Made by a program: the position numbers and the translations under genes. A stretch of 64,000 nucleotides of DNA from Candidatus Dormiibacterota bacterium (GTDB lineage Bacteria; Vulcanimicrobiota; Vulcanimicrobiia; Vulcanimicrobiales; Vulcanimicrobiaceae): positions 124,001-188,000 of the forward strand of contig DATKRS010000029.1 of NCBI GenBank assembly GCA_035532035.1, read 5' to 3'. Shown here piece by piece: positions 1 to 64,000 of the stretch (position 1 is its first letter; the number at the start of each line of letters is the position of its first letter). Under the pieces are notes generated by a model. That model searched no databases. It saw nothing but the letters and a program-made list of their open reading frames with translations, and was not told the DNA's origin.

Positions 1-342
1 GGCTCCGACGACGCTGTAGGCGACTTCGAGCCGGCGCTCTTCACCAGGAGCGACGTCGCCGATGTGCGCGCCGTTGCGTGCGAGCAGCGGTGAGTTCCCC
101 AACTCGTCGTCGAGATCGGCGCCGTCGAGGCGTCCGCTGCCGACGAGGTAGACGAGCCCATCGGGAAGGTTGAATCGCACGCGCACGCCGGTTGCCGGCG
201 CGCCGCCGTTGTTGCGGAACGTAAATCCCGCGCGCACGGTCATCCCAGGTTCCAACTCGCGCTCGGGAGAAACCACGAGCGTCCGGAGTCCTTCAGGCAA
301 CGTCGGTGCACCCGGCGTGAAAACTTCCGACAGGGTACGCAT
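1..342 (-). CDS. DUF11-like repeat protein, 3' end cut off by the window edge
   Basis: An open frame reads leftward from an ATG at 342-340 through base 1 without a stop, giving the first 114 residues of a longer protein. The text is typical of CARDB/DUF11 surface repeats: a beta-rich segment with phrases such as LEPGMTVRAGFTFRNNG, VRVRFNLPDGLVYL and IGDVAPGEERRLEVAY, which describe one Ig-like domain used in secreted or cell-surface proteins. No signal peptide is seen at this start, so the real start could be elsewhere or export may be unusual. It is divergent from the aminotransferase gene. The function is unknown; the domain call is from sequence style only. Confidence 0.6.
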   Translation of the reverse strand, partial: MRTLSEVFTPGAPTLPEGLRTLVVSPERELEPGMTVRAGFTFRNNGGAPATGVRVRFNLPDGLVYLVGSGRLDGADLDDELGNSPLLARNGAHIGDVAPGEERRLEVAYSVVGA

Positions 343-427
343 GGTAGGGCAAGATTGGTTCGCCTGCCCCCGAGCGGCCCCCTTGACGATTCGCTACTGC
401 TTTAGTCACCGCGAAAGGGACCATTAG
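343..427. promoter_or_regulatory. Divergent intergenic region of aminotransferase and DUF11-like gene
   Basis: This 85-base gap must hold the promoters of two divergent genes. A TTGACG hexamer lies at 383-388 on the plus strand but no well-spaced -10 follows it, so no promoter is claimed. A GAAAGG Shine-Dalgarno-like run at about 413-418 precedes the ATG at 428. Confidence 0.35.
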
Positions 428-1624
428 ATGCTTGCCGTCACCGAAAATCGGGTCGCATCAGCCGTCGCCCGGCTCGGCGCGGAGAACGCCTTCCAGGTCC
501 TCGCGCGAGCTCGAGCGCTTGAAGCCCAGGGACGCCGGGTCGTCCACATGGAGATCGGCGAGCCGGACTTCGATACCCCCGGGCACATCAAACAGGCAGC
601 GGTCGAGGCGCTCGACGCCGGATACACCCACTACCTCCCATCGGCAGGCCTGGGCGAACTTCGTTCGGTCGTCGCCGAGTACGCGGGCAGCTTCCGGCGC
701 ATCGAGCCCGGCTACTCCGCAGAGAACGTGGTCATCACTCCCGGCGCGAAGCCCGCGATCTGGAACACGCTCTGCGCGCTCCTGGACCCCGGCGACGAGT
801 TCGTCTACTTCGACCCGGCATATCCGGCCTACGCGTCAGCGGCGAGTTATCTGCAGGCGAAGACCGTTGCCATTCCGCTACGCGAGGAGCGCGATTGGCG
901 CATGGATCTCGACGAGCTCGAGCGCCGCGTCTCGGCCCGTACGAAGCTGCTCGTCATCAACTCCCCGCACAACCCGACCGGAGGCGTTCTCCAGCGCGAG
1001 GATTTGGAACGCATCGCCGCGCTGGCGCAACGCCACGATTTCCTGGTGCTCGCCGACGAGATCTACAGCCGTAACTTCTACTTCGATCGCGAGTACCTGT
1101 CGATCGCTGCGTTGCCCGGAATGCGCGATCGCACGATCGTCGTCGACGGATTTTCGAAAGCGTACGCCATGACCGGCTGGCGCCTCGGATACGCATTGAT
1201 GCCCGAGGCGCTCGCGAACGTCGTGACGCTCTTCAATAACAACACGTTCAGCTGCGTCGCAGGGTTCGTGCAGCGCGCCGGCATCGCCGCGCTGCGGGGA
1301 CCCGACGAACCGGTGCGCGCGATGAACGCGACGTTCCGGGAGCGGCGCGACCGCATCGTCGCGGGTCTGAACCTCATCACGGGCCTCTCGTGCACGGTGC
1401 CGGAAGGCGCGTTCTACGCCTTTCCCAACATCTCGCGCATCACGCAGGACGATCGCGCGCTTGCGAGTTTCCTCCTCGAGGAGGCGGGCGTGGCATGTAC
1501 GAGCGGGTCGGCGTTCGGCAAAGCCGGAAGCGGCTATCTGCGCTTCTCGTATGCAGCGTCGCTCGACGACATCGACTGGGCGCTCTCCGCGATTGCGAAG
1601 GCATTGCCCGCGTTCAAAGGATAG
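428..1624 (+). CDS. Class I/II pyridoxal-phosphate aminotransferase
   Basis: A 398-residue cytosolic fold-type I aminotransferase of the AspC/AlaT-like group, transferring an amino group between an amino acid and a 2-oxo acid. The PLP-binding signature is complete: HNPTGG with Asn182, the DEIY motif with Asp210 and Tyr213, and SKAYAMTGWRLGY with the Schiff-base Lys244. The length is normal for the family. The start is an ATG with a GAAAGG element about 10 bases upstream. It stands alone on the plus strand, convergent with trpS, which ends 9 bases away. Substrate (aspartate, alanine, aromatic or other) cannot be read from the sequence. Confidence 0.9.
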   Translation: MLAVTENRVASAVARLGAENAFQVLARARALEAQGRRVVHMEIGEPDFDTPGHIKQAAVEALDAGYTHYLPSAGLGELRSVVAEYAGSFRRIEPGYSAENVVITPGAKPAIWNTLCALLDPGDEFVYFDPAYPAYASAASYLQAKTVAIPLREERDWRMDLDELERRVSARTKLLVINSPHNPTGGVLQREDLERIAALAQRHDFLVLADEIYSRNFYFDREYLSIAALPGMRDRTIVVDGFSKAYAMTGWRLGYALMPEALANVVTLFNNNTFSCVAGFVQRAGIAALRGPDEPVRAMNATFRERRDRIVAGLNLITGLSCTVPEGAFYAFPNISRITQDDRALASFLLEEAGVACTSGSAFGKAGSGYLRFSYAASLDDIDWALSAIAKALPAFKG

Positions 1625-1633
1625 CCGAGACGC

Positions 1634-2632
1634 CTAAAGGAGTTTCATCGCGCGCTTCACGTCGCGGAGCACGTCGGCCGCGACGTCGCGCGCACGCGCC
1701 GTTCCATCTTCGATGATGCGCGCGACGGCGGCCCGGTCCGCGCGATAGGCCCGCAGGCGTTCGCGCACCGGGCGGAGATAGGCGTTGAGCGCTTCTGCGA
1801 AATCGCCCTTGTCCTGCACGCAGCCGAGCTCGCCCGAGCGGCACGTCGCCGCAATGCCGTCGAGGCGAAGCGGATTGGCAAATCGCCAGAGTGCGAAGAC
1901 CGGGCAGATCTCCGGCCTGCCCGGATCGCCGCGGCGGATCTTCTGCGGGTCCGTAATCATCCCGCGCACCTTCTTCTCGGTCGTCTCCTCGTCGTCGGCG
2001 ATGAAGATCGCGTTACCATAGGACTTGCTCATCTTTCGCCCGTCCGTACCGGGGACTTCGGGAAACGCCGAGAGCGTCGGATGCGGCTCGGTCAGCACCT
2101 CGCGCCCCTCGCCGTACAGGTAGTTGAAGCGCCGCACGACCTCGCGCCCAAACTCCAGGTGTGCGACTTGGTCCCTTCCCACAGGTACGCGCTCGCCTCG
2201 CACGACGGCGACGTCGCAGAGTTGCAGCAGCGGGTAGCCGAGGAATCCGTGCGTCGCGATCTCCGAGCCGAGCGCCTCGATCTGTCCTTTATACGTTGGA
2301 ACGCGTTCGAGCCACGAGACGGGGACGATCATCGAGAGCAGCGTGTAGAGCTCGCTGATCTCGGGCACCGCCGACTGGAGGTAGATCGTCGACTTCGCCG
2401 GATCGACGCCGGCAGCGAGCCAGACCGCAACCATCTCCTCGCGCACGTCGCGCACCGATTGCGCGTCCTGAAAGCTCGTGGTGTACGCGTGCAGATCCGC
2501 GACCTCGAAAAAGGCATCCGCCGTATCGCAGAAGTTCGCCCACTGCGTCAAAACGCCGACGAGATGGCCGACGTGCAGCTCTCCCGTCGGCCGCATCCCC
2601 GACATCACGCGAGGTTTCGAGGCCACGCTCAT
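1634..2632 (-). CDS. trpS: Tryptophan-tRNA ligase
   Basis: Class Ic aminoacyl-tRNA synthetase charging tRNA-Trp in the cytosol, 332 residues. The HIGH-type motif is HVGH (residues 20-23) after the typical PTGELHVGH context, and the KMSKS loop is at residues 200-204 in GRKMSKSYGN. I choose the ATG at 2632 because it follows the thiD stop by 7 bases and has GGCGGAG upstream; an in-frame ATG at 2656 would overlap thiD. It is the last gene of a parA-parB-thiE-thiD-trpS run with overlaps or gaps of only a few bases, so it is probably co-transcribed from upstream. Confidence 0.95.
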   Translation of the reverse strand: MSVASKPRVMSGMRPTGELHVGHLVGVLTQWANFCDTADAFFEVADLHAYTTSFQDAQSVRDVREEMVAVWLAAGVDPAKSTIYLQSAVPEISELYTLLSMIVPVSWLERVPTYKGQIEALGSEIATHGFLGYPLLQLCDVAVVRGERVPVGRDQVAHLEFGREVVRRFNYLYGEGREVLTEPHPTLSAFPEVPGTDGRKMSKSYGNAIFIADDEETTEKKVRGMITDPQKIRRGDPGRPEICPVFALWRFANPLRLDGIAATCRSGELGCVQDKGDFAEALNAYLRPVRERLRAYRADRAAVARIIEDGTARARDVAADVLRDVKRAMKLL

Positions 2633-2639
2633 CGTCGCG

Positions 2640-3389
2640 CTATTCTCCGCCCGCAAGGCCCGTCATCTTCGCTCGCACGAACGCGCGAGCTGCGACGACG
2701 GCCTCGTGCAGCGCGTGCCCGAGCGCGAGCTCGCACGCAATCGCCATCGCCAGCGTGCATCCGGTGCCGCCCATCTGCGCCGCAATCCGCGGCGCCGCGA
2801 AGGCTTCGATTCCGTCGCGCGTTACGAGGACGTCGACCGGCTCGCCGACGAGATGGCCGCCTTTGAGGAGCACGCCGTACGCACCGCGCTCACGCAGCTC
2901 CGTCGCCGCGCCTTCCATCTGGTCACGACCGATTGCGTCGTACCCCAGTAATGCCGCCGCCTCGGCGATATTCGGCGCGAGTAAGACGTTCGGTAAGGTA
3001 GCAAGCTCGTTTCGCAGGGCCGTAAAAGCGACGCTCTCGAGCAGCGCGCCACCGGCGCTCGCGTGAAACACGGGATCGACGATCGCCAGGACGCCGGCCA
3101 TCGTCTCGAGCCGGCGCGCAACGAGCACGACGTTGGCCGCGGAGCCGAGGGCTCCGACCCGCACGGCGCCGACGCGGACGCGCGCAAGCGCGTCGAGCTG
3201 CGCCTCGAGCGACTCTGAAGGAAGCACGTGGAGCAGATGAACTCCGCGTTCGTCTTGCGCGCTTACGGCCGCAACCGCCGTAACGGCGGCGCAGCCGTAC
3301 TCCGCCGCCACAACGATGTCGCGGCCGACGCCGGCGACGTTGCGGGGCTCCGTCGTACCGATAGAAAGCACCACCGGCGCCTGCGGCAC
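2640..3389 (-). CDS. thiD: Hydroxymethylpyrimidine/phosphomethylpyrimidine kinase
   Basis: Ribokinase-family enzyme that phosphorylates HMP and HMP-P to HMP-PP in thiamine biosynthesis; 249 residues with a GTG start at 3389, two bases after the thiE stop and with GGAG upstream. The C-terminal MGGTGCTLA motif (GTGC at 208-211) is the anion-hole/catalytic signature of ThiD, and the N-terminal VLSIGTTEPRNVAGVGRD region is where the substrate loop lies. The open frame extends 105 codons further upstream, but that part is Arg-rich antisense-like text overlapping thiE and is not credible. Next to thiE, it supplies the second substrate of ThiE. Confidence 0.9.
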   Translation of the reverse strand: MPQAPVVLSIGTTEPRNVAGVGRDIVVAAEYGCAAVTAVAAVSAQDERGVHLLHVLPSESLEAQLDALARVRVGAVRVGALGSAANVVLVARRLETMAGVLAIVDPVFHASAGGALLESVAFTALRNELATLPNVLLAPNIAEAAALLGYDAIGRDQMEGAATELRERGAYGVLLKGGHLVGEPVDVLVTRDGIEAFAAPRIAAQMGGTGCTLAMAIACELALGHALHEAVVAARAFVRAKMTGLAGGE

Positions 3390-3391
3390 CG

Positions 3392-4030
3392 TTACGGGAT
3401 CTCCACGTCGTTCCAAATGCGAAGCATCTCCCGAGCCGCGCGAGCCGGGTCGGCAGCGTCCGCGATCGCCGAGATCGTGGCCGCCATCGCGACGCCGCTT
3501 GCCTTCACGTCGCGAAGATTCTCCGCCGTGATCCCTCCGATCGCCGCCACCGGCAGGCGGGCAGCGGCAGCTATGCCGCAAAGCCCCGGAATGCCGATCG
3601 GCGTGCCGGCATCGCTCTTCGACGCGGTCGAGAATACCGAACCGACGCCCGCATAGTCCGCGCCACCTGCTTCGGCCGCGCGCATCTCGTTCGCATCGGC
3701 GCACGAGACCCCGAGAAGCAACTCGCCGAGCGCCGAGCGCACGCGCGCGAGATCGTCGAAACCATCGTCGCCCGGACCCAGATGGACCCCGTCGCAGCGC
3801 AACGCTAGCGCCGCGCGCCAGTCGTCGTCCACGAGCAGCAGCGCGTTACGTTCGTCTGCGAGGGCGCGCAGCGCACGCAGGTGCCGCGGATCGATGCCGC
3901 GTTTCGCGCGATACTGCAGGATGCGGATGCCGGCGTCCACGGCCGCGCGCGCGATCTGCTCGGCGCGCGGCGATTCGTTCACGATGACGTATATGCCGTG
4001 CAGCAGGCAGGCGCGCTGCGCGCGCGTCAC
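3392..4030 (-). CDS. thiE: Thiamine phosphate synthase
   Basis: TIM-barrel enzyme joining HMP-PP with thiazole phosphate to make thiamine phosphate, 212 residues. Recognisable segments are LQYRAK for the pyrimidine end, LLLVDDDWRAAL and DGVHLG for the Mg2+/diphosphate site, YAGVGSVFSTASKSDAGTP, and AIGGIT near the C-terminus. The GTG start at 4030 overlaps the parB stop by four bases (GTGA), so translation is likely coupled to parB. Its place between the chromosome-partition genes and thiD-trpS is operon structure rather than a functional link. Confidence 0.93.
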   Translation of the reverse strand: MTRAQRACLLHGIYVIVNESPRAEQIARAAVDAGIRILQYRAKRGIDPRHLRALRALADERNALLLVDDDWRAALALRCDGVHLGPGDDGFDDLARVRSALGELLLGVSCADANEMRAAEAGGADYAGVGSVFSTASKSDAGTPIGIPGLCGIAAAARLPVAAIGGITAENLRDVKASGVAMAATISAIADAADPARAAREMLRIWNDVEIP

Positions 4031-4884
4031 GACTCGAGCAGACGGTCGCCCAGGTCCATCAGCTCGCGCGCGCCGGAGAAATGAAACTCGATGCGGCCGC
4101 CGCTTCCCGTGTGCACGATCGCGACGCGCGTCCCGAAGCGCTCGCGCAGGCGGTTTTCGAACTCGCGCTCTTCCGCCGAAAGCGATCGTGCCGCCGCCGG
4201 CGGAGCAGCGCGCGGCGCCGCTTGAGCCGACGCAAGCCGTTCGAGCGCCCGCACCGGCAGGCCCTCCGCGGCCGCACGCGCGGCGAGCGCGAGACGTTCG
4301 CTTTCCGGAGCGGCGAGGAGCGCGCGCGCGTGTCCGCCGGTGAGGCGCCCGTCGGCGATCATCGCCTTGATCGCGTCGGGCAGCCCGAGCAGACGCAGCG
4401 CATTCGCAACCGCGGAGCGGCTCCTGCCGACGCGCTGGGCGACTTGTTCTTGCGTGAGGTCGTAGTCATCGACGAGCTGTGCGAAGCCCGCGGCTTCTTC
4501 GAGCGCGTTGAGATCTTCGCGCTGGAGGTTTTCGACGATCGCCATCTCGAGAGACGCGCGATCGCTCTCCTCACGCACGATTGCCGGTATCGTCGAGCGC
4601 TGGAGTGCGGCGCACGCGCGCCAGCGGCGCTCGCCGGCCACGATCTGAAATCGATCTCCTCGGGGCCGCACGATGATCGGCACGAGCACGCCGTGCGCAT
4701 CGATCGACGCTCTGAGCTCGATCATCGACGACTCGTCGAACGCTTTGCGCGGCTGGAACGGATTGGGAACGATGCGGTCGAGCGGAATCTCGCGTAAGCC
4801 CGACGTCTGTGCCGGCGCCACCGGGAGCGGCGCGCTACCGAGCAACGCGTCGAGACCTCGGCCCAATCCGCGCGGACCGCTCAT
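4027..4884 (-). CDS. parB: Chromosome-partitioning protein ParB
   Basis: ParB/Spo0J-family CTPase-clamp protein that loads at parS sites and drives origin segregation with ParA; 285 residues. The N-terminal RGLGRGLDALL segment is the usual ParA-interaction tail, GERRWRA (84-90) and ENLQREDLN (118-126) are the CTP-binding boxes II/III, and residues about 143-169 form the helix-turn-helix that reads parS. The ATG overlaps the parA stop (ATGA at 4881-4884). A consensus parS lies 3.7 kb away at 8638-8653, consistent with a working ParABS system. Confidence 0.96.
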   Translation of the reverse strand: MSGPRGLGRGLDALLGSAPLPVAPAQTSGLREIPLDRIVPNPFQPRKAFDESSMIELRASIDAHGVLVPIIVRPRGDRFQIVAGERRWRACAALQRSTIPAIVREESDRASLEMAIVENLQREDLNALEEAAGFAQLVDDYDLTQEQVAQRVGRSRSAVANALRLLGLPDAIKAMIADGRLTGGHARALLAAPESERLALAARAAAEGLPVRALERLASAQAAPRAAPPAAARSLSAEEREFENRLRERFGTRVAIVHTGSGGRIEFHFSGARELMDLGDRLLES

Positions 4885-5651
4885 ACGTGCAGTTCCACAG
4901 GCGTTACCAGCTCGTGGGCGAGCGCCATGTACGCCTGCGCGCCGCGGCTCTTCGGATCGAAGAGCATCACGGGTTTCCCGTACGACGGAGCCTCCGAGAG
5001 ACGAATGTTGCGAGGAATCTGCGTCTTGAAGATCTGCTCCGGGAAGTATCGGGCGAGCTCCTCCAACACCTCGACGGCGAGACGCGTTCTGCCGTCGTAC
5101 ATCGTGACGAGCACGCCGCTGACGTGCAAGCGGGGATTGAGCGCTTCGCGGACGCGATTGATGACGCGGGTAAGCTGAGAGAGGCCCTCCAGTGCGTAGA
5201 ACTCCGCCTGCACTGGGATGATCGCCTCCGTCGCTGCAACCAGCGCGTTGATCGTCAGCAAGCCGAGCGAGGGCGGCGAATCGACGAGGACGTACTCGTA
5301 GCGTTCGGCCTCCGGCGCTAACGCCTCGCGCAGGCGCGTCTCGCGGGAGAGCTCCGGGACGAGTTCGATCTCCGCGCCGGCGAGATTGATCGTTGCCGGC
5401 ACGACGCCGAGCTGCCCGATCTCCGTCGAGACAACGGCCTCCGAGAGCACCGCCTGCCGCATGAGCACCTCGTAGATGCTCGGCCTCTCGGTGCTCTTTT
5501 CGATGCCGAAGCCGGTGGTCGTATTGCCCTGCGGGTCGGCATCGATCACGAGCACCTTCTTGCCGAGAAGCGCGAGCGCCGCCCCGAGGTTCACGGCCGT
5601 CGTCGACTTGCCGACGCCACCCTTTTGATTGACGAGCGCAATAATGCGCAC
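4881..5651 (-). CDS. parA: Chromosome-partitioning ATPase ParA (Soj)
   Basis: Deviant Walker-type ATPase that forms the nucleoid gradient used by ParB-parS complexes; 256 residues from a GTG at 5651. The Walker A is KGGVGKST (10-17), followed by VIDADPQGN and the LVDSPPSLG switch segment. I chose GTG 5651 because the open frame upstream is low-complexity and overlaps cca, and because the alignment with Soj begins at VRIIALVNQKGG. The cca stop is 10 bases upstream, so it may be read from a promoter far upstream, possibly as part of a cca-parA-parB-thiED-trpS transcript. No strong ribosome site is visible. Confidence 0.95.
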   Translation of the reverse strand: MRIIALVNQKGGVGKSTTAVNLGAALALLGKKVLVIDADPQGNTTTGFGIEKSTERPSIYEVLMRQAVLSEAVVSTEIGQLGVVPATINLAGAEIELVPELSRETRLREALAPEAERYEYVLVDSPPSLGLLTINALVAATEAIIPVQAEFYALEGLSQLTRVINRVREALNPRLHVSGVLVTMYDGRTRLAVEVLEELARYFPEQIFKTQIPRNIRLSEAPSYGKPVMLFDPKSRGAQAYMALAHELVTPVELHV

Positions 5652-5661
5652 GTCGCCGCGA

Positions 5662-7038
5662 TTATGCAGTGGGCTCGGTGAGATACTCATCCAACAATGC
5701 CAAGAGCGTGTGGCGCTCGTTACGCTCGGGCTCCTCCGTGACCTGCTCGAAGAGCCGCTGCAAGAGGTTGCCGACGCGCTGGTCGCCACGAAACTCCGCG
5801 GGCGCCCGACCGTGCCGAATCATCGCGGCGACGACGTCTTCGCCGCTCACGGCGAGGTCGGCGACCGAGAATGCGGGCTTACGCGCGACCTCCGCGCGAA
5901 CGCGCTCCTCGAAACGCTCGTTCGCATCGTCGCGTTTCGGGAGCCCGGAGCCCGCAATGTCCGCGTGACGCAGCGCGAACTGACGCTCGAGCCGCTCCAC
6001 GCCGATTCGCCGGATCGAGCGGCGCAGTGCCGCGTCGGAGAGCTCGGGATCTGCGGCGTACATGTGGGAGCGTATGAGGTGGGCCGTCGTCTCGATCGCG
6101 TCGTTGCTGAAGCGCAGCCGCCGCAAAAGCGCGAGCGTCATCTCGGCACCGACTTGCTCGTGGCGGTAGAAGTGCGGGCCGTCCTTCGTGCGTGGCTTGC
6201 CGACGTCGTGGAGAAGCGCCGCGAGGCGAAGCTCGAGATCTCCGCGCGGCGCTGCGTCGAGCGTCGCCATCGCGTGGTGCCAGACGTCGTACGCATGCCA
6301 CTCGTTCTGTTCGACGCCGACGCCTTCCAGAAGCTCCGGTGCGATCGCCGCGAGCACCCCGGCATCGCGCAGAATCTCGAAGCCGATCGACGGCCGGTGC
6401 GCTCGCGTCAGCAGCTTCGTCAGCTCGTCGGCAATGCGCTGCGCGGAGATCGTCGCGGCCAACGGCGCCGCGGCGCGCATCGCCGCCAGCGTGCGCGGCG
6501 TGGGCACGTACTCGAAACGCGCGGCGAACTGCGCCGCTCGCAGCATGCGCAACGGGTCTTCATCGAACGCGCGCTCGGCGATGATGTCGATGCGGCGCGC
6601 GGCGATGTCGGCGCATCCGCCATACGGATCCACGAGCTCGCCCGCGGGTAGTGCGCGCGCCATGGCGTTCATGCGGAAGTCTCGCCGGCCCAGATCATCG
6701 GCAAGCGGTACGTCGGGGCCGCCTTCGACCTCGAAGGCGCGATGCGCCGTGCCCGTCGAGCGCTCGCGTCGCGGCAATGCGACGTCGACGGTCGTACCGT
6801 CGAGCGTCACCTTGAACACCGCGAACGAGGCGCCGACGAGGTCGACGCGGCCCGCTCGCTGCAGTCGCTCGCGCAACTCGCCGAAGCGCACGCCGGTCAC
6901 GACGTAATCGAGATCGTTGGCGCCTGCTTCGGCGGTCCCGTCCTCGCGCATTTCGTCGCGCACGCGGCCGCCTACCGCATACAGCGTCCCGGCGGGAAGC
7001 ACCCGTGCGAGCCGCTCATCGAGTGCGCGGGCCGTCAC
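5662..7038 (-). CDS. cca: CCA tRNA nucleotidyltransferase with HD domain
   Basis: Class II nucleotidyltransferase/poly(A)-polymerase family protein, 458 residues, which adds or repairs the CCA end of tRNA. Seen: the AVGGRVRD loop (GG at 23-24), NDLDYVV with the metal-binding DLD at 42-44, RRDFRMNA (118-125), EDPLRMLR near 160, and a C-terminal HD motif at 277-278 in LAALLHDVGKP. The GTG start at 7038 overlaps the upstream transporter stop by four bases (GTGA). The track of open codons upstream reads antisense to the transporter and is discarded. A poly(A)-polymerase or A-adding variant cannot be excluded from sequence alone. Confidence 0.92.
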   Translation of the reverse strand: MTARALDERLARVLPAGTLYAVGGRVRDEMREDGTAEAGANDLDYVVTGVRFGELRERLQRAGRVDLVGASFAVFKVTLDGTTVDVALPRRERSTGTAHRAFEVEGGPDVPLADDLGRRDFRMNAMARALPAGELVDPYGGCADIAARRIDIIAERAFDEDPLRMLRAAQFAARFEYVPTPRTLAAMRAAAPLAATISAQRIADELTKLLTRAHRPSIGFEILRDAGVLAAIAPELLEGVGVEQNEWHAYDVWHHAMATLDAAPRGDLELRLAALLHDVGKPRTKDGPHFYRHEQVGAEMTLALLRRLRFSNDAIETTAHLIRSHMYAADPELSDAALRRSIRRIGVERLERQFALRHADIAGSGLPKRDDANERFEERVRAEVARKPAFSVADLAVSGEDVVAAMIRHGRAPAEFRGDQRVGNLLQRLFEQVTEEPERNERHTLLALLDEYLTEPTA

Positions 7039-8537
7039 TCGATCATTGCCGGCGCAGCCCTCGCGCTGCGGGGCGGCCGCATAAAGAAGACGAGCGGAAG
7101 CGTAACGATGAAGACGACGGCCGTCAGGCGGAAGAGAAAGTCGTATCCGATCACCGACGACTGCTGCGCCACCAACTGCGTGAGCGTTCCGATGGGCTGC
7201 CCGTGCGTGGAGGTGACGCCGCCGGCGAGCGTGGACCATGCAAAAGCGGTCTCGCGGACGAGCAAGGTCGTGAGGATGGCGATGCCCAAGCTGCCGCCGA
7301 TCTGCCGCACGAGGTTCGAAACGCCGCTCGCCCCCGCAAGGTCTTCACGCGGAACGGGTGCCAGCATCACCGTCGAAAGCGGTACGAAGAGAAAGCCCAT
7401 GCCGAAACCTTGAATGATTCTGGGATAGAATACGTCCCAGTACCCCGTGTTCTGATTCAATCCGCCGAGCATCCACGTCGAGAGCGCGAACATCACGAGC
7501 CCAAAGCTCACCAAGATACGACTGTCGACGCGGCCGACCATGCGGCCCGCGAACAGCATCGAGACCGCGGTCGCTATGGCTCCGGGGAAGAGTACCTGGC
7601 CGGTTTCGAACGCCGACATGCCCGCAACGCCTTGAAAGAAGAGCGGCATGATGAGCGTCGTGCCGAAAAGGCCGAATCCCAGGATCGAGAGCAGGATATT
7701 GCCGATCGCGAACTCGCGATAGCGAAAGACGCGCAGATCGACCAGTGGATTCCTGTCCCGCAGCGACTTCACGATGAATGCGGTGATGCCGACGACCGCG
7801 ACGATCGTGAGAATGGCGATCGTCGGCGAGCTGTACCAATCGTCGTGTTGTCCGCGCTCGAGAACGTACTGGAGCGAGCCGAGCCCCGCGACGAGCAGCC
7901 CGAGCGCAATCACGTCGAGGCCTGCCTTCGGCTTTTCCAAGTAGTGCGGGTTCGGAATGAACGCGAGCGTCATCAAGAACGCCACGATACCGATCGGGAT
8001 ATTGATGAAGAAGATCAGCGGCCATGTGGCGTTGTCGATGAGATACCCGCCGAGCAGCGGTCCGATCGCAGGGCCGAACATTGCGCCGATGCCGAAGATC
8101 GCCATCGCGCCGCCACGCTCTTTCGGGGGAAACGTCTCGAAGAGCAGTGCCTGTGCGGTGGGCTGCAGCGCGCCGCCCCCGATGCCTTGAATGACGCGAT
8201 AGAATGTGAGCTGCCAAATGCTCGTGGCCGTACCGCAGAGGAACGACGCGATCGTAAAGATCGCGATGCACGCGGCGTAGAAGTTCTTCCGCCCGAAGTA
8301 CGCCGTCAGCCAGCCGTTGAGCGGCATGATGATGACGGCAGAGAGCAGATACCCGGTCGCTACCCACGCTGCATCGTCGATCGACGCGCCGAGATTGCCT
8401 GCGATGGTCGGCAGCGCGACGTTCACGATCGTCGCGTCGATGATTGCCATGATCATGCCGAGCATGACGGTCAGGGATATCAGCCAGCGGTTGGTTGCGG
8501 CCCGATCCCCCGCGCCTGCACTCACCCCCGCTGCCAT
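7035..8537 (-). CDS. DHA2-family MFS drug exporter (EmrB/QacA type)
   Basis: 500-residue inner-membrane antiporter with about 14 predicted helices. The family motif DATIVNVALPTIAG follows helix 1, the cytoplasmic loop has GRKNFYAAC, and motif C, which marks antiporters, is GAMFGPAIGPLLGGYL. Such proteins export toxic organic compounds with H+ exchange. The ATG is at 8537. No membrane-fusion partner (EmrA) or regulator gene is next to it, but a TATAAT box and a 12-base palindrome lie just upstream, which suggests repression by a regulator encoded elsewhere. It is coupled by a GTGA overlap to cca, an unusual operon partner. Confidence 0.92.
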   Translation of the reverse strand: MAAGVSAGAGDRAATNRWLISLTVMLGMIMAIIDATIVNVALPTIAGNLGASIDDAAWVATGYLLSAVIIMPLNGWLTAYFGRKNFYAACIAIFTIASFLCGTATSIWQLTFYRVIQGIGGGALQPTAQALLFETFPPKERGGAMAIFGIGAMFGPAIGPLLGGYLIDNATWPLIFFINIPIGIVAFLMTLAFIPNPHYLEKPKAGLDVIALGLLVAGLGSLQYVLERGQHDDWYSSPTIAILTIVAVVGITAFIVKSLRDRNPLVDLRVFRYREFAIGNILLSILGFGLFGTTLIMPLFFQGVAGMSAFETGQVLFPGAIATAVSMLFAGRMVGRVDSRILVSFGLVMFALSTWMLGGLNQNTGYWDVFYPRIIQGFGMGFLFVPLSTVMLAPVPREDLAGASGVSNLVRQIGGSLGIAILTTLLVRETAFAWSTLAGGVTSTHGQPIGTLTQLVAQQSSVIGYDFLFRLTAVVFIVTLPLVFFMRPPRSARAAPAMIE

Positions 8538-8552
8538 ACGCTCATTTCAGAC

Positions 8553-8573
8553 ATATCGCGATATATCATTATA
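8553..8573 (-). promoter_or_regulatory. Candidate promoter -10 and palindromic operator of the MFS gene
   Basis: On the minus strand TATAAT (8573-8568) is followed one base later by a segment containing the perfect 12-base palindrome ATATCGCGATAT (8564-8553). The palindrome would cover the expected transcription start, 16-27 bases before the ATG, a classical place for a repressor. No convincing -35 is seen at 17-18 bases. The binding protein is not known; TetR/PadR/MarR-type dimers are possible. Confidence 0.55.
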
Positions 8574-8637
8574 TCCTTGCGGCCGTGCTATCTTCGGCCC
8601 AAGACCCGGCGCTCTCTGAGCGAGTTTCAGGCGCCGG

Positions 8638-8653
8638 TGTTTCACGTGAAACG
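8638..8653. promoter_or_regulatory. parS: parS centromere site
   Basis: TGTTTCACGTGAAACG matches the bacterial parS consensus at 15 of 16 bases, and its core GTTTCACGTGAAAC (8639-8652) is a perfect 14-base palindrome. It overlaps the last codons and the TGA stop of rsmG, so the site shapes the C-terminal residues of RsmG. It lies about 9 kb from dnaA and 3.7 kb from parB, as expected for the origin domain. I saw no second copy in this window by eye. Confidence 0.92.
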
Positions 8654-9331
8654 CTCCGGACAGAGAGGCCGGCGCTCGGCTACGCCCACGCGCCGTGGGA
8701 ATCGCGATGGGGTGGGCATCGTTTTTCGGAGCTGCACGATTGAGCGTTTTCCATCGGACAGCGTAACAATGCCTTCGAGTTCAGCGCCCAGAACGAGGGC
8801 CGCGTCAGCGATCGCCGCTCGTTCGAATTCCTCGACTCTTCCTCGCTGAAGAAGCGCGAGCCCGGATGGCTGAACGAAAGGGAGAAGCAATTCGACCGTC
8901 GCGGTGCCTGAGGCTACGGCCCGACACGTGGCGGACGGATATGCGTCACGGAGACGCTCGCTCCGCGCCGCCGTCTCGGCGCGTTCCGCGATGACCTCTC
9001 CTTGAAGCTTGAGACGTTTTACTGCGCGCTCGAGGAAGGCGGCCTTCTTTCCCGTGGCCTCGATCATGGTAATCTCGATCCCCAAAACCAGGGCGAGCGG
9101 AATCGCCGGGAGGCCTGATCCAGAACCAACGTCGACGAGCGGCCCGATGATAAAGGGCGCCAGCGTCAGGCTGTCGAGCAGATGTGACACCAGCTTTTCC
9201 GGGGTCTTCGCGCCGGTTAGGTTCGTCCGCTGATTGGCCTCGAGGAGCATCTCGCCGTACTCTGCGAGCCGGCGCGCCTCGGGCGCCTCGATCTGCGCCT
9301 CCCGCAAAAGGGTCTCAATCGCCGCAAACAT
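8642..9331 (-). CDS. rsmG: 16S rRNA (guanine-N7) methyltransferase RsmG
   Basis: SAM-dependent enzyme methylating a guanine near position 527 of 16S rRNA; 229 residues. The N-terminal EANQRTNLTG and HLLDSL segments and the SAM-binding loop VDVGSGSGLP (66-75) are diagnostic of RsmG (GidB). The ATG follows the mnmG stop by 7 bases, the usual gidA-gidB pair. The last residues (CPERFT) are encoded by the parS sequence. The C-terminus is a little longer than the family average and Arg/Pro-rich. Confidence 0.95.
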   Translation of the reverse strand: MFAAIETLLREAQIEAPEARRLAEYGEMLLEANQRTNLTGAKTPEKLVSHLLDSLTLAPFIIGPLVDVGSGSGLPAIPLALVLGIEITMIEATGKKAAFLERAVKRLKLQGEVIAERAETAARSERLRDAYPSATCRAVASGTATVELLLPFVQPSGLALLQRGRVEEFERAAIADAALVLGAELEGIVTLSDGKRSIVQLRKTMPTPSRFPRRVGVAERRPLCPERFT

Positions 9332-9338
9332 GCCCTAG

Positions 9339-11150
9339 TTACGAGAACGCACCGCGCGATTGATGCACGAAGACCTCCAGTATCGCTACGTCCGATGGCG
9401 TGACACCGGGAATCCGTCCGGCGGAGCCGAGCGTCCTTGGCCGCCGCGCCTCAAGCTTCTCTCGCGCCTCTCGTGATAGTGCCTTTATGCTGGCATAGTC
9501 GACCGCCGCCGGTATCTCCGCGGATTCCAGCCGCCTGCTGCGCTCGAGGGCGGCCGCCGCCCGCGCCGCGTAGCCTTCGAGCTTGACTTCGATCGCCAAT
9601 CGCTCGCCGATCTCGGCGTCGAGCGGCGGCCTAAAGCTCGTCGCAACATCTTCGAAGCTCGCCTCTGGGCGGCGCAGTCTCGACGCGACGCCGGACGTGC
9701 GAGCGTCGCGCAAAGCCTTCTCGAGCGCTTCGCGCCGTTGTTCGAACGCCTGCCACGCGCGATCGTCGACGGTTCCGATTTCACGACCGAGCGGCGTCAA
9801 GCGCAGATCGGCATTGTCGTGCCGTAATAGCAACCGGTGCTCCGCGCGTGATGTCAGCATCCGATACGGCTCATCGACGCCCTTCGTGACCAAATCGTCG
9901 ACCATCACGCCGATGTAGCCGCGGCTGCGCTCGATGCGCAACGGACTCTGGCGCGCCGCGGCGCGCGCTGCATTGACTCCTGCGATGAAGCCTTGTGCGG
10001 CAGCCTCCTCATAGCCGGACGTCCCGTTGAGCTGCCCGCAGTGAAAGAGTCCCGCGACGCCGCGCGTCTCGAGCGTATCGTGTAGTTGCGTCGGCGGCAC
10101 CATGTCGTATTCGACGGCATATCCGGCACGCACCATCGCGCAGGCCTCGAGCCCCGGCAACGTGTGGAGCATCTCGATCTGCACCTCGGCCGGAAGCGAC
10201 GTCGAGAAGCCGCCGACGTACAGCGTCGGCTCGTCCCACCCCTCGGGCTCGATGAAGATTTGGTGGACCGGATTGTGCGCGAACTTCACCACTTTGTCTT
10301 CGATCGACGGGCAATACCGCGGACCGATTCCACGAATGAGATCGAGACCGTAGAGCGGCGAGCGGTGGAGATTGTCGCGCACGAGCCGATGCGTGCGATC
10401 GTTCGTGAGCGTGATGTAGCACGAGAGCTGCGGCCCGGGAAATGCCGTAGCGCTGCGATACGAAAACCGCAGCCGAGCGGCGCTCGGCAGTTGCGATTGC
10501 ATTGCGCCGATGTCGACGGAGTCGCGCGCAATGCGCGGAGGCGTGCCCGTCTTCAGCCGCTGCGTCGCAAAACCGAGGCGTCGCAGAGCGTGGGACAGAC
10601 CGACGGCCGGAGCCTCCCCGAATCGGCCTTCTTCGGTAACGACGTCGCCCCGAAAGGTCTTCCCGCCCAGGAAGGTTCCCGTCGCGAGAACCACGCGCCG
10701 TGCCCGGTAGCTCGCACCGTCGGCGCAGCGCACGGCACGCACCGCGCCGGCCTCGACGACGATATCCTCGACCAGCCCTCGCGCGATCGCCAGGTTTGGC
10801 TGTTCGCGCAGCATCGCAACTGCGCCGCGCGCGTAAGAGGGCTTGTCCATCAGCGCGCGCAGCGCGCGCACCGCGGGCCCCTTGCTCTCATTCAAGAAGC
10901 GCGCGTGGAGGCTGCAGGCGTCGGCAAGCATGCCCATGGCGCCACCGAGCGCGTCGATCTCGCGCACGATTTGGCCCTTCGCGCTTCCCCCGATCGACGG
11001 ATTGCACGGCAACGTGCAGATCTTCTCGGGGTCGCCCGTGACGAGCAGCGTCGGCACGCCGATCCGCGCCGCCGCGAGCGCCGCCTCGACACCCGCATGT
11101 CCGCCGCCCACGATGATGACGGCCGCATCGTCGCTCCGCATTGCGCTCAC
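9339..11150 (-). CDS. mnmG: tRNA uridine-5-carboxymethylaminomethyl modification enzyme, FAD subunit
   Basis: MnmG (GidA) works with MnmE to put the cmnm5 group on U34 of tRNA; about 603 residues. The FAD Rossmann motif VGGGHAGVEAA is at residues 14-24, followed by the family signatures LPCNPSIGG.AKG and GPRYCPSIEDK and a long C-terminal helical part that contacts tRNA. The start is either GTG 11150 or ATG 11141; the ATG has GTGAG about 5 bases upstream and may be the real one. It is paired with rsmG and lies in the same arm as mnmE. Confidence 0.95.
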   Translation of the reverse strand: MSAMRSDDAAVIIVGGGHAGVEAALAAARIGVPTLLVTGDPEKICTLPCNPSIGGSAKGQIVREIDALGGAMGMLADACSLHARFLNESKGPAVRALRALMDKPSYARGAVAMLREQPNLAIARGLVEDIVVEAGAVRAVRCADGASYRARRVVLATGTFLGGKTFRGDVVTEEGRFGEAPAVGLSHALRRLGFATQRLKTGTPPRIARDSVDIGAMQSQLPSAARLRFSYRSATAFPGPQLSCYITLTNDRTHRLVRDNLHRSPLYGLDLIRGIGPRYCPSIEDKVVKFAHNPVHQIFIEPEGWDEPTLYVGGFSTSLPAEVQIEMLHTLPGLEACAMVRAGYAVEYDMVPPTQLHDTLETRGVAGLFHCGQLNGTSGYEEAAAQGFIAGVNAARAAARQSPLRIERSRGYIGVMVDDLVTKGVDEPYRMLTSRAEHRLLLRHDNADLRLTPLGREIGTVDDRAWQAFEQRREALEKALRDARTSGVASRLRRPEASFEDVATSFRPPLDAEIGERLAIEVKLEGYAARAAAALERSRRLESAEIPAAVDYASIKALSREAREKLEARRPRTLGSAGRIPGVTPSDVAILEVFVHQSRGAFS

Positions 11151-11182
11151 GCGTGGGTATTCAGCAGAACCACCGTCGCTCT

Positions 11183-11208
11183 CTGCCCGAGGGTAGGGCT
11201 CGGTGCAG
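11183..11208. terminator. GC-rich hairpin after the peptide-binding lipoprotein gene
   Basis: CTGC-CCGAG and CTCGG-T-GCAG can pair with one bulge around a 7-base loop. It lies 9 bases past the stop of the minus-strand gene ending at 11217. There is no T tract after it on that strand, so it is at best a weak or factor-assisted terminator. Confidence 0.3.
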
Positions 11209-11216
11209 CGACTTCT

Positions 11217-12776
11217 TCAGCGTTTCCCTAGGGACCAGTCTTGCGTCTGGCTGAAGTTGTAGAGCATGTTCGGCGAAAATCCGCGCAATGACGGGTTGAG
11301 CGCTTCGAACTCGGTGCGGTAGACGAGAAAGATCAGCGGCATCGCGTCGTGCACGCGCTGCTGCATCGTCGCAAATGCCGCAGTGCGCGCCGCCGGATCG
11401 AGCGTACGCTGCTGCTCGGCGAATGCGGCGTCGTATCGCGCGTCGCACCAGCGAGCCACGTTCGGGCCGGCTGGCGCGCGATTGGCGCACGTCCACGGCT
11501 CCGACGCCTCGGGGTCGAGGCCCCCGTACCAGCCACCGATTTCGATATCGAAGAGGCCGTCGTAGAGGACGCCGCCCTGGGCAGGAGGCGCATAGAGCAC
11601 GGCCGGCGTGGCCCCCCGCAGCACCCCGCCGATCCCTACGGCTTGGAGGTTCGCCTGCAGAACCGTTGCCACCGCACGGTAGGTATCCTCGGATGCGTTG
11701 AACGCGATACGCACCGTAAGGTGCCTGCCCGCGAGAAGTGCGCGAGCGCGAGCCGGGTCGTACGGCAGCGCGCGGATCGCTGCATCGTGCTGTGCGAAGA
11801 GCGGCGGAATCTCGGTCGTCGCAAGCGGGCTGTAGCCGTGGTAGACGGCACGCGCAATGGCCGCACGGTCGACGGCGTACGCGACGGCGCGGCGCAGCCG
11901 TAGGTCGCCCATCACCCCTTGCGTCTGAAACTCCGCGTCGTCGACTTCGTTGCGCGGCACGGCCACGACCGCGATGCCGGGTGAAGCGCGTGCCGGTCCG
12001 ACCTGATCGTACGTAATGTCGGTGAAGTCGACGGCGTGTGCTTGTAAGGCAATGAAGGCTGTGTTCTCGTCCGGCAGCATCTTCACGATCACACGGTCGA
12101 GCAATGCCGCCGGTCGCGCGTACGGGTTGCGCTCGAGCTCGACCCGATCGCCGCGAATCCATCGGGTCACGCGAAACGGCCCCGTTCCGAAAGGGTGCTG
12201 GTTCCAGGCTGCGTGCACCATGTCGGTGCTGGAAAACGCATGCGCCGGCAGGATGCCGAAGATATAGTCCGATGCGGCGAAGAGCTCGTCTACCGCACCC
12301 GCCCACCGGCGCTTGAGGCGAATGCGCACGGTGTACGCGTCCGGCGTCGTGAGTGCTGCGATGCGCCGGTAGGGCTCGGCTTCCGTGACCGGATTGCGCG
12401 GGTCGAGGATCGCGCGATACGTAAACGCAACGTCGCGCGACGTGAACGGCACGCCGTCCGCGAAGCGTACGCCGCGCCGCAGGCGATACGTGATCGTGAG
12501 GCCGTCCGGCGAGATGCCGCCGTTCGCAACGGTAGGAACGGTCGCGCAGAGCACCGGAACGGCTGCGTCGTTTGGCCCTACTCCCACGAGCGGCTGCGCG
12601 TAGAGCTGCGTGAGATCGATCAACCGTTGCCCGAATGCGATCAGTGGATTGAGCGTGTAGATCGTACCGAGGTAGGCAATGCGCACCTCACCGGGTATGC
12701 CCCACGCTCGATGCGTGCGCGTACACGCGCTCAGGGCGATGACGAAGACGAGCGCGAGCCTACGCGCTGTGCGCAC
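11217..12776 (-). CDS. Family 5 (peptide/oligopeptide-type) ABC substrate-binding lipoprotein
   Basis: 519-residue SBP_bac_5 protein, the extracytoplasmic receptor type for di/oligopeptide, nickel or related importers. Residues 1-18 form a lipoprotein signal with lipobox ALSAC (Cys18). Family features are LTITYRLRRGVRFADGVPFTSRDVAFTY near 95-120, the HPFGTGPFRV segment and an LRRAVAYAVDR-like stretch in the middle. The GTG start overlaps the hdeD-like stop by 17 bases. No permease or ATPase gene is adjacent, so the partner transporter must be elsewhere; a stand-alone role cannot be excluded. The ligand is unknown. Confidence 0.88.
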   Translation of the reverse strand: MRTARRLALVFVIALSACTRTHRAWGIPGEVRIAYLGTIYTLNPLIAFGQRLIDLTQLYAQPLVGVGPNDAAVPVLCATVPTVANGGISPDGLTITYRLRRGVRFADGVPFTSRDVAFTYRAILDPRNPVTEAEPYRRIAALTTPDAYTVRIRLKRRWAGAVDELFAASDYIFGILPAHAFSSTDMVHAAWNQHPFGTGPFRVTRWIRGDRVELERNPYARPAALLDRVIVKMLPDENTAFIALQAHAVDFTDITYDQVGPARASPGIAVVAVPRNEVDDAEFQTQGVMGDLRLRRAVAYAVDRAAIARAVYHGYSPLATTEIPPLFAQHDAAIRALPYDPARARALLAGRHLTVRIAFNASEDTYRAVATVLQANLQAVGIGGVLRGATPAVLYAPPAQGGVLYDGLFDIEIGGWYGGLDPEASEPWTCANRAPAGPNVARWCDARYDAAFAEQQRTLDPAARTAAFATMQQRVHDAMPLIFLVYRTEFEALNPSLRGFSPNMLYNFSQTQDWSLGKR

Positions 12777-13296
12777 GTACGCGCAACGCGAAGGCGATCA
12801 TCAAGACCCCGAAGAGCACGGCGTAGAAGCCGATGAGCCAGATAACCGTGACCTCGCCGACGGCCGGAAAGATGATCATCAGGACGCCGAACAGGACGGA
12901 CGCGATGCCGCCGATGAGCAGCATCAGCTCGTCCGCAATCGTCTTGCGGACGCGGATCGCCGCGACGATCTCGACGATTCCGGTCGCAATGGCCCAAACG
13001 GCGATGACGACGTAGAGCGCCAGCGCGGTCATGCCGGGTCGGAAGAAGGTCAGTGCGCCGATCCCCAGACCGAGGAGACCCTCGACGACGAACGGCCACC
13101 ATCGCTCGTGCGCCTGCTCCGCGAGCACCGCCGACAGGATGGCGAAGACGCCGTCGACGGCTGCATAGGCCCCGAAGAGGAGCACGAGCACGACGACCGC
13201 TTCACGCGGAAAGACGAAGACGAGCAGGCCGAAAAGCAATGCGACGACGCCTCGTAGCGCGATCGCCCACCAGTTTCTCCGAAGAACGCCGATCAT
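12760..13296 (-). CDS. HdeD-like (DUF308) membrane protein
   Basis: 178-residue inner-membrane protein with six predicted helices arranged as three similar pairs, matching the HdeD/DUF308 family (acid-resistance membrane protein in E. coli; general role unclear). Typical segments are WWAIALRGVVALLFGLLVF and MLLIGGIASVLFGVLMIIFP. I use the ATG at 13296 (MIGVLRRNWW), directly after the mnmE stop at 13298, rather than a start 21 codons upstream inside mnmE. It is likely translated from the mnmE transcript. Confidence 0.85.
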   Translation of the reverse strand: MIGVLRRNWWAIALRGVVALLFGLLVFVFPREAVVVLVLLFGAYAAVDGVFAILSAVLAEQAHERWWPFVVEGLLGLGIGALTFFRPGMTALALYVVIAVWAIATGIVEIVAAIRVRKTIADELMLLIGGIASVLFGVLMIIFPAVGEVTVIWLIGFYAVLFGVLMIAFALRVRAHSA

Positions 13297-13297
13297 A

Positions 13298-14635
13298 TCA
13301 TTTCCCGATGCAAAAGCGAGCAAAGATTCCGTCGATGACCTCTTCGGCAACGGCCTCACCGCTTACATGCCCGAGCGCGGCGACGGCTTGCTGAAGGTCA
13401 CCCGCGCAGAGATCCACGGGCTCGCCGGCCGCAAGCGTCGCCCTGGCGTGGGCGAGCGCGGCGAGCGCTTGCGCCGCGGCCGTCATTTCGGCCGCCGTGG
13501 CTAGATGCGGCCGGGCGAGATCGATCGTCTCGCCGTTCCATCCGATGCGCGCGATCGCAGCGCGTATCGAGTCCTGCGTCGAGGGATCGTAGACGCTGCC
13601 CACGATCGGCTCGCACGACGCGAGCGCTCGCGCTCCCTCGACGCCGAGATCCGCCTTGTTGCAGAAGACGATGCGCTCGCGGCCCCGCGTGCGCTCGAGC
13701 ACATCGCGCTCGGCGGGCCCGGGCAACCGCGATCCGTCCAGTGTCACGAGCGCGATCCGCGCGTGCGAGACGGCATCGATCGTCCGCTTGATCCCGGCGG
13801 ATTCGACCGCGTCCGCGTGCACCCGAATTCCCGCCGTATCGATCAAACGCACTTGCACGCCGTCGACGACGAGCGCTTCCTCGATGGTGTCTCGCGTGGT
13901 GCCGGGCATCGCGGAGACGATGGCGCGCTCTTCGTGCAGAAGCGCGTTGAGCAGAGACGACTTTCCAGCGTTGGGCGGACCGACGATCGCAACGCTCACG
14001 CCCTCGCGCACGACGCGACCGAGCTCGCCCGCCCGTTGCAGCGCGCGAAGGTCGGCTTCGGCTGAGGCCACCGTCGCATCGAGCGCGAGGCGCTCTGGAT
14101 CGGGCACCTCGTCTGGGAAATCGATCGCTCCCTCGAGCTCTTCGAGAACGCCGCGCACGACGCCGCGCAGGCGATCGATCTCCGCAACGAGACCGCCTGC
14201 GAGATTCGCCGCTGCAGCACGAGCCGCGGCGCCGGTCTCCGCGCCGATGATATCCGCGACCGCCGCGGCCGCGCTCAGCTCCATCTTTCCGTTGCAATAG
14301 GCTCGCCGCGTAAACTCGCCGGGCGCTGCGGGAACCGCTCCGGCCTCGACCGCCGCCTCCAAGACGCAACGCGCGACGACGGGGCTTCCATGCACGTGCA
14401 GCTCGAGCACGTCCTCGCCGGTGTAGCTCCTCGGGGCCGCGAAGAAGAGCGCGACGCCGTGATCGAGCAACGCTCCGCCCGCGTCGTGAAGGTCGACGGC
14501 GTATGCGCGACGCGGACGCAGCGGCGCGCTCACTCCCGTGAGGCGCATCGCAATCGCGCTTGCCTGCGGGCCACTGACGCGTACGATTGCAATTGCGCCG
14601 CGACCCGGAGGCGTCGCAATCGCGGCGATCGTCAC
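13298..14635 (-). CDS. mnmE: tRNA modification GTPase MnmE
   Basis: 445-residue GTPase partner of MnmG in U34 modification. An N-terminal THF-binding domain begins ATPPGRGAIAIVRVSG, the G domain is inserted in a helical domain with G1 at 219-226 (GPPNAGKS), the DTAG switch II segment and NKAD as G4, and the protein ends with the catalytic-loop signature CIGK (442-445). The GTG start at 14635 lies four bases after the stop of the upstream membrane gene. Standard length and complete motifs. Confidence 0.96.
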   Translation of the reverse strand: MTIAAIATPPGRGAIAIVRVSGPQASAIAMRLTGVSAPLRPRRAYAVDLHDAGGALLDHGVALFFAAPRSYTGEDVLELHVHGSPVVARCVLEAAVEAGAVPAAPGEFTRRAYCNGKMELSAAAAVADIIGAETGAAARAAAANLAGGLVAEIDRLRGVVRGVLEELEGAIDFPDEVPDPERLALDATVASAEADLRALQRAGELGRVVREGVSVAIVGPPNAGKSSLLNALLHEERAIVSAMPGTTRDTIEEALVVDGVQVRLIDTAGIRVHADAVESAGIKRTIDAVSHARIALVTLDGSRLPGPAERDVLERTRGRERIVFCNKADLGVEGARALASCEPIVGSVYDPSTQDSIRAAIARIGWNGETIDLARPHLATAAEMTAAAQALAALAHARATLAAGEPVDLCAGDLQQAVAALGHVSGEAVAEEVIDGIFARFCIGK

Positions 14636-14639
14636 CGTC

Positions 14640-15212
14640 TCACGCGGCGCCGGTCCAGCGTGCGCGGGCGATCGCGTCGAGCAGATCTTGCGGGCGATCC
14701 GTTCCGATGAGCACGAGGTGCGATCCGGTGGTGCGCAGGCGCACCGCGTTGAGCGCTGGGGCGTTCCACAGCCACCCCGCGGCCGTCAAATGTATTCCCC
14801 AACCCTGCCAAACCGGGCCACGCGTTGCCGACGCGTCGACGAGCCGGTCGAGAAGGACGCGGCCGCGAGGCCATCCGGCGCCGAACCACCACTCGACCTC
14901 ACCCTCCTTCACGCGAATCGTCATCGAGGAAAGCGTCGTCATCACGAGCAGCAGCACGATCGTTGCGCCTCCCGCTACGCGCACCGGAAGCATCCACCCG
15001 CCGGCGCTCGCGAGCGCATCCCATAACGCCCAACTCCACAGCACGATCAACGCGAGCATCAGAACCGCAATTCCGAGCGACGATCGCTGTCTATATCGAT
15101 AGATTATCCGCTGCGGTTGATGCGTGGGGATGGATGCTCCGTAAAGCCTAACGCGGGAAGACCACGACTCGACGCTCCGGCTCCTCGCCCTCGGACTCCG
15201 TCCGGACGACAT
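14640..15212 (-). CDS. Membrane protein with two helices and a PH-like C-terminal half, start uncertain
   Basis: Conserved-looking part: YRYRQRSSLG, two hydrophobic helices (SLGIAVLMLALIVLWSWALW and a second ending LLLVMTTLSS), then a small beta-rich domain (TIRVKEGEVEWWFGAGWP to VLIGTDRPQDLLDAI) of the kind seen in bacterial PH-like membrane proteins. There is no ATG, GTG or TTG between the jag stop at 15148 and the middle of the first helix. The only in-frame ATG that keeps the whole domain is at 15212, overlapping jag by 65 bases; a rare ATC or ATA start is the alternative. It sits between jag and mnmE, where most genomes have no gene. Function unknown. Confidence 0.65.
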   Translation of the reverse strand: MSSGRSPRARSRSVESWSSRVRLYGASIPTHQPQRIIYRYRQRSSLGIAVLMLALIVLWSWALWDALASAGGWMLPVRVAGGATIVLLLVMTTLSSMTIRVKEGEVEWWFGAGWPRGRVLLDRLVDASATRGPVWQGWGIHLTAAGWLWNAPALNAVRLRTTGSHLVLIGTDRPQDLLDAIARARWTGAA

Positions 15213-15747
15213 CGCTGTTGGCGAGCGCGAGATGAATGATCTTCCGTTCCGAGGGCAACATCGGATCGAGATACTGCGGTGTTTTCTCACGCACGCAGCG
15301 CTCGAGCACCGAGAGCGCGAGATCCTTCAGATGGTCGGCACGGCGCGCGCGATACCCCTCTGCGTCTATCGTGTAGTACCGGCGGTTGCTGCGAACGCCC
15401 GCGTTGATGATGTTATTGAAGATGTGATTGAGCGCCTCGAGCGTGTTGCCGCGCCGCCCGATCAGTGCGGCGAGATCCGGCCCCGTGACTTCGAAGTACT
15501 CGCCTTCTTCCCGCGGAATGAACGCGATGTCGATCGGCGCCACGCCCATGCGTTCGAGAATCTCGCGCAGGAGATCGCGCGCGCCTTCGGCTTCTTTGGG
15601 TACGTCGCGCGCTTGCGCGGCGCGCGGTCTCTCGGTTCGCGCGCGGCGGCGCACGACGGGAGGTCGCGCGTCACCTTTTCCGGGTATCTGCCGGTCGCGA
15701 ATGTGCGGGGGTTGCTCTTCGAACTCGTAGTCATCTTCGTAAATCAT
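15148..15747 (-). CDS. jag: RNA-binding protein Jag/KhpB (KH-R3H)
   Basis: 199 residues. An acidic then basic N-terminal linker (1-55) replaces the usual Jag-N domain. A KH domain follows with the GXXG-type loop in ALIGRRGNTLEAL (94-106), and the C-terminal R3H domain contains PSERKIIHLALAN and ends with EEPERRVVV. KhpB proteins bind many small RNAs and mRNAs with KhpA. The ATG overlaps the yidC stop (ATGA at 15744-15747) and has GAAAGAA upstream, so it is translationally coupled to yidC, its conserved neighbour. Confidence 0.93.
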   Translation of the reverse strand: MIYEDDYEFEEQPPHIRDRQIPGKGDARPPVVRRRARTERPRAAQARDVPKEAEGARDLLREILERMGVAPIDIAFIPREEGEYFEVTGPDLAALIGRRGNTLEALNHIFNNIINAGVRSNRRYYTIDAEGYRARRADHLKDLALSVLERCVREKTPQYLDPMLPSERKIIHLALANSDVVRTESEGEEPERRVVVFPR

Positions 15748-16703
15748 TTCTTTCTCTTTCGTTTGCGCCGGCGGCGCCGTGCGGAAGCAGGCGCTTCGCC
15801 CACGACCTCGCCGTCGCCCGCCGCTGGGCCGCTCGCAGCGACCGCCTGTTTTGCCGCTCCGTCACCGGCAGCGAGCGCCTTCTTTTCCCCATCCGCGGTC
15901 GCGACGTGCTCCGAGTCCAGGACCGAGAGCGGTTGGTGATATCGCCGCAACATGTAGACCTGCTGGGCCATCGTGAACGCGTTGTACGAGAACCAGTAGA
16001 GAATCATCGCCGATGGCCATTTGGCGCGCCAGCCGAAGTACGCGAGGAGCAGCGGCGAGAAGATCGCCATGACGCGCTGCATCTGCGCTTGCTGCTCGTC
16101 CGTGGAGGGCACGCTGCCGTAGCGCATGCTGAAGTACATCGAACCCGCATACAGCGCGAGCAAGAGCACGTCGGGCGCGGCGAGGCTCGCGCCGAAGATC
16201 AGCGGATAGTGCTTGGCGAGCGCCGTGCCGACCCACAAGAAGTGTTGGGAATCGAAGCACATCGCGTGCAGCTGCGCGTGCAACGGGAACGATGCGAACC
16301 ACGTGGGTGGCGTCGTGCCGGCGCACATTTTGTCTTTGATCGTGTCGTTGAGCGCGATCACCCAGTACACGCTGTACAGAATAGGCAGCTGCACGACCAT
16401 CGGCAGGCAGCCTGCGAGCGGATTGACGCCGGCCTCCCGATAGAGCGCCATCGTCTCCTGCTGAATGCGCTGTTGGTCGCCCTTGTAGCGCTCCTGCAGC
16501 GCCTTGATCCGGGGCGCGATGCGCTGCATCGAGAGCATCGCCTTGAACTGCTTGACGTTCAGTCCCCAAAAGACGGCCCTGATCAGTGCGGCGAGGAGGA
16601 TGAGGCTCCAGCCCAAGTTGTGGACGACATGGTCGATCTCTTGAAGAATCCACCACAGGAAGGCAACGAACGGATCGAGCCACGACGCGACGAGAACGTG
16701 CAA
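15744..16703 (-). CDS. yidC: Membrane protein insertase YidC/Oxa1
   Basis: 319-residue insertase for inner-membrane proteins. It lacks the large periplasmic P1 domain of proteobacterial YidC: the protein starts almost directly with the first Oxa1-core helix (WSLILLAALIRAVFWGLNVKQFKAM), whose Arg is the conserved groove charge, then the coiled cytosolic loop (IAPRIKALQERYKGDQQRIQQ), and helices around NPLAGCLPMVVQLPILYSVYW and SAMILYWFSYNAFTMAQQ. The Arg/Lys-rich tail (RRRRRKRKRKK) is typical for ribosome binding. The start is a TTG at 16703, since no ATG or GTG is available before the first helix. Confidence 0.94.
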   Translation of the reverse strand: MHVLVASWLDPFVAFLWWILQEIDHVVHNLGWSLILLAALIRAVFWGLNVKQFKAMLSMQRIAPRIKALQERYKGDQQRIQQETMALYREAGVNPLAGCLPMVVQLPILYSVYWVIALNDTIKDKMCAGTTPPTWFASFPLHAQLHAMCFDSQHFLWVGTALAKHYPLIFGASLAAPDVLLLALYAGSMYFSMRYGSVPSTDEQQAQMQRVMAIFSPLLLAYFGWRAKWPSAMILYWFSYNAFTMAQQVYMLRRYHQPLSVLDSEHVATADGEKKALAAGDGAAKQAVAASGPAAGDGEVVGEAPASARRRRRKRKRKK

Positions 16704-16705
16704 GG

Positions 16706-16954
16706 TCAGCCCTTGCTCTCACCGCGCCGCGCGCGATGCGCCGGCACCAGATCGACGCCGCCGGGGTGCCAAGGATGGCAGCGTGCGAGCCTGCCCACGG
16801 CGAGCCACGAGCCGGCCAGCACGCCGTGCGCTTCGATCGCATCGGCTGCGTACTGCGAACAGCTCGGGTAAAAGCGGCAGCTGGGAGGCAACAACGGGGA
16901 AACCAGTCGCTGGTATAGCCGAATAAGACGGACGGCAACGATCCTGACGATCAT
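16706..16954 (-). CDS. yidD: Membrane protein insertion efficiency factor YidD
   Basis: 82-residue YidD (DUF37) protein. The signature [16 protein letters not shown] and the C-terminal [14 protein letters not shown] are complete. YidD is associated with the inner face of the membrane and helps YidC-dependent insertion. The ATG at 16954 has GGTGAG upstream and lies 7 bases after the rnpA stop; yidC follows 2 bases later. Standard rpmH-rnpA-yidD-yidC order. Confidence 0.95.
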
Positions 16955-16961
16955 ATGAATC

Positions 16962-17285
16962 TCACCCTGCTTCGAGTGCGGAGCGCAAATCGCTGCGAAG
17001 CGCGTGAAAATCGGCTTGCGCCGCGGAGGGTCGCGCGACCACGAGCAATCGTTCGGACCGGCGAGCGAGCAGAAGGTCGTGCAACGCCGAGGCGATACGC
17101 CGCCGCACCCGGTTGCGAACCACCGCGTTTCCCACGCGCGTGTCTACCGTGATTCCGGCGTGGGCGCGCATTTCGAGCGGGAGTGGGGCGCGGTAGACGA
17201 GCATCGTCGGGCGCGAAACGAGTCGGCCATGGCGCCGCAAGGAGGCGAACTCCGCCCGCCGGCGGAGACCGTCGTAACTGCGCAT
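16962..17285 (-). CDS. rnpA: Ribonuclease P protein component
   Basis: 107-residue basic protein that assists the P RNA in maturing tRNA 5' ends. The family signature is [20 protein letters not shown], preceded by [14 protein letters not shown] use the ATG at 17285, 34 bases after the rpmH stop; a longer frame to 17363 overlaps rpmH and adds unrelated residues. Co-transcribed with rpmH in nearly all bacteria. Confidence 0.94.
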
Positions 17286-17319
17286 CAGGCAAAAGCCCGC
17301 TGCGCGGGTGACGGCACCA

Positions 17320-17454
17320 TCAGACGCTGAGGCGGTGGCGGCCCTTCTTGCGCCGGCGCGCAAGGACCCGGCGGCCGTTCTTCGTCCGCATACGCTCGAG
17401 GAAGCCGTGCACGCGCTTGCGCCGGCGGTTATGCGGCTGGTACGTCCGCTTCAT
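17320..17454 (-). CDS. rpmH: 50S ribosomal protein L34
   Basis: A 44-residue protein, [18 protein letters not shown] at its start and ending in KKGRHRLSV, with the L34 core [22 protein letters not shown]. It is the first gene of the leftward rnpA-yidD-yidC-jag block. A promoter with TTGACG and TATACT lies 72-101 bases upstream, leaving an untranslated leader of about 65 bases. The gene is too short for common length filters but is certain. Confidence 0.97.
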
Positions 17455-17525
17455 GATTCAATCGAACTCCCGGTAGGCATTGCCGCCGGCCGCGCGGATA
17501 CTTCCGCGTGGCGGCAGGCTGCGCA

Positions 17526-17555
17526 AGTATACCGGTCGCGGCGCCGGACCGTCAA
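17526..17555 (-). promoter_or_regulatory. Sigma-70-type promoter of the rpmH operon
   Basis: On the minus strand TTGACG (17555-17550) and TATACT (17531-17526) are separated by 18 bases, close to the consensus for housekeeping promoters. Transcription would start near 17519 and read into rpmH. It lies beside the DnaA-box-like sequences at 17558-17589, so DnaA binding could influence it. Confidence 0.75.
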
Positions 17556-17719
17556 GCCTTTCCACACCTGTGGACAAGCCTGTGGAAAGCCCGCTTGCAA
17601 GCACCCCCTGCCGTGCAGCGCAAAGCCTTGTGGGCTCTGGCTTCGAACGCAATTATCGATGGCATGGAAATGTTGTTTTCGATGCCCGGAAAAGGCCGGA
17701 AAATGGTCGTTATTCACCC

Positions 17720-17728
17720 TGTGGATAA
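17720..17728 (-). promoter_or_regulatory. Perfect DnaA box
   Basis: TGTGGATAA on the plus strand is TTATCCACA on the minus strand, the exact high-affinity DnaA box. It lies 135 bases before the dnaA start, where it could serve both initiation and dnaA autoregulation. Confidence 0.85.
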
Positions 17729-17862
17729 GTGCATAAGGTCGTGGATGTTTTCCGCAGGAGCGAGGGCCCATTGCGCCAACTCGATGCGCCCTCGTACCCG
17801 AACTGCGACCCGGGTTGTGGCAAGGGCGCTCATCTAGTTTGCGTGGGAGAGTGAGCAGACAC

Positions 17863-19209
17863 ATGGCGGCGGTGGCGATTGGAAATGCAGGGATCTCGAA
17901 CGAGCTCTGGCAGACCGTCCTGGACGCCCTCGACCGCAAGTTCACGAAGCCGGTTTTCAACATGTGGCTCAAGCCTATGCGGCCGGTCGCGCTCGACGGA
18001 ATGGAGCTGACGCTCGCGGTTCAAAACGCCTTCGCGCGAGACTGGTGCGAGAACCGACTGAAAACCGACATCACCGATGCCATCCGCGACGCGCTGCAAA
18101 TCCCCGTCGATCTCCAATTCGTCATCGCCGATGCGTCGGCGCCGCATACGCTGGGCCCGGTACGCGGAAGCGAAGAGTTGCGCCCGGGTAATCTCAACGG
18201 TCGGTATACCTTTGAAGAGTTCGTCGTCGGAGCGTCCAATCGGTTCGCGCACGCTGCGGCGCAAGCAGTAGCCTGCACGCCGGGGAAAGCATACAATCCC
18301 CTCTTCCTCTACGGTGGCGTCGGGCTGGGCAAAACGCACTTGATGCACGCCATCGGTCGTCGCGTGCTCGTGGACAATCCGAACGCAAACGTGCTTTACG
18401 TCTCATGCGAAAAGTTCACCAACGAGTTCATCATCGCGCTTCAGAACAACCGTACGCCGGAGTTCCGCAAAAGCTACCGGCAAGTCGACGTATTGCTCAT
18501 CGACGACGTGCAGTTCTTGGCCGGCAAGGAAACGACGCAAGAAGAGTTCTTCCACACCTTCAACGATCTCCATAGTTCCGGCCGTCAGCTCGTGCTCTCG
18601 TCGGATCGGCCGCCCAAAGACATTCAGACGCTCGAAGCGCGGCTGCGTTCGCGGTTCGAGTGGGGCCTTCAAACGGACATCCAGGCCCCGGACCTCGAGA
18701 CGCGCGAGGCGATCCTTCGCAAGAAGGCGGAGAGCGAAAACATTCCCGTGCCCCACGATGTCACGTCGTTCATCGCAAAAGTCATCCCTTCGAACATCCG
18801 CGAGCTCGAGGGCGCTCTCATCCGCGTCGTTGCGTACGCGTCGTTGACCAAGGCGCCGATCACGACCGATCTCGCAGCTGAAGTGCTCAAGAGCGCCGTC
18901 GCCCAAGCGCCGCTCCAGCGCGTTACCATCGCGAAGATCAAAGAAACCGTTGCCGGCGCGTACGGTCTTACCGTCAAGGAAATGGATAACGGCCGCCGCG
19001 ATCAGCGTCTCGCTGGCCCCCGGCAGATCGCCATGTACATCGCAACGACCCTAACCGATTACTCCTTGCCGCAGATCGCGCGCGATTTCGGCAAGAAAGA
19101 TCATACGACGATCATGTACGCGCGCGACAAGATCAAAGACCAGATCGAGCGCGACGAAGCCTACCGCAACAAAATCGTGCAGCTGATGGCGCTGTGTCAA
19201 ACATCGTGA
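17863..19209 (+). CDS. dnaA: Chromosomal replication initiator DnaA
   Basis: 448-residue AAA+ initiator. Domain I is residues 10-85 (LWQTVLDALDRKFTKPVFNMWL), domain III has Walker A GGVGLGKTH (151-159) and Walker B LLIDDVQF (211-218), and domain IV carries the DnaA-box signature DHTTIMYA (413-420). Domain II is very short. I use the ATG at 17863, preceded by GGGAGAGTGAG; a TTG at 17815 would add 16 unconserved residues. The gene lies between two DnaA-box-bearing gaps. Confidence 0.97.
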   Translation: MAAVAIGNAGISNELWQTVLDALDRKFTKPVFNMWLKPMRPVALDGMELTLAVQNAFARDWCENRLKTDITDAIRDALQIPVDLQFVIADASAPHTLGPVRGSEELRPGNLNGRYTFEEFVVGASNRFAHAAAQAVACTPGKAYNPLFLYGGVGLGKTHLMHAIGRRVLVDNPNANVLYVSCEKFTNEFIIALQNNRTPEFRKSYRQVDVLLIDDVQFLAGKETTQEEFFHTFNDLHSSGRQLVLSSDRPPKDIQTLEARLRSRFEWGLQTDIQAPDLETREAILRKKAESENIPVPHDVTSFIAKVIPSNIRELEGALIRVVAYASLTKAPITTDLAAEVLKSAVAQAPLQRVTIAKIKETVAGAYGLTVKEMDNGRRDQRLAGPRQIAMYIATTLTDYSLPQIARDFGKKDHTTIMYARDKIKDQIERDEAYRNKIVQLMALCQTS

Positions 19210-19444
19210 CTCACCTCGTGCCCACAGAGGTGGTCTTGGCAGCGTGGATAACAACGCACGTCGATGCGAACAGTGGAGAACAGGAAGATCGGTGCATACT
19301 CGTACACATGATGTGCCGGCCGCAAACGTATGCGTAACGGCAACTCTCCCGCTTTCCCACAGATTACACCGCTCTACTACTGCTACTACTACGTTAGTAA
19401 ATTACTAACGACGGCACGATACACGCTCTAACGATCGGTGGAAG
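19210..19444. other. dnaA-dnaN intergenic region with candidate unwinding element
   Basis: 235 bases. A near-perfect DnaA box CGTGGATAA is at 19243-19251 and a weaker TTTCCCACA at 19353-19361. From 19374 to 19391 there are six CTA/CTG triplets in a row (five CTA and one CTG), and 19393-19409 is an AT-rich inverted repeat GTTAGTAA-A-TTACTAAC. A box, a short spacer, CTA triplets and an AT-rich segment in this order resemble the DnaA-trio basal unwinding system described in Bacillus subtilis. The region must also hold the dnaN ribosome site; GGTGGAAG precedes the ATG directly. Confidence 0.7.
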
Positions 19445-20560
19445 ATGAAGTTCACCTGTAATACCAAGGACATCGCGACGGCCGTCGGCGCTGCAAGCAA
19501 GATCGTGAACGTCCACACGACGGTTCCGATATTGTCGAATGTTCTGCTGCAGTCCGAAGACGGCCGCGTGGTCGCTCGCGCAACGGATCTCGAGCTCACG
19601 CTCGAGCTGGCATTTCGGGCGGACGTGGCCGAAGGCGGCGCGGTGACGGTTCCGGCGAAGCTTTTTTCGAGTTATCTCGGGAACTTACCGGCGGCGCAAC
19701 TGGAGTTGAACGGGACGCCGACGCGCGCGAGCGTGAAATGCGAGCGAAGCAACTATGATTTTCACGCGCTGCCTGCGGAGGAGTATCCGCCGCTTCCGGC
19801 GGCCGCACGCGGGTCGCAGTTCACGATGTCGGCGAAGCGCTTTCGCGAGGCGGTGGAATCGACGATTTTTGCGGCCTCGAACGAGGAGGCACGGGGAGCC
19901 GTGTTGATGGGAACGTTGCTCGAGGTGAGCGGCGGCGCCCTGACGATGATCGCGACCGACGGCTATCGCCTGGCAAAGCACCGCACGACGCTCGATGAGG
20001 GAATCTCGGGCGAGGAGCGGTACATCGTACCCTCGCGGGCTCTCTCAGAAGCTGCGCGTAACTTCGGCAGCGCCGAGAGCATCGCAATCGGAGCGCTCGG
20101 AGCTGCCGGAAATCAGCTACAGCTCTCGGCCGGAGACGTCTCAGTGACGGTGCGGCTCGTCGACGGACAGTATCCGAACTACCAACAGGTCATACCGGCG
20201 AAGTTCGATCGACGCGTCACGGTGAACACTGCGAGCTTGATTGCGGGATTGCGCAGAGCCGAGCTCGTCGCCGGCGACCGCGCCTCGATGGTGAAGCTCG
20301 CCATCGCGAACCAGACGCTCGTGGTTACGGCGAGCTCCGACATCTCCGGGAATGCGTACGAGGAGATCGAGGTCGAGCAGCAAGGTGAGGATCTCACGAT
20401 CGCGTTCAACGCGCGCTACCTGATCGACATCCTCAATCACGTCAAGGGACCGCGTACGGTCATGGAGTTCTTGGGGCCGCTCTCACCCGCTGCGATCCGG
20501 CCTGCAGAAGGCGATACCGGCGTCGAACAGCTCTACGTTCTGATGCCGCTTCGGCAGTGA
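19445..20560 (+). CDS. dnaN: DNA polymerase III beta sliding clamp
   Basis: 371 residues, three clamp domains. Recognisable are the N-terminal VPILSNVLLQ segment, ATDLELTLE, ATDGYRLAKHR in the middle domain, VDGQYPNYQQVIPAKF and the C-terminal YVLMPLR, which forms part of the protein-binding groove. It tethers the polymerase and recruits repair factors. The start is ATG 19445 with GTGGAAG upstream. It is followed by recF with a 4-base overlap. Confidence 0.97.
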   Translation: MKFTCNTKDIATAVGAASKIVNVHTTVPILSNVLLQSEDGRVVARATDLELTLELAFRADVAEGGAVTVPAKLFSSYLGNLPAAQLELNGTPTRASVKCERSNYDFHALPAEEYPPLPAAARGSQFTMSAKRFREAVESTIFAASNEEARGAVLMGTLLEVSGGALTMIATDGYRLAKHRTTLDEGISGEERYIVPSRALSEAARNFGSAESIAIGALGAAGNQLQLSAGDVSVTVRLVDGQYPNYQQVIPAKFDRRVTVNTASLIAGLRRAELVAGDRASMVKLAIANQTLVVTASSDISGNAYEEIEVEQQGEDLTIAFNARYLIDILNHVKGPRTVMEFLGPLSPAAIRPAEGDTGVEQLYVLMPLRQ

Positions 20561-21662
20561 GATTGGAGCGGATCTCGCTCTCGAACTTTCGCAACTACAC
20601 GCACCTCGAGCTCGAACCGCAACCCGGTCTCAACGTGTTCATCGGAGCAAACGCACAAGGCAAAAGCAATCTGCTCGAGGCCATTGCGATGCTCGGCGTA
20701 GGAAAGTCGTTTCGCGCGGGTCGCGATGCCGACGCGATCCGCAACGGCGAAGAGCGCGCGGCAATCGGCGGAGAGGTGGTGCGTGACGGCGAGCGGCTGC
20801 GCGTTGCGTGCAGCATCCTACGGACGGAGACCGGCGCGAGGAAGTCCTTCAGCCGGGGCGGTCGCAGCGTCCCGTACGCGACGTTTCTGGGCACGCTCTC
20901 GGTCGTGACGTTCATCCCGTCGGATCTGCAGCTCGTCACCGGCGCGCCTGCCCTGCGGCGTGCGTTCTTGAACACCGCCCTCTCGCAGCAGGAGCGCGCC
21001 TACTACGCGAACCTCGCGCGTTACCTAGGAGCCCTGCGGCAGAAGAACGCCTTGCTGCGCGCGCCGGGCGAGCCGGACCAAACCCTTGTCGAAACCTACG
21101 AGAGCGAGCTCGTGCGCAGCGGTGCGAGCCTCATGATCGCGCGGCGCGCATTCGTCGCGGCGCTCGATCGCGAAGCGAGCAGCTTGCACGCACGATGGTC
21201 GGGAGGGGCGGAACGGCTGGAGCTGCGCTATCTGCCCAACGTGCCTTTCGGCGAGCAGTCGGACGAGGAGATCCGGGAATCGATTGCGCGGCGGCTACGC
21301 GAGACGCGTGCGATGGAGCGCGCCAGGCGCGCGACCGTCGTCGGGCCCCATCGCGACGACCTGGCATTCGTGCTCGACGAGAGGCCGCTGGCAGCCTTCG
21401 GCTCGCAGGGGCAACAGCGCACGGCGGTGCTCGCGGTTAAGGCTGCCGAATATGCCGTCATGCGCGATCGCTCGGGGTTGACGCCGCTCCTCTTGCTCGA
21501 CGATCTCCTTTCAGAGCTCGACGAACAGCGTGCGGCAGCATTTCTCGGCGGCGTCGGCGCGTACGAGCAAGCGTACGTAACGGCGACCCATCGCCCCGCC
21601 GGCCTGCCCGAGCGCGGTACGGTCTTTTTCGTCGAAGCCGCCGCGGTGCGACGAGCCGCGGC

Positions 21663-21669
<7 letters not shown>
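20557..21669 (+). CDS. recF: DNA replication and repair protein RecF
   Basis: 370-residue SMC/ABC-like ATPase that helps load RecA at gaps with RecO and RecR. N-terminal LSNFRNYTHLELEPQPGLNVFIG leads into Walker A GANAQGKSN (30-38); the C-terminal LLLLDDLLSELD is the D-loop/Walker B region with the ABC signature shortly before it. The GTG start overlaps the dnaN stop (GTGA at 20557-20560). The recR partner is in this window at 54.0 kb. Confidence 0.95.
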
Positions 21670-24403
<2,734 letters not shown>

Positions 24404-24457
24404 GGCGGCGGCCCCCGGCGCGGCCGCGAATTGAGGGAGGGCGTCCCGGCGGTCGGG

Positions 24458-24463
24458 TATACT
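24458..24463 (+). promoter_or_regulatory. TATACT -10 element directly before tamB
   Basis: TATACT ends 7 bases before the GTG start of tamB, so transcription would begin at or within a base or two of the start codon. No Shine-Dalgarno sequence is present. A TTGAGG at 24431-24436 is the best -35 but the spacer is 21 bases. This suggests a leaderless transcript for tamB. Confidence 0.5.
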
Positions 24464-24470
24464 GGTAGCC

Positions 24471-27400
24471 GTGCGCAAGCACGTCGTGGTCCCTCTCGCG
24501 ATACTCCTGGTGCTGCTGGGCATTGGCGTTGCGAAGCGCCACGAGGTCGTGCATTTCGTGCTGACGCACGCGCTTGCGCTGGCAACCGGCGACGACGTGG
24601 GGTTGGCTGATCAGCGTATCGGCGGCTCTCACGCGGCGCTGATCGGCCTGCGGCTCGTGCGGCGCGGCGTAACGGTTCTTGCCGCACCCCGCATCGACGT
24701 CTGGTACTCCCTTCGCGATCTCTTGCCCGGCAGCAAACGGCGGTTCGGCCTCGTCGGCATCGCGGTGGAGCGGCCCGCGATCGCCCTCGTCAAGTACGCC
24801 GACGGCAGCGACGATCTGCCGATCCACGCGCCCGGGCCGCATCTGCCCACGCTCTCGCCCGCACCGAACGCGGTCCCGCTGCGGTTCTTTCTGCGCGTTC
24901 GCGACGCGTCGGCAACGGTGCGCGAAGAGGGCGGTGGCGCGCCGCTCGTCGCGAGAGGAATCGACCTCGGAGGTACGATCGACACCGCGGGGCGCACGCA
25001 GTACGCAGCGACCGGGGCCTTCATCGAGCGCACGCCGGAGCCGTTCAGCGTGCGCGGCACGATCGATCAAACGCTCGGGTATGCGGATCACCGCATGAGG
25101 GCGCGCGCGTTCCCGCTCGCGGCCGTCGCAGACTTCTTCATTAATTCGAAGGACGTCAACGTGCTCGGCGGCAGCGCGCACGGTTTCGACGCGAGCGCCT
25201 TTGCCGTCGGAAGAAAACCCGATGGTGCGTTGGATTATCAGTATTCGCTCGGTTTCGACCTCGTCGGCGGGCGGCTGAAGCTCGTCGGCCTCATCCATCC
25301 CGTTGAGGGGATCCGCGGCCGGCTCGCCTTGTACGACGACACGTTTTTTTTGCGCGGTCTCCACGCGACGCTCGTCGGCATTCCGCTGCAGGCCGAGGGC
25401 TCGATCTTCAACTTCTCGCGCGCGCAGATCCGAATCGCGGTCACGGGCAACGGCGACATGGCGCAGCTTCGCAAAGCGTTTCGTTTCTCGGTGGATCAGC
25501 CGCTCGCGGGGCCGCTGACGCTCGGGATACTGGTTGAGGGAGCGCTGGGCGACCCGAGCGTCGTCGCGGACGCGACCGCACCGCGCGTGTGGTATCGCGG
25601 ATTCCCCTTCGATGCCTTGCGTGCGCGCGTCGTCTACCATCATGAAATTGTCGCGTTTGCGCCTCTGCGCTTGCGGTACGGCGGAATCGCGGCTACCGGG
25701 CGAGGCACCCTCGAACTGGGCGATCATATTCGCGAGCGCATGATGCTGCACTTCACGGCGCCGGCGAGCAGGTTGCCCTATGCGGGAGCGCTCCTCGGGT
25801 CGGAGCCGTTGAACGGGGACGCGGCGATCGACGGAAGCGATCTTCTCGTGCGCGTCACCGGATCGCTCGCGGCACGCAGCGGCGTGAACGATGCCGCTGC
25901 GCTCTTCGATTTTGGACCGAACGGCGTCGCGAACGTCGCGCCGTTTTGGATGCACGCCGGCGCCGGCGATCTCGCGGCGGGGTTTCATCTCGATCGTCCG
26001 AACGGAACGAGCGCCTTCTGGATCGCTGCCGACGACGTTTCCATGCACGGCAGCTCGGCGGGAACTCTGCCGGGCGTCACGCTGCCGCAGATGCCGCCCA
26101 TTGCGGGCAGGGTGCGCAGCATCGGAATCGTCGGCGGTGCTGCGGCCGGCACCGTCGCGCTTGCGGGACGTGTCTCGGCTGAAGGGGCGGCGATTGCCTC
26201 CGTCCCCTTCGACGCGGTCACGGCGAGCTTCGACGGAACGATGGGAGGCGCGGCGATCGACCGCATTGCCGCGACCGGGCCTTGGGGAAGGTTCTCGGGA
26301 GCCGGCATTTTTTCGGGCAGCGAGATTCTCACGCGAGGCCGCTTTGACGGACGACTCGATGCGCTCGCGCCGCTTCTCTCCGGAGTTCATGCGCGCGGCG
26401 ACGTGCACGGAGAGGTCGCGTTCGGAATCGAGCGCGACGGAATCATCGTTCAAGCGAGCGGACTGCGTCTCGAGCGTGCATCCGTGGACGGCGTACCGGT
26501 GACGGAGGCCGACGGCACGCTCCTGGTCGGTAACGATGCGGTGCACGTCTACTCCGCGCACGCTCGTGCCGGCGGAGGCGACGTCGTTGCGGCGGGAAAC
26601 TATCGCATCGCCGGCACGAGCGCGCCAAATGGGCTCGCGCTCGTCGCTGAGGACGTCGATGCGGGATCGTTGCGCGCGCTGGGAATTCCCCTCGAGCGCG
26701 GCCGTCTCGCCGTCGCGGGGACGCTCTTTGCGGGTGCTCCGCTGCCGTCGTTTTCCGGCGAGGTGAGCATCGCAAACGGGGCCGTTCAAGGATATCCGCT
26801 CGCGGGAAGTGCCGGCGTCAATTTCACCGGCTCGCGCGTTACGTTCGATCGCGTCGTCGCAGCTATGTCCGGCATCTACGGATTTGCCGACGGCTCCATC
26901 GACGCCGTCGACACGTCGGCCCCGCGCTTCGACCTACACGCCGTAGCGCCCGCGGGGGACGTCGCCGCGGCGCTACGCGCGCTGCGCCTTCCTTCGTATT
27001 ACGCGCAAGGAACGTTCGAGGCCGACGTGCGCATCGCGGGTTCGGGGCGAATACCGAGCGTCACGGGAACCATCGGCGTCCCGGCGGGAAGCATCAACGG
27101 ACTGCCCTTCCTCGATGCCAGCGGCCTGCTCGCCGCCGGAGGATCCGGAATCAGCATTCGTAACGGGAGCGTCCTCGTCGGAACGACGCTCACGGGATTC
27201 GATGCAGCGGTTGCACCGCGGAGCGGCGCGCTGCAGATCCGCGCGTCCGCCGCGGACTTTGCAGATTTCAACAACTTCTTCGATACGGGCGACACGCTGG
27301 CGGGCACAGGCTCGATCGCCGCGTCGCTTGCCGAAGCGGGAGCGCACGTACGTACGAGCGGTAACATCGACGTGCGCGCGTTTCGATTTCGCAGTCTGCC

Positions 27401-29642
27401 GATCGGCGACACCGTCGCGCGGTGGTCGAGTCGCCGTAACGTCGTGCGCGCAAACCTCTCGGTCGGCGGCGCGGAGGGCTTGCTGCGCGCGCGCGGATCG
27501 GTCGCGCTCTCTCCCACAGATCGATGGCAAGATACGATCAAACGATCGCGCTACAATCTCGTCGCTTCGATCGACAACCTCGACCTCGGTCTTTGGGTCT
27601 CCGCGCTGGGCTTTCCGCAAGTGCCGATCACGGGACGCGCATTCGGCAGTGCCCGGATGATCGGCACCTATCCGGCGCTGAGCTTACAGGGCTCAGCGCG
27701 CCTGCGCGACGGAACCTTCGGGCGATTTCCAATCGATCTGTTACAGGTGCGTTTCGGCTCGAACGGGCGTCGCCTCCAGATCGAACAAGCGCAAATTCAA
27801 GGCCCCGGCATCGCGGCCGACGCGTCCGGCAGCGTCGGGTTGCGCGGCACCGACCCCGTCGATCTGCGGGTCGATGCAAAGACCGACGACCTCTCCGGAT
27901 TTCTCGCCGAGGTCACACGCGCGCACGTCCCGGTGAGCGGGGCCTTTCAGGGAACGTTGCGGGTGGGTGGAAGCTTCGCAGTGCCCGTGCTCGACGCACG
28001 CTTGAGCGCGCAGAACGTTCGCATCGCAGGCGTACCGATTGCAACGATGTTTGCATCCGTGAGGCTACAGCGCAACCGCGTTGAGGTTTACGATGCGGGA
28101 GCGACGTTCGTGCGCGGGCGAGCGACGATCTCCGGAGACGTGCCGTTGCGCCTGCAGCCGTTCAGCCTCCCGAAGAACACGCCCGTACACTTCACGCTCG
28201 ACGCCAGCGACGTCGACGCCAGCGTCTTCGATGCGCTCTTCGGCCACGACACGAAGCTTGGCGGCGTCATCGCGACGAACGTCGATCTTGCGGGAACGGT
28301 CGAGAACCCGCGGATCTCGGGCAGCATCAGCGTCGCGCACGGCTCGTACTCGAGCCTCCTCGACGAGGCGCCGGTGACGAACGCCGCCGGAACGCTCGCG
28401 TTCTCCGGCGCGCGCGTCGATCTCACCCGCTTCACCGCCAACGCAGGGTCGGGAAGCGTCGCGCTCTCCGGCACTGCGGACCTCGCGGGCGCGTCGGGGC
28501 CGGCGTTCGACGGGGCGATGACGTTGCACGGCGCGCAGTTCAACTCGCCGACCTACGGCAGCGCGACTATCGGCGGCAATCTCTCGTTCGCTCGGAGCAG
28601 CGGCAACGCGCTTCTCTCCGGCGATCTGACGATGACGAACACGACGATTCCCTTCGCGGCGTTCGTGGGGGGAGCTGCCGGCGCCGGCGGCACCGCGTTG
28701 AATCTACCGCTCGCTTTTAACTTGAAGCTGAATGCCGGCCAGAACGTGCGCGTGCGGGGCTCCGGCTACGGCGCCGGACTCGACATCAGCGGGACCGGCA
28801 GCGCCGTGCTCGCGGGAACGCTCTCGTCACCGACGCTCTCGGGCGGTTTCCTGTCCAGCGGTGGAACGCTCACCTACTTCGATCGCTCGTTCCGCGTCGT
28901 GCAAGGAGGCGTGTCGTTCGACCCGGCCGACGGCATCGTTCCGACGTTGCACGCGATCGCGACGGCGACCGTCGTGAATCCCGACCCCGACGTCGCCCGT
29001 AATCCCTTTGGATCCGCAACGATCACCATCGCCGTCTCGGGCCCGGTCGACAATCTCAAGATCGATTTTACGTCCGATCCGCTGGGGTACTCACGCGAGC
29101 AGATCATTGCGATGCTGGCTCCGTTTGGCGGGTTCATCAGCGGCATCCAATTCAATCCGTACGAGGTACAGATCCCAGGCGGCGCGGCCGCCGCGATCAA
29201 CAACGCGCCGGTTCCCGGCGGGGTCTTCGTGCAACGCAACGGCACGATCACGGTAAGCCAAGAAGCCTTCAGCATTCTGAACGCGCAGTTTGCATCGGGA
29301 CTGCTCGCACCGTTCGAGAATGTGCTCGGGCAAACGCTCGGCGTCAGCGACGTCAACTTCACGCTGGGATATTTCGGCAACTTCGGCGTCTCGGTGCGCC
29401 GCGTGCTCGGGAAAACGGTGACCGCGGTCTACTCCTCGACATTTGGCCTGTCGAGTCGCCAAACGTTTGGGATCAGGTTCGCGCCGAATGCACTCAACGA
29501 CGCGTCGCTCTCCTTCTTCTATCAGACGGGGCAGCTGCGGCTCTTCGCGACGCCCGGAGAGCAGTTTGGCCCCGTGCTTCTGGGCGAACCACTCCAAGGC
29601 CAAAGCGGGTTCAGCTTCACGTTCCAGCACTTCTTCAAATAA
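24471..29642 (+). CDS. tamB: TamB/DUF490-family translocation and assembly protein
   Basis: 1723 residues. An N-terminal anchor helix (VVVPLAILLVLLGIGVAK) is followed by some 1400 residues of repetitive beta-strand text rich in Gly, Ala, Asp and Val, typical of the AsmA/TamB/YdbH bridge proteins that form a hydrophobic groove across the periplasm. The last 300 residues match the DUF490/TamB C-terminal domain (FRVVQGGVSFDPADGIVPTL, ITIAVSGPVDNLKIDFTSDP, YSREQIIAML). Such proteins help outer-membrane protein assembly and phospholipid transport. It is directly upstream of bamA. No tamA-type gene is seen. Confidence 0.93.
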   Translation: MRKHVVVPLAILLVLLGIGVAKRHEVVHFVLTHALALATGDDVGLADQRIGGSHAALIGLRLVRRGVTVLAAPRIDVWYSLRDLLPGSKRRFGLVGIAVERPAIALVKYADGSDDLPIHAPGPHLPTLSPAPNAVPLRFFLRVRDASATVREEGGGAPLVARGIDLGGTIDTAGRTQYAATGAFIERTPEPFSVRGTIDQTLGYADHRMRARAFPLAAVADFFINSKDVNVLGGSAHGFDASAFAVGRKPDGALDYQYSLGFDLVGGRLKLVGLIHPVEGIRGRLALYDDTFFLRGLHATLVGIPLQAEGSIFNFSRAQIRIAVTGNGDMAQLRKAFRFSVDQPLAGPLTLGILVEGALGDPSVVADATAPRVWYRGFPFDALRARVVYHHEIVAFAPLRLRYGGIAATGRGTLELGDHIRERMMLHFTAPASRLPYAGALLGSEPLNGDAAIDGSDLLVRVTGSLAARSGVNDAAALFDFGPNGVANVAPFWMHAGAGDLAAGFHLDRPNGTSAFWIAADDVSMHGSSAGTLPGVTLPQMPPIAGRVRSIGIVGGAAAGTVALAGRVSAEGAAIASVPFDAVTASFDGTMGGAAIDRIAATGPWGRFSGAGIFSGSEILTRGRFDGRLDALAPLLSGVHARGDVHGEVAFGIERDGIIVQASGLRLERASVDGVPVTEADGTLLVGNDAVHVYSAHARAGGGDVVAAGNYRIAGTSAPNGLALVAEDVDAGSLRALGIPLERGRLAVAGTLFAGAPLPSFSGEVSIANGAVQGYPLAGSAGVNFTGSRVTFDRVVAAMSGIYGFADGSIDAVDTSAPRFDLHAVAPAGDVAAALRALRLPSYYAQGTFEADVRIAGSGRIPSVTGTIGVPAGSINGLPFLDASGLLAAGGSGISIRNGSVLVGTTLTGFDAAVAPRSGALQIRASAADFADFNNFFDTGDTLAGTGSIAASLAEAGAHVRTSGNIDVRAFRFRSLPIGDTVARWSSRRNVVRANLSVGGAEGLLRARGSVALSPTDRWQDTIKRSRYNLVASIDNLDLGLWVSALGFPQVPITGRAFGSARMIGTYPALSLQGSARLRDGTFGRFPIDLLQVRFGSNGRRLQIEQAQIQGPGIAADASGSVGLRGTDPVDLRVDAKTDDLSGFLAEVTRAHVPVSGAFQGTLRVGGSFAVPVLDARLSAQNVRIAGVPIATMFASVRLQRNRVEVYDAGATFVRGRATISGDVPLRLQPFSLPKNTPVHFTLDASDVDASVFDALFGHDTKLGGVIATNVDLAGTVENPRISGSISVAHGSYSSLLDEAPVTNAAGTLAFSGARVDLTRFTANAGSGSVALSGTADLAGASGPAFDGAMTLHGAQFNSPTYGSATIGGNLSFARSSGNALLSGDLTMTNTTIPFAAFVGGAAGAGGTALNLPLAFNLKLNAGQNVRVRGSGYGAGLDISGTGSAVLAGTLSSPTLSGGFLSSGGTLTYFDRSFRVVQGGVSFDPADGIVPTLHAIATATVVNPDPDVARNPFGSATITIAVSGPVDNLKIDFTSDPLGYSREQIIAMLAPFGGFISGIQFNPYEVQIPGGAAAAINNAPVPGGVFVQRNGTITVSQEAFSILNAQFASGLLAPFENVLGQTLGVSDVNFTLGYFGNFGVSVRRVLGKTVTAVYSSTFGLSSRQTFGIRFAPNALNDASLSFFYQTGQLRLFATPGEQFGPVLLGEPLQGQSGFSFTFQHFFK

Positions 29643-29803
29643 CGGCCTTGGTTCTTGCGCATTTGCTGAGAAAGGGGGGCGAGGCAGGCCTCCGGGTACC
29701 CACCGCGAACACCGGGCGACGACGCGGACCGCCACACGCGCGTATACGCGCGTGACCCTTTACCATACGGCGCCCCCGCTATCTGCGAGGTAACAACGAC
29801 TGC
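29643..29803. promoter_or_regulatory. tamB-bamA intergenic region
   Basis: 161 bases with no open frame that looks real. The main feature is a perfect 20-base palindrome at 29735-29754. No clear sigma-70 promoter was recognised. The region probably controls entry into the bamA-lpx genes. Confidence 0.4.
29735..29754. repeat. Perfect 20-base palindrome upstream of bamA
   Basis: CACGCGCGTATACGCGCGTG is identical to its reverse complement and ends 49 bases before the bamA ATG. It could be a dimeric repressor site or form a cruciform/RNA hairpin. No T tract follows, so a terminator role is unlikely. Confidence 0.7.
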
Positions 29804-32077
29804 ATGCATGGTGACTTTCGGCGCGTTCATCGCACACCGTTTCGGTGGGTGGGAGCCGCGCTTGCCGTTGCCGTTGCCATCGTGCTGCTCGCGCCTTCGA
29901 TGGCGCGAACGGCCCCGGTGCCGAAGATCGTCGCCGTCGACGTGGAGGGCAACGTCCACGTCCCGACCGCTACGATCATGGCCGTCGTCGAGACGCACCC
30001 CGGCCAGCCGTTCAGCGCGGCCGTGGTGCAGGGCGACTTACAGCGCATCAACGCGCTGGGCTATTTTGCGGCCATCGCGCCGCCGCTGATTCGCCAGCGT
30101 CCGGGCGGCATCGCGATCACCTACCGGGTCGTCGAGAACCCGGTGATCACGAAGATCGTTTTCGCGGGAAACCTGCACGTGCCGAGCGATACCCTGCTCG
30201 CGCTCATGGACCTTGCGGTCGGGCAGGTGTTCAATACGAACACGTTTCGCTCCGACGTGTTGAAGATCAACAATTACTACGAGCGCATCGGTTATGGCGG
30301 TCAGGTGCCGACGCACGTCAAGAACATCGATCTCGATCCCGCCACGGGCGCGCTCACGCTGCAGATCCAAGAAGGATTGACCATCCGTCGCGTCATCATC
30401 GGCGGCGATCCGCTCCTTCCGCCGACGCTCACCCTTCCGGTGCTGAGCGTCAAGCCGGGGGTCGAATACTCCGACGGGTTGCGCGACCACGACGTCCAGG
30501 CCCTCAAGCACCTCTACGAGGACAAGTACCATCTCGAGCTCGGCAACTTCGAGGGTGGGATCGATCCGTCGTCGATCAATCTGCAGACCGGGACGGCGGA
30601 CGTGAAGTACGACATCTACGTCATGCGCGTCGCCGTCGTGCAGATCACGGGCAACACGCGAACCAAAGATCAGGTCATCCGCCGCCAGCTGCGCGTCGTG
30701 CCGGGAATGGTCGTCAACACGGACGCGATCAAAGCCGACTACGAACGCCTCAACCAAACGCAGTACTTCTCGAAGGTTGAACCGGACATCCGGCCTGGCC
30801 CCGATCCGAGGAAGCCGCAGAACGTAACGCTCGTGTGGCACGTGACCGAGCAGCGCACGGCCTCGGCGTCGGTTGGATTCGGCTACTCGGGCGGCCTGAC
30901 GGGCCAGGGGCTCTACGGAACGCTCGGCCTCTCGGATAACAATCTGCACGGAACCGGCAACGGCGTCTCGATTCAGTTCGAAGGCGGCGCGCGCACGCAC
31001 CTCGCGCAGATCCAAGGGTCGATTCCCTATCTCGGCAGCACGCCGCGGTCGCAGCGGTACAGCCTGACCGGGAGCATCTTCTCGAGCGGTACGACGTACT
31101 ATTATCCCGTCTATCAGATTACCGGGGCGAACACGATCAAGCCCGTGCCTTCGGTCGGCGGCACCCCGGTGCCGGTTCCCGTGACGCTCTACTCGAGCAC
31201 GAACTCGGCCCAGGTCACGAACGCGTACGCGACGAGCGTGTCGAACTCGAACGGGTTCACGGCGCAACTCGGCCGGCGCCTGAGCGATTACACGCAGCTC
31301 TTGGGCGGCCTCACGACGGAGATCATCAAGTACAACACGACGGTGCCGTCGCCGTACTACTTCGAGTCGTACCAGCCGAACATCTTCGCCGGGCCGACAC
31401 CCAACCCGCTCAACTCGAGCCTCACGACGAACAACGGCTCCTTCGGCATCGCGGCGAGCTCGATCGCCAACGTCAACACGGGGCTGCCGTACCGGCTCGA
31501 CATGCTGACGCTGGGAGGACGAATCGTCACGACGGACGATCCGTACAATCCTCGTCGCGGCACCAACTTTTCACTGAACGAGACGTTCTCTGCGCCGTCG
31601 ATCGGATCGAGCTTTACGTTCACGCAGACGACGCTGGACGTCTCCCGCTTCTTCCCGATCCTGCAGCGCGCGACGATCGGCGTGCACTTCCTCGGTGACA
31701 CCTCGACCGGTGTCATTCCGCCGAGCTCGCTCTTCGTGTTCTCCGACCAGCAGATGCGCGGATACAACCAAGTGTTCTACGGTACCGACGCGCTGCTGGG
31801 TCAGGTCGAGCTTCGCGAGCCGCTGATGGCGAGCGGGCAGCTGTCCATCGCCGTGTTCGGCGACGAGCTCGACTACCGCATTCGTGGAGCTCAACCGATT
31901 CTCAATCCCTACACGAATCGCATCACGGGATATCCGTCGCAGTGGACGTATTTCGGCGATGTTGGCGTCGGGTTGCGCTTCGACGTGCCGCAGTTGGGCT
32001 TGCATACGGTTCGCGTCGACTTCGCGCGCGGGTATAACGGGTTTCACACGAGCTTCGGCATCGGCCAGAGCTTCTGA
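29804..32077 (+). CDS. bamA: Outer membrane protein assembly factor BamA
   Basis: 757-residue Omp85 protein. A signal/anchor helix ends near residue 35. Four POTRA-like modules follow at about 39-112, 113-188, 189-270 and 272-345 (each has the GN/GGD turn pattern, e.g. VEGNVHVPTATI, FAGNLHVPSDTL, ITGNTRTKDQVI), one fewer than in E. coli. The C-terminal barrel includes the lid-loop signature MRGYNQVF, the counterpart of VRGF, and ends in Phe. It inserts barrels into the outer membrane. Located between tamB and the Skp-like genes. Confidence 0.95.
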   Translation: MHGDFRRVHRTPFRWVGAALAVAVAIVLLAPSMARTAPVPKIVAVDVEGNVHVPTATIMAVVETHPGQPFSAAVVQGDLQRINALGYFAAIAPPLIRQRPGGIAITYRVVENPVITKIVFAGNLHVPSDTLLALMDLAVGQVFNTNTFRSDVLKINNYYERIGYGGQVPTHVKNIDLDPATGALTLQIQEGLTIRRVIIGGDPLLPPTLTLPVLSVKPGVEYSDGLRDHDVQALKHLYEDKYHLELGNFEGGIDPSSINLQTGTADVKYDIYVMRVAVVQITGNTRTKDQVIRRQLRVVPGMVVNTDAIKADYERLNQTQYFSKVEPDIRPGPDPRKPQNVTLVWHVTEQRTASASVGFGYSGGLTGQGLYGTLGLSDNNLHGTGNGVSIQFEGGARTHLAQIQGSIPYLGSTPRSQRYSLTGSIFSSGTTYYYPVYQITGANTIKPVPSVGGTPVPVPVTLYSSTNSAQVTNAYATSVSNSNGFTAQLGRRLSDYTQLLGGLTTEIIKYNTTVPSPYYFESYQPNIFAGPTPNPLNSSLTTNNGSFGIAASSIANVNTGLPYRLDMLTLGGRIVTTDDPYNPRRGTNFSLNETFSAPSIGSSFTFTQTTLDVSRFFPILQRATIGVHFLGDTSTGVIPPSSLFVFSDQQMRGYNQVFYGTDALLGQVELREPLMASGQLSIAVFGDELDYRIRGAQPILNPYTNRITGYPSQWTYFGDVGVGLRFDVPQLGLHTVRVDFARGYNGFHTSFGIGQSF

Positions 32078-32142
32078 GGAGTCCCGGGGTTGTGCTCATG
32101 CCGTCGTCGCGCCTGGCCTCATGTATCGTAGCAAACTTCGGT

Positions 32143-32165
32143 CGCTCGGCTCTTCGGCCCGAGCG
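32143..32165. terminator. Hairpin between bamA and the first Skp-like gene
   Basis: CGCTCGG (32143-32149) pairs with CCGAGCG (32159-32165) around a 9-base loop. No T tract follows, so it may be an attenuating or mRNA-stabilising hairpin rather than a strong terminator. The rest of the 141-base gap 32078-32218 shows nothing recognisable apart from an AGAGA ribosome-site-like run before 32219. Confidence 0.35.
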
Positions 32166-32218
32166 AAACCGGGACCCCAACGCACTCATAAACTGAGGAA
32201 ATCCCAAAAAGAGACGAT

Positions 32219-33025
32219 ATGAAGAAACACGTATTTCCGCTCCTCGTCATCGGCGTCGCGCTGCTGACCGCGGCCGCTCCGGCGGCAACGGGTCGCGACT
32301 TGACGGATGTCGGCTACATCGACCAGTCGGCGATTGCCGCGCTCCCCGCGTACGTGAACGTGAGCCGCCAGCTCGCAGCGTACAAAGCGCAGCTCGATCG
32401 GCAGTACGCGGCCGCGATCCGCAACGCACGCACCAGCCAGCAACGCCAGCAGGTCGGCGCGCAGTTCAGCCAGCGATTCAATGCCGAACAGCGTTCGCTT
32501 GCCGGCCCGTCGTTCATGCGGGCGCAGCTGGCGATTGCATCGGTCGCGTCGACGAGAAGCCTCTCCGTCGTCGTCGACAAGCGCATCATCATCTATGGCG
32601 GCCAGGACATCACGCGCGACGTGGTGCGCTTGCTGCAAGGCTCGCAGTCGATTCTTCCGCTAGGCACCGCGCCGCCGCCCTCCGAGGTGGGCTACGTCGA
32701 CCAGACCGCCCTGGCGAACTCGCCGCAGGTGAAAGCCGCAAGCCAGCAGATGGCGGCGTACGCCGAGCGCGAACGGCAGATCTACGGGCAACAGTTCGCG
32801 CGCGCGGGCTCGGACACGGCCAAGCAGCAGCAAATTGCGGCCGCGTACAACACGGCGATGAGCGACGAGCAGAATCAGGTGCTCAAGCCGGTCGTCGACC
32901 ACGCACAAGCGGTGACGGCGCAGATCGCTCAGCGGAAGGGACTTCTGCTCATCATCGACCACGCGGACATCCTGTTCGGCGGTACGGACATCACGACCGA
33001 TGTCCAGAATGCTCTCAACAAGTAA
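32219..33025 (+). CDS. Tandem OmpH/Skp-like periplasmic chaperone (two domains)
   Basis: 268 residues with a signal peptide cut near Ala25. Two OmpH/Skp-type units follow each other: residues 30-145 and 155-268. Each begins with a strand of the type VGYIDQSAIAALP or VGYVDQTALANSP, has a Gln/Ala-rich helical hairpin, and ends with a strand and the DIT motif (IIIYGGQDITRDVVRLL; ILFGGTDITTDVQNAL). E. coli Skp has one unit and acts as a trimer that holds unfolded outer-membrane proteins. Position next to bamA supports that role. The duplication is unusual. Confidence 0.85.
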   Translation: MKKHVFPLLVIGVALLTAAAPAATGRDLTDVGYIDQSAIAALPAYVNVSRQLAAYKAQLDRQYAAAIRNARTSQQRQQVGAQFSQRFNAEQRSLAGPSFMRAQLAIASVASTRSLSVVVDKRIIIYGGQDITRDVVRLLQGSQSILPLGTAPPPSEVGYVDQTALANSPQVKAASQQMAAYAERERQIYGQQFARAGSDTAKQQQIAAAYNTAMSDEQNQVLKPVVDHAQAVTAQIAQRKGLLLIIDHADILFGGTDITTDVQNALNK

Positions 33026-34298
33026 GGTCGCGGCGATGCTCGCACTCTGCTCCCTGGGACCGACGCTCTCGGGGTGCAGCAGGTTCGACGTGAACTCGCC
33101 GCAGATCCGTGGCATCGCGTACGTGCGCGTCGACGACGTCGTGCGGCACGATCCCATGTATCCGCAGCTGTCCCACATCGACGATGCCATCGCGATGGTC
33201 GACCTCGCGGGCGCCGGACCGCGCGTACCCCACAGCGCCGCGGAGATCGCGCGGGAAGACGCGCGCATTCGCACCGAGGTCGCCGCAGCGAGGGCGCGCA
33301 CGCAGCAAATCGTGACGACCAAGCAGCGCGAATATGCCGCGCGCGAACAGGCCGCGGTCGCCGCCGCGCTGTCCGCGGCTGGCGTTCGCAACGCATCGAA
33401 CGTCGCCGCTACGATGGGACACGTCTCACTCCAGCAGCAGGGCGCCGCCGTGCAGCAAGCGGGTCGCGATTATGCCGCGTTCCAGCAGAGCGTCGTCTCG
33501 CAGAGCAATGATGCCGCGCGAGGGATCGTGCGTCAGCTCCAACAGCAAGCCAATGAAAAGCTGCAGGCGAAGGCGATGCAGGAGCAGCAGCGCGAGACGA
33601 ACCTCTCACTGCAGCTCTCGCAGCAGGATGCGGCGAAGCGCCTTTCGATCCAGACGAAGCTCTCGATGCTGGCGCTCGACAACGCGACGCGCCGGCAGCT
33701 GCAGGCGCAGCTCGCAGCCATGACCCGCCGCGAGAACGACGTGCTGTCGGCTCAGCGCGCGGCGGACCGCCGCGAGTTCACCGCGTATCGCGCAACGGTC
33801 ATGGCGCAGACGAATCAGCAGATGCAGGCGCAGGTCTCGAGCATCCGTACGGAGACGCAAGCGAAGCTGGTCGCGCGCCGCAGCATCGTTGGCGCGCAGT
33901 TGCGTGGTCTCGCCGGTCCGGCGAGCGTGCCGCATCTGACTCCGGCGACGCAAGCGCAGATCCGACGCATCGCGCAGCAGTTCCAACAGCAATATCAAAC
34001 TGACATCCAGGGCGTGCTCTCCGAATACGCGCAGAACGCGTACGCGCTCGAAGCGCAGTACGCGGCGCTCCACGGCGCCGACGCCGCGGCATCGGGAGCG
34101 ACCGCACAAGAGGTCGCGGTGCTCCAGCAGCGCCGGCAGGCGCTGTACGATCAGATCGTCGGCCAGGTCGAGCGTGAGGCGCAACGGCTGGCCAAAGAGA
34201 AAGGCTTCCGCGTCGTCTTCTCCAACGTGACGGCCGCTCCGGGAGGCTATGATATGACCAACGAACTCATCCATGACATCGAAAGCGAGCACGAGTGA
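33000..34298 (+). CDS. Elongated OmpH/Skp-like lipoprotein with long coiled coil
   Basis: 432 residues. A lipoprotein signal ends with lipobox LSGC (Cys26 from the first ATG). An OmpH-type first strand (IRGIAYVRVDDVVRHDP) is at 37-53, and the matching C-terminal strand with the motif variant GGYDMTNELIHDIE is at the end. Between them lie about 330 residues of Ala/Gln/Arg-rich helix, three to four times the length of a Skp arm. Start choice is open: ATG 33000, ATG 33009 or ATG 33036, the last having AAGG upstream but a poor signal. It overlaps the preceding gene by 26 bases and the next by 4. Probably a periplasmic chaperone anchored to a membrane. Confidence 0.75.
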   Translation: MSRMLSTSKVAAMLALCSLGPTLSGCSRFDVNSPQIRGIAYVRVDDVVRHDPMYPQLSHIDDAIAMVDLAGAGPRVPHSAAEIAREDARIRTEVAAARARTQQIVTTKQREYAAREQAAVAAALSAAGVRNASNVAATMGHVSLQQQGAAVQQAGRDYAAFQQSVVSQSNDAARGIVRQLQQQANEKLQAKAMQEQQRETNLSLQLSQQDAAKRLSIQTKLSMLALDNATRRQLQAQLAAMTRRENDVLSAQRAADRREFTAYRATVMAQTNQQMQAQVSSIRTETQAKLVARRSIVGAQLRGLAGPASVPHLTPATQAQIRRIAQQFQQQYQTDIQGVLSEYAQNAYALEAQYAALHGADAAASGATAQEVAVLQQRRQALYDQIVGQVEREAQRLAKEKGFRVVFSNVTAAPGGYDMTNELIHDIESEHE

Positions 34299-34702
34299 AA
34301 CACGCACTACTCTTCATCGTTCTTAGTACCGCCGCGCTCTCGGGATGCGCGCCTTCGAGCCCCGTCGGGCTCGTCGATGTGCAACGCATCGTCGCGAACT
34401 GGTCGCAGTACCAAGGCTACCAGGCGCAGCTCATGCTGCAGGAGCAAACGATCGCACAGAGTCACGCGAGCAATGCGCAGAAGCAAAGCGAAGCACAGCA
34501 GCTTCAGTCGCGATACGCACACATCACCGATCAACTGACCGCGGAAGTGCAGAACGCTGCCGCTCAGGTCGCGCGCCAGCGGGGGCTCAAGCTCGTGTTG
34601 ACGCGTCAGGGCGTCGGCTACGGCGGCATCGACATTACGCCGGACGTCGAAAAGATCCTCAACATCACGGAGCGCGCGACGCCCGCGCCTTCGCCGACCT
34701 AG
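34295..34702 (+). CDS. Small OmpH/Skp-like lipoprotein
   Basis: 135 residues with lipobox ALSGC (Cys18). The OmpH pattern is clear: VGLVDVQRIVANWSQY at the start, a helical hairpin rich in Gln at 45-95, and VLTRQGVGYGGIDITPDVEKIL near the end, followed by a Pro/Ala tail. It is the third OmpH-family gene in a row after bamA and precedes lpxD by 15 bases, comparable to the bamA-skp-lpxD order of proteobacteria. The GTG start overlaps the previous stop (GTGA). Confidence 0.8.
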   Translation: MKHALLFIVLSTAALSGCAPSSPVGLVDVQRIVANWSQYQGYQAQLMLQEQTIAQSHASNAQKQSEAQQLQSRYAHITDQLTAEVQNAAAQVARQRGLKLVLTRQGVGYGGIDITPDVEKILNITERATPAPSPT

Positions 34703-34717
34703 CGCAAGGGGCCGCTG

Positions 34718-35746
34718 ATGCTGGGGAGCGTCGGCGAGCTCGCGCGTCGCGTCGGCGGCCGCGTCGTCGGCGACGAGCGCACCGAGATCGAGCGCATCGC
34801 GGCCGTCGATGAAGCCGGCAGCGACGCGCTGACGTTTGCAACCGACGAACGCTATTTTGCGGCGGCGCTGAAAAGCGCGGCCGCGGCGGTCTTGGTCGAC
34901 GATGCGCTCGCCGCCCATGCGCCGCCGGCGAAGCCGCTGATCGTCGTCGACAACGTTCGAGCGGCGCTGGCGGCGTTGCTCGAGGCGCTGCGTCCGGCGC
35001 GGCCGAAAGGACCGTTTTGCCATCCGACTGCCGTCGTCGAGGCAAGCGCGCGGGTCGGCGCCGCGTGCTACGTCGGTGCGCACGCCTACGTGGGACCGGA
35101 TGCGGTACTCGGCGAGCACTGCATCGTCGATGTCGGGGCGTACGTCGGAGCGGCCGCTGTCGTCGGTGACGAGACGTGGCTGCATCCGCACGCGCGCTTG
35201 ATGGAGCGATGCATCGTCGGCAAACGCGCCGTGCTCCACGCGGGATCCGTCGTCGGCAGCGAAGGCTTCGGCTGGGCATTCGTGGGCGAACGCTTGGAGC
35301 GCATACCGCAGACGGGGGACGTCGTGCTCGAAGACGACGTGGAGATCGGCGCGAACGCGTGCGTCGATCGAGCCCAGACCGGAAGCACGCGCATCGGCGC
35401 CGGCACGAAGATCGACAATCTCGTCCAGATCGGGCACAACTGCCGCATCGGGCGGCACTGCGTCTTCGCCGCATTAACGGGCCTCGCGGGATCCACCGTC
35501 ATCGGCGACAATGTCAAAGTCGGCGGTCAATCCGGTTTCAAAGGGCACATCACCGTCGGCTCCGGGGTCACGATCGCCGGGCAGACGGGCGTGTGGGGCG
35601 ACGTTCCGGACGGGGTCGTCCTCTCGGGCATGCCGGGACGAGATCATCGCGAGCACCTCAAGACGGAGGTCATGCTCCGAAGGCTGCCAAAGCTCGTTGC
35701 TCGTGTGGAGGCGCTTGAGCGAGAGCGCGCGCGCTCGAAGGATTGA
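34718..35746 (+). CDS. lpxD: UDP-3-O-acylglucosamine N-acyltransferase
   Basis: 342-residue left-handed beta-helix acyltransferase adding the second acyl chain in lipid A synthesis. The N-terminal uridine-binding domain (residues 1-100, with DALTFATDERYF) precedes hexapeptide repeats (VGAACYVGAHAYVGPDAVLG and following); IDNLVQIGHNCRIG contains the catalytic His, and SEGFGWAF is a family marker. AAGGGG 7 bases before the ATG is a good ribosome site. First gene of the lpxD-lpxC-fabZ-lpxA-lpxB set. Confidence 0.96.
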   Translation: MLGSVGELARRVGGRVVGDERTEIERIAAVDEAGSDALTFATDERYFAAALKSAAAAVLVDDALAAHAPPAKPLIVVDNVRAALAALLEALRPARPKGPFCHPTAVVEASARVGAACYVGAHAYVGPDAVLGEHCIVDVGAYVGAAAVVGDETWLHPHARLMERCIVGKRAVLHAGSVVGSEGFGWAFVGERLERIPQTGDVVLEDDVEIGANACVDRAQTGSTRIGAGTKIDNLVQIGHNCRIGRHCVFAALTGLAGSTVIGDNVKVGGQSGFKGHITVGSGVTIAGQTGVWGDVPDGVVLSGMPGRDHREHLKTEVMLRRLPKLVARVEALERERARSKD

Positions 35747-35752
35747 CCGGAG

Positions 35753-36586
35753 GTGAACCAAGCAACGCTTGCCGGCGCCGTGCATTTCGACGGCGTCGGA
35801 TTGCATACGGGAACCGCGGCGCGCATCGCGGTTCTTCCGGCGCCTCCCGACTTCGGGGTGCAGTTCGTATGCAACGGCGTGCGCATTCCGGCGGTCGCCG
35901 AGTACGTCGTCGATACGGCGCGCGCCACGGTACTCGGATTGGGCTCGCAGCGCGTATCGACCGTCGAGCACGTGCTCTCCGCGGTGTTGGGCATGGGTAT
36001 TGCCAACGCGGAGATCGTCGTCGACGGCAGCGAGATACCGGCCGTCGACGGAAGCGCCGAAGCCTTTTCGAATGCATTTGCGGACGCGGGCATTGAAGAG
36101 CAAGCGCAACCGCGCAGCACGTTCTCAGTAACCGAGCCGTTCGAGATGCGCGATGAGGATCGAGCGTTGATCCTCCTCCCGAGCGAACGGTTGCGCGTGC
36201 GATTCGTCGCGGATTTCCCAGCTCCCATCGGCGTCGAGTATTTCGATTCGACGATCGACCCGCTCGCGTACCGGCGCGAGATCGCTCCCGCCCGCACCTT
36301 CGGATATCTGCGAGAGGTCGAGGCGCTGCGTGCTCGCGGGCTCGCGCAAGGCGGCTCGCTGAACAACGCACTCGTCTTTGCTCCCGACGGTCCAATGCAG
36401 AATCTGCGGTGGCCGGACGAAGTGGTGCGTCACAAGGTGCTCGACCTGCTCGGCGACGTCGCGCTCCTAGGCCGATGGCCGCAGTGCGACATCATTGCCG
36501 TAAAGACCGGGCACGAGTTGCACGTACGCGCAATGCGGGAGCTCCGGCGGCGGGAACGCGACATGATTGCCGCGCGGAGTGCGTAG
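35753..36586 (+). CDS. lpxC: UDP-3-O-acyl-GlcNAc deacetylase
   Basis: 277-residue Zn-dependent deacetylase, the committed step of lipid A synthesis. Zn ligands are seen as His73 (STVEHVLSAVLG), His227 and Asp231 (RHKVLDLLGD), with the catalytic His254 in KTGHELH. FDGVGLHTG at 12-20 is the family start. Translation begins at GTG 35753 with AAGGA ten bases upstream. Not fused to fabZ here, although the two genes are only 4 bases apart. Confidence 0.96.
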   Translation: MNQATLAGAVHFDGVGLHTGTAARIAVLPAPPDFGVQFVCNGVRIPAVAEYVVDTARATVLGLGSQRVSTVEHVLSAVLGMGIANAEIVVDGSEIPAVDGSAEAFSNAFADAGIEEQAQPRSTFSVTEPFEMRDEDRALILLPSERLRVRFVADFPAPIGVEYFDSTIDPLAYRREIAPARTFGYLREVEALRARGLAQGGSLNNALVFAPDGPMQNLRWPDEVVRHKVLDLLGDVALLGRWPQCDIIAVKTGHELHVRAMRELRRRERDMIAARSA

Positions 36587-36590
36587 GCGC

Positions 36591-37064
36591 ATGGGCGAGA
36601 TGGACATCCGGCGGATCATGGAAATTCTGCCGCACCGCTACCCGATGCTGCTCGTCGACCGCATCACCGAGCTTGAGCCGATGCTGTTCGTACGCGGCTA
36701 CAAGAACATCACGTTCAACGAGCCGGTATTCATGGGGCATTTTCCCGATTACCCGCTCTTTCCGGGCGTGTACCAGATCGAAGCGATGGCGCAAATGGGC
36801 GGAGCGGTCGTCTTACGCCGGGGCGAGTTCTCGCGCAAGATCCCCTACCTCGTTGGCATCAACAACGCAAAGTTTCGCCGGCCGGTCATCCCCGGAGATC
36901 GTCTGGACATGGAGATTCGCATGTTGCGCCACAGACGCAACATCGGCTGGGTCAAAGCGGAAGCACGCGTCGACGATCAAATCGCCTGTATCGCAGAGTT
37001 GATGTTCTCCATCAACTCCAACGATCGCATGGTCGGCGCGGACGCGTCCATCCTGCACGCATGA
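36591..37064 (+). CDS. fabZ: (3R)-hydroxyacyl-ACP dehydratase FabZ
   Basis: 157-residue hot-dog-fold enzyme removing water from 3-hydroxyacyl-ACP. The catalytic segment is GHFPDYPLFPGVYQIEA with His50 and Glu64; the N-terminal ILPHRYPMLLVDRI is characteristic. It competes with LpxA for hydroxyacyl-ACP, which explains its place in lpx operons. The ATG at 36591 is 4 bases after the lpxC stop; ATG 36600 is an alternative. Confidence 0.96.
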   Translation: MGEMDIRRIMEILPHRYPMLLVDRITELEPMLFVRGYKNITFNEPVFMGHFPDYPLFPGVYQIEAMAQMGGAVVLRRGEFSRKIPYLVGINNAKFRRPVIPGDRLDMEIRMLRHRRNIGWVKAEARVDDQIACIAELMFSINSNDRMVGADASILHA

Positions 37065-37828
37065 TCCACCCCACGGCAATCGTGCACCCGAGCGCTCAGC
37101 TCGCGGCAGACGTCGAGATCGGGCCGTACTGCGTGGTGGGCGAAAACGTGGCCGTCGGTGCGCGGACGATGCTCCAAGGCCACGTCGTCGTCAACGGCTG
37201 GACGCAAATCGGGGCGGACTGCACGATCTACCCTTTCGCCACCATCGGCGCCGCGTCGCAGGATCGAAAATACGCGGGCGAGCGTGCGTACACGAGGATC
37301 GGCGATCGCACGGTCTTACGCGAATACGTGTCGATTCAGCGAGCCACCGGAGCGGAGGCGGTAACTTCGGTTGGCGACGACTGTCTGCTGTTGGCGTACG
37401 TGCACATCGCGCACAACTGCGTCATCGGCAGCGGCGTGACGATGAGCAATTTGGCGCAGCTTGCCGGGCACGTCGAGATCGGCGATTACGCCCTCCTGGG
37501 TGGCATGGCCGGCGTGCATCAGTTCACGCGCGTCGGACGCTACGCGATGGTCGGTGGGATGAGCAAGATCAACAAGGACTTGCCGCCGTTTTTTCTCGTC
37601 GAGGGAAACCCGGCGAAGCCCTACGGCCTCAACAGCGTGGGCCTTCGCCGCGCCGGGTTCTCGCCCGACGAACGTAACGAGATCAAGCGCTTCTACAAAC
37701 TGCTCTACGATCCGAAGATGAACGTCTCTCGGGCGATCGAGGCCATGAAAGACTCCGTGGAGACCGACCGTGGCCAGGAGATCATCGCGTTTCTCGAAGC
37801 GCCCTCTCAGCGCGGGATTCTAAAATAG
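37061..37828 (+). CDS. lpxA: UDP-GlcNAc O-acyltransferase
   Basis: 255-residue hexapeptide-repeat enzyme, first step of lipid A synthesis. Repeats run from IHPTAIVHPSAQLAADVEIG to about residue 185; the catalytic His118 is in HIAHNCVIG, and the family turn GGMAGVHQFTRVG and KINKDLPPFFLVEGNP are present. The ATG overlaps the fabZ stop (ATGA). Normal length. Confidence 0.96.
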   Translation: MIHPTAIVHPSAQLAADVEIGPYCVVGENVAVGARTMLQGHVVVNGWTQIGADCTIYPFATIGAASQDRKYAGERAYTRIGDRTVLREYVSIQRATGAEAVTSVGDDCLLLAYVHIAHNCVIGSGVTMSNLAQLAGHVEIGDYALLGGMAGVHQFTRVGRYAMVGGMSKINKDLPPFFLVEGNPAKPYGLNSVGLRRAGFSPDERNEIKRFYKLLYDPKMNVSRAIEAMKDSVETDRGQEIIAFLEAPSQRGILK

Positions 37829-37856
37829 GGGTTCATCGCGACTCCTCCGAGGACCA

Positions 37857-38990
37857 GTGACGTACTTTCTCTCTACGGGTGAGCCGTCCGGCGAGCTGAG
37901 CGCCGTGCTGCTCGTGCGGCAAATCCGTACTCGCGACTCGCGCGCACGATTCGAAGGCATCGGATCGCCGCGCATGCGCGACGAGGGAATCGTCCTCTGG
38001 CGCGATCATACGGGCTGGGCAGCCATGGGACCGCTTGCGGCCATTCCTCGCATTCCCAAGCTCTTACTGCAGATGTGGCTCGCAGCGCTGCACGTCGCGC
38101 GCACGAAGCCGGATCTCGTCGTCCTCGTCGATTTCGGCGTATTCAACGTTCGCTTGGCGCAAACGCTGCGCGAGCGCCTGCACTACGCCGGCCCGATCCT
38201 CTACCTCTTTCCACCTGCCGCCTGGCTCGACAGCGAACGCACCGCGCGCACGGTGAGCCGCTGGACCGTGCCCGTTACGGCGTTCGCACACCAAGAGGCG
38301 TTCTATCGCGGCCTCGGGCTACCGATCCGCTACTTCGGCCATCCGTTGCTCGGCGAGTATCGGGAGCACGAACCGCGTGCCGTGCCGCCGCGCGACGGCG
38401 GCGTCGTCGCGTTGTTGCCGGGAAGCCGCAAAGGCGAGCTGCGTCATCACGTTCCCGTGCTCGTACGCGCCCTCGAGGAGCTGCGCCGGCTGCGTCCCAA
38501 TGTCCGCGCCACGGTTGCCGCGTCCGACGCGCGCGCAACGCAAGAGTTGGCCGGCGAGCTCGAACGCGCCGGCGTACGCAATGCAAGCGTCGAGCTGGGG
38601 GTCCGCGCGGCGCTAAGCGACGCAGACGCGGCGTGGTGCGCTTCGGGAACCGCAGTGCTCGAGAGCGTTTTGCTCGGCGTTCCTACGATCGCACTCTACG
38701 TCGTGTCGCGCGCGGTCGTCTGGTACGGACGGCGCATCCAGCGCCGCATCCACGGCGGGCGCTTCATCACGCTTCCGAATCTGGTTGCCGGCGAAGAGAT
38801 CGTGCCGGAGTACCTGCAGGACGACGCGACTCCTGAGGCGCTTGCGCGCGCGATGGATCGACTGCTGGCTGCTCCACAGGTGGCGCGTGAAAGGCTCGCG
38901 CGCGTGCGAACCGCGCTCGGAGCCGGCGATGCGTTACAACGCTGCGCGGAGCTCGCCGTCGGTCTCGCCGCGGGCAGCGAGGCGCCATGA
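37857..38990 (+). CDS. lpxB: Lipid-A-disaccharide synthase
   Basis: 377-residue GT-B glycosyltransferase (family GT19) joining UDP-2,3-diacylglucosamine and lipid X. Seen: STGEPSGELSA at the start, VDFGVFNVRLA, LYLFPPAAWLD, FGHPLLG, LLPGSRKGEL and ASGTAVLESVLLGVP. GTG start at 37857 with GAGGA only three bases before it, a rather close spacing. The next gene overlaps its stop by four bases. Confidence 0.95.
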   Translation: MTYFLSTGEPSGELSAVLLVRQIRTRDSRARFEGIGSPRMRDEGIVLWRDHTGWAAMGPLAAIPRIPKLLLQMWLAALHVARTKPDLVVLVDFGVFNVRLAQTLRERLHYAGPILYLFPPAAWLDSERTARTVSRWTVPVTAFAHQEAFYRGLGLPIRYFGHPLLGEYREHEPRAVPPRDGGVVALLPGSRKGELRHHVPVLVRALEELRRLRPNVRATVAASDARATQELAGELERAGVRNASVELGVRAALSDADAAWCASGTAVLESVLLGVPTIALYVVSRAVVWYGRRIQRRIHGGRFITLPNLVAGEEIVPEYLQDDATPEALARAMDRLLAAPQVARERLARVRTALGAGDALQRCAELAVGLAAGSEAP

Positions 38991-39718
38991 CCCGTATCTA
39001 TCACACCTCCGATCTGCACGATCGCCGGGGTTTTGCGCCGCAGTTGGAGCGTCTGCGCGCCGAGCGCCCGGGATATCTCTTCGATTGCGGCGACTCGCTG
39101 CGCGGCAGCCAAACTGTCTACCACCGGCGCGAGCCGATCCTTGCGGAGATCGACCGTGCCGGATACGACGCGCAAGCAATCGGGAATCGAGAGTTCCATT
39201 ATTTCTATCCGCTCTTGCGCGCTCGCGCGCGCGCGATGCGCCACCCGCTCGTATGCACGAATCTGCGCGACACGAAGGGACGCGCGCTGCCGTTCGTGCC
39301 GTCGCTCGTGCTAGGAGGCGACGCCGGGCCTCGCGTGCACGTTTTGGGCTTGCTGATCATGCAGTATCCGGTCGCAAGCCCCTGGGAGCGCGTCTTCGGC
39401 TGGCGCTTCCTGCTGCCGGCGGACGCGATTGCGCCGTACGCGGCGAGGGTTCCCGAGGATGAAGCACTTATCGTCCTCTCCCACGTCGGCCTCCGTCTCG
39501 ATCGCGCGCTTGCGGCCGCGGTCCCGCGCATCGATCTCATTCTGGGTGGTCACAGTCACGATACGCTCTTCGAGCCGGAGTACGTCGGCGACGTACCGAT
39601 CGTTCATGCCGGGCCGTACGGGCGATACGTGTCTCGAACCGAGCTCGAATACGACGCCGCGAGCCGGCGGCATCGCGTTGCACGGTTCGATCTACTGCCG
39701 CTCTTGGGTGCGCCGTAG
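38987..39718 (+). CDS. Calcineurin-like metallophosphoesterase, possible LpxH/LpxG-type enzyme
   Basis: 243 residues, no signal peptide, so cytosolic. All five metallophosphoesterase blocks are present: HTSDLHD (Asp9, His11), FDCGDS (Asp36), GNRE (Asn67), SHVG (His166) and GGHSHD (His189, His191). The pattern looks closest to the UshA/5'-nucleotidase catalytic domain. It overlaps lpxB by four bases (ATGA). In the lipid A pathway the step between LpxD and LpxB needs a UDP-diacylglucosamine pyrophosphatase: LpxH and LpxG are metallophosphoesterases and LpxI is unrelated; none is otherwise visible in this cluster. The role as that enzyme is inference. Confidence 0.8.
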   Translation: MTRIYHTSDLHDRRGFAPQLERLRAERPGYLFDCGDSLRGSQTVYHRREPILAEIDRAGYDAQAIGNREFHYFYPLLRARARAMRHPLVCTNLRDTKGRALPFVPSLVLGGDAGPRVHVLGLLIMQYPVASPWERVFGWRFLLPADAIAPYAARVPEDEALIVLSHVGLRLDRALAAAVPRIDLILGGHSHDTLFEPEYVGDVPIVHAGPYGRYVSRTELEYDAASRRHRVARFDLLPLLGAP

Positions 39719-39724
39719 CGAGGC

Positions 39725-40888
39725 ATGCGATTGCTATTCGTGAGCAACGGTCATGGGGAGATCGCGATTGCGGATCGCATCGCCGCGGAGCTGCGCGGCC
39801 TCGGCGAGGCGATCGAGATCGATCATCTCGCGCTCGTCGGAGACATCCCGGCGCGTCATGCGCGCGACGTCGGCCCGCGACGGCGAATGCCCAGCGGCGG
39901 TCTGATTGCCATGTTCAATCTTCCGAACATCCTGCGCGATCTTCGCGCCGGACTTCTCGGACTGACGCTGGAGCAATGGCGCTGGTTGCGTGCGTCGCAC
40001 GGACGGTACGATGCCGTCATTGCGACGGGCGACGCGTACGCATTGTGGATGGCGCTGCGCGCCAGGTCGCGTACCGTCTTCGTCGGGACGGCCAAGAGCG
40101 TGCTCACTGCGCGCTACGGCTTCGGAGAGCGCCGCGTCTTGCGACATGCGGATGAGGTCTTCGTGCGAGACGAAGCGACGGCCGACGACCTTCGCCGGCA
40201 CGGTGTTGCCGCAGAGGCGCCGGGAAACGTGATCGTCGATCTCTTCGCGGCGCCCGCGGAGGGCCCCACGCTCGCGCCGGCGATCGAGGGCTTCGACGTC
40301 GTCGTCGCGCTTCTGCCCGGAAGCCGAGCAGAAGCGTACGACAATGCGTCCTTTCTCATGGACGTGGTCGCAGCGGTCGCACGCGAACGCCCGGGAATCG
40401 GGGCGGTCCTCTCCCTCGCGCCGAACGTCGACGCGGCGCACATGGTCTCGGCGCTGACGCCAACCTACGCCGTGCGGCCGGCGCTGATGCCCGGCGTCCC
40501 ATTCGACGTCCTGAACGGTGGCCGCGTTCTGGCGCGCGCGTGGTGCGGCGACGTCGGCGCATTGCTGAACGGCAGCACCGTCGTGCTCGGGCAGGCGGGA
40601 ACGGCGAATGAAGCTGCGGTCGCTGCCGGGTTGCCCGTGCTCGCTGTCTCACGCGGTACGGACCGCGAACACGGATGGTACCGCCGCCGGCAGACGCAAC
40701 TGCTCGGCGATGCATTGGTGATGATCTCCGGCGATCTCGACTCGGCGGCCCGGGAGTTACGCGACATGCTCGACGACCCGCAGCGCCGAGCCCGGCTCGG
40801 GGAACTCGGACGCGAGCGTATGGGGCCGGCGGGCGGCGCTCGTCGCATCGCAGAGCGCATCGTTGCGCTCGCACGCGAGGCGGCGTAG
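39725..40888 (+). CDS. LpxB-like glycosyltransferase paralogue (TIGR03492-type)
   Basis: 387 residues with the layout of a GT-B enzyme related to LpxB: LLFVSNGHGE at the N-terminus (in place of GEPSGE), VIATGDAYALW, ALLPGSRAEAYDN and VLGQAGTANEAAVAAGLPV. Such proteins are known mainly as lipid-A-disaccharide-synthase-related proteins of unknown activity in cyanobacteria and Deinococcus relatives. It is 6 bases downstream of the metallophosphoesterase and within the lipid A gene run, so a role in surface glycolipid synthesis is likely but the substrate is unknown. Confidence 0.8.
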   Translation: MRLLFVSNGHGEIAIADRIAAELRGLGEAIEIDHLALVGDIPARHARDVGPRRRMPSGGLIAMFNLPNILRDLRAGLLGLTLEQWRWLRASHGRYDAVIATGDAYALWMALRARSRTVFVGTAKSVLTARYGFGERRVLRHADEVFVRDEATADDLRRHGVAAEAPGNVIVDLFAAPAEGPTLAPAIEGFDVVVALLPGSRAEAYDNASFLMDVVAAVARERPGIGAVLSLAPNVDAAHMVSALTPTYAVRPALMPGVPFDVLNGGRVLARAWCGDVGALLNGSTVVLGQAGTANEAAVAAGLPVLAVSRGTDREHGWYRRRQTQLLGDALVMISGDLDSAARELRDMLDDPQRRARLGELGRERMGPAGGARRIAERIVALAREAA

Positions 40889-40889
40889 A

Positions 40890-42101
40890 ATGCGCGTCTT
40901 TACCGCCGCTTCGTTTGCGCTCGTCAACGCGGCCGTACCGCTCTTCCCCGCGTTCATCATGCTGACGTACGTCCAGCCGCCCGGGATCTCGCTCGTTCCG
41001 GTCCCGGCTGCCGCAGCGCTGCTCGCACTGCTGGGCCTGCTCGGCGTTATCTTCCTCGTGCGGCTGTGGATGCCGCCGCGCGAAGCGCCGCCGACGCTAG
41101 TGCCGCTGCTCGCGTGGCTTGGCGCTGCGGTGCTCGCGGCGATTCTCGGCTTCGACCCGCGCGGCGGCGCAATCTTCATCGCGATCTTCGGACTCGGCGT
41201 CGTCTGGCATCTCTCGACGCTTCGGTATTACCGCGCGCCCGGCGTGGCGCGCGCCGTCGTCTGGTCGATGATGGCAACGTGCTTTGCAGCGTCGATTGCC
41301 GCCATAATAATGGTTGCGATTCGACGCCCCGTTGCGCAGTACGTCATCGGGCACGGACGAGCGATCGGAACCTTCGTCCTACCCGGGGAGCTTGCGGGTT
41401 ATCTCGTCGTGTTGCTGCCCATTGCGTACGGCGTCGCCGTAACGACGCGCAGCCGGGCACTCCGTCTCGCGTCGCTCTGCACGCTGCTCTGCGGAGCGAT
41501 TGCGTTCGCGCTGACGTTCTCGCGTGCGGGATGGATGGGGCTCGCTGCTGCGATCGCGTTCTTCGTTGCGATGCGTCGGCGCGCGTGGGGAACGGGGGTG
41601 CTTGCGGCGGCGGCAATCGTCATTGCCGGCCTTGGTGCGGTGCTCTTGCTCTTCAACGTCGCGCACAATCCCAGCGAGAACTATACGCGCATCTCGATTT
41701 GGCAGGCCGCGTTCCAGGTGATCGATCGCTTTCCGTTGACGGGCGTGGGGCCGTTTGAGTTCTCGCATCTCTACGCGCTCGTGCGCACTCCTGACGGAGA
41801 TGCGATCGCGTTTCACGCGCACAGCGTCTACCTCACGCTTCTCGCCGAGATCGGCATCGTCGGGTTCGCGGCGGCCCTCTGGACGTGGTGGCGCTTCGTC
41901 GCCGAGCTGCGCCGCCGCATCGAGTCGGCCGAGCCTCGACACGCCGTCATCGCGCTTGCCTGCGCGGCGGGACTCGCGGGGACGCTCGTGCAAGGGCTGA
42001 TCGATACCGTGAGTGTGGTGATCTTCGGATTATGGTTGCCGACGATGGCGTTTGCTTTGGCAGCGGCGCGCGACGGCCTGATGGAACGGGACGTGCCCTA
42101 G
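40890..42101 (+). CDS. O-antigen ligase/polymerase-like membrane protein
   Basis: 403 residues with about ten membrane helices and the Wzy_C/O-antigen ligase pattern: a stretch ending AFALTFSRAGWMGLAAAIAFF, then the periplasmic loop with the motif FHAHSVYLTLLAEIGIVGF, and the segment FPLTGVGPFEFSHLYA. WaaL/Wzy proteins join or polymerise O-antigen on lipid A-core. The ATG at 40890 is 1 base after the preceding stop. Whether it is ligase or polymerase cannot be told. Confidence 0.85.
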   Translation: MRVFTAASFALVNAAVPLFPAFIMLTYVQPPGISLVPVPAAAALLALLGLLGVIFLVRLWMPPREAPPTLVPLLAWLGAAVLAAILGFDPRGGAIFIAIFGLGVVWHLSTLRYYRAPGVARAVVWSMMATCFAASIAAIIMVAIRRPVAQYVIGHGRAIGTFVLPGELAGYLVVLLPIAYGVAVTTRSRALRLASLCTLLCGAIAFALTFSRAGWMGLAAAIAFFVAMRRRAWGTGVLAAAAIVIAGLGAVLLLFNVAHNPSENYTRISIWQAAFQVIDRFPLTGVGPFEFSHLYALVRTPDGDAIAFHAHSVYLTLLAEIGIVGFAAALWTWWRFVAELRRRIESAEPRHAVIALACAAGLAGTLVQGLIDTVSVVIFGLWLPTMAFALAAARDGLMERDVP

Positions 42102-42102
42102 C

Positions 42103-42645
42103 GTGCGCCGTACGATCGCTTTGCTCTGCGGAGCCGCTTGTTGGCTGTGTGCCTGCAGTCCGCACGGGCCCGCACCGGCCGCCTCTCCTCGACCCTCGGT
42201 CCATCGCGGCCGAGGACCGTGGCTGCACATTACCGGCACCGGGACGGCACGCCAGCCGGTACGATGGACGATGCGGCAGCGAAACAACCAAAAGGAGTAT
42301 GACCTGATCGCGCACTCGTACGAGAGCAGCGGTACGCAGGGAACCTCCGTGGCGACGTTCTTCCAGGTGCACGTCACCTTCTACGGCAAGGGCGGTGCGC
42401 GGCTCGCGGCGGACGCGTCCCGAGCAATCGTCGACGAGGCGCAGAACACGATCGTGCTTAACGACGCCGTTCGCGCGCGCACCGCCACCGGCATGACGCT
42501 GCGCTGCGATCGGCTGCGGTACGACCGGTCGACGCAGACGGTCCACGGCGAAGGGCACGTGGTCATCACGGACGGACATGGAATGCGCGCTACAGGCAAC
42601 AGCGTCGACACCGATATCACACTTACCAAGGCGAGGATGCAGTGA
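42103..42645 (+). CDS. lptC: LptC/OstA-like LPS export lipoprotein
   Basis: 180 residues. A signal peptide with cysteines at 15, 16 and 18 ends near LCACSPHG, so it is probably a lipoprotein. The rest is beta-jellyroll text of the LptA/LptC/OstA fold: RLAADASRAIVDEAQNTIVLN, LRCDRLRYDRSTQTVHGEGHVVIT and MRATGNSVDTDITLTKARM, which is closest to the LptC end motif. LptC links the LptBFG extractor to the LptA bridge. It overlaps lptB by four bases. An LptA assignment is possible. Confidence 0.78.
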   Translation: MRRTIALLCGAACWLCACSPHGPAPAASPRPSVHRGRGPWLHITGTGTARQPVRWTMRQRNNQKEYDLIAHSYESSGTQGTSVATFFQVHVTFYGKGGARLAADASRAIVDEAQNTIVLNDAVRARTATGMTLRCDRLRYDRSTQTVHGEGHVVITDGHGMRATGNSVDTDITLTKARMQ

Positions 42646-43382
42646 GCGAGAGGACGATACGCATCCGCGGTCTCGTCAAGCGGTACGGCGAGCGCACCGT
42701 GGTGAACGGTGTGAGCGCGGAGGTACATGTCGGCGAGGTCGTCGGACTGCTCGGGCCCAACGGCGCGGGGAAGACGACGACGTTCTACATGACCGTCGGG
42801 CTCGTCAAGCCCGACGGCGGCAGCGTGCTGCTCTTCGACGGCGAGAAGGAAATCGATTTGACGAGCCGGCCGATGTACGAGCGCGCCCGAAACAAGATCG
42901 GATACCTCGCGCAAGAGAACTCGATCTTCCGCCGGCTTTCGGTCGGCGACAACATTCGGTTGATTTGGGAACAGAGCGGCGTGTCGCACGACGAGCAAGA
43001 GCGCCGGCTCCCGGAACTGCTGGAAGAGTTCGGCTTGCGCGCGTTCGTCAACGCGCGTGGCGACGCGCTCTCCGGCGGAGAACGCAGGCGCGTCGAGGTG
43101 GCGAGGGCGCTCGCCATCGATCCGTCCTTCCTGCTGCTCGACGAGCCTTTCACCGGGATAGATCCCATCGCCGTCGCCGATATTCAAGCGATGATTCGGC
43201 AGCTACGCGATCGCGGCATCGGCGTGTTGATCACGGACCATCAGGTGCGCGAGACGTTAGCGATCGTCGACCGCGCCTACATCATGAACAATGGCCGCAT
43301 CGAAGTATCGGGCAGCGCGCAGGAGGTGCTCGACTCGCCGATCGCGCGCAAGTTCTATCTGGGCGAGAGCTTCCGGCTCTGA
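42642..43382 (+). CDS. lptB: LPS export ABC transporter ATP-binding protein LptB
   Basis: 246-residue ATPase. Walker A GPNGAGKTT (38-46), Q-loop in GYLAQENSIFRRLSV, signature LSGGERRR (142-149), Walker B LLLDEP and the switch His in ITDHQVRETL. YLAQE..IFR.L and ITDHQVRE are LptB hallmarks, and the next gene is its membrane partner. It powers extraction of LPS from the inner membrane. GTG start overlapping the lptC stop. Confidence 0.95.
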   Translation: MSERTIRIRGLVKRYGERTVVNGVSAEVHVGEVVGLLGPNGAGKTTTFYMTVGLVKPDGGSVLLFDGEKEIDLTSRPMYERARNKIGYLAQENSIFRRLSVGDNIRLIWEQSGVSHDEQERRLPELLEEFGLRAFVNARGDALSGGERRRVEVARALAIDPSFLLLDEPFTGIDPIAVADIQAMIRQLRDRGIGVLITDHQVRETLAIVDRAYIMNNGRIEVSGSAQEVLDSPIARKFYLGESFRL

Positions 43383-43396
43383 ACATCATCGGTACG

Positions 43397-44527
43397 TTGC
43401 CGCGCCTTCGCGCAGTCGTCGCGTTCAGACCGACGATTCTCGATCGATACATGCTCGCCGAGCTGGCCGCCCCGTTCGGCTTCGGGCTCTCCGCGTTCAC
43501 CCTCGTGTTCGCCGCGACGCAGATGCTGGCCACGGGACGCCTCGTCAGCGAGGACCACGTGCCTCTGTGGACGGCGGTCGGGCTCTTTCTCTGGCAGTTG
43601 CCGGGAGAGGTCGTGTTCGTCATCCCGATGGCGCTGCTGCTGGGGACGCTGCTCGCGATGCAGCGGCTTTCGGGTGACAGCGAGATCAACGCCATGAAGA
43701 CGAGCGGAATCACGTTTCCACGGATCATCGCGCCGCTGCTCTTTGCAGGGCTCGTGATGTCACTCGTCATGTACGCGCTCCAAGAAGGAGTCGTCCCCTT
43801 CGCGAACGACGAGGTCTCCGCGATCGAGACGACGGCCCTCAACCACACGAGCGCGTTCAATCGCGATCTGACCGTGTCGGCGCCGTTGCCCGGCGGCGGA
43901 CGCCAGGTAACGATCGCGACGGCCTACGAGCCGCATTCGCAGGCATTGCTGAACGTAACCCTGATCCAGTACGACCGCGCCGGCTCCCCGACGCAGATCA
44001 TCTTTGCTCAGCAAGCCGAGTTCGCGGCAAAAGAGTGGATCCTCCGCAATGCGAGCGCCTATCGCTTCAACGCCGATGGCTCGACGATTTCGGAGCCCAA
44101 CGTCCCCGAGCAGGAGGTCGATCTCGGGGAAAAGCCAACCGATATCGTCAAGCGGATTTCTCACGACGACCCACAACTGATGAGCCGCGCGCAAATCGCG
44201 AGCATCATCTCGACGGGTCAGCTGACGGAGACTGAGCTGCACAAGTACGTGACGGTGTATCAGGAAAAGCTCGCCCAGCCTTTCGCCTGCTTCGTGTTCG
44301 TCTTGATCGCCATTCCATTCGGGTTGCGCTCGTTCCGAGGGGGCGCAAGCGCGAGCCTCGGATTCGGCCTTGCGGTCGGGATCGTATTCGTCTATTACGT
44401 CGTGATGACGATCTTTTCGTACGTCGGCGAGGCGGTGATCTTTCTCGCGCCGCTGTGGGCGTGGATGCCAAACGTCATCTTCACGGCCATCGGCTTGGCA
44501 CGCGTTCGAAAGGCAGCGGCAATCTAG
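43397..44527 (+). CDS. LptF/LptG-family LPS export permease
   Basis: 376 residues from TTG 43397. Features of YjgP/YjgQ permeases: TILDRYMLAELAAPFGFGLSAF before helix 1, helices near FLWQLPGEVVFVIPMALLLGTLLAM, the coupling-helix region LSGDSEINAMKTSGI that contacts LptB, a periplasmic beta-jellyroll (about 145-265), and the last helices with IAIPFGLRSFRGGASASLGFG. Only one such gene is present, while E. coli needs an LptF-LptG pair. The start is uncertain: CTG 43379 overlaps the lptB stop (CTGA), TTG 43397 or ATG 43451 are the alternatives; none has a strong ribosome site. Confidence 0.88.
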   Translation: MPRLRAVVAFRPTILDRYMLAELAAPFGFGLSAFTLVFAATQMLATGRLVSEDHVPLWTAVGLFLWQLPGEVVFVIPMALLLGTLLAMQRLSGDSEINAMKTSGITFPRIIAPLLFAGLVMSLVMYALQEGVVPFANDEVSAIETTALNHTSAFNRDLTVSAPLPGGGRQVTIATAYEPHSQALLNVTLIQYDRAGSPTQIIFAQQAEFAAKEWILRNASAYRFNADGSTISEPNVPEQEVDLGEKPTDIVKRISHDDPQLMSRAQIASIISTGQLTETELHKYVTVYQEKLAQPFACFVFVLIAIPFGLRSFRGGASASLGFGLAVGIVFVYYVVMTIFSYVGEAVIFLAPLWAWMPNVIFTAIGLARVRKAAAI

Positions 44528-45474
44528 TGACGTGGGCTGATTTCATCCGCGGCGCGGGCGACATCGTCATTATCTTGGTCATCGCGGGCGGCGTCGCGTA
44601 CGTCGGCGATCGCGTCGGGCACCAAGTCGGGCGCCGGCGTCTGACGCTCTTCGGAATCCGTCCGCGGTACACGTCGACGATCATTGCCGTCGCGACGGGC
44701 GTCGTGATCGCCTTGGTCGTCACGCTCGTCGCGATCTTTGCGTCCCAACAGGTGAAGACGGCGTTCTTCCACCTTTCCGCGCTGAATGCCCAAATCGCGA
44801 CGTTGCAGCAACGCGAGCAACAGCTCGAGGCCAAGGTTACGAACGGCCGTCTCGTTCTTCCCACGGGCGAGCTCATCACCCCCTTCCGCCTCATCCTGCA
44901 GCGGGCGCAGTCCGAGGCCGTGCGCGAGCAGCAGCTCAAAGCCTTCTACATGGAAGCGGTCAAATACATCAACGCGACGTATCCCAGCTGGGGCCTGCGG
45001 CCCTATGTGGTACCGCACAACGTCGACAAGACGCTGCACGACTTCTTGAACGATGCCGCATTGCAGGCCGAGCTCTCGCAATCCAACGTGATGGTCACGG
45101 CCGTCTCGGACCAGAATCTCTTCGCCAACGACGCCTTCCGCTTTTCACTCAACGCGGTACCTGACGTGCGCGTCCTCTCGCGCGGGCAGCTCGTCGCGCA
45201 GATCGACATCCCGGGAAACAGCGGCGCCAATATCAACATCGCGTTACGCGAGCTGTTCGCGCACGTCACGATCAACGCCGAGTACGCGCACATGCCGACG
45301 TACTTGGCGACCTACGTGCAGCCGACGGAGCTGGTTCCCGACGTCTCGCAGATGCAGCAGATGCTCGGCCGCGGCGGACTCTACTACCTCACCGCATACG
45401 CAGCAGACGACATCTACCCGCACACGGGCGCGATCTCCATCGCGATCGTGCTCGTTCCGCAGAGGAGCAGGTGA
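44527..45474 (+). CDS. DUF3084-family membrane protein
   Basis: 315 residues from GTG 44527. The N-terminus has two helices with the DUF3084 pattern (VIAGGVAYVGDRVGHQVGRR, LTLFGIRPRYTS, then a second helix ending VAIFAS), a coiled-coil stretch (ALNAQIATLQQREQQLEAKV) and a mixed alpha/beta C-terminal domain. DUF3084 proteins are known from cyanobacteria and relatives and have no established function; the arrangement suggests a cell-envelope scaffold. It follows the lptF/G gene with a one-base overlap and overlaps the next gene by four bases. Confidence 0.78.
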   Translation: MTWADFIRGAGDIVIILVIAGGVAYVGDRVGHQVGRRRLTLFGIRPRYTSTIIAVATGVVIALVVTLVAIFASQQVKTAFFHLSALNAQIATLQQREQQLEAKVTNGRLVLPTGELITPFRLILQRAQSEAVREQQLKAFYMEAVKYINATYPSWGLRPYVVPHNVDKTLHDFLNDAALQAELSQSNVMVTAVSDQNLFANDAFRFSLNAVPDVRVLSRGQLVAQIDIPGNSGANINIALRELFAHVTINAEYAHMPTYLATYVQPTELVPDVSQMQQMLGRGGLYYLTAYAADDIYPHTGAISIAIVLVPQRSR

Positions 45475-45887
45475 GCGGGGTCCTCGGCATAGATCCGGGG
45501 ACGCGCAAAGCGGGATACGCACTGCTCGGCGATCGAGGGGTCGTTCTCGCACGAGGCATCGAGCCGGTCGACCGCCTGCACGGGCGCTTGGAAGCCCTTC
45601 TGCGGCAGCACCCCGTCGAAGTTCTCGCGCTCGGTGCCGGGACGAATGCTGGAAAGATCGCTGCGGCGCTCGCGCCTCTGGGGCTGCCGGTACGCCTCGT
45701 CGACGAACGGGAGACGACCCTGCGAGCCCGCCGGCTGTACTATGCTGAGAATCCGGCGCGAGGTCTCCAACGCTTGCTTCCCATGGGCTTGCGCTTCCCT
45801 CCGAGGCCGATCGACGACTACGCGGCGGAGATCATCGCTCGGCGCTGGGTCGCCTGCAACGAAGGCAAAACGGCCCAGCCGTCGTAG
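45471..45887 (+). CDS. RuvC/YqgF-like RNase H-fold nuclease
   Basis: 138 residues. The RNase H-fold start VLGIDPGTRKAGYALL carries Asp8, VDERETTLRARRLYY holds the family Glu region, and DDYAAEIIARR gives the C-terminal Asp pair, so the acidic centre seems complete. Closest by eye to YqgF/RuvX-type or RuvC-like resolvases; YqgF proteins process pre-16S rRNA. GTG start overlapping the DUF3084 stop. Why a nuclease is coupled to an envelope gene is unclear. Confidence 0.72.
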   Translation: MSGVLGIDPGTRKAGYALLGDRGVVLARGIEPVDRLHGRLEALLRQHPVEVLALGAGTNAGKIAAALAPLGLPVRLVDERETTLRARRLYYAENPARGLQRLLPMGLRFPPRPIDDYAAEIIARRWVACNEGKTAQPS

Positions 45888-45919
45888 ATTTCAGGCCCGG
45901 GGTGAGGGGAGGAGGAAAG

Positions 45920-46873
45920 ATGCGCCGGCTTATCGGCTCGCTGGTGATCGCAACGTTCGTCGTTGCGCCTGCCTGCGCGCGCGCCTCCACGCTCTTCTCG
46001 GCCACCCCCGACCTGCGCGCGACGCTGTTGATGCGCGTCTTCGGAGAGACGTCCGACGCACAGGCCCGGCTGGGCATTTCGAATCTCGACGCTCGCAGCG
46101 AGTCGCCGCTGCGCGCGGCGGCTTTCGTCGTCAGTATTACGAGCGCAGCGCAAACGGCCGTCGATGTACCTGTCCGAGCGCCAGCGGTCGTAGCGCACTT
46201 TCCCGCTGCTCCAGCGCAAGCGCTCACCTACGTCGTGAGCCGGCCTCCCGAGCCGCACCCCGGCGTTTCGATTCACGTGCCGGTGTCGGCGCCCGTAACC
46301 TCCGCCTATGAAGCGCTTCCCCCGACGCGCTTCGCGTCCGACGAACGCTCCGGCGCCTTCTCGTTCCCGAGCGTGTCGACGAGCAGCGTCCCCTCGTTCG
46401 TGACGCAGAGCGCGCTCGAGGGTACCTCGGCGCCAGGCTCGGGCCTCGCGCAGAACGTTCAGATACCGGTCTCCCTGCGGGTCGGCAATCTCCGCGTCTT
46501 GGCAGGCTTCAACGCCGCGTTCGGAACCACGCCGAACTCGGGTATCGACAACACGCTGCCCGTATTCGTCCCGAGCTACTCGGGCGTGAGCCGTTCCTCT
46601 GTAGGCGCCGCGTTCGCCGTCCCGGTGGCGCCGCGGCTGTTGCTCGGATTCGGATACAACACCGAACGCCTCATAACCGGTTATGGCGTACCGGCAACGG
46701 TAGAGGGGCTCGATGCTCGCAACGACACCTACACCGGTAACATCACCTTCCTCTTTCCGCGGCTCTCCAGCGCGCTTTCGTTCTCGGCGCAGCAATATCG
46801 CTATCAAGACAATCTCCTGCCTGCGGAGTTCACGCAGTTGCGCGAAAACCTCAACCTGACCGTCAAGTTCTAG
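45920..46873 (+). CDS. Secreted beta-rich protein, candidate outer-membrane barrel
   Basis: 317 residues. The ATG at 45920 has the strongest ribosome site in this area (GGGGAGGAGGAAAG). The signal peptide RRLIGSLVIATFVVAPACARAS is followed by a Ser/Val/Pro-rich region and, from about residue 185, alternating strands such as IPVSLRVGNLRVLAGFNAAFG, RLLLGFGYNTERLITGYG and TGNITFLFPRLSSALSFSAQQYRY, ending in Phe (NLTVKF), the usual last residue of BAM-inserted barrels. No family recognised. It could be a small barrel or an S-layer-linked protein. Confidence 0.65.
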   Translation: MRRLIGSLVIATFVVAPACARASTLFSATPDLRATLLMRVFGETSDAQARLGISNLDARSESPLRAAAFVVSITSAAQTAVDVPVRAPAVVAHFPAAPAQALTYVVSRPPEPHPGVSIHVPVSAPVTSAYEALPPTRFASDERSGAFSFPSVSTSSVPSFVTQSALEGTSAPGSGLAQNVQIPVSLRVGNLRVLAGFNAAFGTTPNSGIDNTLPVFVPSYSGVSRSSVGAAFAVPVAPRLLLGFGYNTERLITGYGVPATVEGLDARNDTYTGNITFLFPRLSSALSFSAQQYRYQDNLLPAEFTQLRENLNLTVKF

Positions 46874-46888
46874 CAGGCTAGGCGACGC

Positions 46889-47656
46889 GTGGTGCGAGTC
46901 GTCACGGGCGCAGCCGTCGCGCTCGTGCTCGTTGCGTTTTGCGCAGTCCAGCTCGCCTCTGACGCATTTTGTGCGAGCGCCGCAGCGCCCGGAACGCTTC
47001 CCACGCGCGTGCCCATCGTCGTGGCGCTGCAGATCTATCGTACGCTCGATCGCGTCGCCCCGGCACCGTACATAGAAACGACGCTCGCCGAATACGACGC
47101 GGCTCATGGAGATCGTACGGGCGCGCTACGCCACGCTCTTCGGCTACCGCCGACGCCGATTCGCAACGAGCTGCTGGGACGCATCGCACTCGCGCGCGGT
47201 GACCGGGTGCTGGCGATGGAGTACTTTTTTGCCGCTCCCGACATCGCCGCACTGCAGCAGTACGTGCTCGCACTAGCGCACTCCGATCCGACCCGCGCCT
47301 ACGCGGTCGAGCGTCGCGTACGCACCAGTCTGACGTCGCTCGAAACGCATCCGGATGCCGTTGCCGAGGCGTGCTGGACGATGGGACTTCTTGCAGAAGC
47401 GGCGTCGAACACGACGACCGGTGCGCACCGCGCGGCATGGCGCAGGCGAGCGCTGGGAGACGACATCGCGGCCGTCGAGTTGTCGCCGCTCTCCGAGAAG
47501 TATCTGCTGGCGGCAGCGGGCGCGGAGCTGTCGCTGGGGAACGTCCGCGCTGCGCGAGGCTGGTATCATCGTGTCTTGAGCGTCGACCCGAAGAGCCCCG
47601 GCGCGATCGCGGCACTCGCCGCGATCGCCCGGATGCGAACCCGGCCTTCGCGTTGA
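46889..47656 (+). CDS. Exported helical-repeat (TPR-like) protein
   Basis: 255 residues, GTG start. A signal or anchor helix (VTGAAVALVLVAFCAVQLA) precedes helical pairs in TPR style: YIETTLAEYDAAHGDRTGALRHAL, LGRIALARGDRVLAMEYFFAAPD and LLAAAGAELSLGNVRAARGWYHRVLSVDPKSPGA. Function not recognised; TPR proteins usually act as assembly platforms. The next gene overlaps its stop by four bases. Confidence 0.7.
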   Translation: MVRVVTGAAVALVLVAFCAVQLASDAFCASAAAPGTLPTRVPIVVALQIYRTLDRVAPAPYIETTLAEYDAAHGDRTGALRHALRLPPTPIRNELLGRIALARGDRVLAMEYFFAAPDIAALQQYVLALAHSDPTRAYAVERRVRTSLTSLETHPDAVAEACWTMGLLAEAASNTTTGAHRAAWRRRALGDDIAAVELSPLSEKYLLAAAGAELSLGNVRAARGWYHRVLSVDPKSPGAIAALAAIARMRTRPSR

Positions 47657-48690
47657 GGATCGCGCTCGACGCGCAACTGGGGGTCGGCACCGCCACGGGC
47701 ATCGGCGAGTACGTGCGCGGTCTCGTCGCAGCGCTACGCGACGCTGGCGAGGACGTGATCGAGGTGCGCGACGTGCGGATCGATCCTTGGCGGTTCGACC
47801 GCCGGGTGCTGTGGGATCAGGTGCTGCTTCCCCGTCTGGCGGCGCGCAGCGGAGCGGCGCTGCTGCACTGTGCCTCCGGTACCGTTCCGCTCGTGCGGAG
47901 TATGCCGATCGTCGTTACGGTGCACGACGTCGCGTGGATGCGCGTGCAACGACATGCGCGCTGGTACGCGCGGCGCTATTTCGGAGAGTTTTCGGTTGCT
48001 CGATACCGCCGCGCTGCGGCCGTCCTCGCCGACTCGGCATTCTCCCGTACGGAGCTGCTCGCCGTGTCCGGGGGCATCGATGCGTCGCGCGTACACGTCG
48101 TAGCACCGGGAGTCGCGAGCGACTTTGCACGCGTGCGCCGCGAAAGCGACAGGCAGACGATTCTCGCGGTCGGGACCATCGAGCCGCGCAAGAATCTCGC
48201 TCATCTGATCCGCCTCTTGCCACGCCTTCCGCGCGCGCGGCTCGTTGCAGTCGGCCCGGCGACGCCGTATCGGCAGGCGTGCGTCGCGGCGGCGCGCGAG
48301 CTCGGCGTCGCCGACCGCGTTGAGTTTCGCGGTTACGTATCCCGCAGCGCGCTGCTCGACCTGTACGCAACGGCGGCGGTCGCGGCGGTCCCGTCGCAGT
48401 ACGAAGGGTTCGGTTACGCGGCGGCGCAGGCGCTTTGCGCGGGCCTTCCGTGCGTGGTCAGCGACCGCGCGTCGCTGCCGGAGGTCGTCGGCTCCGATGG
48501 AACGCCCCTGGCGCTCGAGGACATTGACGGCTGGGCGAGGGCGCTCGAGAGCGCCCTCGAAGGCGAGGCAGACGCCGTTGCGGCGGCATCGCGCGAAGAG
48601 TGCGCCCGACGCTTCTCCTGGAGCACCTGTGCCGCAAAAGTGCGCGAGATCTATCGCGCCGTTCTCGGAAATGCCCTAGTAGACCGGTGA
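47653..48690 (+). CDS. Family GT4 glycosyltransferase
   Basis: 345 residues. TTG start (TTGA overlap with the preceding stop). GT-B fold: N-terminal IALDAQLGVGTATGIGEYVRGL with the glycine-rich acceptor loop, VVTVHDVAW in the middle, then AVGTIEPRKNLAHLIRLL and the nucleotide-sugar site SQYEGFGYAAAQALCAGLPCVVSDRASLPEVV containing the EGFG and E-x7-E arrangement. Related to mannosyl- and rhamnosyltransferases of envelope polysaccharides. Donor and acceptor unknown. It converges on the next gene with a 15-base overlap. Confidence 0.9.
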   Translation: MRIALDAQLGVGTATGIGEYVRGLVAALRDAGEDVIEVRDVRIDPWRFDRRVLWDQVLLPRLAARSGAALLHCASGTVPLVRSMPIVVTVHDVAWMRVQRHARWYARRYFGEFSVARYRRAAAVLADSAFSRTELLAVSGGIDASRVHVVAPGVASDFARVRRESDRQTILAVGTIEPRKNLAHLIRLLPRLPRARLVAVGPATPYRQACVAAARELGVADRVEFRGYVSRSALLDLYATAAVAAVPSQYEGFGYAAAQALCAGLPCVVSDRASLPEVVGSDGTPLALEDIDGWARALESALEGEADAVAAASREECARRFSWSTCAAKVREIYRAVLGNALVDR

Positions 48691-50337
48691 GCCCGGAGCT
48701 CCGGGCGGCACGCTGCCGTCGTCGGGAGCGAAGATCAAATCGAGCGGATAACTCGACCCCCCCTCGGGCATCGTCTCTATCGTGATGCGTACGAAGCCGC
48801 GCGCCGGAACGACGTATTGACGTATCTTGTAGCGCGAGAACGGCGGTACTTGATGCGACTGGACCAGGACGCCGTCGATGAGGTACGTTCCCGTCGCGCG
48901 GCCGCCGCGCGGGTTTTCGTAGATTGCAATCGGCTGCGGTTGCGCGGTCGGGTTCTGGACCGTCACGACGAAGGACTGCAGCACGCCGTAATCGCCCGAG
49001 AGGGCCTCGCCTTGTAGGGTATTATGGAGCGGCAGTTGCCCGATGCGCAGGTCGAGATAGGGATCGTCGACGCTCCACGCACGCTCCTGATGGAACTCCG
49101 GCACGGTGTAGATGCCCCGGGCGTGACGCTGCGCGCCGACGAGCAGGTCCGTCTGCGTGATGGGAGCGTCGGGATCGTCGGAGGCGTTCTGCGCGAAGAG
49201 CGTCAGGCGTATGTGGTCTCCGGAGAGCAGACGAAGCTGGAGCAGCGAGCTGATGACGGTGCCGTGCGGCAGGTCGTCCTCGACGAGATTCACCGATGCG
49301 TGCGCGCCGATCGTAATGAGCTGGCCCTCGTTTTGAATCATGCGAACCAGGAACGTCGTGTCCGCATCGTGGCCGGTCTCCATTTCGTTGGTCGTCGCCG
49401 GACCCGTGCCCGCGATGAACTGCACGAGCGCGGGCTCGCCGCCGTCGTTCTCCGCCCTGAGCACGATGCGCCGATCCGGCTGCGCCGGCGGATCGTAGTG
49501 AAAGAACAGAAAGCGCGATGGGGCGCTCAGGCGCAGATCGGCGGTGAAGAGGACGCCGTTTTCGGTGAGCGATTCCGGGAAGTCGCTGACCATCAGCCGG
49601 TCCGGTGCGATGCGCGGCGTGGCCACGTCGATCACGCGTACGCGCGCCGTGCCGTTGACGCTGAAGTACTGTTCGCCCTGAACGAGGACGTCGGCATCGA
49701 CGTTGGCGACGTCGTCTTCACCGAGCGTTCCTTCGAACGTGACGTCGTCAGGGCCGACCACGACCTGAGCGCCCGGTCGCGCCACGACTGCCGCCGCGAC
49801 GGCGCGCGCGACCGCTCCGCGAACGAACTGCGCAGATGCCGGATTGCCGGTGATGCGAAGCTCGAGGGAAGGCGGTATGCTGCCGGCCTGATATGCGACG
49901 GTCACGGGAACGTCTTTGGTGAGGCCGCGTGCATCGCCGATCGTGACGACCGTCGTCCCCGGTACTCTGCCGGTCAATGTGACAGTCTGCGTCTGCTGAT
50001 CGATCGCTACGCCGACGATCGACGGATCGCGAGCGATCGCCGTAATGGGCATGATGGCGCTGCCAACGGCGAGCTGCGTGGAAAGGCCGACCGGTGCCTG
50101 GGCTGCTTCCGGCGAGACGGTGATCGGCGGCGGAGTGGGTGTCGGCGTCGGACTTGGCGTCGGGGTGAGACTCGGCGTTGGGGCGGGCTGCGGAATGGTG
50201 GGCGCGCCCGGCGTGGGCATCGCAGCTGCCGGGGCGCTCGGCGAAGGCGTCACCTGACCGAACGCGTGCGCAGAGAACGCGACGAGAATGCACGCGAGCG
50301 CAAGCGGCGCTCCAAAGAACTTGATGCCTCTTCTCAA
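48676..50337 (-). CDS. Secreted protein with Pro/Thr linker and secretin-N-like beta domain
   Basis: 553 residues from a TTG at 50337 with GGAGGAG about 5 bases upstream; a TAGAAT -10-like box lies at 50369-50364. A signal peptide ends near Ala27, then a Pro/Thr/Ser-rich linker (about 30-75) and a domain resembling the CpaC/pilus-secretin N-terminal unit (PEAAQAPVGLSTQLAVGSAIM, QTVTLTGRVPGTTVVTIGDARG), a small alpha/beta BON-like segment, and a large beta-rich C-terminal half. It lacks a secretin pore. Its role, perhaps surface or pilus related, is unknown. Confidence 0.7.
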   Translation of the reverse strand: MRRGIKFFGAPLALACILVAFSAHAFGQVTPSPSAPAAAMPTPGAPTIPQPAPTPSLTPTPSPTPTPTPPPITVSPEAAQAPVGLSTQLAVGSAIMPITAIARDPSIVGVAIDQQTQTVTLTGRVPGTTVVTIGDARGLTKDVPVTVAYQAGSIPPSLELRITGNPASAQFVRGAVARAVAAAVVARPGAQVVVGPDDVTFEGTLGEDDVANVDADVLVQGEQYFSVNGTARVRVIDVATPRIAPDRLMVSDFPESLTENGVLFTADLRLSAPSRFLFFHYDPPAQPDRRIVLRAENDGGEPALVQFIAGTGPATTNEMETGHDADTTFLVRMIQNEGQLITIGAHASVNLVEDDLPHGTVISSLLQLRLLSGDHIRLTLFAQNASDDPDAPITQTDLLVGAQRHARGIYTVPEFHQERAWSVDDPYLDLRIGQLPLHNTLQGEALSGDYGVLQSFVVTVQNPTAQPQPIAIYENPRGGRATGTYLIDGVLVQSHQVPPFSRYKIRQYVVPARGFVRITIETMPEGGSSYPLDLIFAPDDGSVPPGAPGSPVY

Positions 50338-50394
50338 AGAAGCTCCTCCGTGGAAGGCTCGATATTCTACTCCGGGCGAAGAGCCGAAGGCGGC

Positions 50395-52065
50395 CTAAGC
50401 GATCTTTGGCTCGGCGCGATCGACGGCGCTCGCGAGGAGCGTCTTGTATCCGAAGCTCGGGAAGAGCACCGTCACGAGGTCCCGCTCCATCCGCTCGACC
50501 GTTCCGGTCCCGAACTTCCGGTGAAAGACGACGTCGGCTATCTTGAACGGCCCGACGACCAAGCCCTCGTACACGCCGTTGGCCTCCGCGCGCAGGCAGT
50601 TGTCGCATGCGCCGCAGTTGACCGTGTCGAAGCCTTCGCCGAAGTAGTTGAGGATGAAGCGCCTACGGCAGACGCCACTCTCGGCATATTGCAGCATCAT
50701 CGAGAGCTTGCTCTGATCGTACGACTTCTTCGTTTCGTAGTTCGCGAGGCTCAGCATGAGATCGCGATTCTTCCGCACGGCCTCGGTAAGACCGTACGCG
50801 GATCTCCCAACGGGCTCGAGGTAGCCGGACTTCTTCAAGAGCGCGAGGATGACTTTGAGTTTGGTGAGCGGCAGCTGAAGGATCCTGCGAAGGTCGGTCA
50901 TCGACACGCCGGCGCTCTGATCGCCGAAGACCTCGATCGTTCCAAAGACGCGTTGCACTTCCTCGATGTCGGGATACTTCCCGGTCAAAAAGTAGTTCTG
51001 AACGCGCGTGTCGCTCATGCGATAGATGAGGATGCAGCGTGAAGCTTCGCCGTCGCGCCCGGCGCGGCCGGCCTCCTGCGTGTACGCCTCGATCGATCCC
51101 GGCAAATCGTAGTGGACGACGAATCGGATGTTCGGTTTGTCGATGCCCAGACCGAAGGCGTTGGTGGCGACGACCGCGCGAATCTTTTCGTCCATGAAGA
51201 GTTCGTGAACGGTGGTGCGGTCTTCTTTGTGCAGCTTGGAGTGATAGACGGCAGCTGGAACACGCAGCTCTTGAACGAGATAGCGCTGCACTTCGAGTGC
51301 GTTCTTGATCGTTGCCGTGTAGACGATGCCCGTTCCTTCGAGCGCCTCGGCGCCGGAGAAAAGGCGCGCCAAGATCTTGAGCTTGTCGCTCTCCTTGTCG
51401 GCTTTGCAGGCCTCATAGACGAGATTCGGGCGGTCGAAGCCCTTGACGATCGGCTTGACGTGTTCGATGCCGAGCTGGTGAAGGATGTCCTCTCGCACCG
51501 CTGGAGTAGCCGTGGCGGTCAACGCGAGAACCGCCGGGCGGCCGAGCCGGTCGATCACGTGCCCGAGCGCGAGATAGGCGGGCCGGAAATCGTGGCCCCA
51601 CTGACTGATGCAGTGCGCCTCGTCGACGACGAAGAGCGGGACGTCGATCGAGCGCAGGAGCGTGAGAAACGCTTCGTCCTCGAGCTTCTCGGGCGTCGTG
51701 TAGACGATCTTGACCCCGCCGGCGGCGATGCGCCGGCGCGCCGCGATCTCTTGCTCCTCGGAAAGGGTCGAGTTCAGGGCGACGACCTCGGTGACGCCGC
51801 GGTCGCGCAGCATGTCCACCTGGTCCTTCATGAGGGCGATGAGCGGGCTGACGACGACCGTCGTCCCGTCGAGGAGGAGTGCCGGCAGCTGATACGTGAG
51901 GCTCTTCCCCGCACCCGTAGCGAGGATGGCAAGGGTATCTTTCCGGCCGAGGACGCGACGAACGACCTCCTCCTGCCCTGGATAAAAGCGCTGAAAACCG
52001 AACTTATCGGAAAGCGCCGCTCTCAGATCCACCCTATTCATGAAGCTCAATCTTAACTCGGTCAT
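50395..52065 (-). CDS. recQ: ATP-dependent DNA helicase RecQ
   Basis: 556-residue 3'-5' helicase. Motif I is ATGAGKS, a variant of TGGGKS, at 49-55; DEAHCISQWGHDFRPAY is motif II plus the RecQ aromatic loop; GRAGRDG is motif VI. The RecQ-C zinc site is seen as CRRRFILNYFGE and CGACDNC, followed by winged-helix text. The HRDC domain is absent; the last 45 residues (VVFHRKFGTGTVERMERDLVTVLFP) resemble the Tudor-like tail of PcrA/UvrD instead. Start ATG 52065, or ATG 52041 with GAG upstream. Confidence 0.94.
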   Translation of the reverse strand: MTELRLSFMNRVDLRAALSDKFGFQRFYPGQEEVVRRVLGRKDTLAILATGAGKSLTYQLPALLLDGTTVVVSPLIALMKDQVDMLRDRGVTEVVALNSTLSEEQEIAARRRIAAGGVKIVYTTPEKLEDEAFLTLLRSIDVPLFVVDEAHCISQWGHDFRPAYLALGHVIDRLGRPAVLALTATATPAVREDILHQLGIEHVKPIVKGFDRPNLVYEACKADKESDKLKILARLFSGAEALEGTGIVYTATIKNALEVQRYLVQELRVPAAVYHSKLHKEDRTTVHELFMDEKIRAVVATNAFGLGIDKPNIRFVVHYDLPGSIEAYTQEAGRAGRDGEASRCILIYRMSDTRVQNYFLTGKYPDIEEVQRVFGTIEVFGDQSAGVSMTDLRRILQLPLTKLKVILALLKKSGYLEPVGRSAYGLTEAVRKNRDLMLSLANYETKKSYDQSKLSMMLQYAESGVCRRRFILNYFGEGFDTVNCGACDNCLRAEANGVYEGLVVGPFKIADVVFHRKFGTGTVERMERDLVTVLFPSFGYKTLLASAVDRAEPKIA

Positions 52066-52206
52066 CGCTCGAAGCGATAATTCAAATGCGGCAGAGGCGC
52101 CAACCCCCTGCTCTCTATACTACGCAGCATAGAGAGCAAAGGTTGCGATGTTCAGGGTCTACCCTCGTGCAGGCTCCTCCAAACGGCGCTGCGTAGCTTG
52201 TGAGGC
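52066..52206. promoter_or_regulatory. recQ-dnaX divergent intergenic region
   Basis: 141 bases that must hold both promoters. A strong inverted repeat lies at 52109-52138, and a TATACT hexamer on the plus strand at 52116-52121 sits inside its left arm. I looked for an SRP RNA, which often precedes dnaX, and did not see its conserved core. Confidence 0.45.
52109..52138. repeat. 10-base inverted repeat between recQ and dnaX
   Basis: TGCTCTCTAT (52109-52118) is the exact reverse complement of ATAGAGAGCA (52129-52138) with 10 bases between them. It covers a TATACT -10-like hexamer, so it may be an operator; as RNA it would form a 10-bp hairpin without a T tract. Confidence 0.6.
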
Positions 52207-53724
52207 ATGTCCCTGTACCGAGCGTGGCGCCCGAAGAGCTTCTCCGAGCTCGTCGGCCAGGATAGCGTCGTCCGCACGCTCACGAGCGCTCTCGCAGCCG
52301 GGAAACTGGCCCACGCGTACCTTTTTTCGGGTCCGCGCGGCTCCGGGAAGACCTCGGCTGCGAAGATTCTCGCGCGCTGCATCGACTGCGTTGCCGGACC
52401 GACCCCGACGCCGGACAACACCTGCGAAAACTGCCGGGCGATCATCGACGGCACGGCGCTCGACGTTCTCGAAATCGATGCCGCCAGCAACCGCGGAATC
52501 GACGAGATCCGTGCGCTACGCGATGCGGTGAAGTTCGCACCATCCGCCATGCGGATGAAAGTCTACATCATCGACGAGGCGCACATGCTCACGAAGGAGG
52601 GCGCAAATGCCTTTTTGCGCACGCTCGAGGAGCCGCCACCGCACGCGGTCTTCATCCTCGCAACCACCGAGCCGGAGCGCTTGCCCGTCACGATCCTGTC
52701 GCGCTGTCAGCGGTATGCGTTTCGTCGCATCTCGATCCCGGTGATCATCGCGCGCATGCGCGAGATCGCGCAATCGGAAAACATTCGCATCGACGACGCG
52801 GCGCTGGCGGCGATCGCCTATCGCGCCGACGGCGGTCTGCGGGACGCACTCACCATGCTCGAGCAGGCGGCGGCCTTCGGCGGCAATGGCGCAACGATCG
52901 ACGCGAAAACGATCGATCTCGCCTTCGGCTCCGCTGGGCGGGAACAGGCAGCGGCGCTCGTTGACGCAGTCCTGGCATGCGACGCCTCCGCCGCGCTGCG
53001 CGCGATCGAAGAGGCGAGCGACGCAGGCGCGGACCTCGCCGTCTTGACGCGTACGCTCGTCGCAGAGTTTCGAAACATCCTCGTGGCGCGGATCGATCCG
53101 CAACTGCTGGCGCGCGATCTCGCTCCGGAAGACGCGGCCCGAGCCACGCGGATCGCGCCCGATCTTCCCCAGACGAGGATCGTACGAGCGTTGCGCGTTC
53201 TCTCCGATGCACTTGCGCTTGCGCGCATGGGCGGTAACCCGCGCTTGGAGCTCGAGACCGCTCTGCTGCGCTTCATGCTCGAACAGCAAGACGTTGCCGA
53301 CACAGCGCCTCCGAAGCGCCGGGAAGCGCAGCCATCCGTAAAAGCGCCGCCGGCGCCGCCGCCGCAGAAAGCGGTACCGAAGAGCCAGGGCGACCTTTCG
53401 TTGCAGCACGTTCGGGCTGCGTGGCAGAGCATTCGATCGAAGGCTGAAGGGCAGCGGCAGTCGCTGCGCGCTCCGCTCTCCCGAGCGGTCGTGGAGGCCG
53501 TAGACGCGAAGGCTATCACGCTCGGGTTACCGGAGCCGTGGATCGCAGACGCGCTCCTCCAGCACGCAAAGCTGATCGAGCGAGCAATCGAGGACGTGTT
53601 GGGGGTCGCGCTCGCGGTAAAGGTTCGTGTGGACGGCTCGGTGCGCGCGAACGCTACTGCGCCCGAGCCCGAAGATGCCGACGAGCTGTTCGATTATGCA
53701 AGCGAAGTGATACGAGAGAGATGA
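52207..53724 (+). CDS. dnaX: DNA polymerase III subunit gamma/tau
   Basis: 505-residue clamp-loader AAA+ subunit. YRAWRPKSFSELVGQD starts the protein, Walker A is GPRGSGKTS (42-50), four zinc cysteines are at 58, 61, 73 and 76, and DEAHMLTKEGANAFLRTLEEPP follows. After the clamp-loader core (to about 365) a Pro/Lys linker leads to a short tau-like domain. No slippery frameshift site was recognised. It forms an operon with ybaB and recR. Confidence 0.96.
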   Translation: MSLYRAWRPKSFSELVGQDSVVRTLTSALAAGKLAHAYLFSGPRGSGKTSAAKILARCIDCVAGPTPTPDNTCENCRAIIDGTALDVLEIDAASNRGIDEIRALRDAVKFAPSAMRMKVYIIDEAHMLTKEGANAFLRTLEEPPPHAVFILATTEPERLPVTILSRCQRYAFRRISIPVIIARMREIAQSENIRIDDAALAAIAYRADGGLRDALTMLEQAAAFGGNGATIDAKTIDLAFGSAGREQAAALVDAVLACDASAALRAIEEASDAGADLAVLTRTLVAEFRNILVARIDPQLLARDLAPEDAARATRIAPDLPQTRIVRALRVLSDALALARMGGNPRLELETALLRFMLEQQDVADTAPPKRREAQPSVKAPPAPPPQKAVPKSQGDLSLQHVRAAWQSIRSKAEGQRQSLRAPLSRAVVEAVDAKAITLGLPEPWIADALLQHAKLIERAIEDVLGVALAVKVRVDGSVRANATAPEPEDADELFDYASEVIRER

Positions 53725-54032
53725 TGAATCCGGCGAACATGATGGCCCAAGTCAAGAAGATGCAAGCCGAGATGCTGAGAGTCCAGGAGGAGCTAGCGGC
53801 GACGGTCGTCTGCGGCTCCGCCGCCGCAGGAGCGGTTCGCGTCGAGATGACGTGCGATCAGCGCGTGAAATCCGTGAAGATCGATCCTCAGGCGATCGAT
53901 CCCGGCGACGTCGAGACGCTGGAAGACCTGATCGTCGTCGCAACGAACGACGCTCTGCAACGCGTCGGCGAGGAGTCGCAGAAGCGGATGAACGCCGTCA
54001 CCGGGGGCATGCGCATTCCGGGCCTCTCGTGA
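53721..54032 (+). CDS. ybaB: YbaB/EbfC nucleoid-associated protein
   Basis: 103 residues: MAQVKKMQAEMLRVQEELAA then AVRVEMTCDQRVKSVKIDPQAID, matching the EbfC/YbaB DNA-binding dimer. The usual dnaX-ybaB-recR order is kept. The ATG overlaps the dnaX stop (ATGATG, so either of two starts is possible), and the end overlaps recR by four bases. Confidence 0.94.
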   Translation: MMNPANMMAQVKKMQAEMLRVQEELAATVVCGSAAAGAVRVEMTCDQRVKSVKIDPQAIDPGDVETLEDLIVVATNDALQRVGEESQKRMNAVTGGMRIPGLS

Positions 54033-54628
54033 CCGGATCGATCGCCGGTCCGCTGCAAGCGCTCATCGACGAGTTTGCAAAGTTTCCGACGATTGGGCCA
54101 AAGACCGCCGCGCGTCTCGCGTTCTATCTGCTCTCTCGCCCCCGGCACGAAGCGCAGTCGCTCGCGGAAGCGATCTTGGCGGTGAAAGACAACGTGCGCT
54201 TCTGCTCGATCTGCTTCGGTTTGACGCAGAGCGATCCATGCGACATCTGTACCGACGAACGGCGCGAGAACACGATCTGCGTCGTTGCGGAGGCGAAAGA
54301 CGTCTACGCGATCGAGCGCACCGGTGCGTACAAGGGCCGCTATCACGTCCTCGGAGGCCTCATCTCACCCATCGACGGCATCGGCCCCGCGCAAGTGCGC
54401 TTGCGCGAGCTGCTGGAGCGCGTCGGCAGCGAGCGTCCGAGGGAAATCGTTCTCGCAACGAATCCGAACGCCGAGGGAGAGGCGACGGCGCTCTACCTCT
54501 CGCGCGTCATCGCGCCGCTCGGCGTCGTGGTGACGCGTCTTGCGTATGGATTGCCCATCGGCGGCGATCTCGACTACGCGGACGAGATCACGCTCGCTAA
54601 ATCGCTCGAGGGTAGAACGACACTCTAG
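54029..54628 (+). CDS. recR: Recombination mediator RecR
   Basis: 199 residues. Helix-hairpin-helix FAKFPTIGPKTAARLAFYLL, a four-cysteine zinc finger (CSICFGLTQSDPCDIC) and a Toprim domain (ICVVAEAKDVYAIERTGAYKG, then ATNPNAEGEATALYL) in the standard order. With RecF and RecO it loads RecA on gapped DNA. GTG start overlapping the ybaB stop. Confidence 0.96.
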   Translation: MTGSIAGPLQALIDEFAKFPTIGPKTAARLAFYLLSRPRHEAQSLAEAILAVKDNVRFCSICFGLTQSDPCDICTDERRENTICVVAEAKDVYAIERTGAYKGRYHVLGGLISPIDGIGPAQVRLRELLERVGSERPREIVLATNPNAEGEATALYLSRVIAPLGVVVTRLAYGLPIGGDLDYADEITLAKSLEGRTTL

Positions 54629-54638
54629 CAAGCTAGAG
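54623..54638 (+). terminator. Short hairpin over the recR stop codon
   Basis: CTCTAGC-AA-GCTAGAG is a perfect 7-base inverted repeat that includes the recR stop and is followed by CTTCCCC. It could be a weak terminator of the dnaX-ybaB-recR operon. The remaining bases to 54734 show nothing recognisable. Confidence 0.35.
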
Positions 54639-54734
54639 CTTCCCCTCGTCACGGGATCGGAAATACGGCGCGTCCTGGAGTCAAACGGTGTTCTCGCCGG
54701 CGGCGGCGTCAACCGGAAGCCGGTGAAACGCACG

Positions 54735-55397
54735 CTACGGTTGCGGCGTGTACCGCACGACGACCGTGAACTGCGTCGGCGCGACGCCCGTCGAGAAGAG
54801 TTCGGTCCGCGATGTCTGCGCGGCGCGGATCGTGATCTGCACGAGCGCGTTTCCGCCGACGGCGCCGCCGCCGCCGAACGCGTACTCCACCGGCACGACG
54901 GTCGCACCCGCGAAGAGCGGATCGTAGATGGGGCTCGCGGGGTCGGTGAGCGCGCTCGCGGGGAAGAGACGCGCCGTAAAACCCGTAATGCCGCTGGCTG
55001 ACGAGCCCGGCGCAGGCGAGCTCCCCGCCGCGACGACGTAGCGCGTGACGGTCTGCGCTGCTGCGTCGAAACGATAGACCCAGTGAAAGATGCGCCGCGT
55101 GGCGTCTTCGGAGACGAAGTCCACCTCGTGACCGTCGGCGTTGCTTTCGCCGGTAATGTCCGCTGCAGGCACGGCGATGCTCCACGCGCTCGCAGCCTCG
55201 CTGCGCATGCGCTCGAGCAGCTGATCGCTCTGGGTACGCGCCAGCATCACGGCGTGCCGCGAGGCGGCGGTGACGACGAGCGCGTGTAGAACAGCGACGA
55301 GGAGCGAGAAGACGACCAGCGCGGCGGCGGCACCGACTACGAGATCGAGCAGTGCCGCACCGCGCTGATGGAGCCCGCCGGCTCCATGGCCTCCCAC
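54735..55397 (-). CDS. Prepilin-like protein with atypical processing site
   Basis: 220 residues from a GTG at 55397 (start not certain; the open frame continues upstream). After GGHGAGGLHQRG comes a helix AALLDLVVGAAAALVVFSLL, the layout of a type IV prepilin or pseudopilin leader, but position 5 after the cut would be Asp rather than Glu. The rest has a pilin-like beta domain (DFVSEDATRRIFHWVYRFD, NALVQITIRAAQ). Could be a minor pseudopilin or an anchored protein. Divergent from the next gene. Confidence 0.55.
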   Translation of the reverse strand: MGGHGAGGLHQRGAALLDLVVGAAAALVVFSLLVAVLHALVVTAASRHAVMLARTQSDQLLERMRSEAASAWSIAVPAADITGESNADGHEVDFVSEDATRRIFHWVYRFDAAAQTVTRYVVAAGSSPAPGSSASGITGFTARLFPASALTDPASPIYDPLFAGATVVPVEYAFGGGGAVGGNALVQITIRAAQTSRTELFSTGVAPTQFTVVVRYTPQP

Positions 55398-55459
55398 GTC
55401 CGAGAGAGTGCCCGTGAAGGCGCTGGATTGGACGCCGGCTTTGTGGTACAAAGTAGGGA

Positions 55460-56065
55460 ATGACCGAGCTGGACCGGGCTCTCTCCGACATCGCCGAGGT
55501 CCGCGAGCGCCTGGCAATGGCGCAGCGGTTCAAAGGCTACTCCGGCATCGCTGCGATGATCTCGGGCGGTTTGGCCGTCCTTGCGGGCATCGCTCAGCGC
55601 GGCCTCGCTCCGGCACCGCAGGGTCCGTACCAGGAGCACGTCTACTTCGCCATTTGGTTCGCCTGCGCGGCGCTCGCCGCACTCGTGAACTACGGCGCGA
55701 TCCTGAACTGGTTCTGGAGCGATGCGAGCGCGCGTGACCGCTGGCAGACGCGTACGGTCGGGCTCTCGATCCTCCCGGCGCTGCTGCTCGGTGCCGGATT
55801 TTCGTTCGCGCTTCTCGCGCGAGGCGAGACCGTTCTTCTTCCCGGCGTCTGGTACGGCTGTTACGGCGTCGGCCTCTTCGCATCGCGTACGATGCTTCCG
55901 CGGGGCGTGGTTCCGATCTGCGCCGCTTTCCTCGCAATCGGCGTCGCGCTGCTCTTCGTGCCATCGCACATCGCGCTCGCGTGGTGGGTGCTCCCCGCGG
56001 GGTTCGGCATCGGTCAGGCGGCGATCGGCATCTTCGTGCGCCGCGACACGTTGGTAAAAGCATGA
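55460..56065 (+). CDS. Six-helix membrane protein of unknown function
   Basis: 201 residues. A cytosolic helix (ELDRALSDIAEVRERLAMAQRFKG) is followed by about six membrane helices (e.g. IAAMISGGLAVLAGIAQ, VYFAIWFACAALAALVN, WVLPAGFGIGQAAIGIF). No signal peptide or known motif. Its stop overlaps the ATG of a winged-helix regulator (ATGA), a pairing typical of small regulated membrane modules. Confidence 0.75.
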   Translation: MTELDRALSDIAEVRERLAMAQRFKGYSGIAAMISGGLAVLAGIAQRGLAPAPQGPYQEHVYFAIWFACAALAALVNYGAILNWFWSDASARDRWQTRTVGLSILPALLLGAGFSFALLARGETVLLPGVWYGCYGVGLFASRTMLPRGVVPICAAFLAIGVALLFVPSHIALAWWVLPAGFGIGQAAIGIFVRRDTLVKA

Positions 56066-56418
56066 GCACGGCGAAGCTCGATCGCGTATTTCACGAGCGT
56101 GGGCGCCTTGCGATCTGCTCGACGCTCGTCGCGCGCAGCGAAGGAATCTCATTTACGCGCCTGCAGAGCGCCTGCGATCTTACCGACGGCAATCTGAACC
56201 GCCACCTGCACGCGCTGATGGAGGAAGGCATCGTGGCCACCGAACGGCGCACCGGCGCCGGGCGTCCGCAGACGATTCTCCACATCACCGATGCCGGACG
56301 TCGCCGGTTTCTCGAGTACATCGACGCGCTGGAAGCGATCGTGCGCGACGTTCAGCGCTCGACCAAGCGTACGGAGTCGCCGCTGCGCGCCGTCCCCGCA
56401 CGCAGCACGTCGCAGTAA
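56062..56418 (+). CDS. Winged-helix transcriptional regulator
   Basis: 118 residues. A wHTH domain: DRVFHERGRLAICSTLVA, FTRLQSACDLTDGNLNRHLHALMEEG as helix-turn-helix, and a basic wing TERRTGAGRPQTILHITDAGRRRF. The type is common as a regulator coupled to a small membrane protein, as here. The last 67 bases overlap the MOSC gene on the other strand. Confidence 0.85.
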   Translation: MSTAKLDRVFHERGRLAICSTLVARSEGISFTRLQSACDLTDGNLNRHLHALMEEGIVATERRTGAGRPQTILHITDAGRRRFLEYIDALEAIVRDVQRSTKRTESPLRAVPARSTSQ

Positions 56419-56984
56419 ACGCCCATCTTTGCGTCGCGTTCTCGTGCGATGTAGCGAAGGATTCGAGGGTCGGGCGCGGCGCCGCTCGGGTGGTAGGTAA
56501 TCGTCACGCAGCGGGAGATCGCTTTGGTGACGAGCAGTCGCACGTCGCCGACGTCGAGGGACGCTCCTACGAGCGCCGATTCACCGAAACGGAAATCCTC
56601 CGCAGCCTGCGCGAAGAAGTTCGGTCGAAAGCGCTCGGGCTCGACCGCGTAGCCTACATGCGCGCTCACCTCGTCGAGCCAACGGTCGAAGATGAGTGAG
56701 ATCGCGCCGCTGAAATAGAACCGTTCGCCGTTTTCGACGCGAATGCCGACGCCGCGCCCGCGCGCGAGCGCGACGGCAACGCCGGTATCTCCCGTGAGAT
56801 GCAGCCCTTCGTGCTCCATGCCGCGATACGCGCGCCCTACGCGCGCGTGACCGCTTTCGACGATGAGCTGCCGCGTCCGATCGCCACGGACACCGCCGTC
56901 CCAGATCTCCGCCGACTGCAAGAGTTCGCCGGCAAGGCTCTTGACGGGGTAACGCCGGATCCACGCGAGCGTTCCAAGCGGCAT
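56352..56984 (-). CDS. MOSC-domain protein
   Basis: 210 residues. MOSC N-terminal barrel IRRYPVKSLAGELLQSAEI, then a core with FYFSGAISLIFD, RFRPNFF and the cysteine region ISRCVTITYHPSG. MOSC proteins bind sulfur or molybdenum cofactor and take part in sulfur transfer or N-hydroxylated compound reduction. It ends inside the C-terminal codons of the regulator gene on the opposite strand. Divergent from the next gene by 53 bases. Confidence 0.85.
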   Translation of the reverse strand: MPLGTLAWIRRYPVKSLAGELLQSAEIWDGGVRGDRTRQLIVESGHARVGRAYRGMEHEGLHLTGDTGVAVALARGRGVGIRVENGERFYFSGAISLIFDRWLDEVSAHVGYAVEPERFRPNFFAQAAEDFRFGESALVGASLDVGDVRLLVTKAISRCVTITYHPSGAAPDPRILRYIARERDAKMGVYCDVLRAGTARSGDSVRLVER

Positions 56985-57037
56985 CGGTCCGTGCTTCGCG
57001 AGGAGGCGCTCCCAATGCTCCAGAAGGCGCGGACGTC

Positions 57038-58210
57038 ATGGATGCATCGGCTCCGGTTCTGCTGCGTCCCCTGGGCATCGGCGAGATCATCGACCGCGCG
57101 CTCGCCGTGTACGTTCGCAACTTCGTTGCGCTGACGGCGACGGCACTGATCGTCCTCTTCGTTCCGCTCGTCCTCGCGCAGTACTTCCTGCTCGACGCCC
57201 AAGCCGGAGCGTTTCAGAGCATGATCGAGGTCTTCCGCCACGCAGCATCGGGAACGCCGGCGTCGCCGCAAGCGCTCGAGCGGCTGATTTCGTATCCGGA
57301 GTTGATGCTCGGCTACGCGTTCGAGGTCGTCACCGTCATCTTGTCGCCGTTTGCATTCAACGCCGTCGCCGCCGGCATCGCGGCCATCTATGCGGGCGGG
57401 CGGCCGAGCATCGGCGCGAGCCTCGCGACGGCCTTCGCCCGCTGGGCGCAGCTCCTCGGTTTACTGGCGGTTGAGATACTCATGGTCGTCGGCGCGTATT
57501 GCGTGATCGTGGTGTTGGGCGTCGGCATCGTCTTCGGTTCCATCGCCACCGCGAACGCCTTTCCCGATCTCGCGCGATCGCCGCTTACGATTACGGCGCT
57601 CGTGCTTCTTGGGCTCGCGCTGCTCGTCGCGTTATGCGTCGTCTGCGGTCTCTTCGCGCTCTCCATGCTCTTCGCGGGATACGCCGTCGTCATCGAGCGC
57701 AAGCCCGTGATGGCGTCGGTCGGCTCCGGCTTCGAGCGAATCTTCAATCGTCAGGAGTGGCGGAAGGCGCTCGTGCTCATGCTCGTCGCGCTTCTCGTCG
57801 CGTGGGGCATCGGCACGCTCGGCGCGATAGCGGAGTTCGCCTTTCTTTTCATCCCCGGATTACAAGCGGTCGCCGCCCTCACGAGCGCGCTCGTTGCGGT
57901 CGTGTCGTGGGCCGTGCAGATGGTGTTCTACTCCGTGTACTATTATGACGTGCGGATTCGACGCGAAGGATTGGATCTCGATGTGGCGCTGCAAGGGTTG
58001 GGCGCTTCCGCGTCGCAGGTTTCGTATGCGGCGACGAACCTCGTTTCGGGCGACGAGCGTGCGCTCGTCCACCGCTTCCTGGAGCGGCGCACGGCGCTTC
58101 CCGCGAAGAAGCGCGCCGAACTGGCGGAACGGCTCGCACAAAGAATCCGCCCGCGCGTTGGGCCGGATCTCGCGCGGCTCGACGACGAAGGACTGCTGGA
58201 GCGGCTCTAG
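57038..58210 (+). CDS. Polytopic membrane protein (glycerophosphodiesterase membrane-domain-like)
   Basis: 390 residues. It begins LLRPLGIGEIIDRALAVYVRNF, the pattern of membrane proteins with the GPDPase_memb-like domain, then six to seven helices (ALTATALIVLFVPLVLAQYF, VEILMVVGAYCVIVVLGVGIVFG and others) and a cytosolic tail with a helical stretch (LLERRTALPAKKRAELAERL). No catalytic domain is present. Function unknown. Confidence 0.7.
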   Translation: MDASAPVLLRPLGIGEIIDRALAVYVRNFVALTATALIVLFVPLVLAQYFLLDAQAGAFQSMIEVFRHAASGTPASPQALERLISYPELMLGYAFEVVTVILSPFAFNAVAAGIAAIYAGGRPSIGASLATAFARWAQLLGLLAVEILMVVGAYCVIVVLGVGIVFGSIATANAFPDLARSPLTITALVLLGLALLVALCVVCGLFALSMLFAGYAVVIERKPVMASVGSGFERIFNRQEWRKALVLMLVALLVAWGIGTLGAIAEFAFLFIPGLQAVAALTSALVAVVSWAVQMVFYSVYYYDVRIRREGLDLDVALQGLGASASQVSYAATNLVSGDERALVHRFLERRTALPAKKRAELAERLAQRIRPRVGPDLARLDDEGLLERL

Positions 58211-58219
58211 GAGCCGGTC

Positions 58220-59224
58220 CTAGGTTCCTTCGCCTGGTTTGCGCAGTTTGGTGACGAGGTCGCGTGCGAAGCGCAGCGCGTCGCTCTTCGTCTGTTCGTA
58301 GAGCACCGTTGCGTCCTGCTTGGTCATGTGGTTGCCGTGCTCGAGGAAGAACGTGACGCCTTCGCCGACCACGATCGTTCCCGCATACGCGATCGCCCCT
58401 TTGATCGCGATGCCCGCGACCGGCACGAAGCCCGCCAGCTCGCGCGCGAGGGCACGCCAGCCGAGGCCGCCGCCGATAACCGGAAGGAGTCGCCAGAGCC
58501 GTTGGACGTCGGGGTCCTTACCGTACGCCGCTTCGATGTGCATGAGCAGGACGATTTGAATGCCCGTGATCGCGACGATGTCGCCGGCAGACGCCATCGC
58601 TCCGAGGACGAGACCGACGAGCGGGATGTGGTCGACGACGGCGCTGGCGATTGCAACCTTCAAGGAGTTGGCGGCGGCATCGCGCGTGAGCTTCGCGGCG
58701 ACACTCTCCCGTAGCGGCGCCAAGGCTCGCCCGACGGCGATCTCTGCCCCCCGCGAGCATTCGACGAGGTGCGGGAAAACGCGCGCGCGCAGTGCCGCCG
58801 GCGCGAGCGACGGAACGACGTATTCGGCCCACGTGCCGCCGAGCGGGGGCGTCGGCGGCCCCGCGGGCTGCTCGTGCGCGTCGACGGTGATGCAGAGGAT
58901 CGGGAGACCGAGCGGTTCCAGAACCGCGATGTTCGCGCCGGCGAGATCGCCCGGGCCGCCCAAAAAGAGCACGGCGCGCGATTGCGCGTCCTGCAGCATC
59001 GCCGACCCGTCGGAAGGAATCGTTTCGAGGCACGCCGCGGCCTCCGGCGGTACGACGCCGGCGTGTCCGCTCAGGAGCAGCGCGCGCAGCTCGGCAACGA
59101 GTGCGCAATCTCCGCAGAGCAAAAAACGGAACGGCTTGCGGACGCGCGCGCCGATCGCTTCCGCATCGATTCCCTTGCGCACGAGCGCGAAGAGATCGCG
59201 CGCGCCGATCGCTGCCGAGGACAT
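58220..59224 (-). CDS. DUF697-like membrane protein with degenerate GTPase-like N-terminus
   Basis: 334 residues. The N-terminal half has Rossmann-like strands (FRFLLCGDCALVAELRALLL, RAVLFLGGPGDLAGANIAVLEPLGLPILCITVD) but no intact P-loop. The C-terminal half matches DUF697: AVVDHIPLVGLVLGAMASAGDIVAITGIQIVLLMHIEAAYG, then LAGFVPVAGIAIKGAIAYAGTIVVGEG, membrane-inserted segments found on YcjF and on dynamin-like proteins. It follows the M48 gene by 8 bases on the same strand, so the two may be one unit. Role unknown. Confidence 0.7.
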   Translation of the reverse strand: MSSAAIGARDLFALVRKGIDAEAIGARVRKPFRFLLCGDCALVAELRALLLSGHAGVVPPEAAACLETIPSDGSAMLQDAQSRAVLFLGGPGDLAGANIAVLEPLGLPILCITVDAHEQPAGPPTPPLGGTWAEYVVPSLAPAALRARVFPHLVECSRGAEIAVGRALAPLRESVAAKLTRDAAANSLKVAIASAVVDHIPLVGLVLGAMASAGDIVAITGIQIVLLMHIEAAYGKDPDVQRLWRLLPVIGGGLGWRALARELAGFVPVAGIAIKGAIAYAGTIVVGEGVTFFLEHGNHMTKQDATVLYEQTKSDALRFARDLVTKLRKPGEGT

Positions 59225-59232
59225 ACCGGCCG

Positions 59233-61281
59233 TTATACTCCCACGGTGAGCGACCCGGGCGCCGCGCCGCTCAGCTCTTTCGTCGGGTCGTCGGTGTAGT
59301 CGAGGTAGACCAGACCCATGAAGATTTCGAGGGGCCAGGCGTGCATGCCGTGTTCGTTGGCGAGATCGACGATGGGGGTATGCGTGCGTAGCGATTCGTC
59401 GACGATCGCCTGCGGCGTGCTCGCAATGTCGGCCGCGAGAATCGTAGCGGCGACGACGTCACCCGGCGTGAGACCGTCTAGCACCATCGTGTGATAACCG
59501 ATTCCGTTCATACCGAACCGCTGCTGCAACGCGTACTGTAGCGTCGCATAGCGCTGCGACGAGCCTCCCAGCCCGAGCAGGGTGATCCGAACCGAGAGCT
59601 GACGTGCGCGGGCCATGTTGTAGAGCTGCGACGCCTGCGACGCCGCGGTCGCGGCCGCGTCGAAATCCTGTAGCACCTTGCTCATGCGTGGCTGCAAGCC
59701 GTTGTAATCCGGGACGTCGAGGTCGCCGAAGCTGACATATGCATGGTCGAGCTCGCGAAGAAAGTCGTCCAACTCACCGACGCCTTGATCCATGAGCGTC
59801 ATCGATGCCCGCGACGCGTCGATGGAGCGAATCATGTCGCCGTCGGCAAGCGAGAGCTGCTCGAACATGTGCGTGTAGGACGGAAGAATCGCCAGGGAAT
59901 CGTCCGGAACCGGATGCATCGCAAGCGGCGCCGCCATCTCGTTCAATATCTCGCGGCTCCCGAGCAGGAGGCCGCCCTCCTTGTCGGTTTGTAGGGAGCC
60001 GATGTTGCCGATCACTTGCGAAGCGTCGTCGATGCCGCTGTTGACGGCGCGCGCCATCGCTTCGAGGTTGCTGACGACGGCCGCCATCCGCGAGTTCGGG
60101 CGTATCTGCATGTTGCCGAGATTCGGGAGCTCGTAGGAGACGTTTTGGAGGCGCGCCTGGACGGCTTTAAGCTGGTCGCGGGCCTGGTCACGGCGCGTCT
60201 CGAGCTGCTGCGCGGCATCGGCGAGCGTCTGGCGCGCGCCGTCCACTGCGGTATCGAGCCGACTGAAGTCGGGATCGACGCGAAGCAACGAGAGCCGATG
60301 GATCTCGAGCTCGCGTAGCTCGGCCTCGCGCACTGCGACGAGGGCTCGGGCCTGCGGCGAGCCGAGCTGTGCCGCCTGTGCCAGCGTCTGTCCGCTCTTG
60401 TTCGTCAAGCCGAGCGCAAGTTGCATTTGCGCGAGCTTGAGCAGGGCTTCGACGTTGTGCGGGTCCGATTGCAGGATCTTGCCGAGGTCGAGCGCGGCGT
60501 AAGAGTAACGGGCGCGCTCGGCGTCCGAGAAGGCTTGCACCAAGCGCTGCTGTTCGGTGACGACGGTCGGGTCGAGTTCTGGATATCCGAGAAGGTGTGC
60601 GATGCGTGCCTTTGGATCGGGGTGACCCTGCAAATACTTGTCGACGAGATCGCTGTGCTGGTCCGCCAGCACGTTCATGTGCGCCATCATCGTCAGCATC
60701 GCGCGGGGATCGTATCCAGCGCGTGACATCAGCTGTAAGCCGTAACGATCCGCCTCCAGCTCGTCTTCGCGCGACATCTTCGCCATCACCGTTGCGCCGA
60801 CGAGATTCCCGAAATCGTAAATGAACGGAGAGAAAATCGATGCGATGCCGAGCAGGAGGCTCAGGATCTGCGCCTTCGAGTTCAACGTGACGACGTGACG
60901 CCGCTCGATGTGGCCCGTCTCGTGTCCGATCACGCTCGCGAGCTCATCGTCCGACTGTACGAAATCGACCAATCCCTCATCGATGTAGACGAAGCCGCCC
61001 TCGGTCGCGAACGAGTTGACGTCGCTCGCCTTGATGACCTTGATGTTGTAGGGGATGTCCCTACGGGCGACTTGCGTCCAAAGCTTGTTCGCGATTGACT
61101 GAACGTACGCGTTGAGAAGCGGGTCGGTCTCCACGACCTCGCTGCGCGTGATCTGCTCGTCCTCGGCTTGACCGGCCCGAATCTCCTGTTGCGTCGTGAC
61201 GGCGAGGGAGCGCGCGGGATAGCAGGAGAGCAGCAGCGCTGCGATGACCGGAAGCGGAAGGACGCGACGAAGCGGCTTCAT
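59233..61281 (-). CDS. BepA-like M48 metalloprotease with TPR/coiled-coil C-terminus
   Basis: 682 residues from ATG 61281. A signal peptide includes LLLSCYPARS, with Cys20 as a possible but imperfect lipobox. The M48 core (about 30-245) has HETGH (120-124) and the third ligand in DELEADRYG (near 174). TPR-like helices and a coiled coil follow to about 600. Such proteins (BepA, LoiP) act in the periplasm in quality control of outer-membrane proteins, which fits the BAM/Lpt genes in this window. It is divergent from minC. Confidence 0.88.
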   Translation of the reverse strand: MKPLRRVLPLPVIAALLLSCYPARSLAVTTQQEIRAGQAEDEQITRSEVVETDPLLNAYVQSIANKLWTQVARRDIPYNIKVIKASDVNSFATEGGFVYIDEGLVDFVQSDDELASVIGHETGHIERRHVVTLNSKAQILSLLLGIASIFSPFIYDFGNLVGATVMAKMSREDELEADRYGLQLMSRAGYDPRAMLTMMAHMNVLADQHSDLVDKYLQGHPDPKARIAHLLGYPELDPTVVTEQQRLVQAFSDAERARYSYAALDLGKILQSDPHNVEALLKLAQMQLALGLTNKSGQTLAQAAQLGSPQARALVAVREAELRELEIHRLSLLRVDPDFSRLDTAVDGARQTLADAAQQLETRRDQARDQLKAVQARLQNVSYELPNLGNMQIRPNSRMAAVVSNLEAMARAVNSGIDDASQVIGNIGSLQTDKEGGLLLGSREILNEMAAPLAMHPVPDDSLAILPSYTHMFEQLSLADGDMIRSIDASRASMTLMDQGVGELDDFLRELDHAYVSFGDLDVPDYNGLQPRMSKVLQDFDAAATAASQASQLYNMARARQLSVRITLLGLGGSSQRYATLQYALQQRFGMNGIGYHTMVLDGLTPGDVVAATILAADIASTPQAIVDESLRTHTPIVDLANEHGMHAWPLEIFMGLVYLDYTDDPTKELSGAAPGSLTVGV

Positions 61282-61393
61282 GGCACAGAGTATTCGCGCT
61301 CCACTGTGAATTCCGTGTGGATAAGCCGAAGAACTTGCGAACGACGTGTGGACGACAAGGGAGGCCGGACGGCCCAAGCAGCAATTGCGCCCG
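61282..61393. promoter_or_regulatory. M48-minC divergent intergenic region with DnaA box
   Basis: 112 bases. A perfect DnaA box TGTGGATAA is at 61316-61324 and TGTGGACGA (7 of 9) at 61347-61355, both in the same orientation, spaced 31 bases start to start (about three helix turns). No unambiguous -10 element was seen. Confidence 0.6.
61316..61324 (-). promoter_or_regulatory. Perfect DnaA box in the minC promoter region
   Basis: TGTGGATAA on the plus strand, identical to the box before dnaA. It lies 70 bases before the minC start. Confidence 0.65.
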
Positions 61394-62185
61394 ATGAACG
61401 TGCTGCGCGGTACCGGTAGGGGCCTCGAGGTCGTACTCTCCGAAGGCGACCTCGATGCGGCGCTGGCGGAACTGCATGCTCGGCTTGCTCGCCAGCCCGA
61501 GTTCTACCGGGGAAGCAGCGCGACCGCAGTCCTCGGCGAGCAGCTTCCCGCGCCCGAGCAGCTCGAGCGTCTCCGCGCGATTCTCGACGAGTGCGGCATC
61601 GCGCTGCGCGCCTTGCGCGGCGGAGCCGAGGCCGAGGAGCTGGCGCGTGCCGAAGGGCTCGAGTTCTCACTCGAGATCCTTGCACCGGGGCTTTCGTCCT
61701 CTGCGCGCTCGCTCGTCGCAGACTTCGCCGGCGCTCGCTCTGACATTGCAGCGCGCCGGAGGCGCGGCGAACCGAGCGTCCGCCGCACCGAGCCGCGCGA
61801 GGCGCAGTTGCGCTTGGTCGAGGCGGTTACGACCATGTATCACACGGGAACGCTGCGGGGCGGTCAAGCGCTCCACCACGTCGGCAATCTCGTCGTCGTG
61901 GGCGACGTGAACCCGGGCGCGGAGGTCGTCGCAACGGGCGACATTCTCGTTTTCGGGCGGCTCGCCGGCGTCGCGCACGCCGGCGCGCAAGGCGACGAAC
62001 GGGCGCGCGTGTACGCGATGCAGCTTCGCCCCGTGCAGCTGCGCATCGCGGCATGCATCGCGGCGGAAGAACAGGAGAACGCGTCGCGGCCGGCACAGCC
62101 GGAGGTCGCATTCGTGCGCGACGCGCATATTACCATCGTGCCGTTCGATCGGCTCGACCGCGAAGTCACGGAGGTGTCAAACTGA
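61394..62185 (+). CDS. minC: Septum-site-determining protein MinC
   Basis: 263 residues from ATG 61394. The N-terminal domain holds LEVVLSEGDLDAALAELHARL and the C-terminal beta-helix is YHTGTLRGGQALHHVGNLVVVGDVNPGAEVVATGDILVFGRLAG, the MinC signature that binds MinD and FtsZ. It stops Z-ring formation away from midcell. The minD start overlaps its stop codon. The gene is first in minC-minD-minD-minE. Confidence 0.93.
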   Translation: MNVLRGTGRGLEVVLSEGDLDAALAELHARLARQPEFYRGSSATAVLGEQLPAPEQLERLRAILDECGIALRALRGGAEAEELARAEGLEFSLEILAPGLSSSARSLVADFAGARSDIAARRRRGEPSVRRTEPREAQLRLVEAVTTMYHTGTLRGGQALHHVGNLVVVGDVNPGAEVVATGDILVFGRLAGVAHAGAQGDERARVYAMQLRPVQLRIAACIAAEEQENASRPAQPEVAFVRDAHITIVPFDRLDREVTEVSN

Positions 62186-62982
62186 GCGCGCGAAAAATCG
62201 TCGTCACGTCCGGCAAAGGCGGCGTCGGGAAGACGACCACGACCGTGAACCTCGGAGCGGCGCTCGCCAAGGCGGGCAAGCGCGTCATTCTCGTCGACGC
62301 CGACATCGGCTTGCGAAATCTCGATCTCGTGCTCGGGCTCGAGAAACGCATCGTCTTCGATTTGGTCGAGGTCGCGGAAGGGCGATGCCAACTGCGCCAA
62401 GCGCTGATTCGTGACAAGCGCTTTCCCGCGCTCTGGCTGCTGCCCGCGTCGCAGACGCGGGACAAGGACGCGGTCACGGAAGAGCAGTTTGCGGCGCTCG
62501 TCGACCAGGCCGCGCGCGCTGCCGACTACGTGCTGATCGATTGTCCAGCCGGCATCGAGGGCGGCTTTCGCAACGCGATCGCGGGCGCGGCCGAGGCGAT
62601 CCTCGTGACGACGCCGGAGGTCAGCGCGATCCGCGATGCAGATCGCGTGGTCGGAAAGCTGACCGACCGCGCCCTGCCGATGCGCCTCATCGTCAACCGG
62701 CTGCGCCCGGAGATGGTGCACAGCGGCGATATGCTCTGCGTCGACGACGTATGCGAGGTGCTCGCGGTGGAGCTGCTGGGGATCGTTCCCGACGACGAGG
62801 AGGTCATCGATACCACGAATCGCGGCGAGCCGCTCGTGCTCGACGAGACCAATCGCCTTGCAGCCGTCTATCAGAAAATTGCGCGGCGTCTCGAAGGCGA
62901 GATCGTTCCGTTCACGACGTTCAATAACGGTGCGCGGCAGGGGCTCTTCGGCCGCCTGTTCGCAGGCCTGAAAGCAGGATAG
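62182..62982 (+). CDS. minD: Septum-site-determining ATPase MinD, first copy (probable CTG start)
   Basis: 266 residues. Deviant Walker A GKGGVGKT (11-18), LVDADIGLRNLDLVLGLE, IDCPAGIEGGF, and a C-terminal amphipathic helix (GLFGRLFAGLKAG) for membrane binding. No ATG, GTG or TTG is in frame near the start of the MinD fold. The CTG at 62182 overlaps the minC stop (CTGA) and has GGAGGTG at 62170-62176 with a 5-base spacer, an ideal ribosome site, so CTG is very probably the start codon. Works with MinC and MinE. Confidence 0.92.
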   Translation: MSARKIVVTSGKGGVGKTTTTVNLGAALAKAGKRVILVDADIGLRNLDLVLGLEKRIVFDLVEVAEGRCQLRQALIRDKRFPALWLLPASQTRDKDAVTEEQFAALVDQAARAADYVLIDCPAGIEGGFRNAIAGAAEAILVTTPEVSAIRDADRVVGKLTDRALPMRLIVNRLRPEMVHSGDMLCVDDVCEVLAVELLGIVPDDEEVIDTTNRGEPLVLDETNRLAAVYQKIARRLEGEIVPFTTFNNGARQGLFGRLFAGLKAG

Positions 62983-62983
62983 T

Positions 62984-63850
62984 GTGATGCATCTCCTCTC
63001 CCAGAACGGCGATCCCGCCGAGGGGAACGAGCGGCGCGCGACGACCGGCGAGATCACCAAACTCGGTCGCGCGATCGTCGTTACGTCGGGAAAAGGCGGC
63101 GTCGGCAAGACGACGACGACCGCGAATCTGGGAACGGCGCTCGCACGGCGTGGCGCGCGCGTCGCGCTCGTCGATGCGGATATCGGTCTTCGGAATCTCG
63201 ACATTCTCTTGGGGCTCGAAAATCGCGTGACGCATCATCTTCTCGACGTGCTCGAGGAGAGTGCGACGCTCGACGACGCGCTCATCCCCGACAAGCACAG
63301 CGAGAACCTCTATCTTCTGGCAGCGGCGCAATCGCGGGAGAAGGAGGACGTGGACACGGAAAAGATGTGCGCGCTCGTCGCGTCGCTGCGCGAGCGTTTC
63401 GATTACGTGCTCATCGATTCGCCGGCCGGCATCGAACGGGGTTTCAGGAATGCCGTTGCCGGCGCGCAGGAAGCGATCGTGGTCTGCACGCCGGAAGTCT
63501 CGGCCGTGCGCGACGTGGATCGCGTCGTCGGTCTGCTCGGAAATCGCTTCCGGCCACAGCTGATCATCAACCGGCTGCGACCGCAGCTCGTGCAAAAGGG
63601 CAAGATGCTCTCCGTCGAGGACGTCGACGCGATCTTGCGGCTGCCGCTGCTCGGGGTCATCGCCGACGAGCCGCAGATCATCGTCACGACAAATCGAGGC
63701 GAACCGCTCGCGCTGCGGCGCGACGGGGCGACCGCGAACGCCTATCATGCGATCGCGGCCCGCGTCGCGGGAGAGAATGTAGCGATGCCGACGGTCGAGC
63801 TAAAAAAGCAGAGCTTCCTCGAGCGGCTCCTGCGAGGAGGCCGCGCATGA
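62984..63850 (+). CDS. minD: Septum-site-determining ATPase MinD, second copy
   Basis: 288 residues from GTG 62984 (or ATG 62987). A 27-residue hydrophilic N-terminal extension precedes the MinD core: IVVTSGKGGVGKTTTTANLG, LVDADIGLRNLDILLGLEN, IDSPAGIERGF and NRLRPQLVQKG, nearly the same text as the first copy, and a C-terminal amphipathic helix (SFLERLLRGGRA). It is 1 base downstream of the first copy and overlaps minE. Likely a tandem duplication with partial divergence. Confidence 0.92.
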   Translation: MMHLLSQNGDPAEGNERRATTGEITKLGRAIVVTSGKGGVGKTTTTANLGTALARRGARVALVDADIGLRNLDILLGLENRVTHHLLDVLEESATLDDALIPDKHSENLYLLAAAQSREKEDVDTEKMCALVASLRERFDYVLIDSPAGIERGFRNAVAGAQEAIVVCTPEVSAVRDVDRVVGLLGNRFRPQLIINRLRPQLVQKGKMLSVEDVDAILRLPLLGVIADEPQIIVTTNRGEPLALRRDGATANAYHAIAARVAGENVAMPTVELKKQSFLERLLRGGRA

Positions 63851-64000
63851 TCGAGTTCTTACGCCGGTTCTTCAGCGCCGCACCGCCGAGCGCGTCGGCG
63901 GCGAAAGAGCGCCTGCGGTTCGTGCTCATGACCGATCATCTCGCACTGAGCCCCGAGATCGTCGAGGCGATGAAGCGCGATCTGGTCGACGTCATCTCGC
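63847..64000 (+). CDS. minE: Cell division topological specificity factor MinE, 3' truncated
   Basis: The frame starts at ATG 63847 (ATGA overlap with minD) and runs off the window after 51 codons. It reads MIEFLRRFFS, an amphipathic membrane-targeting start, then AKERLRFVLMTDHLALSPE and a helix, the anti-MinCD domain pattern of MinE. It stimulates the MinD ATPase. Confidence 0.9.
   Translation, partial: MIEFLRRFFSAAPPSASAAKERLRFVLMTDHLALSPEIVEAMKRDLVDVIS

Follow-up and report, generated by a model that had tools for sequence, protein, structure and literature searches.

How DnaA finds and opens the chromosome origin is a central question in bacterial DNA replication. A close described counterpart is the basal unwinding system (BUS), the strand-opening core of the Bacillus subtilis origin, where the top strand 5'-CTACTATTACTTCTACTA-3' presents six triplets (PMC10201434). 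In the B. subtilis structure two captured bases of each trio enter a pocket of the DnaA oligomer, and the amino group of the central adenine meets Asn187; a central cytosine retains nearly full activity in vitro and performs above guanine or thymine in vivo, both of which lower activity, and the requirement falls mainly on trios 1-3 (PMC10721633). The same paper suggests that different sequences may serve other DnaA proteins (PMC10721633). Whether natural origins ever place a base other than adenine at the captured position was not settled by the 2023 structure. The search of Pelliciari et al. 2021 tolerated at most two mismatches in the DnaA-box and four in a second, optional box, allowed a spacer of up to 16 nt (peak at 10-13), and required at least three NAN trios (PMC8287927). 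Under this last requirement cytosine-centred trios could not be recognised as such, and in a May 2026 review the motif is still NAN (PMC13220808).

We analysed a 64,000-nucleotide stretch of an Eremiobacterota genome (the window) that carries dnaA and dnaN. The gap between the two genes contains the following elements, in window coordinates.

19353-19361, plus strand: first BUS DnaA-box, TTTCCCACA, with two mismatches to TTATCCACA; position conserved in relatives.
19362-19373: 12-nt spacer between the first box and the triplets, GATTACACCGCT.
19362-19370, plus strand: degenerate second DnaA-box, GATTACACC, abutting the first; family consensus GAATACACC, with the core CAC conserved.
19369-19373, plus strand: short GC-rich element CCGCT before the trios, sharing its first two bases with the end of the second box.
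19374-19391, minus strand: six DnaA-trios; bound strand 5'-TAG TAG TAG CAG TAG TAG-3', top strand CTACTACTGCTACTACTA.
19392-19410: AT-rich palindrome CGTTAGTAAATTACTAACG, a perfect repeat with 9-bp arms; not conserved.

A first-pass annotation had described a weak DnaA-box, a 12-base spacer and six CTA/CTG triplets, and direct reading (CTA CTA CTG CTA CTA CTA on the top strand at 19374-19391) proved this exact to the base. With no more than two mismatches and a distance of 12 nt from the trios, TTTCCCACA satisfies the published BUS box rule (up to 16 nt); all six trios are adenine-centred on the strand that DnaA is inferred to bind, where at least three are called for. A search of the 64-kb window for (CTR)x6 gives a single hit, even with one mismatch allowed, and none in 100 dinucleotide shuffles of it; the six-triplet run is also the only one in the 2.25-Mb genome. 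The spacer had been called not especially GC-rich. Its length stands, but it is not featureless, as it consists of GATTACACC followed by GCT and thereby holds a degenerate second box and a short GC-rich element, in agreement with the published model. The second box has five mismatches to the consensus in the window genome and four in its common family form GAATACACC, at a conserved position, while CCGC(C/T/A) is kept adjoining the trios, as CCGCC or CCGCA in most relatives.

The wider surroundings have the features of a chromosome origin.

17569-17577, minus strand: DnaA-box TTGTCCACA, in the upstream box cluster together with five two-mismatch boxes.
17720-17728, minus strand: perfect DnaA-box TTATCCACA in the rpmH-dnaA gap.
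17863-19209, plus strand: dnaA, the initiator (Pfam Bac_DnaA, 4.7e-73).
19243-19251, minus strand: upstream DnaA-box TTATCCACG.
19432: minimum of the cumulative GC skew of the 258-kb contig (contig base 143,432), inside the dnaA-dnaN gap.
19445-20560, plus strand: dnaN, the sliding clamp (DNA_pol3_beta), downstream flank of the origin.
21663-22505, plus strand: dciA, helicase loader/operator of DnaD-less bacteria (Pfam DciA, 8.3e-19).
61316-61324, minus strand: isolated perfect DnaA-box TTATCCACA, far from the origin; a possible regulatory or titration site.

Cumulative GC skew was calculated over the full 258,417-base window contig and sampled in two relatives. On the window contig it falls steadily (mean skew -0.023) and then rises (+0.019), with the minimum 41 nt past the trios, between dnaA and dnaN. 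With a size of about 2% the skew is weak, and in relatives it is noisy; in the two sampled the sign change agrees only loosely. The gene order is dnaA-dnaN-recF-dciA-gyrB, a run typical of origins, with dciA between recF and gyrB, three genes downstream of dnaA. The presence of dciA in the origin run of a phylum sample without DnaD may be useful for studying the handover from DnaA to DciA. DnaA-boxes cluster in both gaps flanking dnaA: the rpmH-dnaA gap holds seven (up to two mismatches) in 407 nt, compared with 0.23 per 400 nt elsewhere in the window, and 30 of 44 family members have a GTGGA(T/A)AA box at a distance of 120-139 nt on the upstream side of the array. Because of the box cluster upstream of dnaA, the origin is probably bipartite, as in Bacillus. 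Directly before the dnaN start (19430-19447) a CGGTGGA motif is strongly conserved in relatives; it could be a site for ribosome binding or, read as TCCACCG on the opposite strand, a DnaA-box-like site in convergent orientation.

To follow the element through the phylum, arrays were collected from dnaA-dnaN gaps. DnaA was detected in 73 of the 78 genomes considered, which comprise that of the window and its relatives. From one class, 60 arrays were aligned without gaps by their distance from the CAC of the second box, with those of L029, L033 and L042 positioned manually. Only the boxes and triplets 1-2 entered the anchor rule; triplets 3-6 played no part in the choice of frame and are therefore free evidence. 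Two dnaA loci without an array were excluded: L012 (genome G039), where dnaA is not followed by dnaN and the gap has no trio array, and L047 (G043:C11), a second full-length dnaA copy without adjoining dnaN. Since L012 has no array, the origin of G039 may have moved elsewhere; another genome, G077, gave three matches to DnaA.

In the 60 Eremiobacterota genomes box, spacer and triplets are conserved; the palindrome is not. T or G occupies the top-strand centre of triplets 1-6 in 59/59, 59/59, 57/59, 57/59, 58/59 and 55/59 arrays (100, 100, 97, 97, 98 and 93%), and from triplet 7 onward in only 47% (28/59), 54, 49 and 56%. The array is six units long, since the T/G rule drops after triplet 6. 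Exceptions include CCG as trio 3 in G023 and G027 and a shifted frame in G040. C predominates at the first triplet position, triplets 1 and 4 apart, and A or G at the third. In trio 4 the first base is free (C, A, T and G are all common), set against a nearly fixed C in trios 2, 3, 5 and 6; the first base of B. subtilis trio 3 is likewise odd.

A pattern fixing only the boxes and triplets 1-2 was then run on 117 genomes of the class. It found 56 sites in 55 genomes, and the reversed control found none; a second site in G087 was judged off-target by eye and removed before counting. Among 24 further distinct arrays, every central base of triplets 3-6 is T or G, against 46% at triplet 7. These arrays share genera with the first set, and their independence is incomplete.

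The DnaA encoded in the window keeps the trio-contact residues to be sought in a cognate DnaA: compared with the B. subtilis protein (PDB 8btg), N187, I190, R202 and E228 are identical and I193 is replaced by L. The arginine finger is kept in Eremiobacterota DnaA. Taken together, the order, orientation, spacing, location, skew minimum and conservation support the proposal of the first-pass annotation that this is a strand-opening site. Both tests that it had set, conservation of the triplets in relatives (60 Eremiobacterota arrays and 24 further) and a skew minimum near 17.4-19.4 kb (found at window 19,432 on the 258-kb contig), were passed. We hold with high confidence that the Eremiobacterota element is a BUS and forms the core at which the strands of the chromosomal origin are opened, with DnaA binding, base capture and origin use inferred; it is very probably where this bacterium opens its chromosome to begin copying, the opening itself again being inferred.

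The annotation had also pointed to a 17-base AT-rich inverted repeat after the trios. This palindrome, GTTAGTAAATTACTAAC at 19393-19409, is real, and the perfect repeat extends to 19392-19410; it is private to the window genome and no conserved part of the system. A regulator acting on dnaN or on initiation might bind it, as its perfect 9-bp arms and the failure of all 200 shuffles of the same stretch to reach it would allow, but it is absent from relatives, same-genus genomes included, and is not repeated elsewhere in the genome, even when up to three mismatches are allowed. In the family, too, the stretch behind the array shows no excess of inverted repeats (4 of 44 members at p<=0.05), and we regard a regulator site as very unlikely. 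On the lack of a second copy and of family enrichment, the palindrome was rejected as a functional part. What the family shares is only the AT-richness of the post-array stretch (63% AT).

The T/G rule on the top strand has a consequence for the trio motif, since a G at the top-strand centre pairs with a cytosine on the strand bound by DnaA. Cytosine-centred trios, one or more per array, occur in 54 of the 60 arrays, and in 19 of the 60 the array does not begin with three adenine-centred trios. One natural array, CTA TTA CGA AGA TGA CGA in G066, is mostly cytosine-centred. The cytosine-centred variant, a point that the first-pass annotation did not raise, is seen in relatives only, since the window array has none. 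Within the limits of these sequences, the central base on the presumed DnaA-bound strand is A or C across the phylum, with G or T very rare. The count of cytosine-centred trios correlates weakly and positively with third-codon-position GC (Spearman 0.33, p 0.01), as expected if GC pressure has only the permitted route from A to C.

Substitutions were placed on the DnaA protein tree. About 45 central changes were reconstructed: T-G 36.3, C-G 3.7, A-G 2.7, T-C 1.6 and A-T 0.7. In the 27 nt after the array the counts are T-G 46, C-T 115 and A-T 225, and within the triplets position 1 changes mainly between C and T and position 3 mainly between A and G, the usual transitions. The excess of central T-G transversions over T-C transitions is the reverse of ordinary substitution, and it is the pattern that amino-group chemistry predicts, since A and C share an amino group. 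Taking the post-array proportions as the null, the naive binomial probability is near 5e-30; relatedness and reconstruction error make this figure overstated, and the direction is clear.

A period of three could also reflect coding. A leucine-rich leader peptide upstream of dnaN would account for CTA, CTG and TTA as synonymous codons and for transitions at positions 1 and 3, but an in-frame start is missing in 18 of 60 genomes, in-frame stops fall inside the array in 12 of 60, there is no common reading-frame length, and the frequent T-G changes at position 2 would mean Leu-to-Arg. The leader peptide is scarcely credible, and was rejected on the missing starts, the in-frame stops and the lack of a shared frame length.

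An A/C rule on the DnaA-bound strand and a T/G rule on the top strand are inseparable by sequence alone, and our choice of strand is inferred from the B. subtilis structure. The constraint could come instead from a reader of the single-stranded top strand, such as a helicase-loading factor. T and G are both keto bases, so that such a reader could impose the same rule, and in B. subtilis DnaD recognises TnnT in the strand that pairs with the trios, reading precisely the central thymines (PMC10201434). Against such a reader, no DnaD/DnaB_2 domain (PF07261) was matched in 41 genomes, with control matches in B. subtilis and L. lactis, and G breaks TnnT. DciA is present, but to our knowledge it has no sequence-specific single-strand binding. 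The window array does contain TnnT; with DnaD not found, it does not qualify as a DnaD-recognition element. We consider a top-strand reader improbable. DnaD recognition in particular was disfavoured as the cause of the central-base constraint, given no DnaD domain in 41 genomes. The evidence favours DnaA as reader of the central base, because DnaD needs TnnT and was not found in the 41 genomes.

Cytosine-centred trios were also sought in other lineages, using Paenibacillaceae and Negativicutes samples drawn from genomes around loci L104 and L120, the two lineage names being those of these central loci. In 85 distinct Paenibacillaceae arrays, triplets 3-5 have a central T or G in 253 of 255 cells, and 37 of the 85 contain a cytosine-centred trio, which may lie inside the array (for example CTA CTA CGA CTT CTA CTA); seven matches without an array, one of them the sole match in G194, had been removed by eye. 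Each of the seven distinct Negativicutes arrays has a cytosine-centred trio. In an actinobacterial class the tandem-box pattern gave one plausible site (that of G131 itself) in 119 genomes, and an acidimicrobial locus (L159) has CCC as its apparent third triplet, which counts against a universal rule. Bacillus, Paenibacillus, Planococcus and Clostridium loci mostly have the window's distance of 12 nt from first box to first trio, and the arrangement of box, 12 nt and CTA recurs in Bacillus and Paenibacillus.

These arrays bear on whether all six triplets are trios. The element could be an ordinary adenine-centred BUS with three or four real trios, the later G-centred triplets of relatives being a different conserved signal. 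The first two trios are almost always T-centred, class-level relatives (f3) are G-centred at most triplets from the third onward, and B. subtilis itself relies mainly on trios 1-3 (PMC10721633). Yet exchanges between T and G recur at the same positions and in the same phase, the A/C-only rule stops sharply after six triplets, the B. subtilis trio number (PMC10201434), and in Paenibacillaceae cytosine-centred trios precede adenine-centred ones within the array. A shorter array is therefore unlikely, though of the alternatives considered it deserves the most weight.

We instead propose, with a probability of roughly 0.75, that the trio definition be widened to 3'-N(A/C)N-5', with natural cytosine-centred trios in at least three lineages, in which A and C interchange and G and T are avoided. 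This reading includes the use of cytosine-centred trios in Eremiobacterota, where they predominate in one group, in Paenibacillaceae and in Negativicutes, and it takes the substitution record as a natural trace of base capture by DnaA through the amino group. In the mechanism we envisage, DnaA would bind the tandem boxes as duplex DNA, and an ATP-dependent DnaA oligomer would be fed onto the bottom strand, one trio per protomer, with the central base flipped into the pocket. All six trios would be used, recognition through the amino group common to A and C would explain an A/C-only centre, and the AT-rich stretch beyond the trios would be opened. DciA is, by inference, the likely helicase-loading partner after opening.

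If so, evolution would supply an answer to the question left by the structure: A and C interchange, and G and T are nearly shut out, within a six-unit array. As far as we searched (subscription papers and the 2016 trio paper were not covered), no description was found of an A/C-only six-unit array with frequent natural cytosine-centred trios. The N(A/C)N motif finds opening sites in GC-rich uncultured phyla that the NAN rule overlooked, and the natural arrays make the amino-group model directly testable.

Compared with known systems, the Thermotoga maritima DUE with its eTrio has the same single-strand TAG repeats bound by DnaA oligomers; in that origin the essential repeats are separated from the trios annotated next to the boxes, whereas the window has one uninterrupted array adjoining the boxes (PMC10316083). 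Predicted BUS elements share the order of box, spacer and trios, their common spacer range of 10-13 nt includes the one found here, and 3'-GAT-5' is likewise the commonest trio beside the boxes (PMC8287927). The B. subtilis BUS (incC, DnaA-boxes 6/7 and six trios) occupies the same dnaA-dnaN gap, with tandem co-oriented boxes (the second degenerate in the window), a spacer that is short and GC-rich, six trios located on the same strand and an AT-rich stretch after them, and the trio-contact residues of DnaA are conserved between the two. The differences are that the first box is weak in the window (two mismatches) and a consensus box in B. subtilis; that the boxes abut in the window, whereas in a Bacillus relative the second overlaps the first by one base; that the Eremiobacterota sample, unlike B. 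subtilis, lacks DnaD and has DciA; and that in Eremiobacterota relatives, unlike the B. subtilis BUS, the central adenine is often replaced by cytosine.
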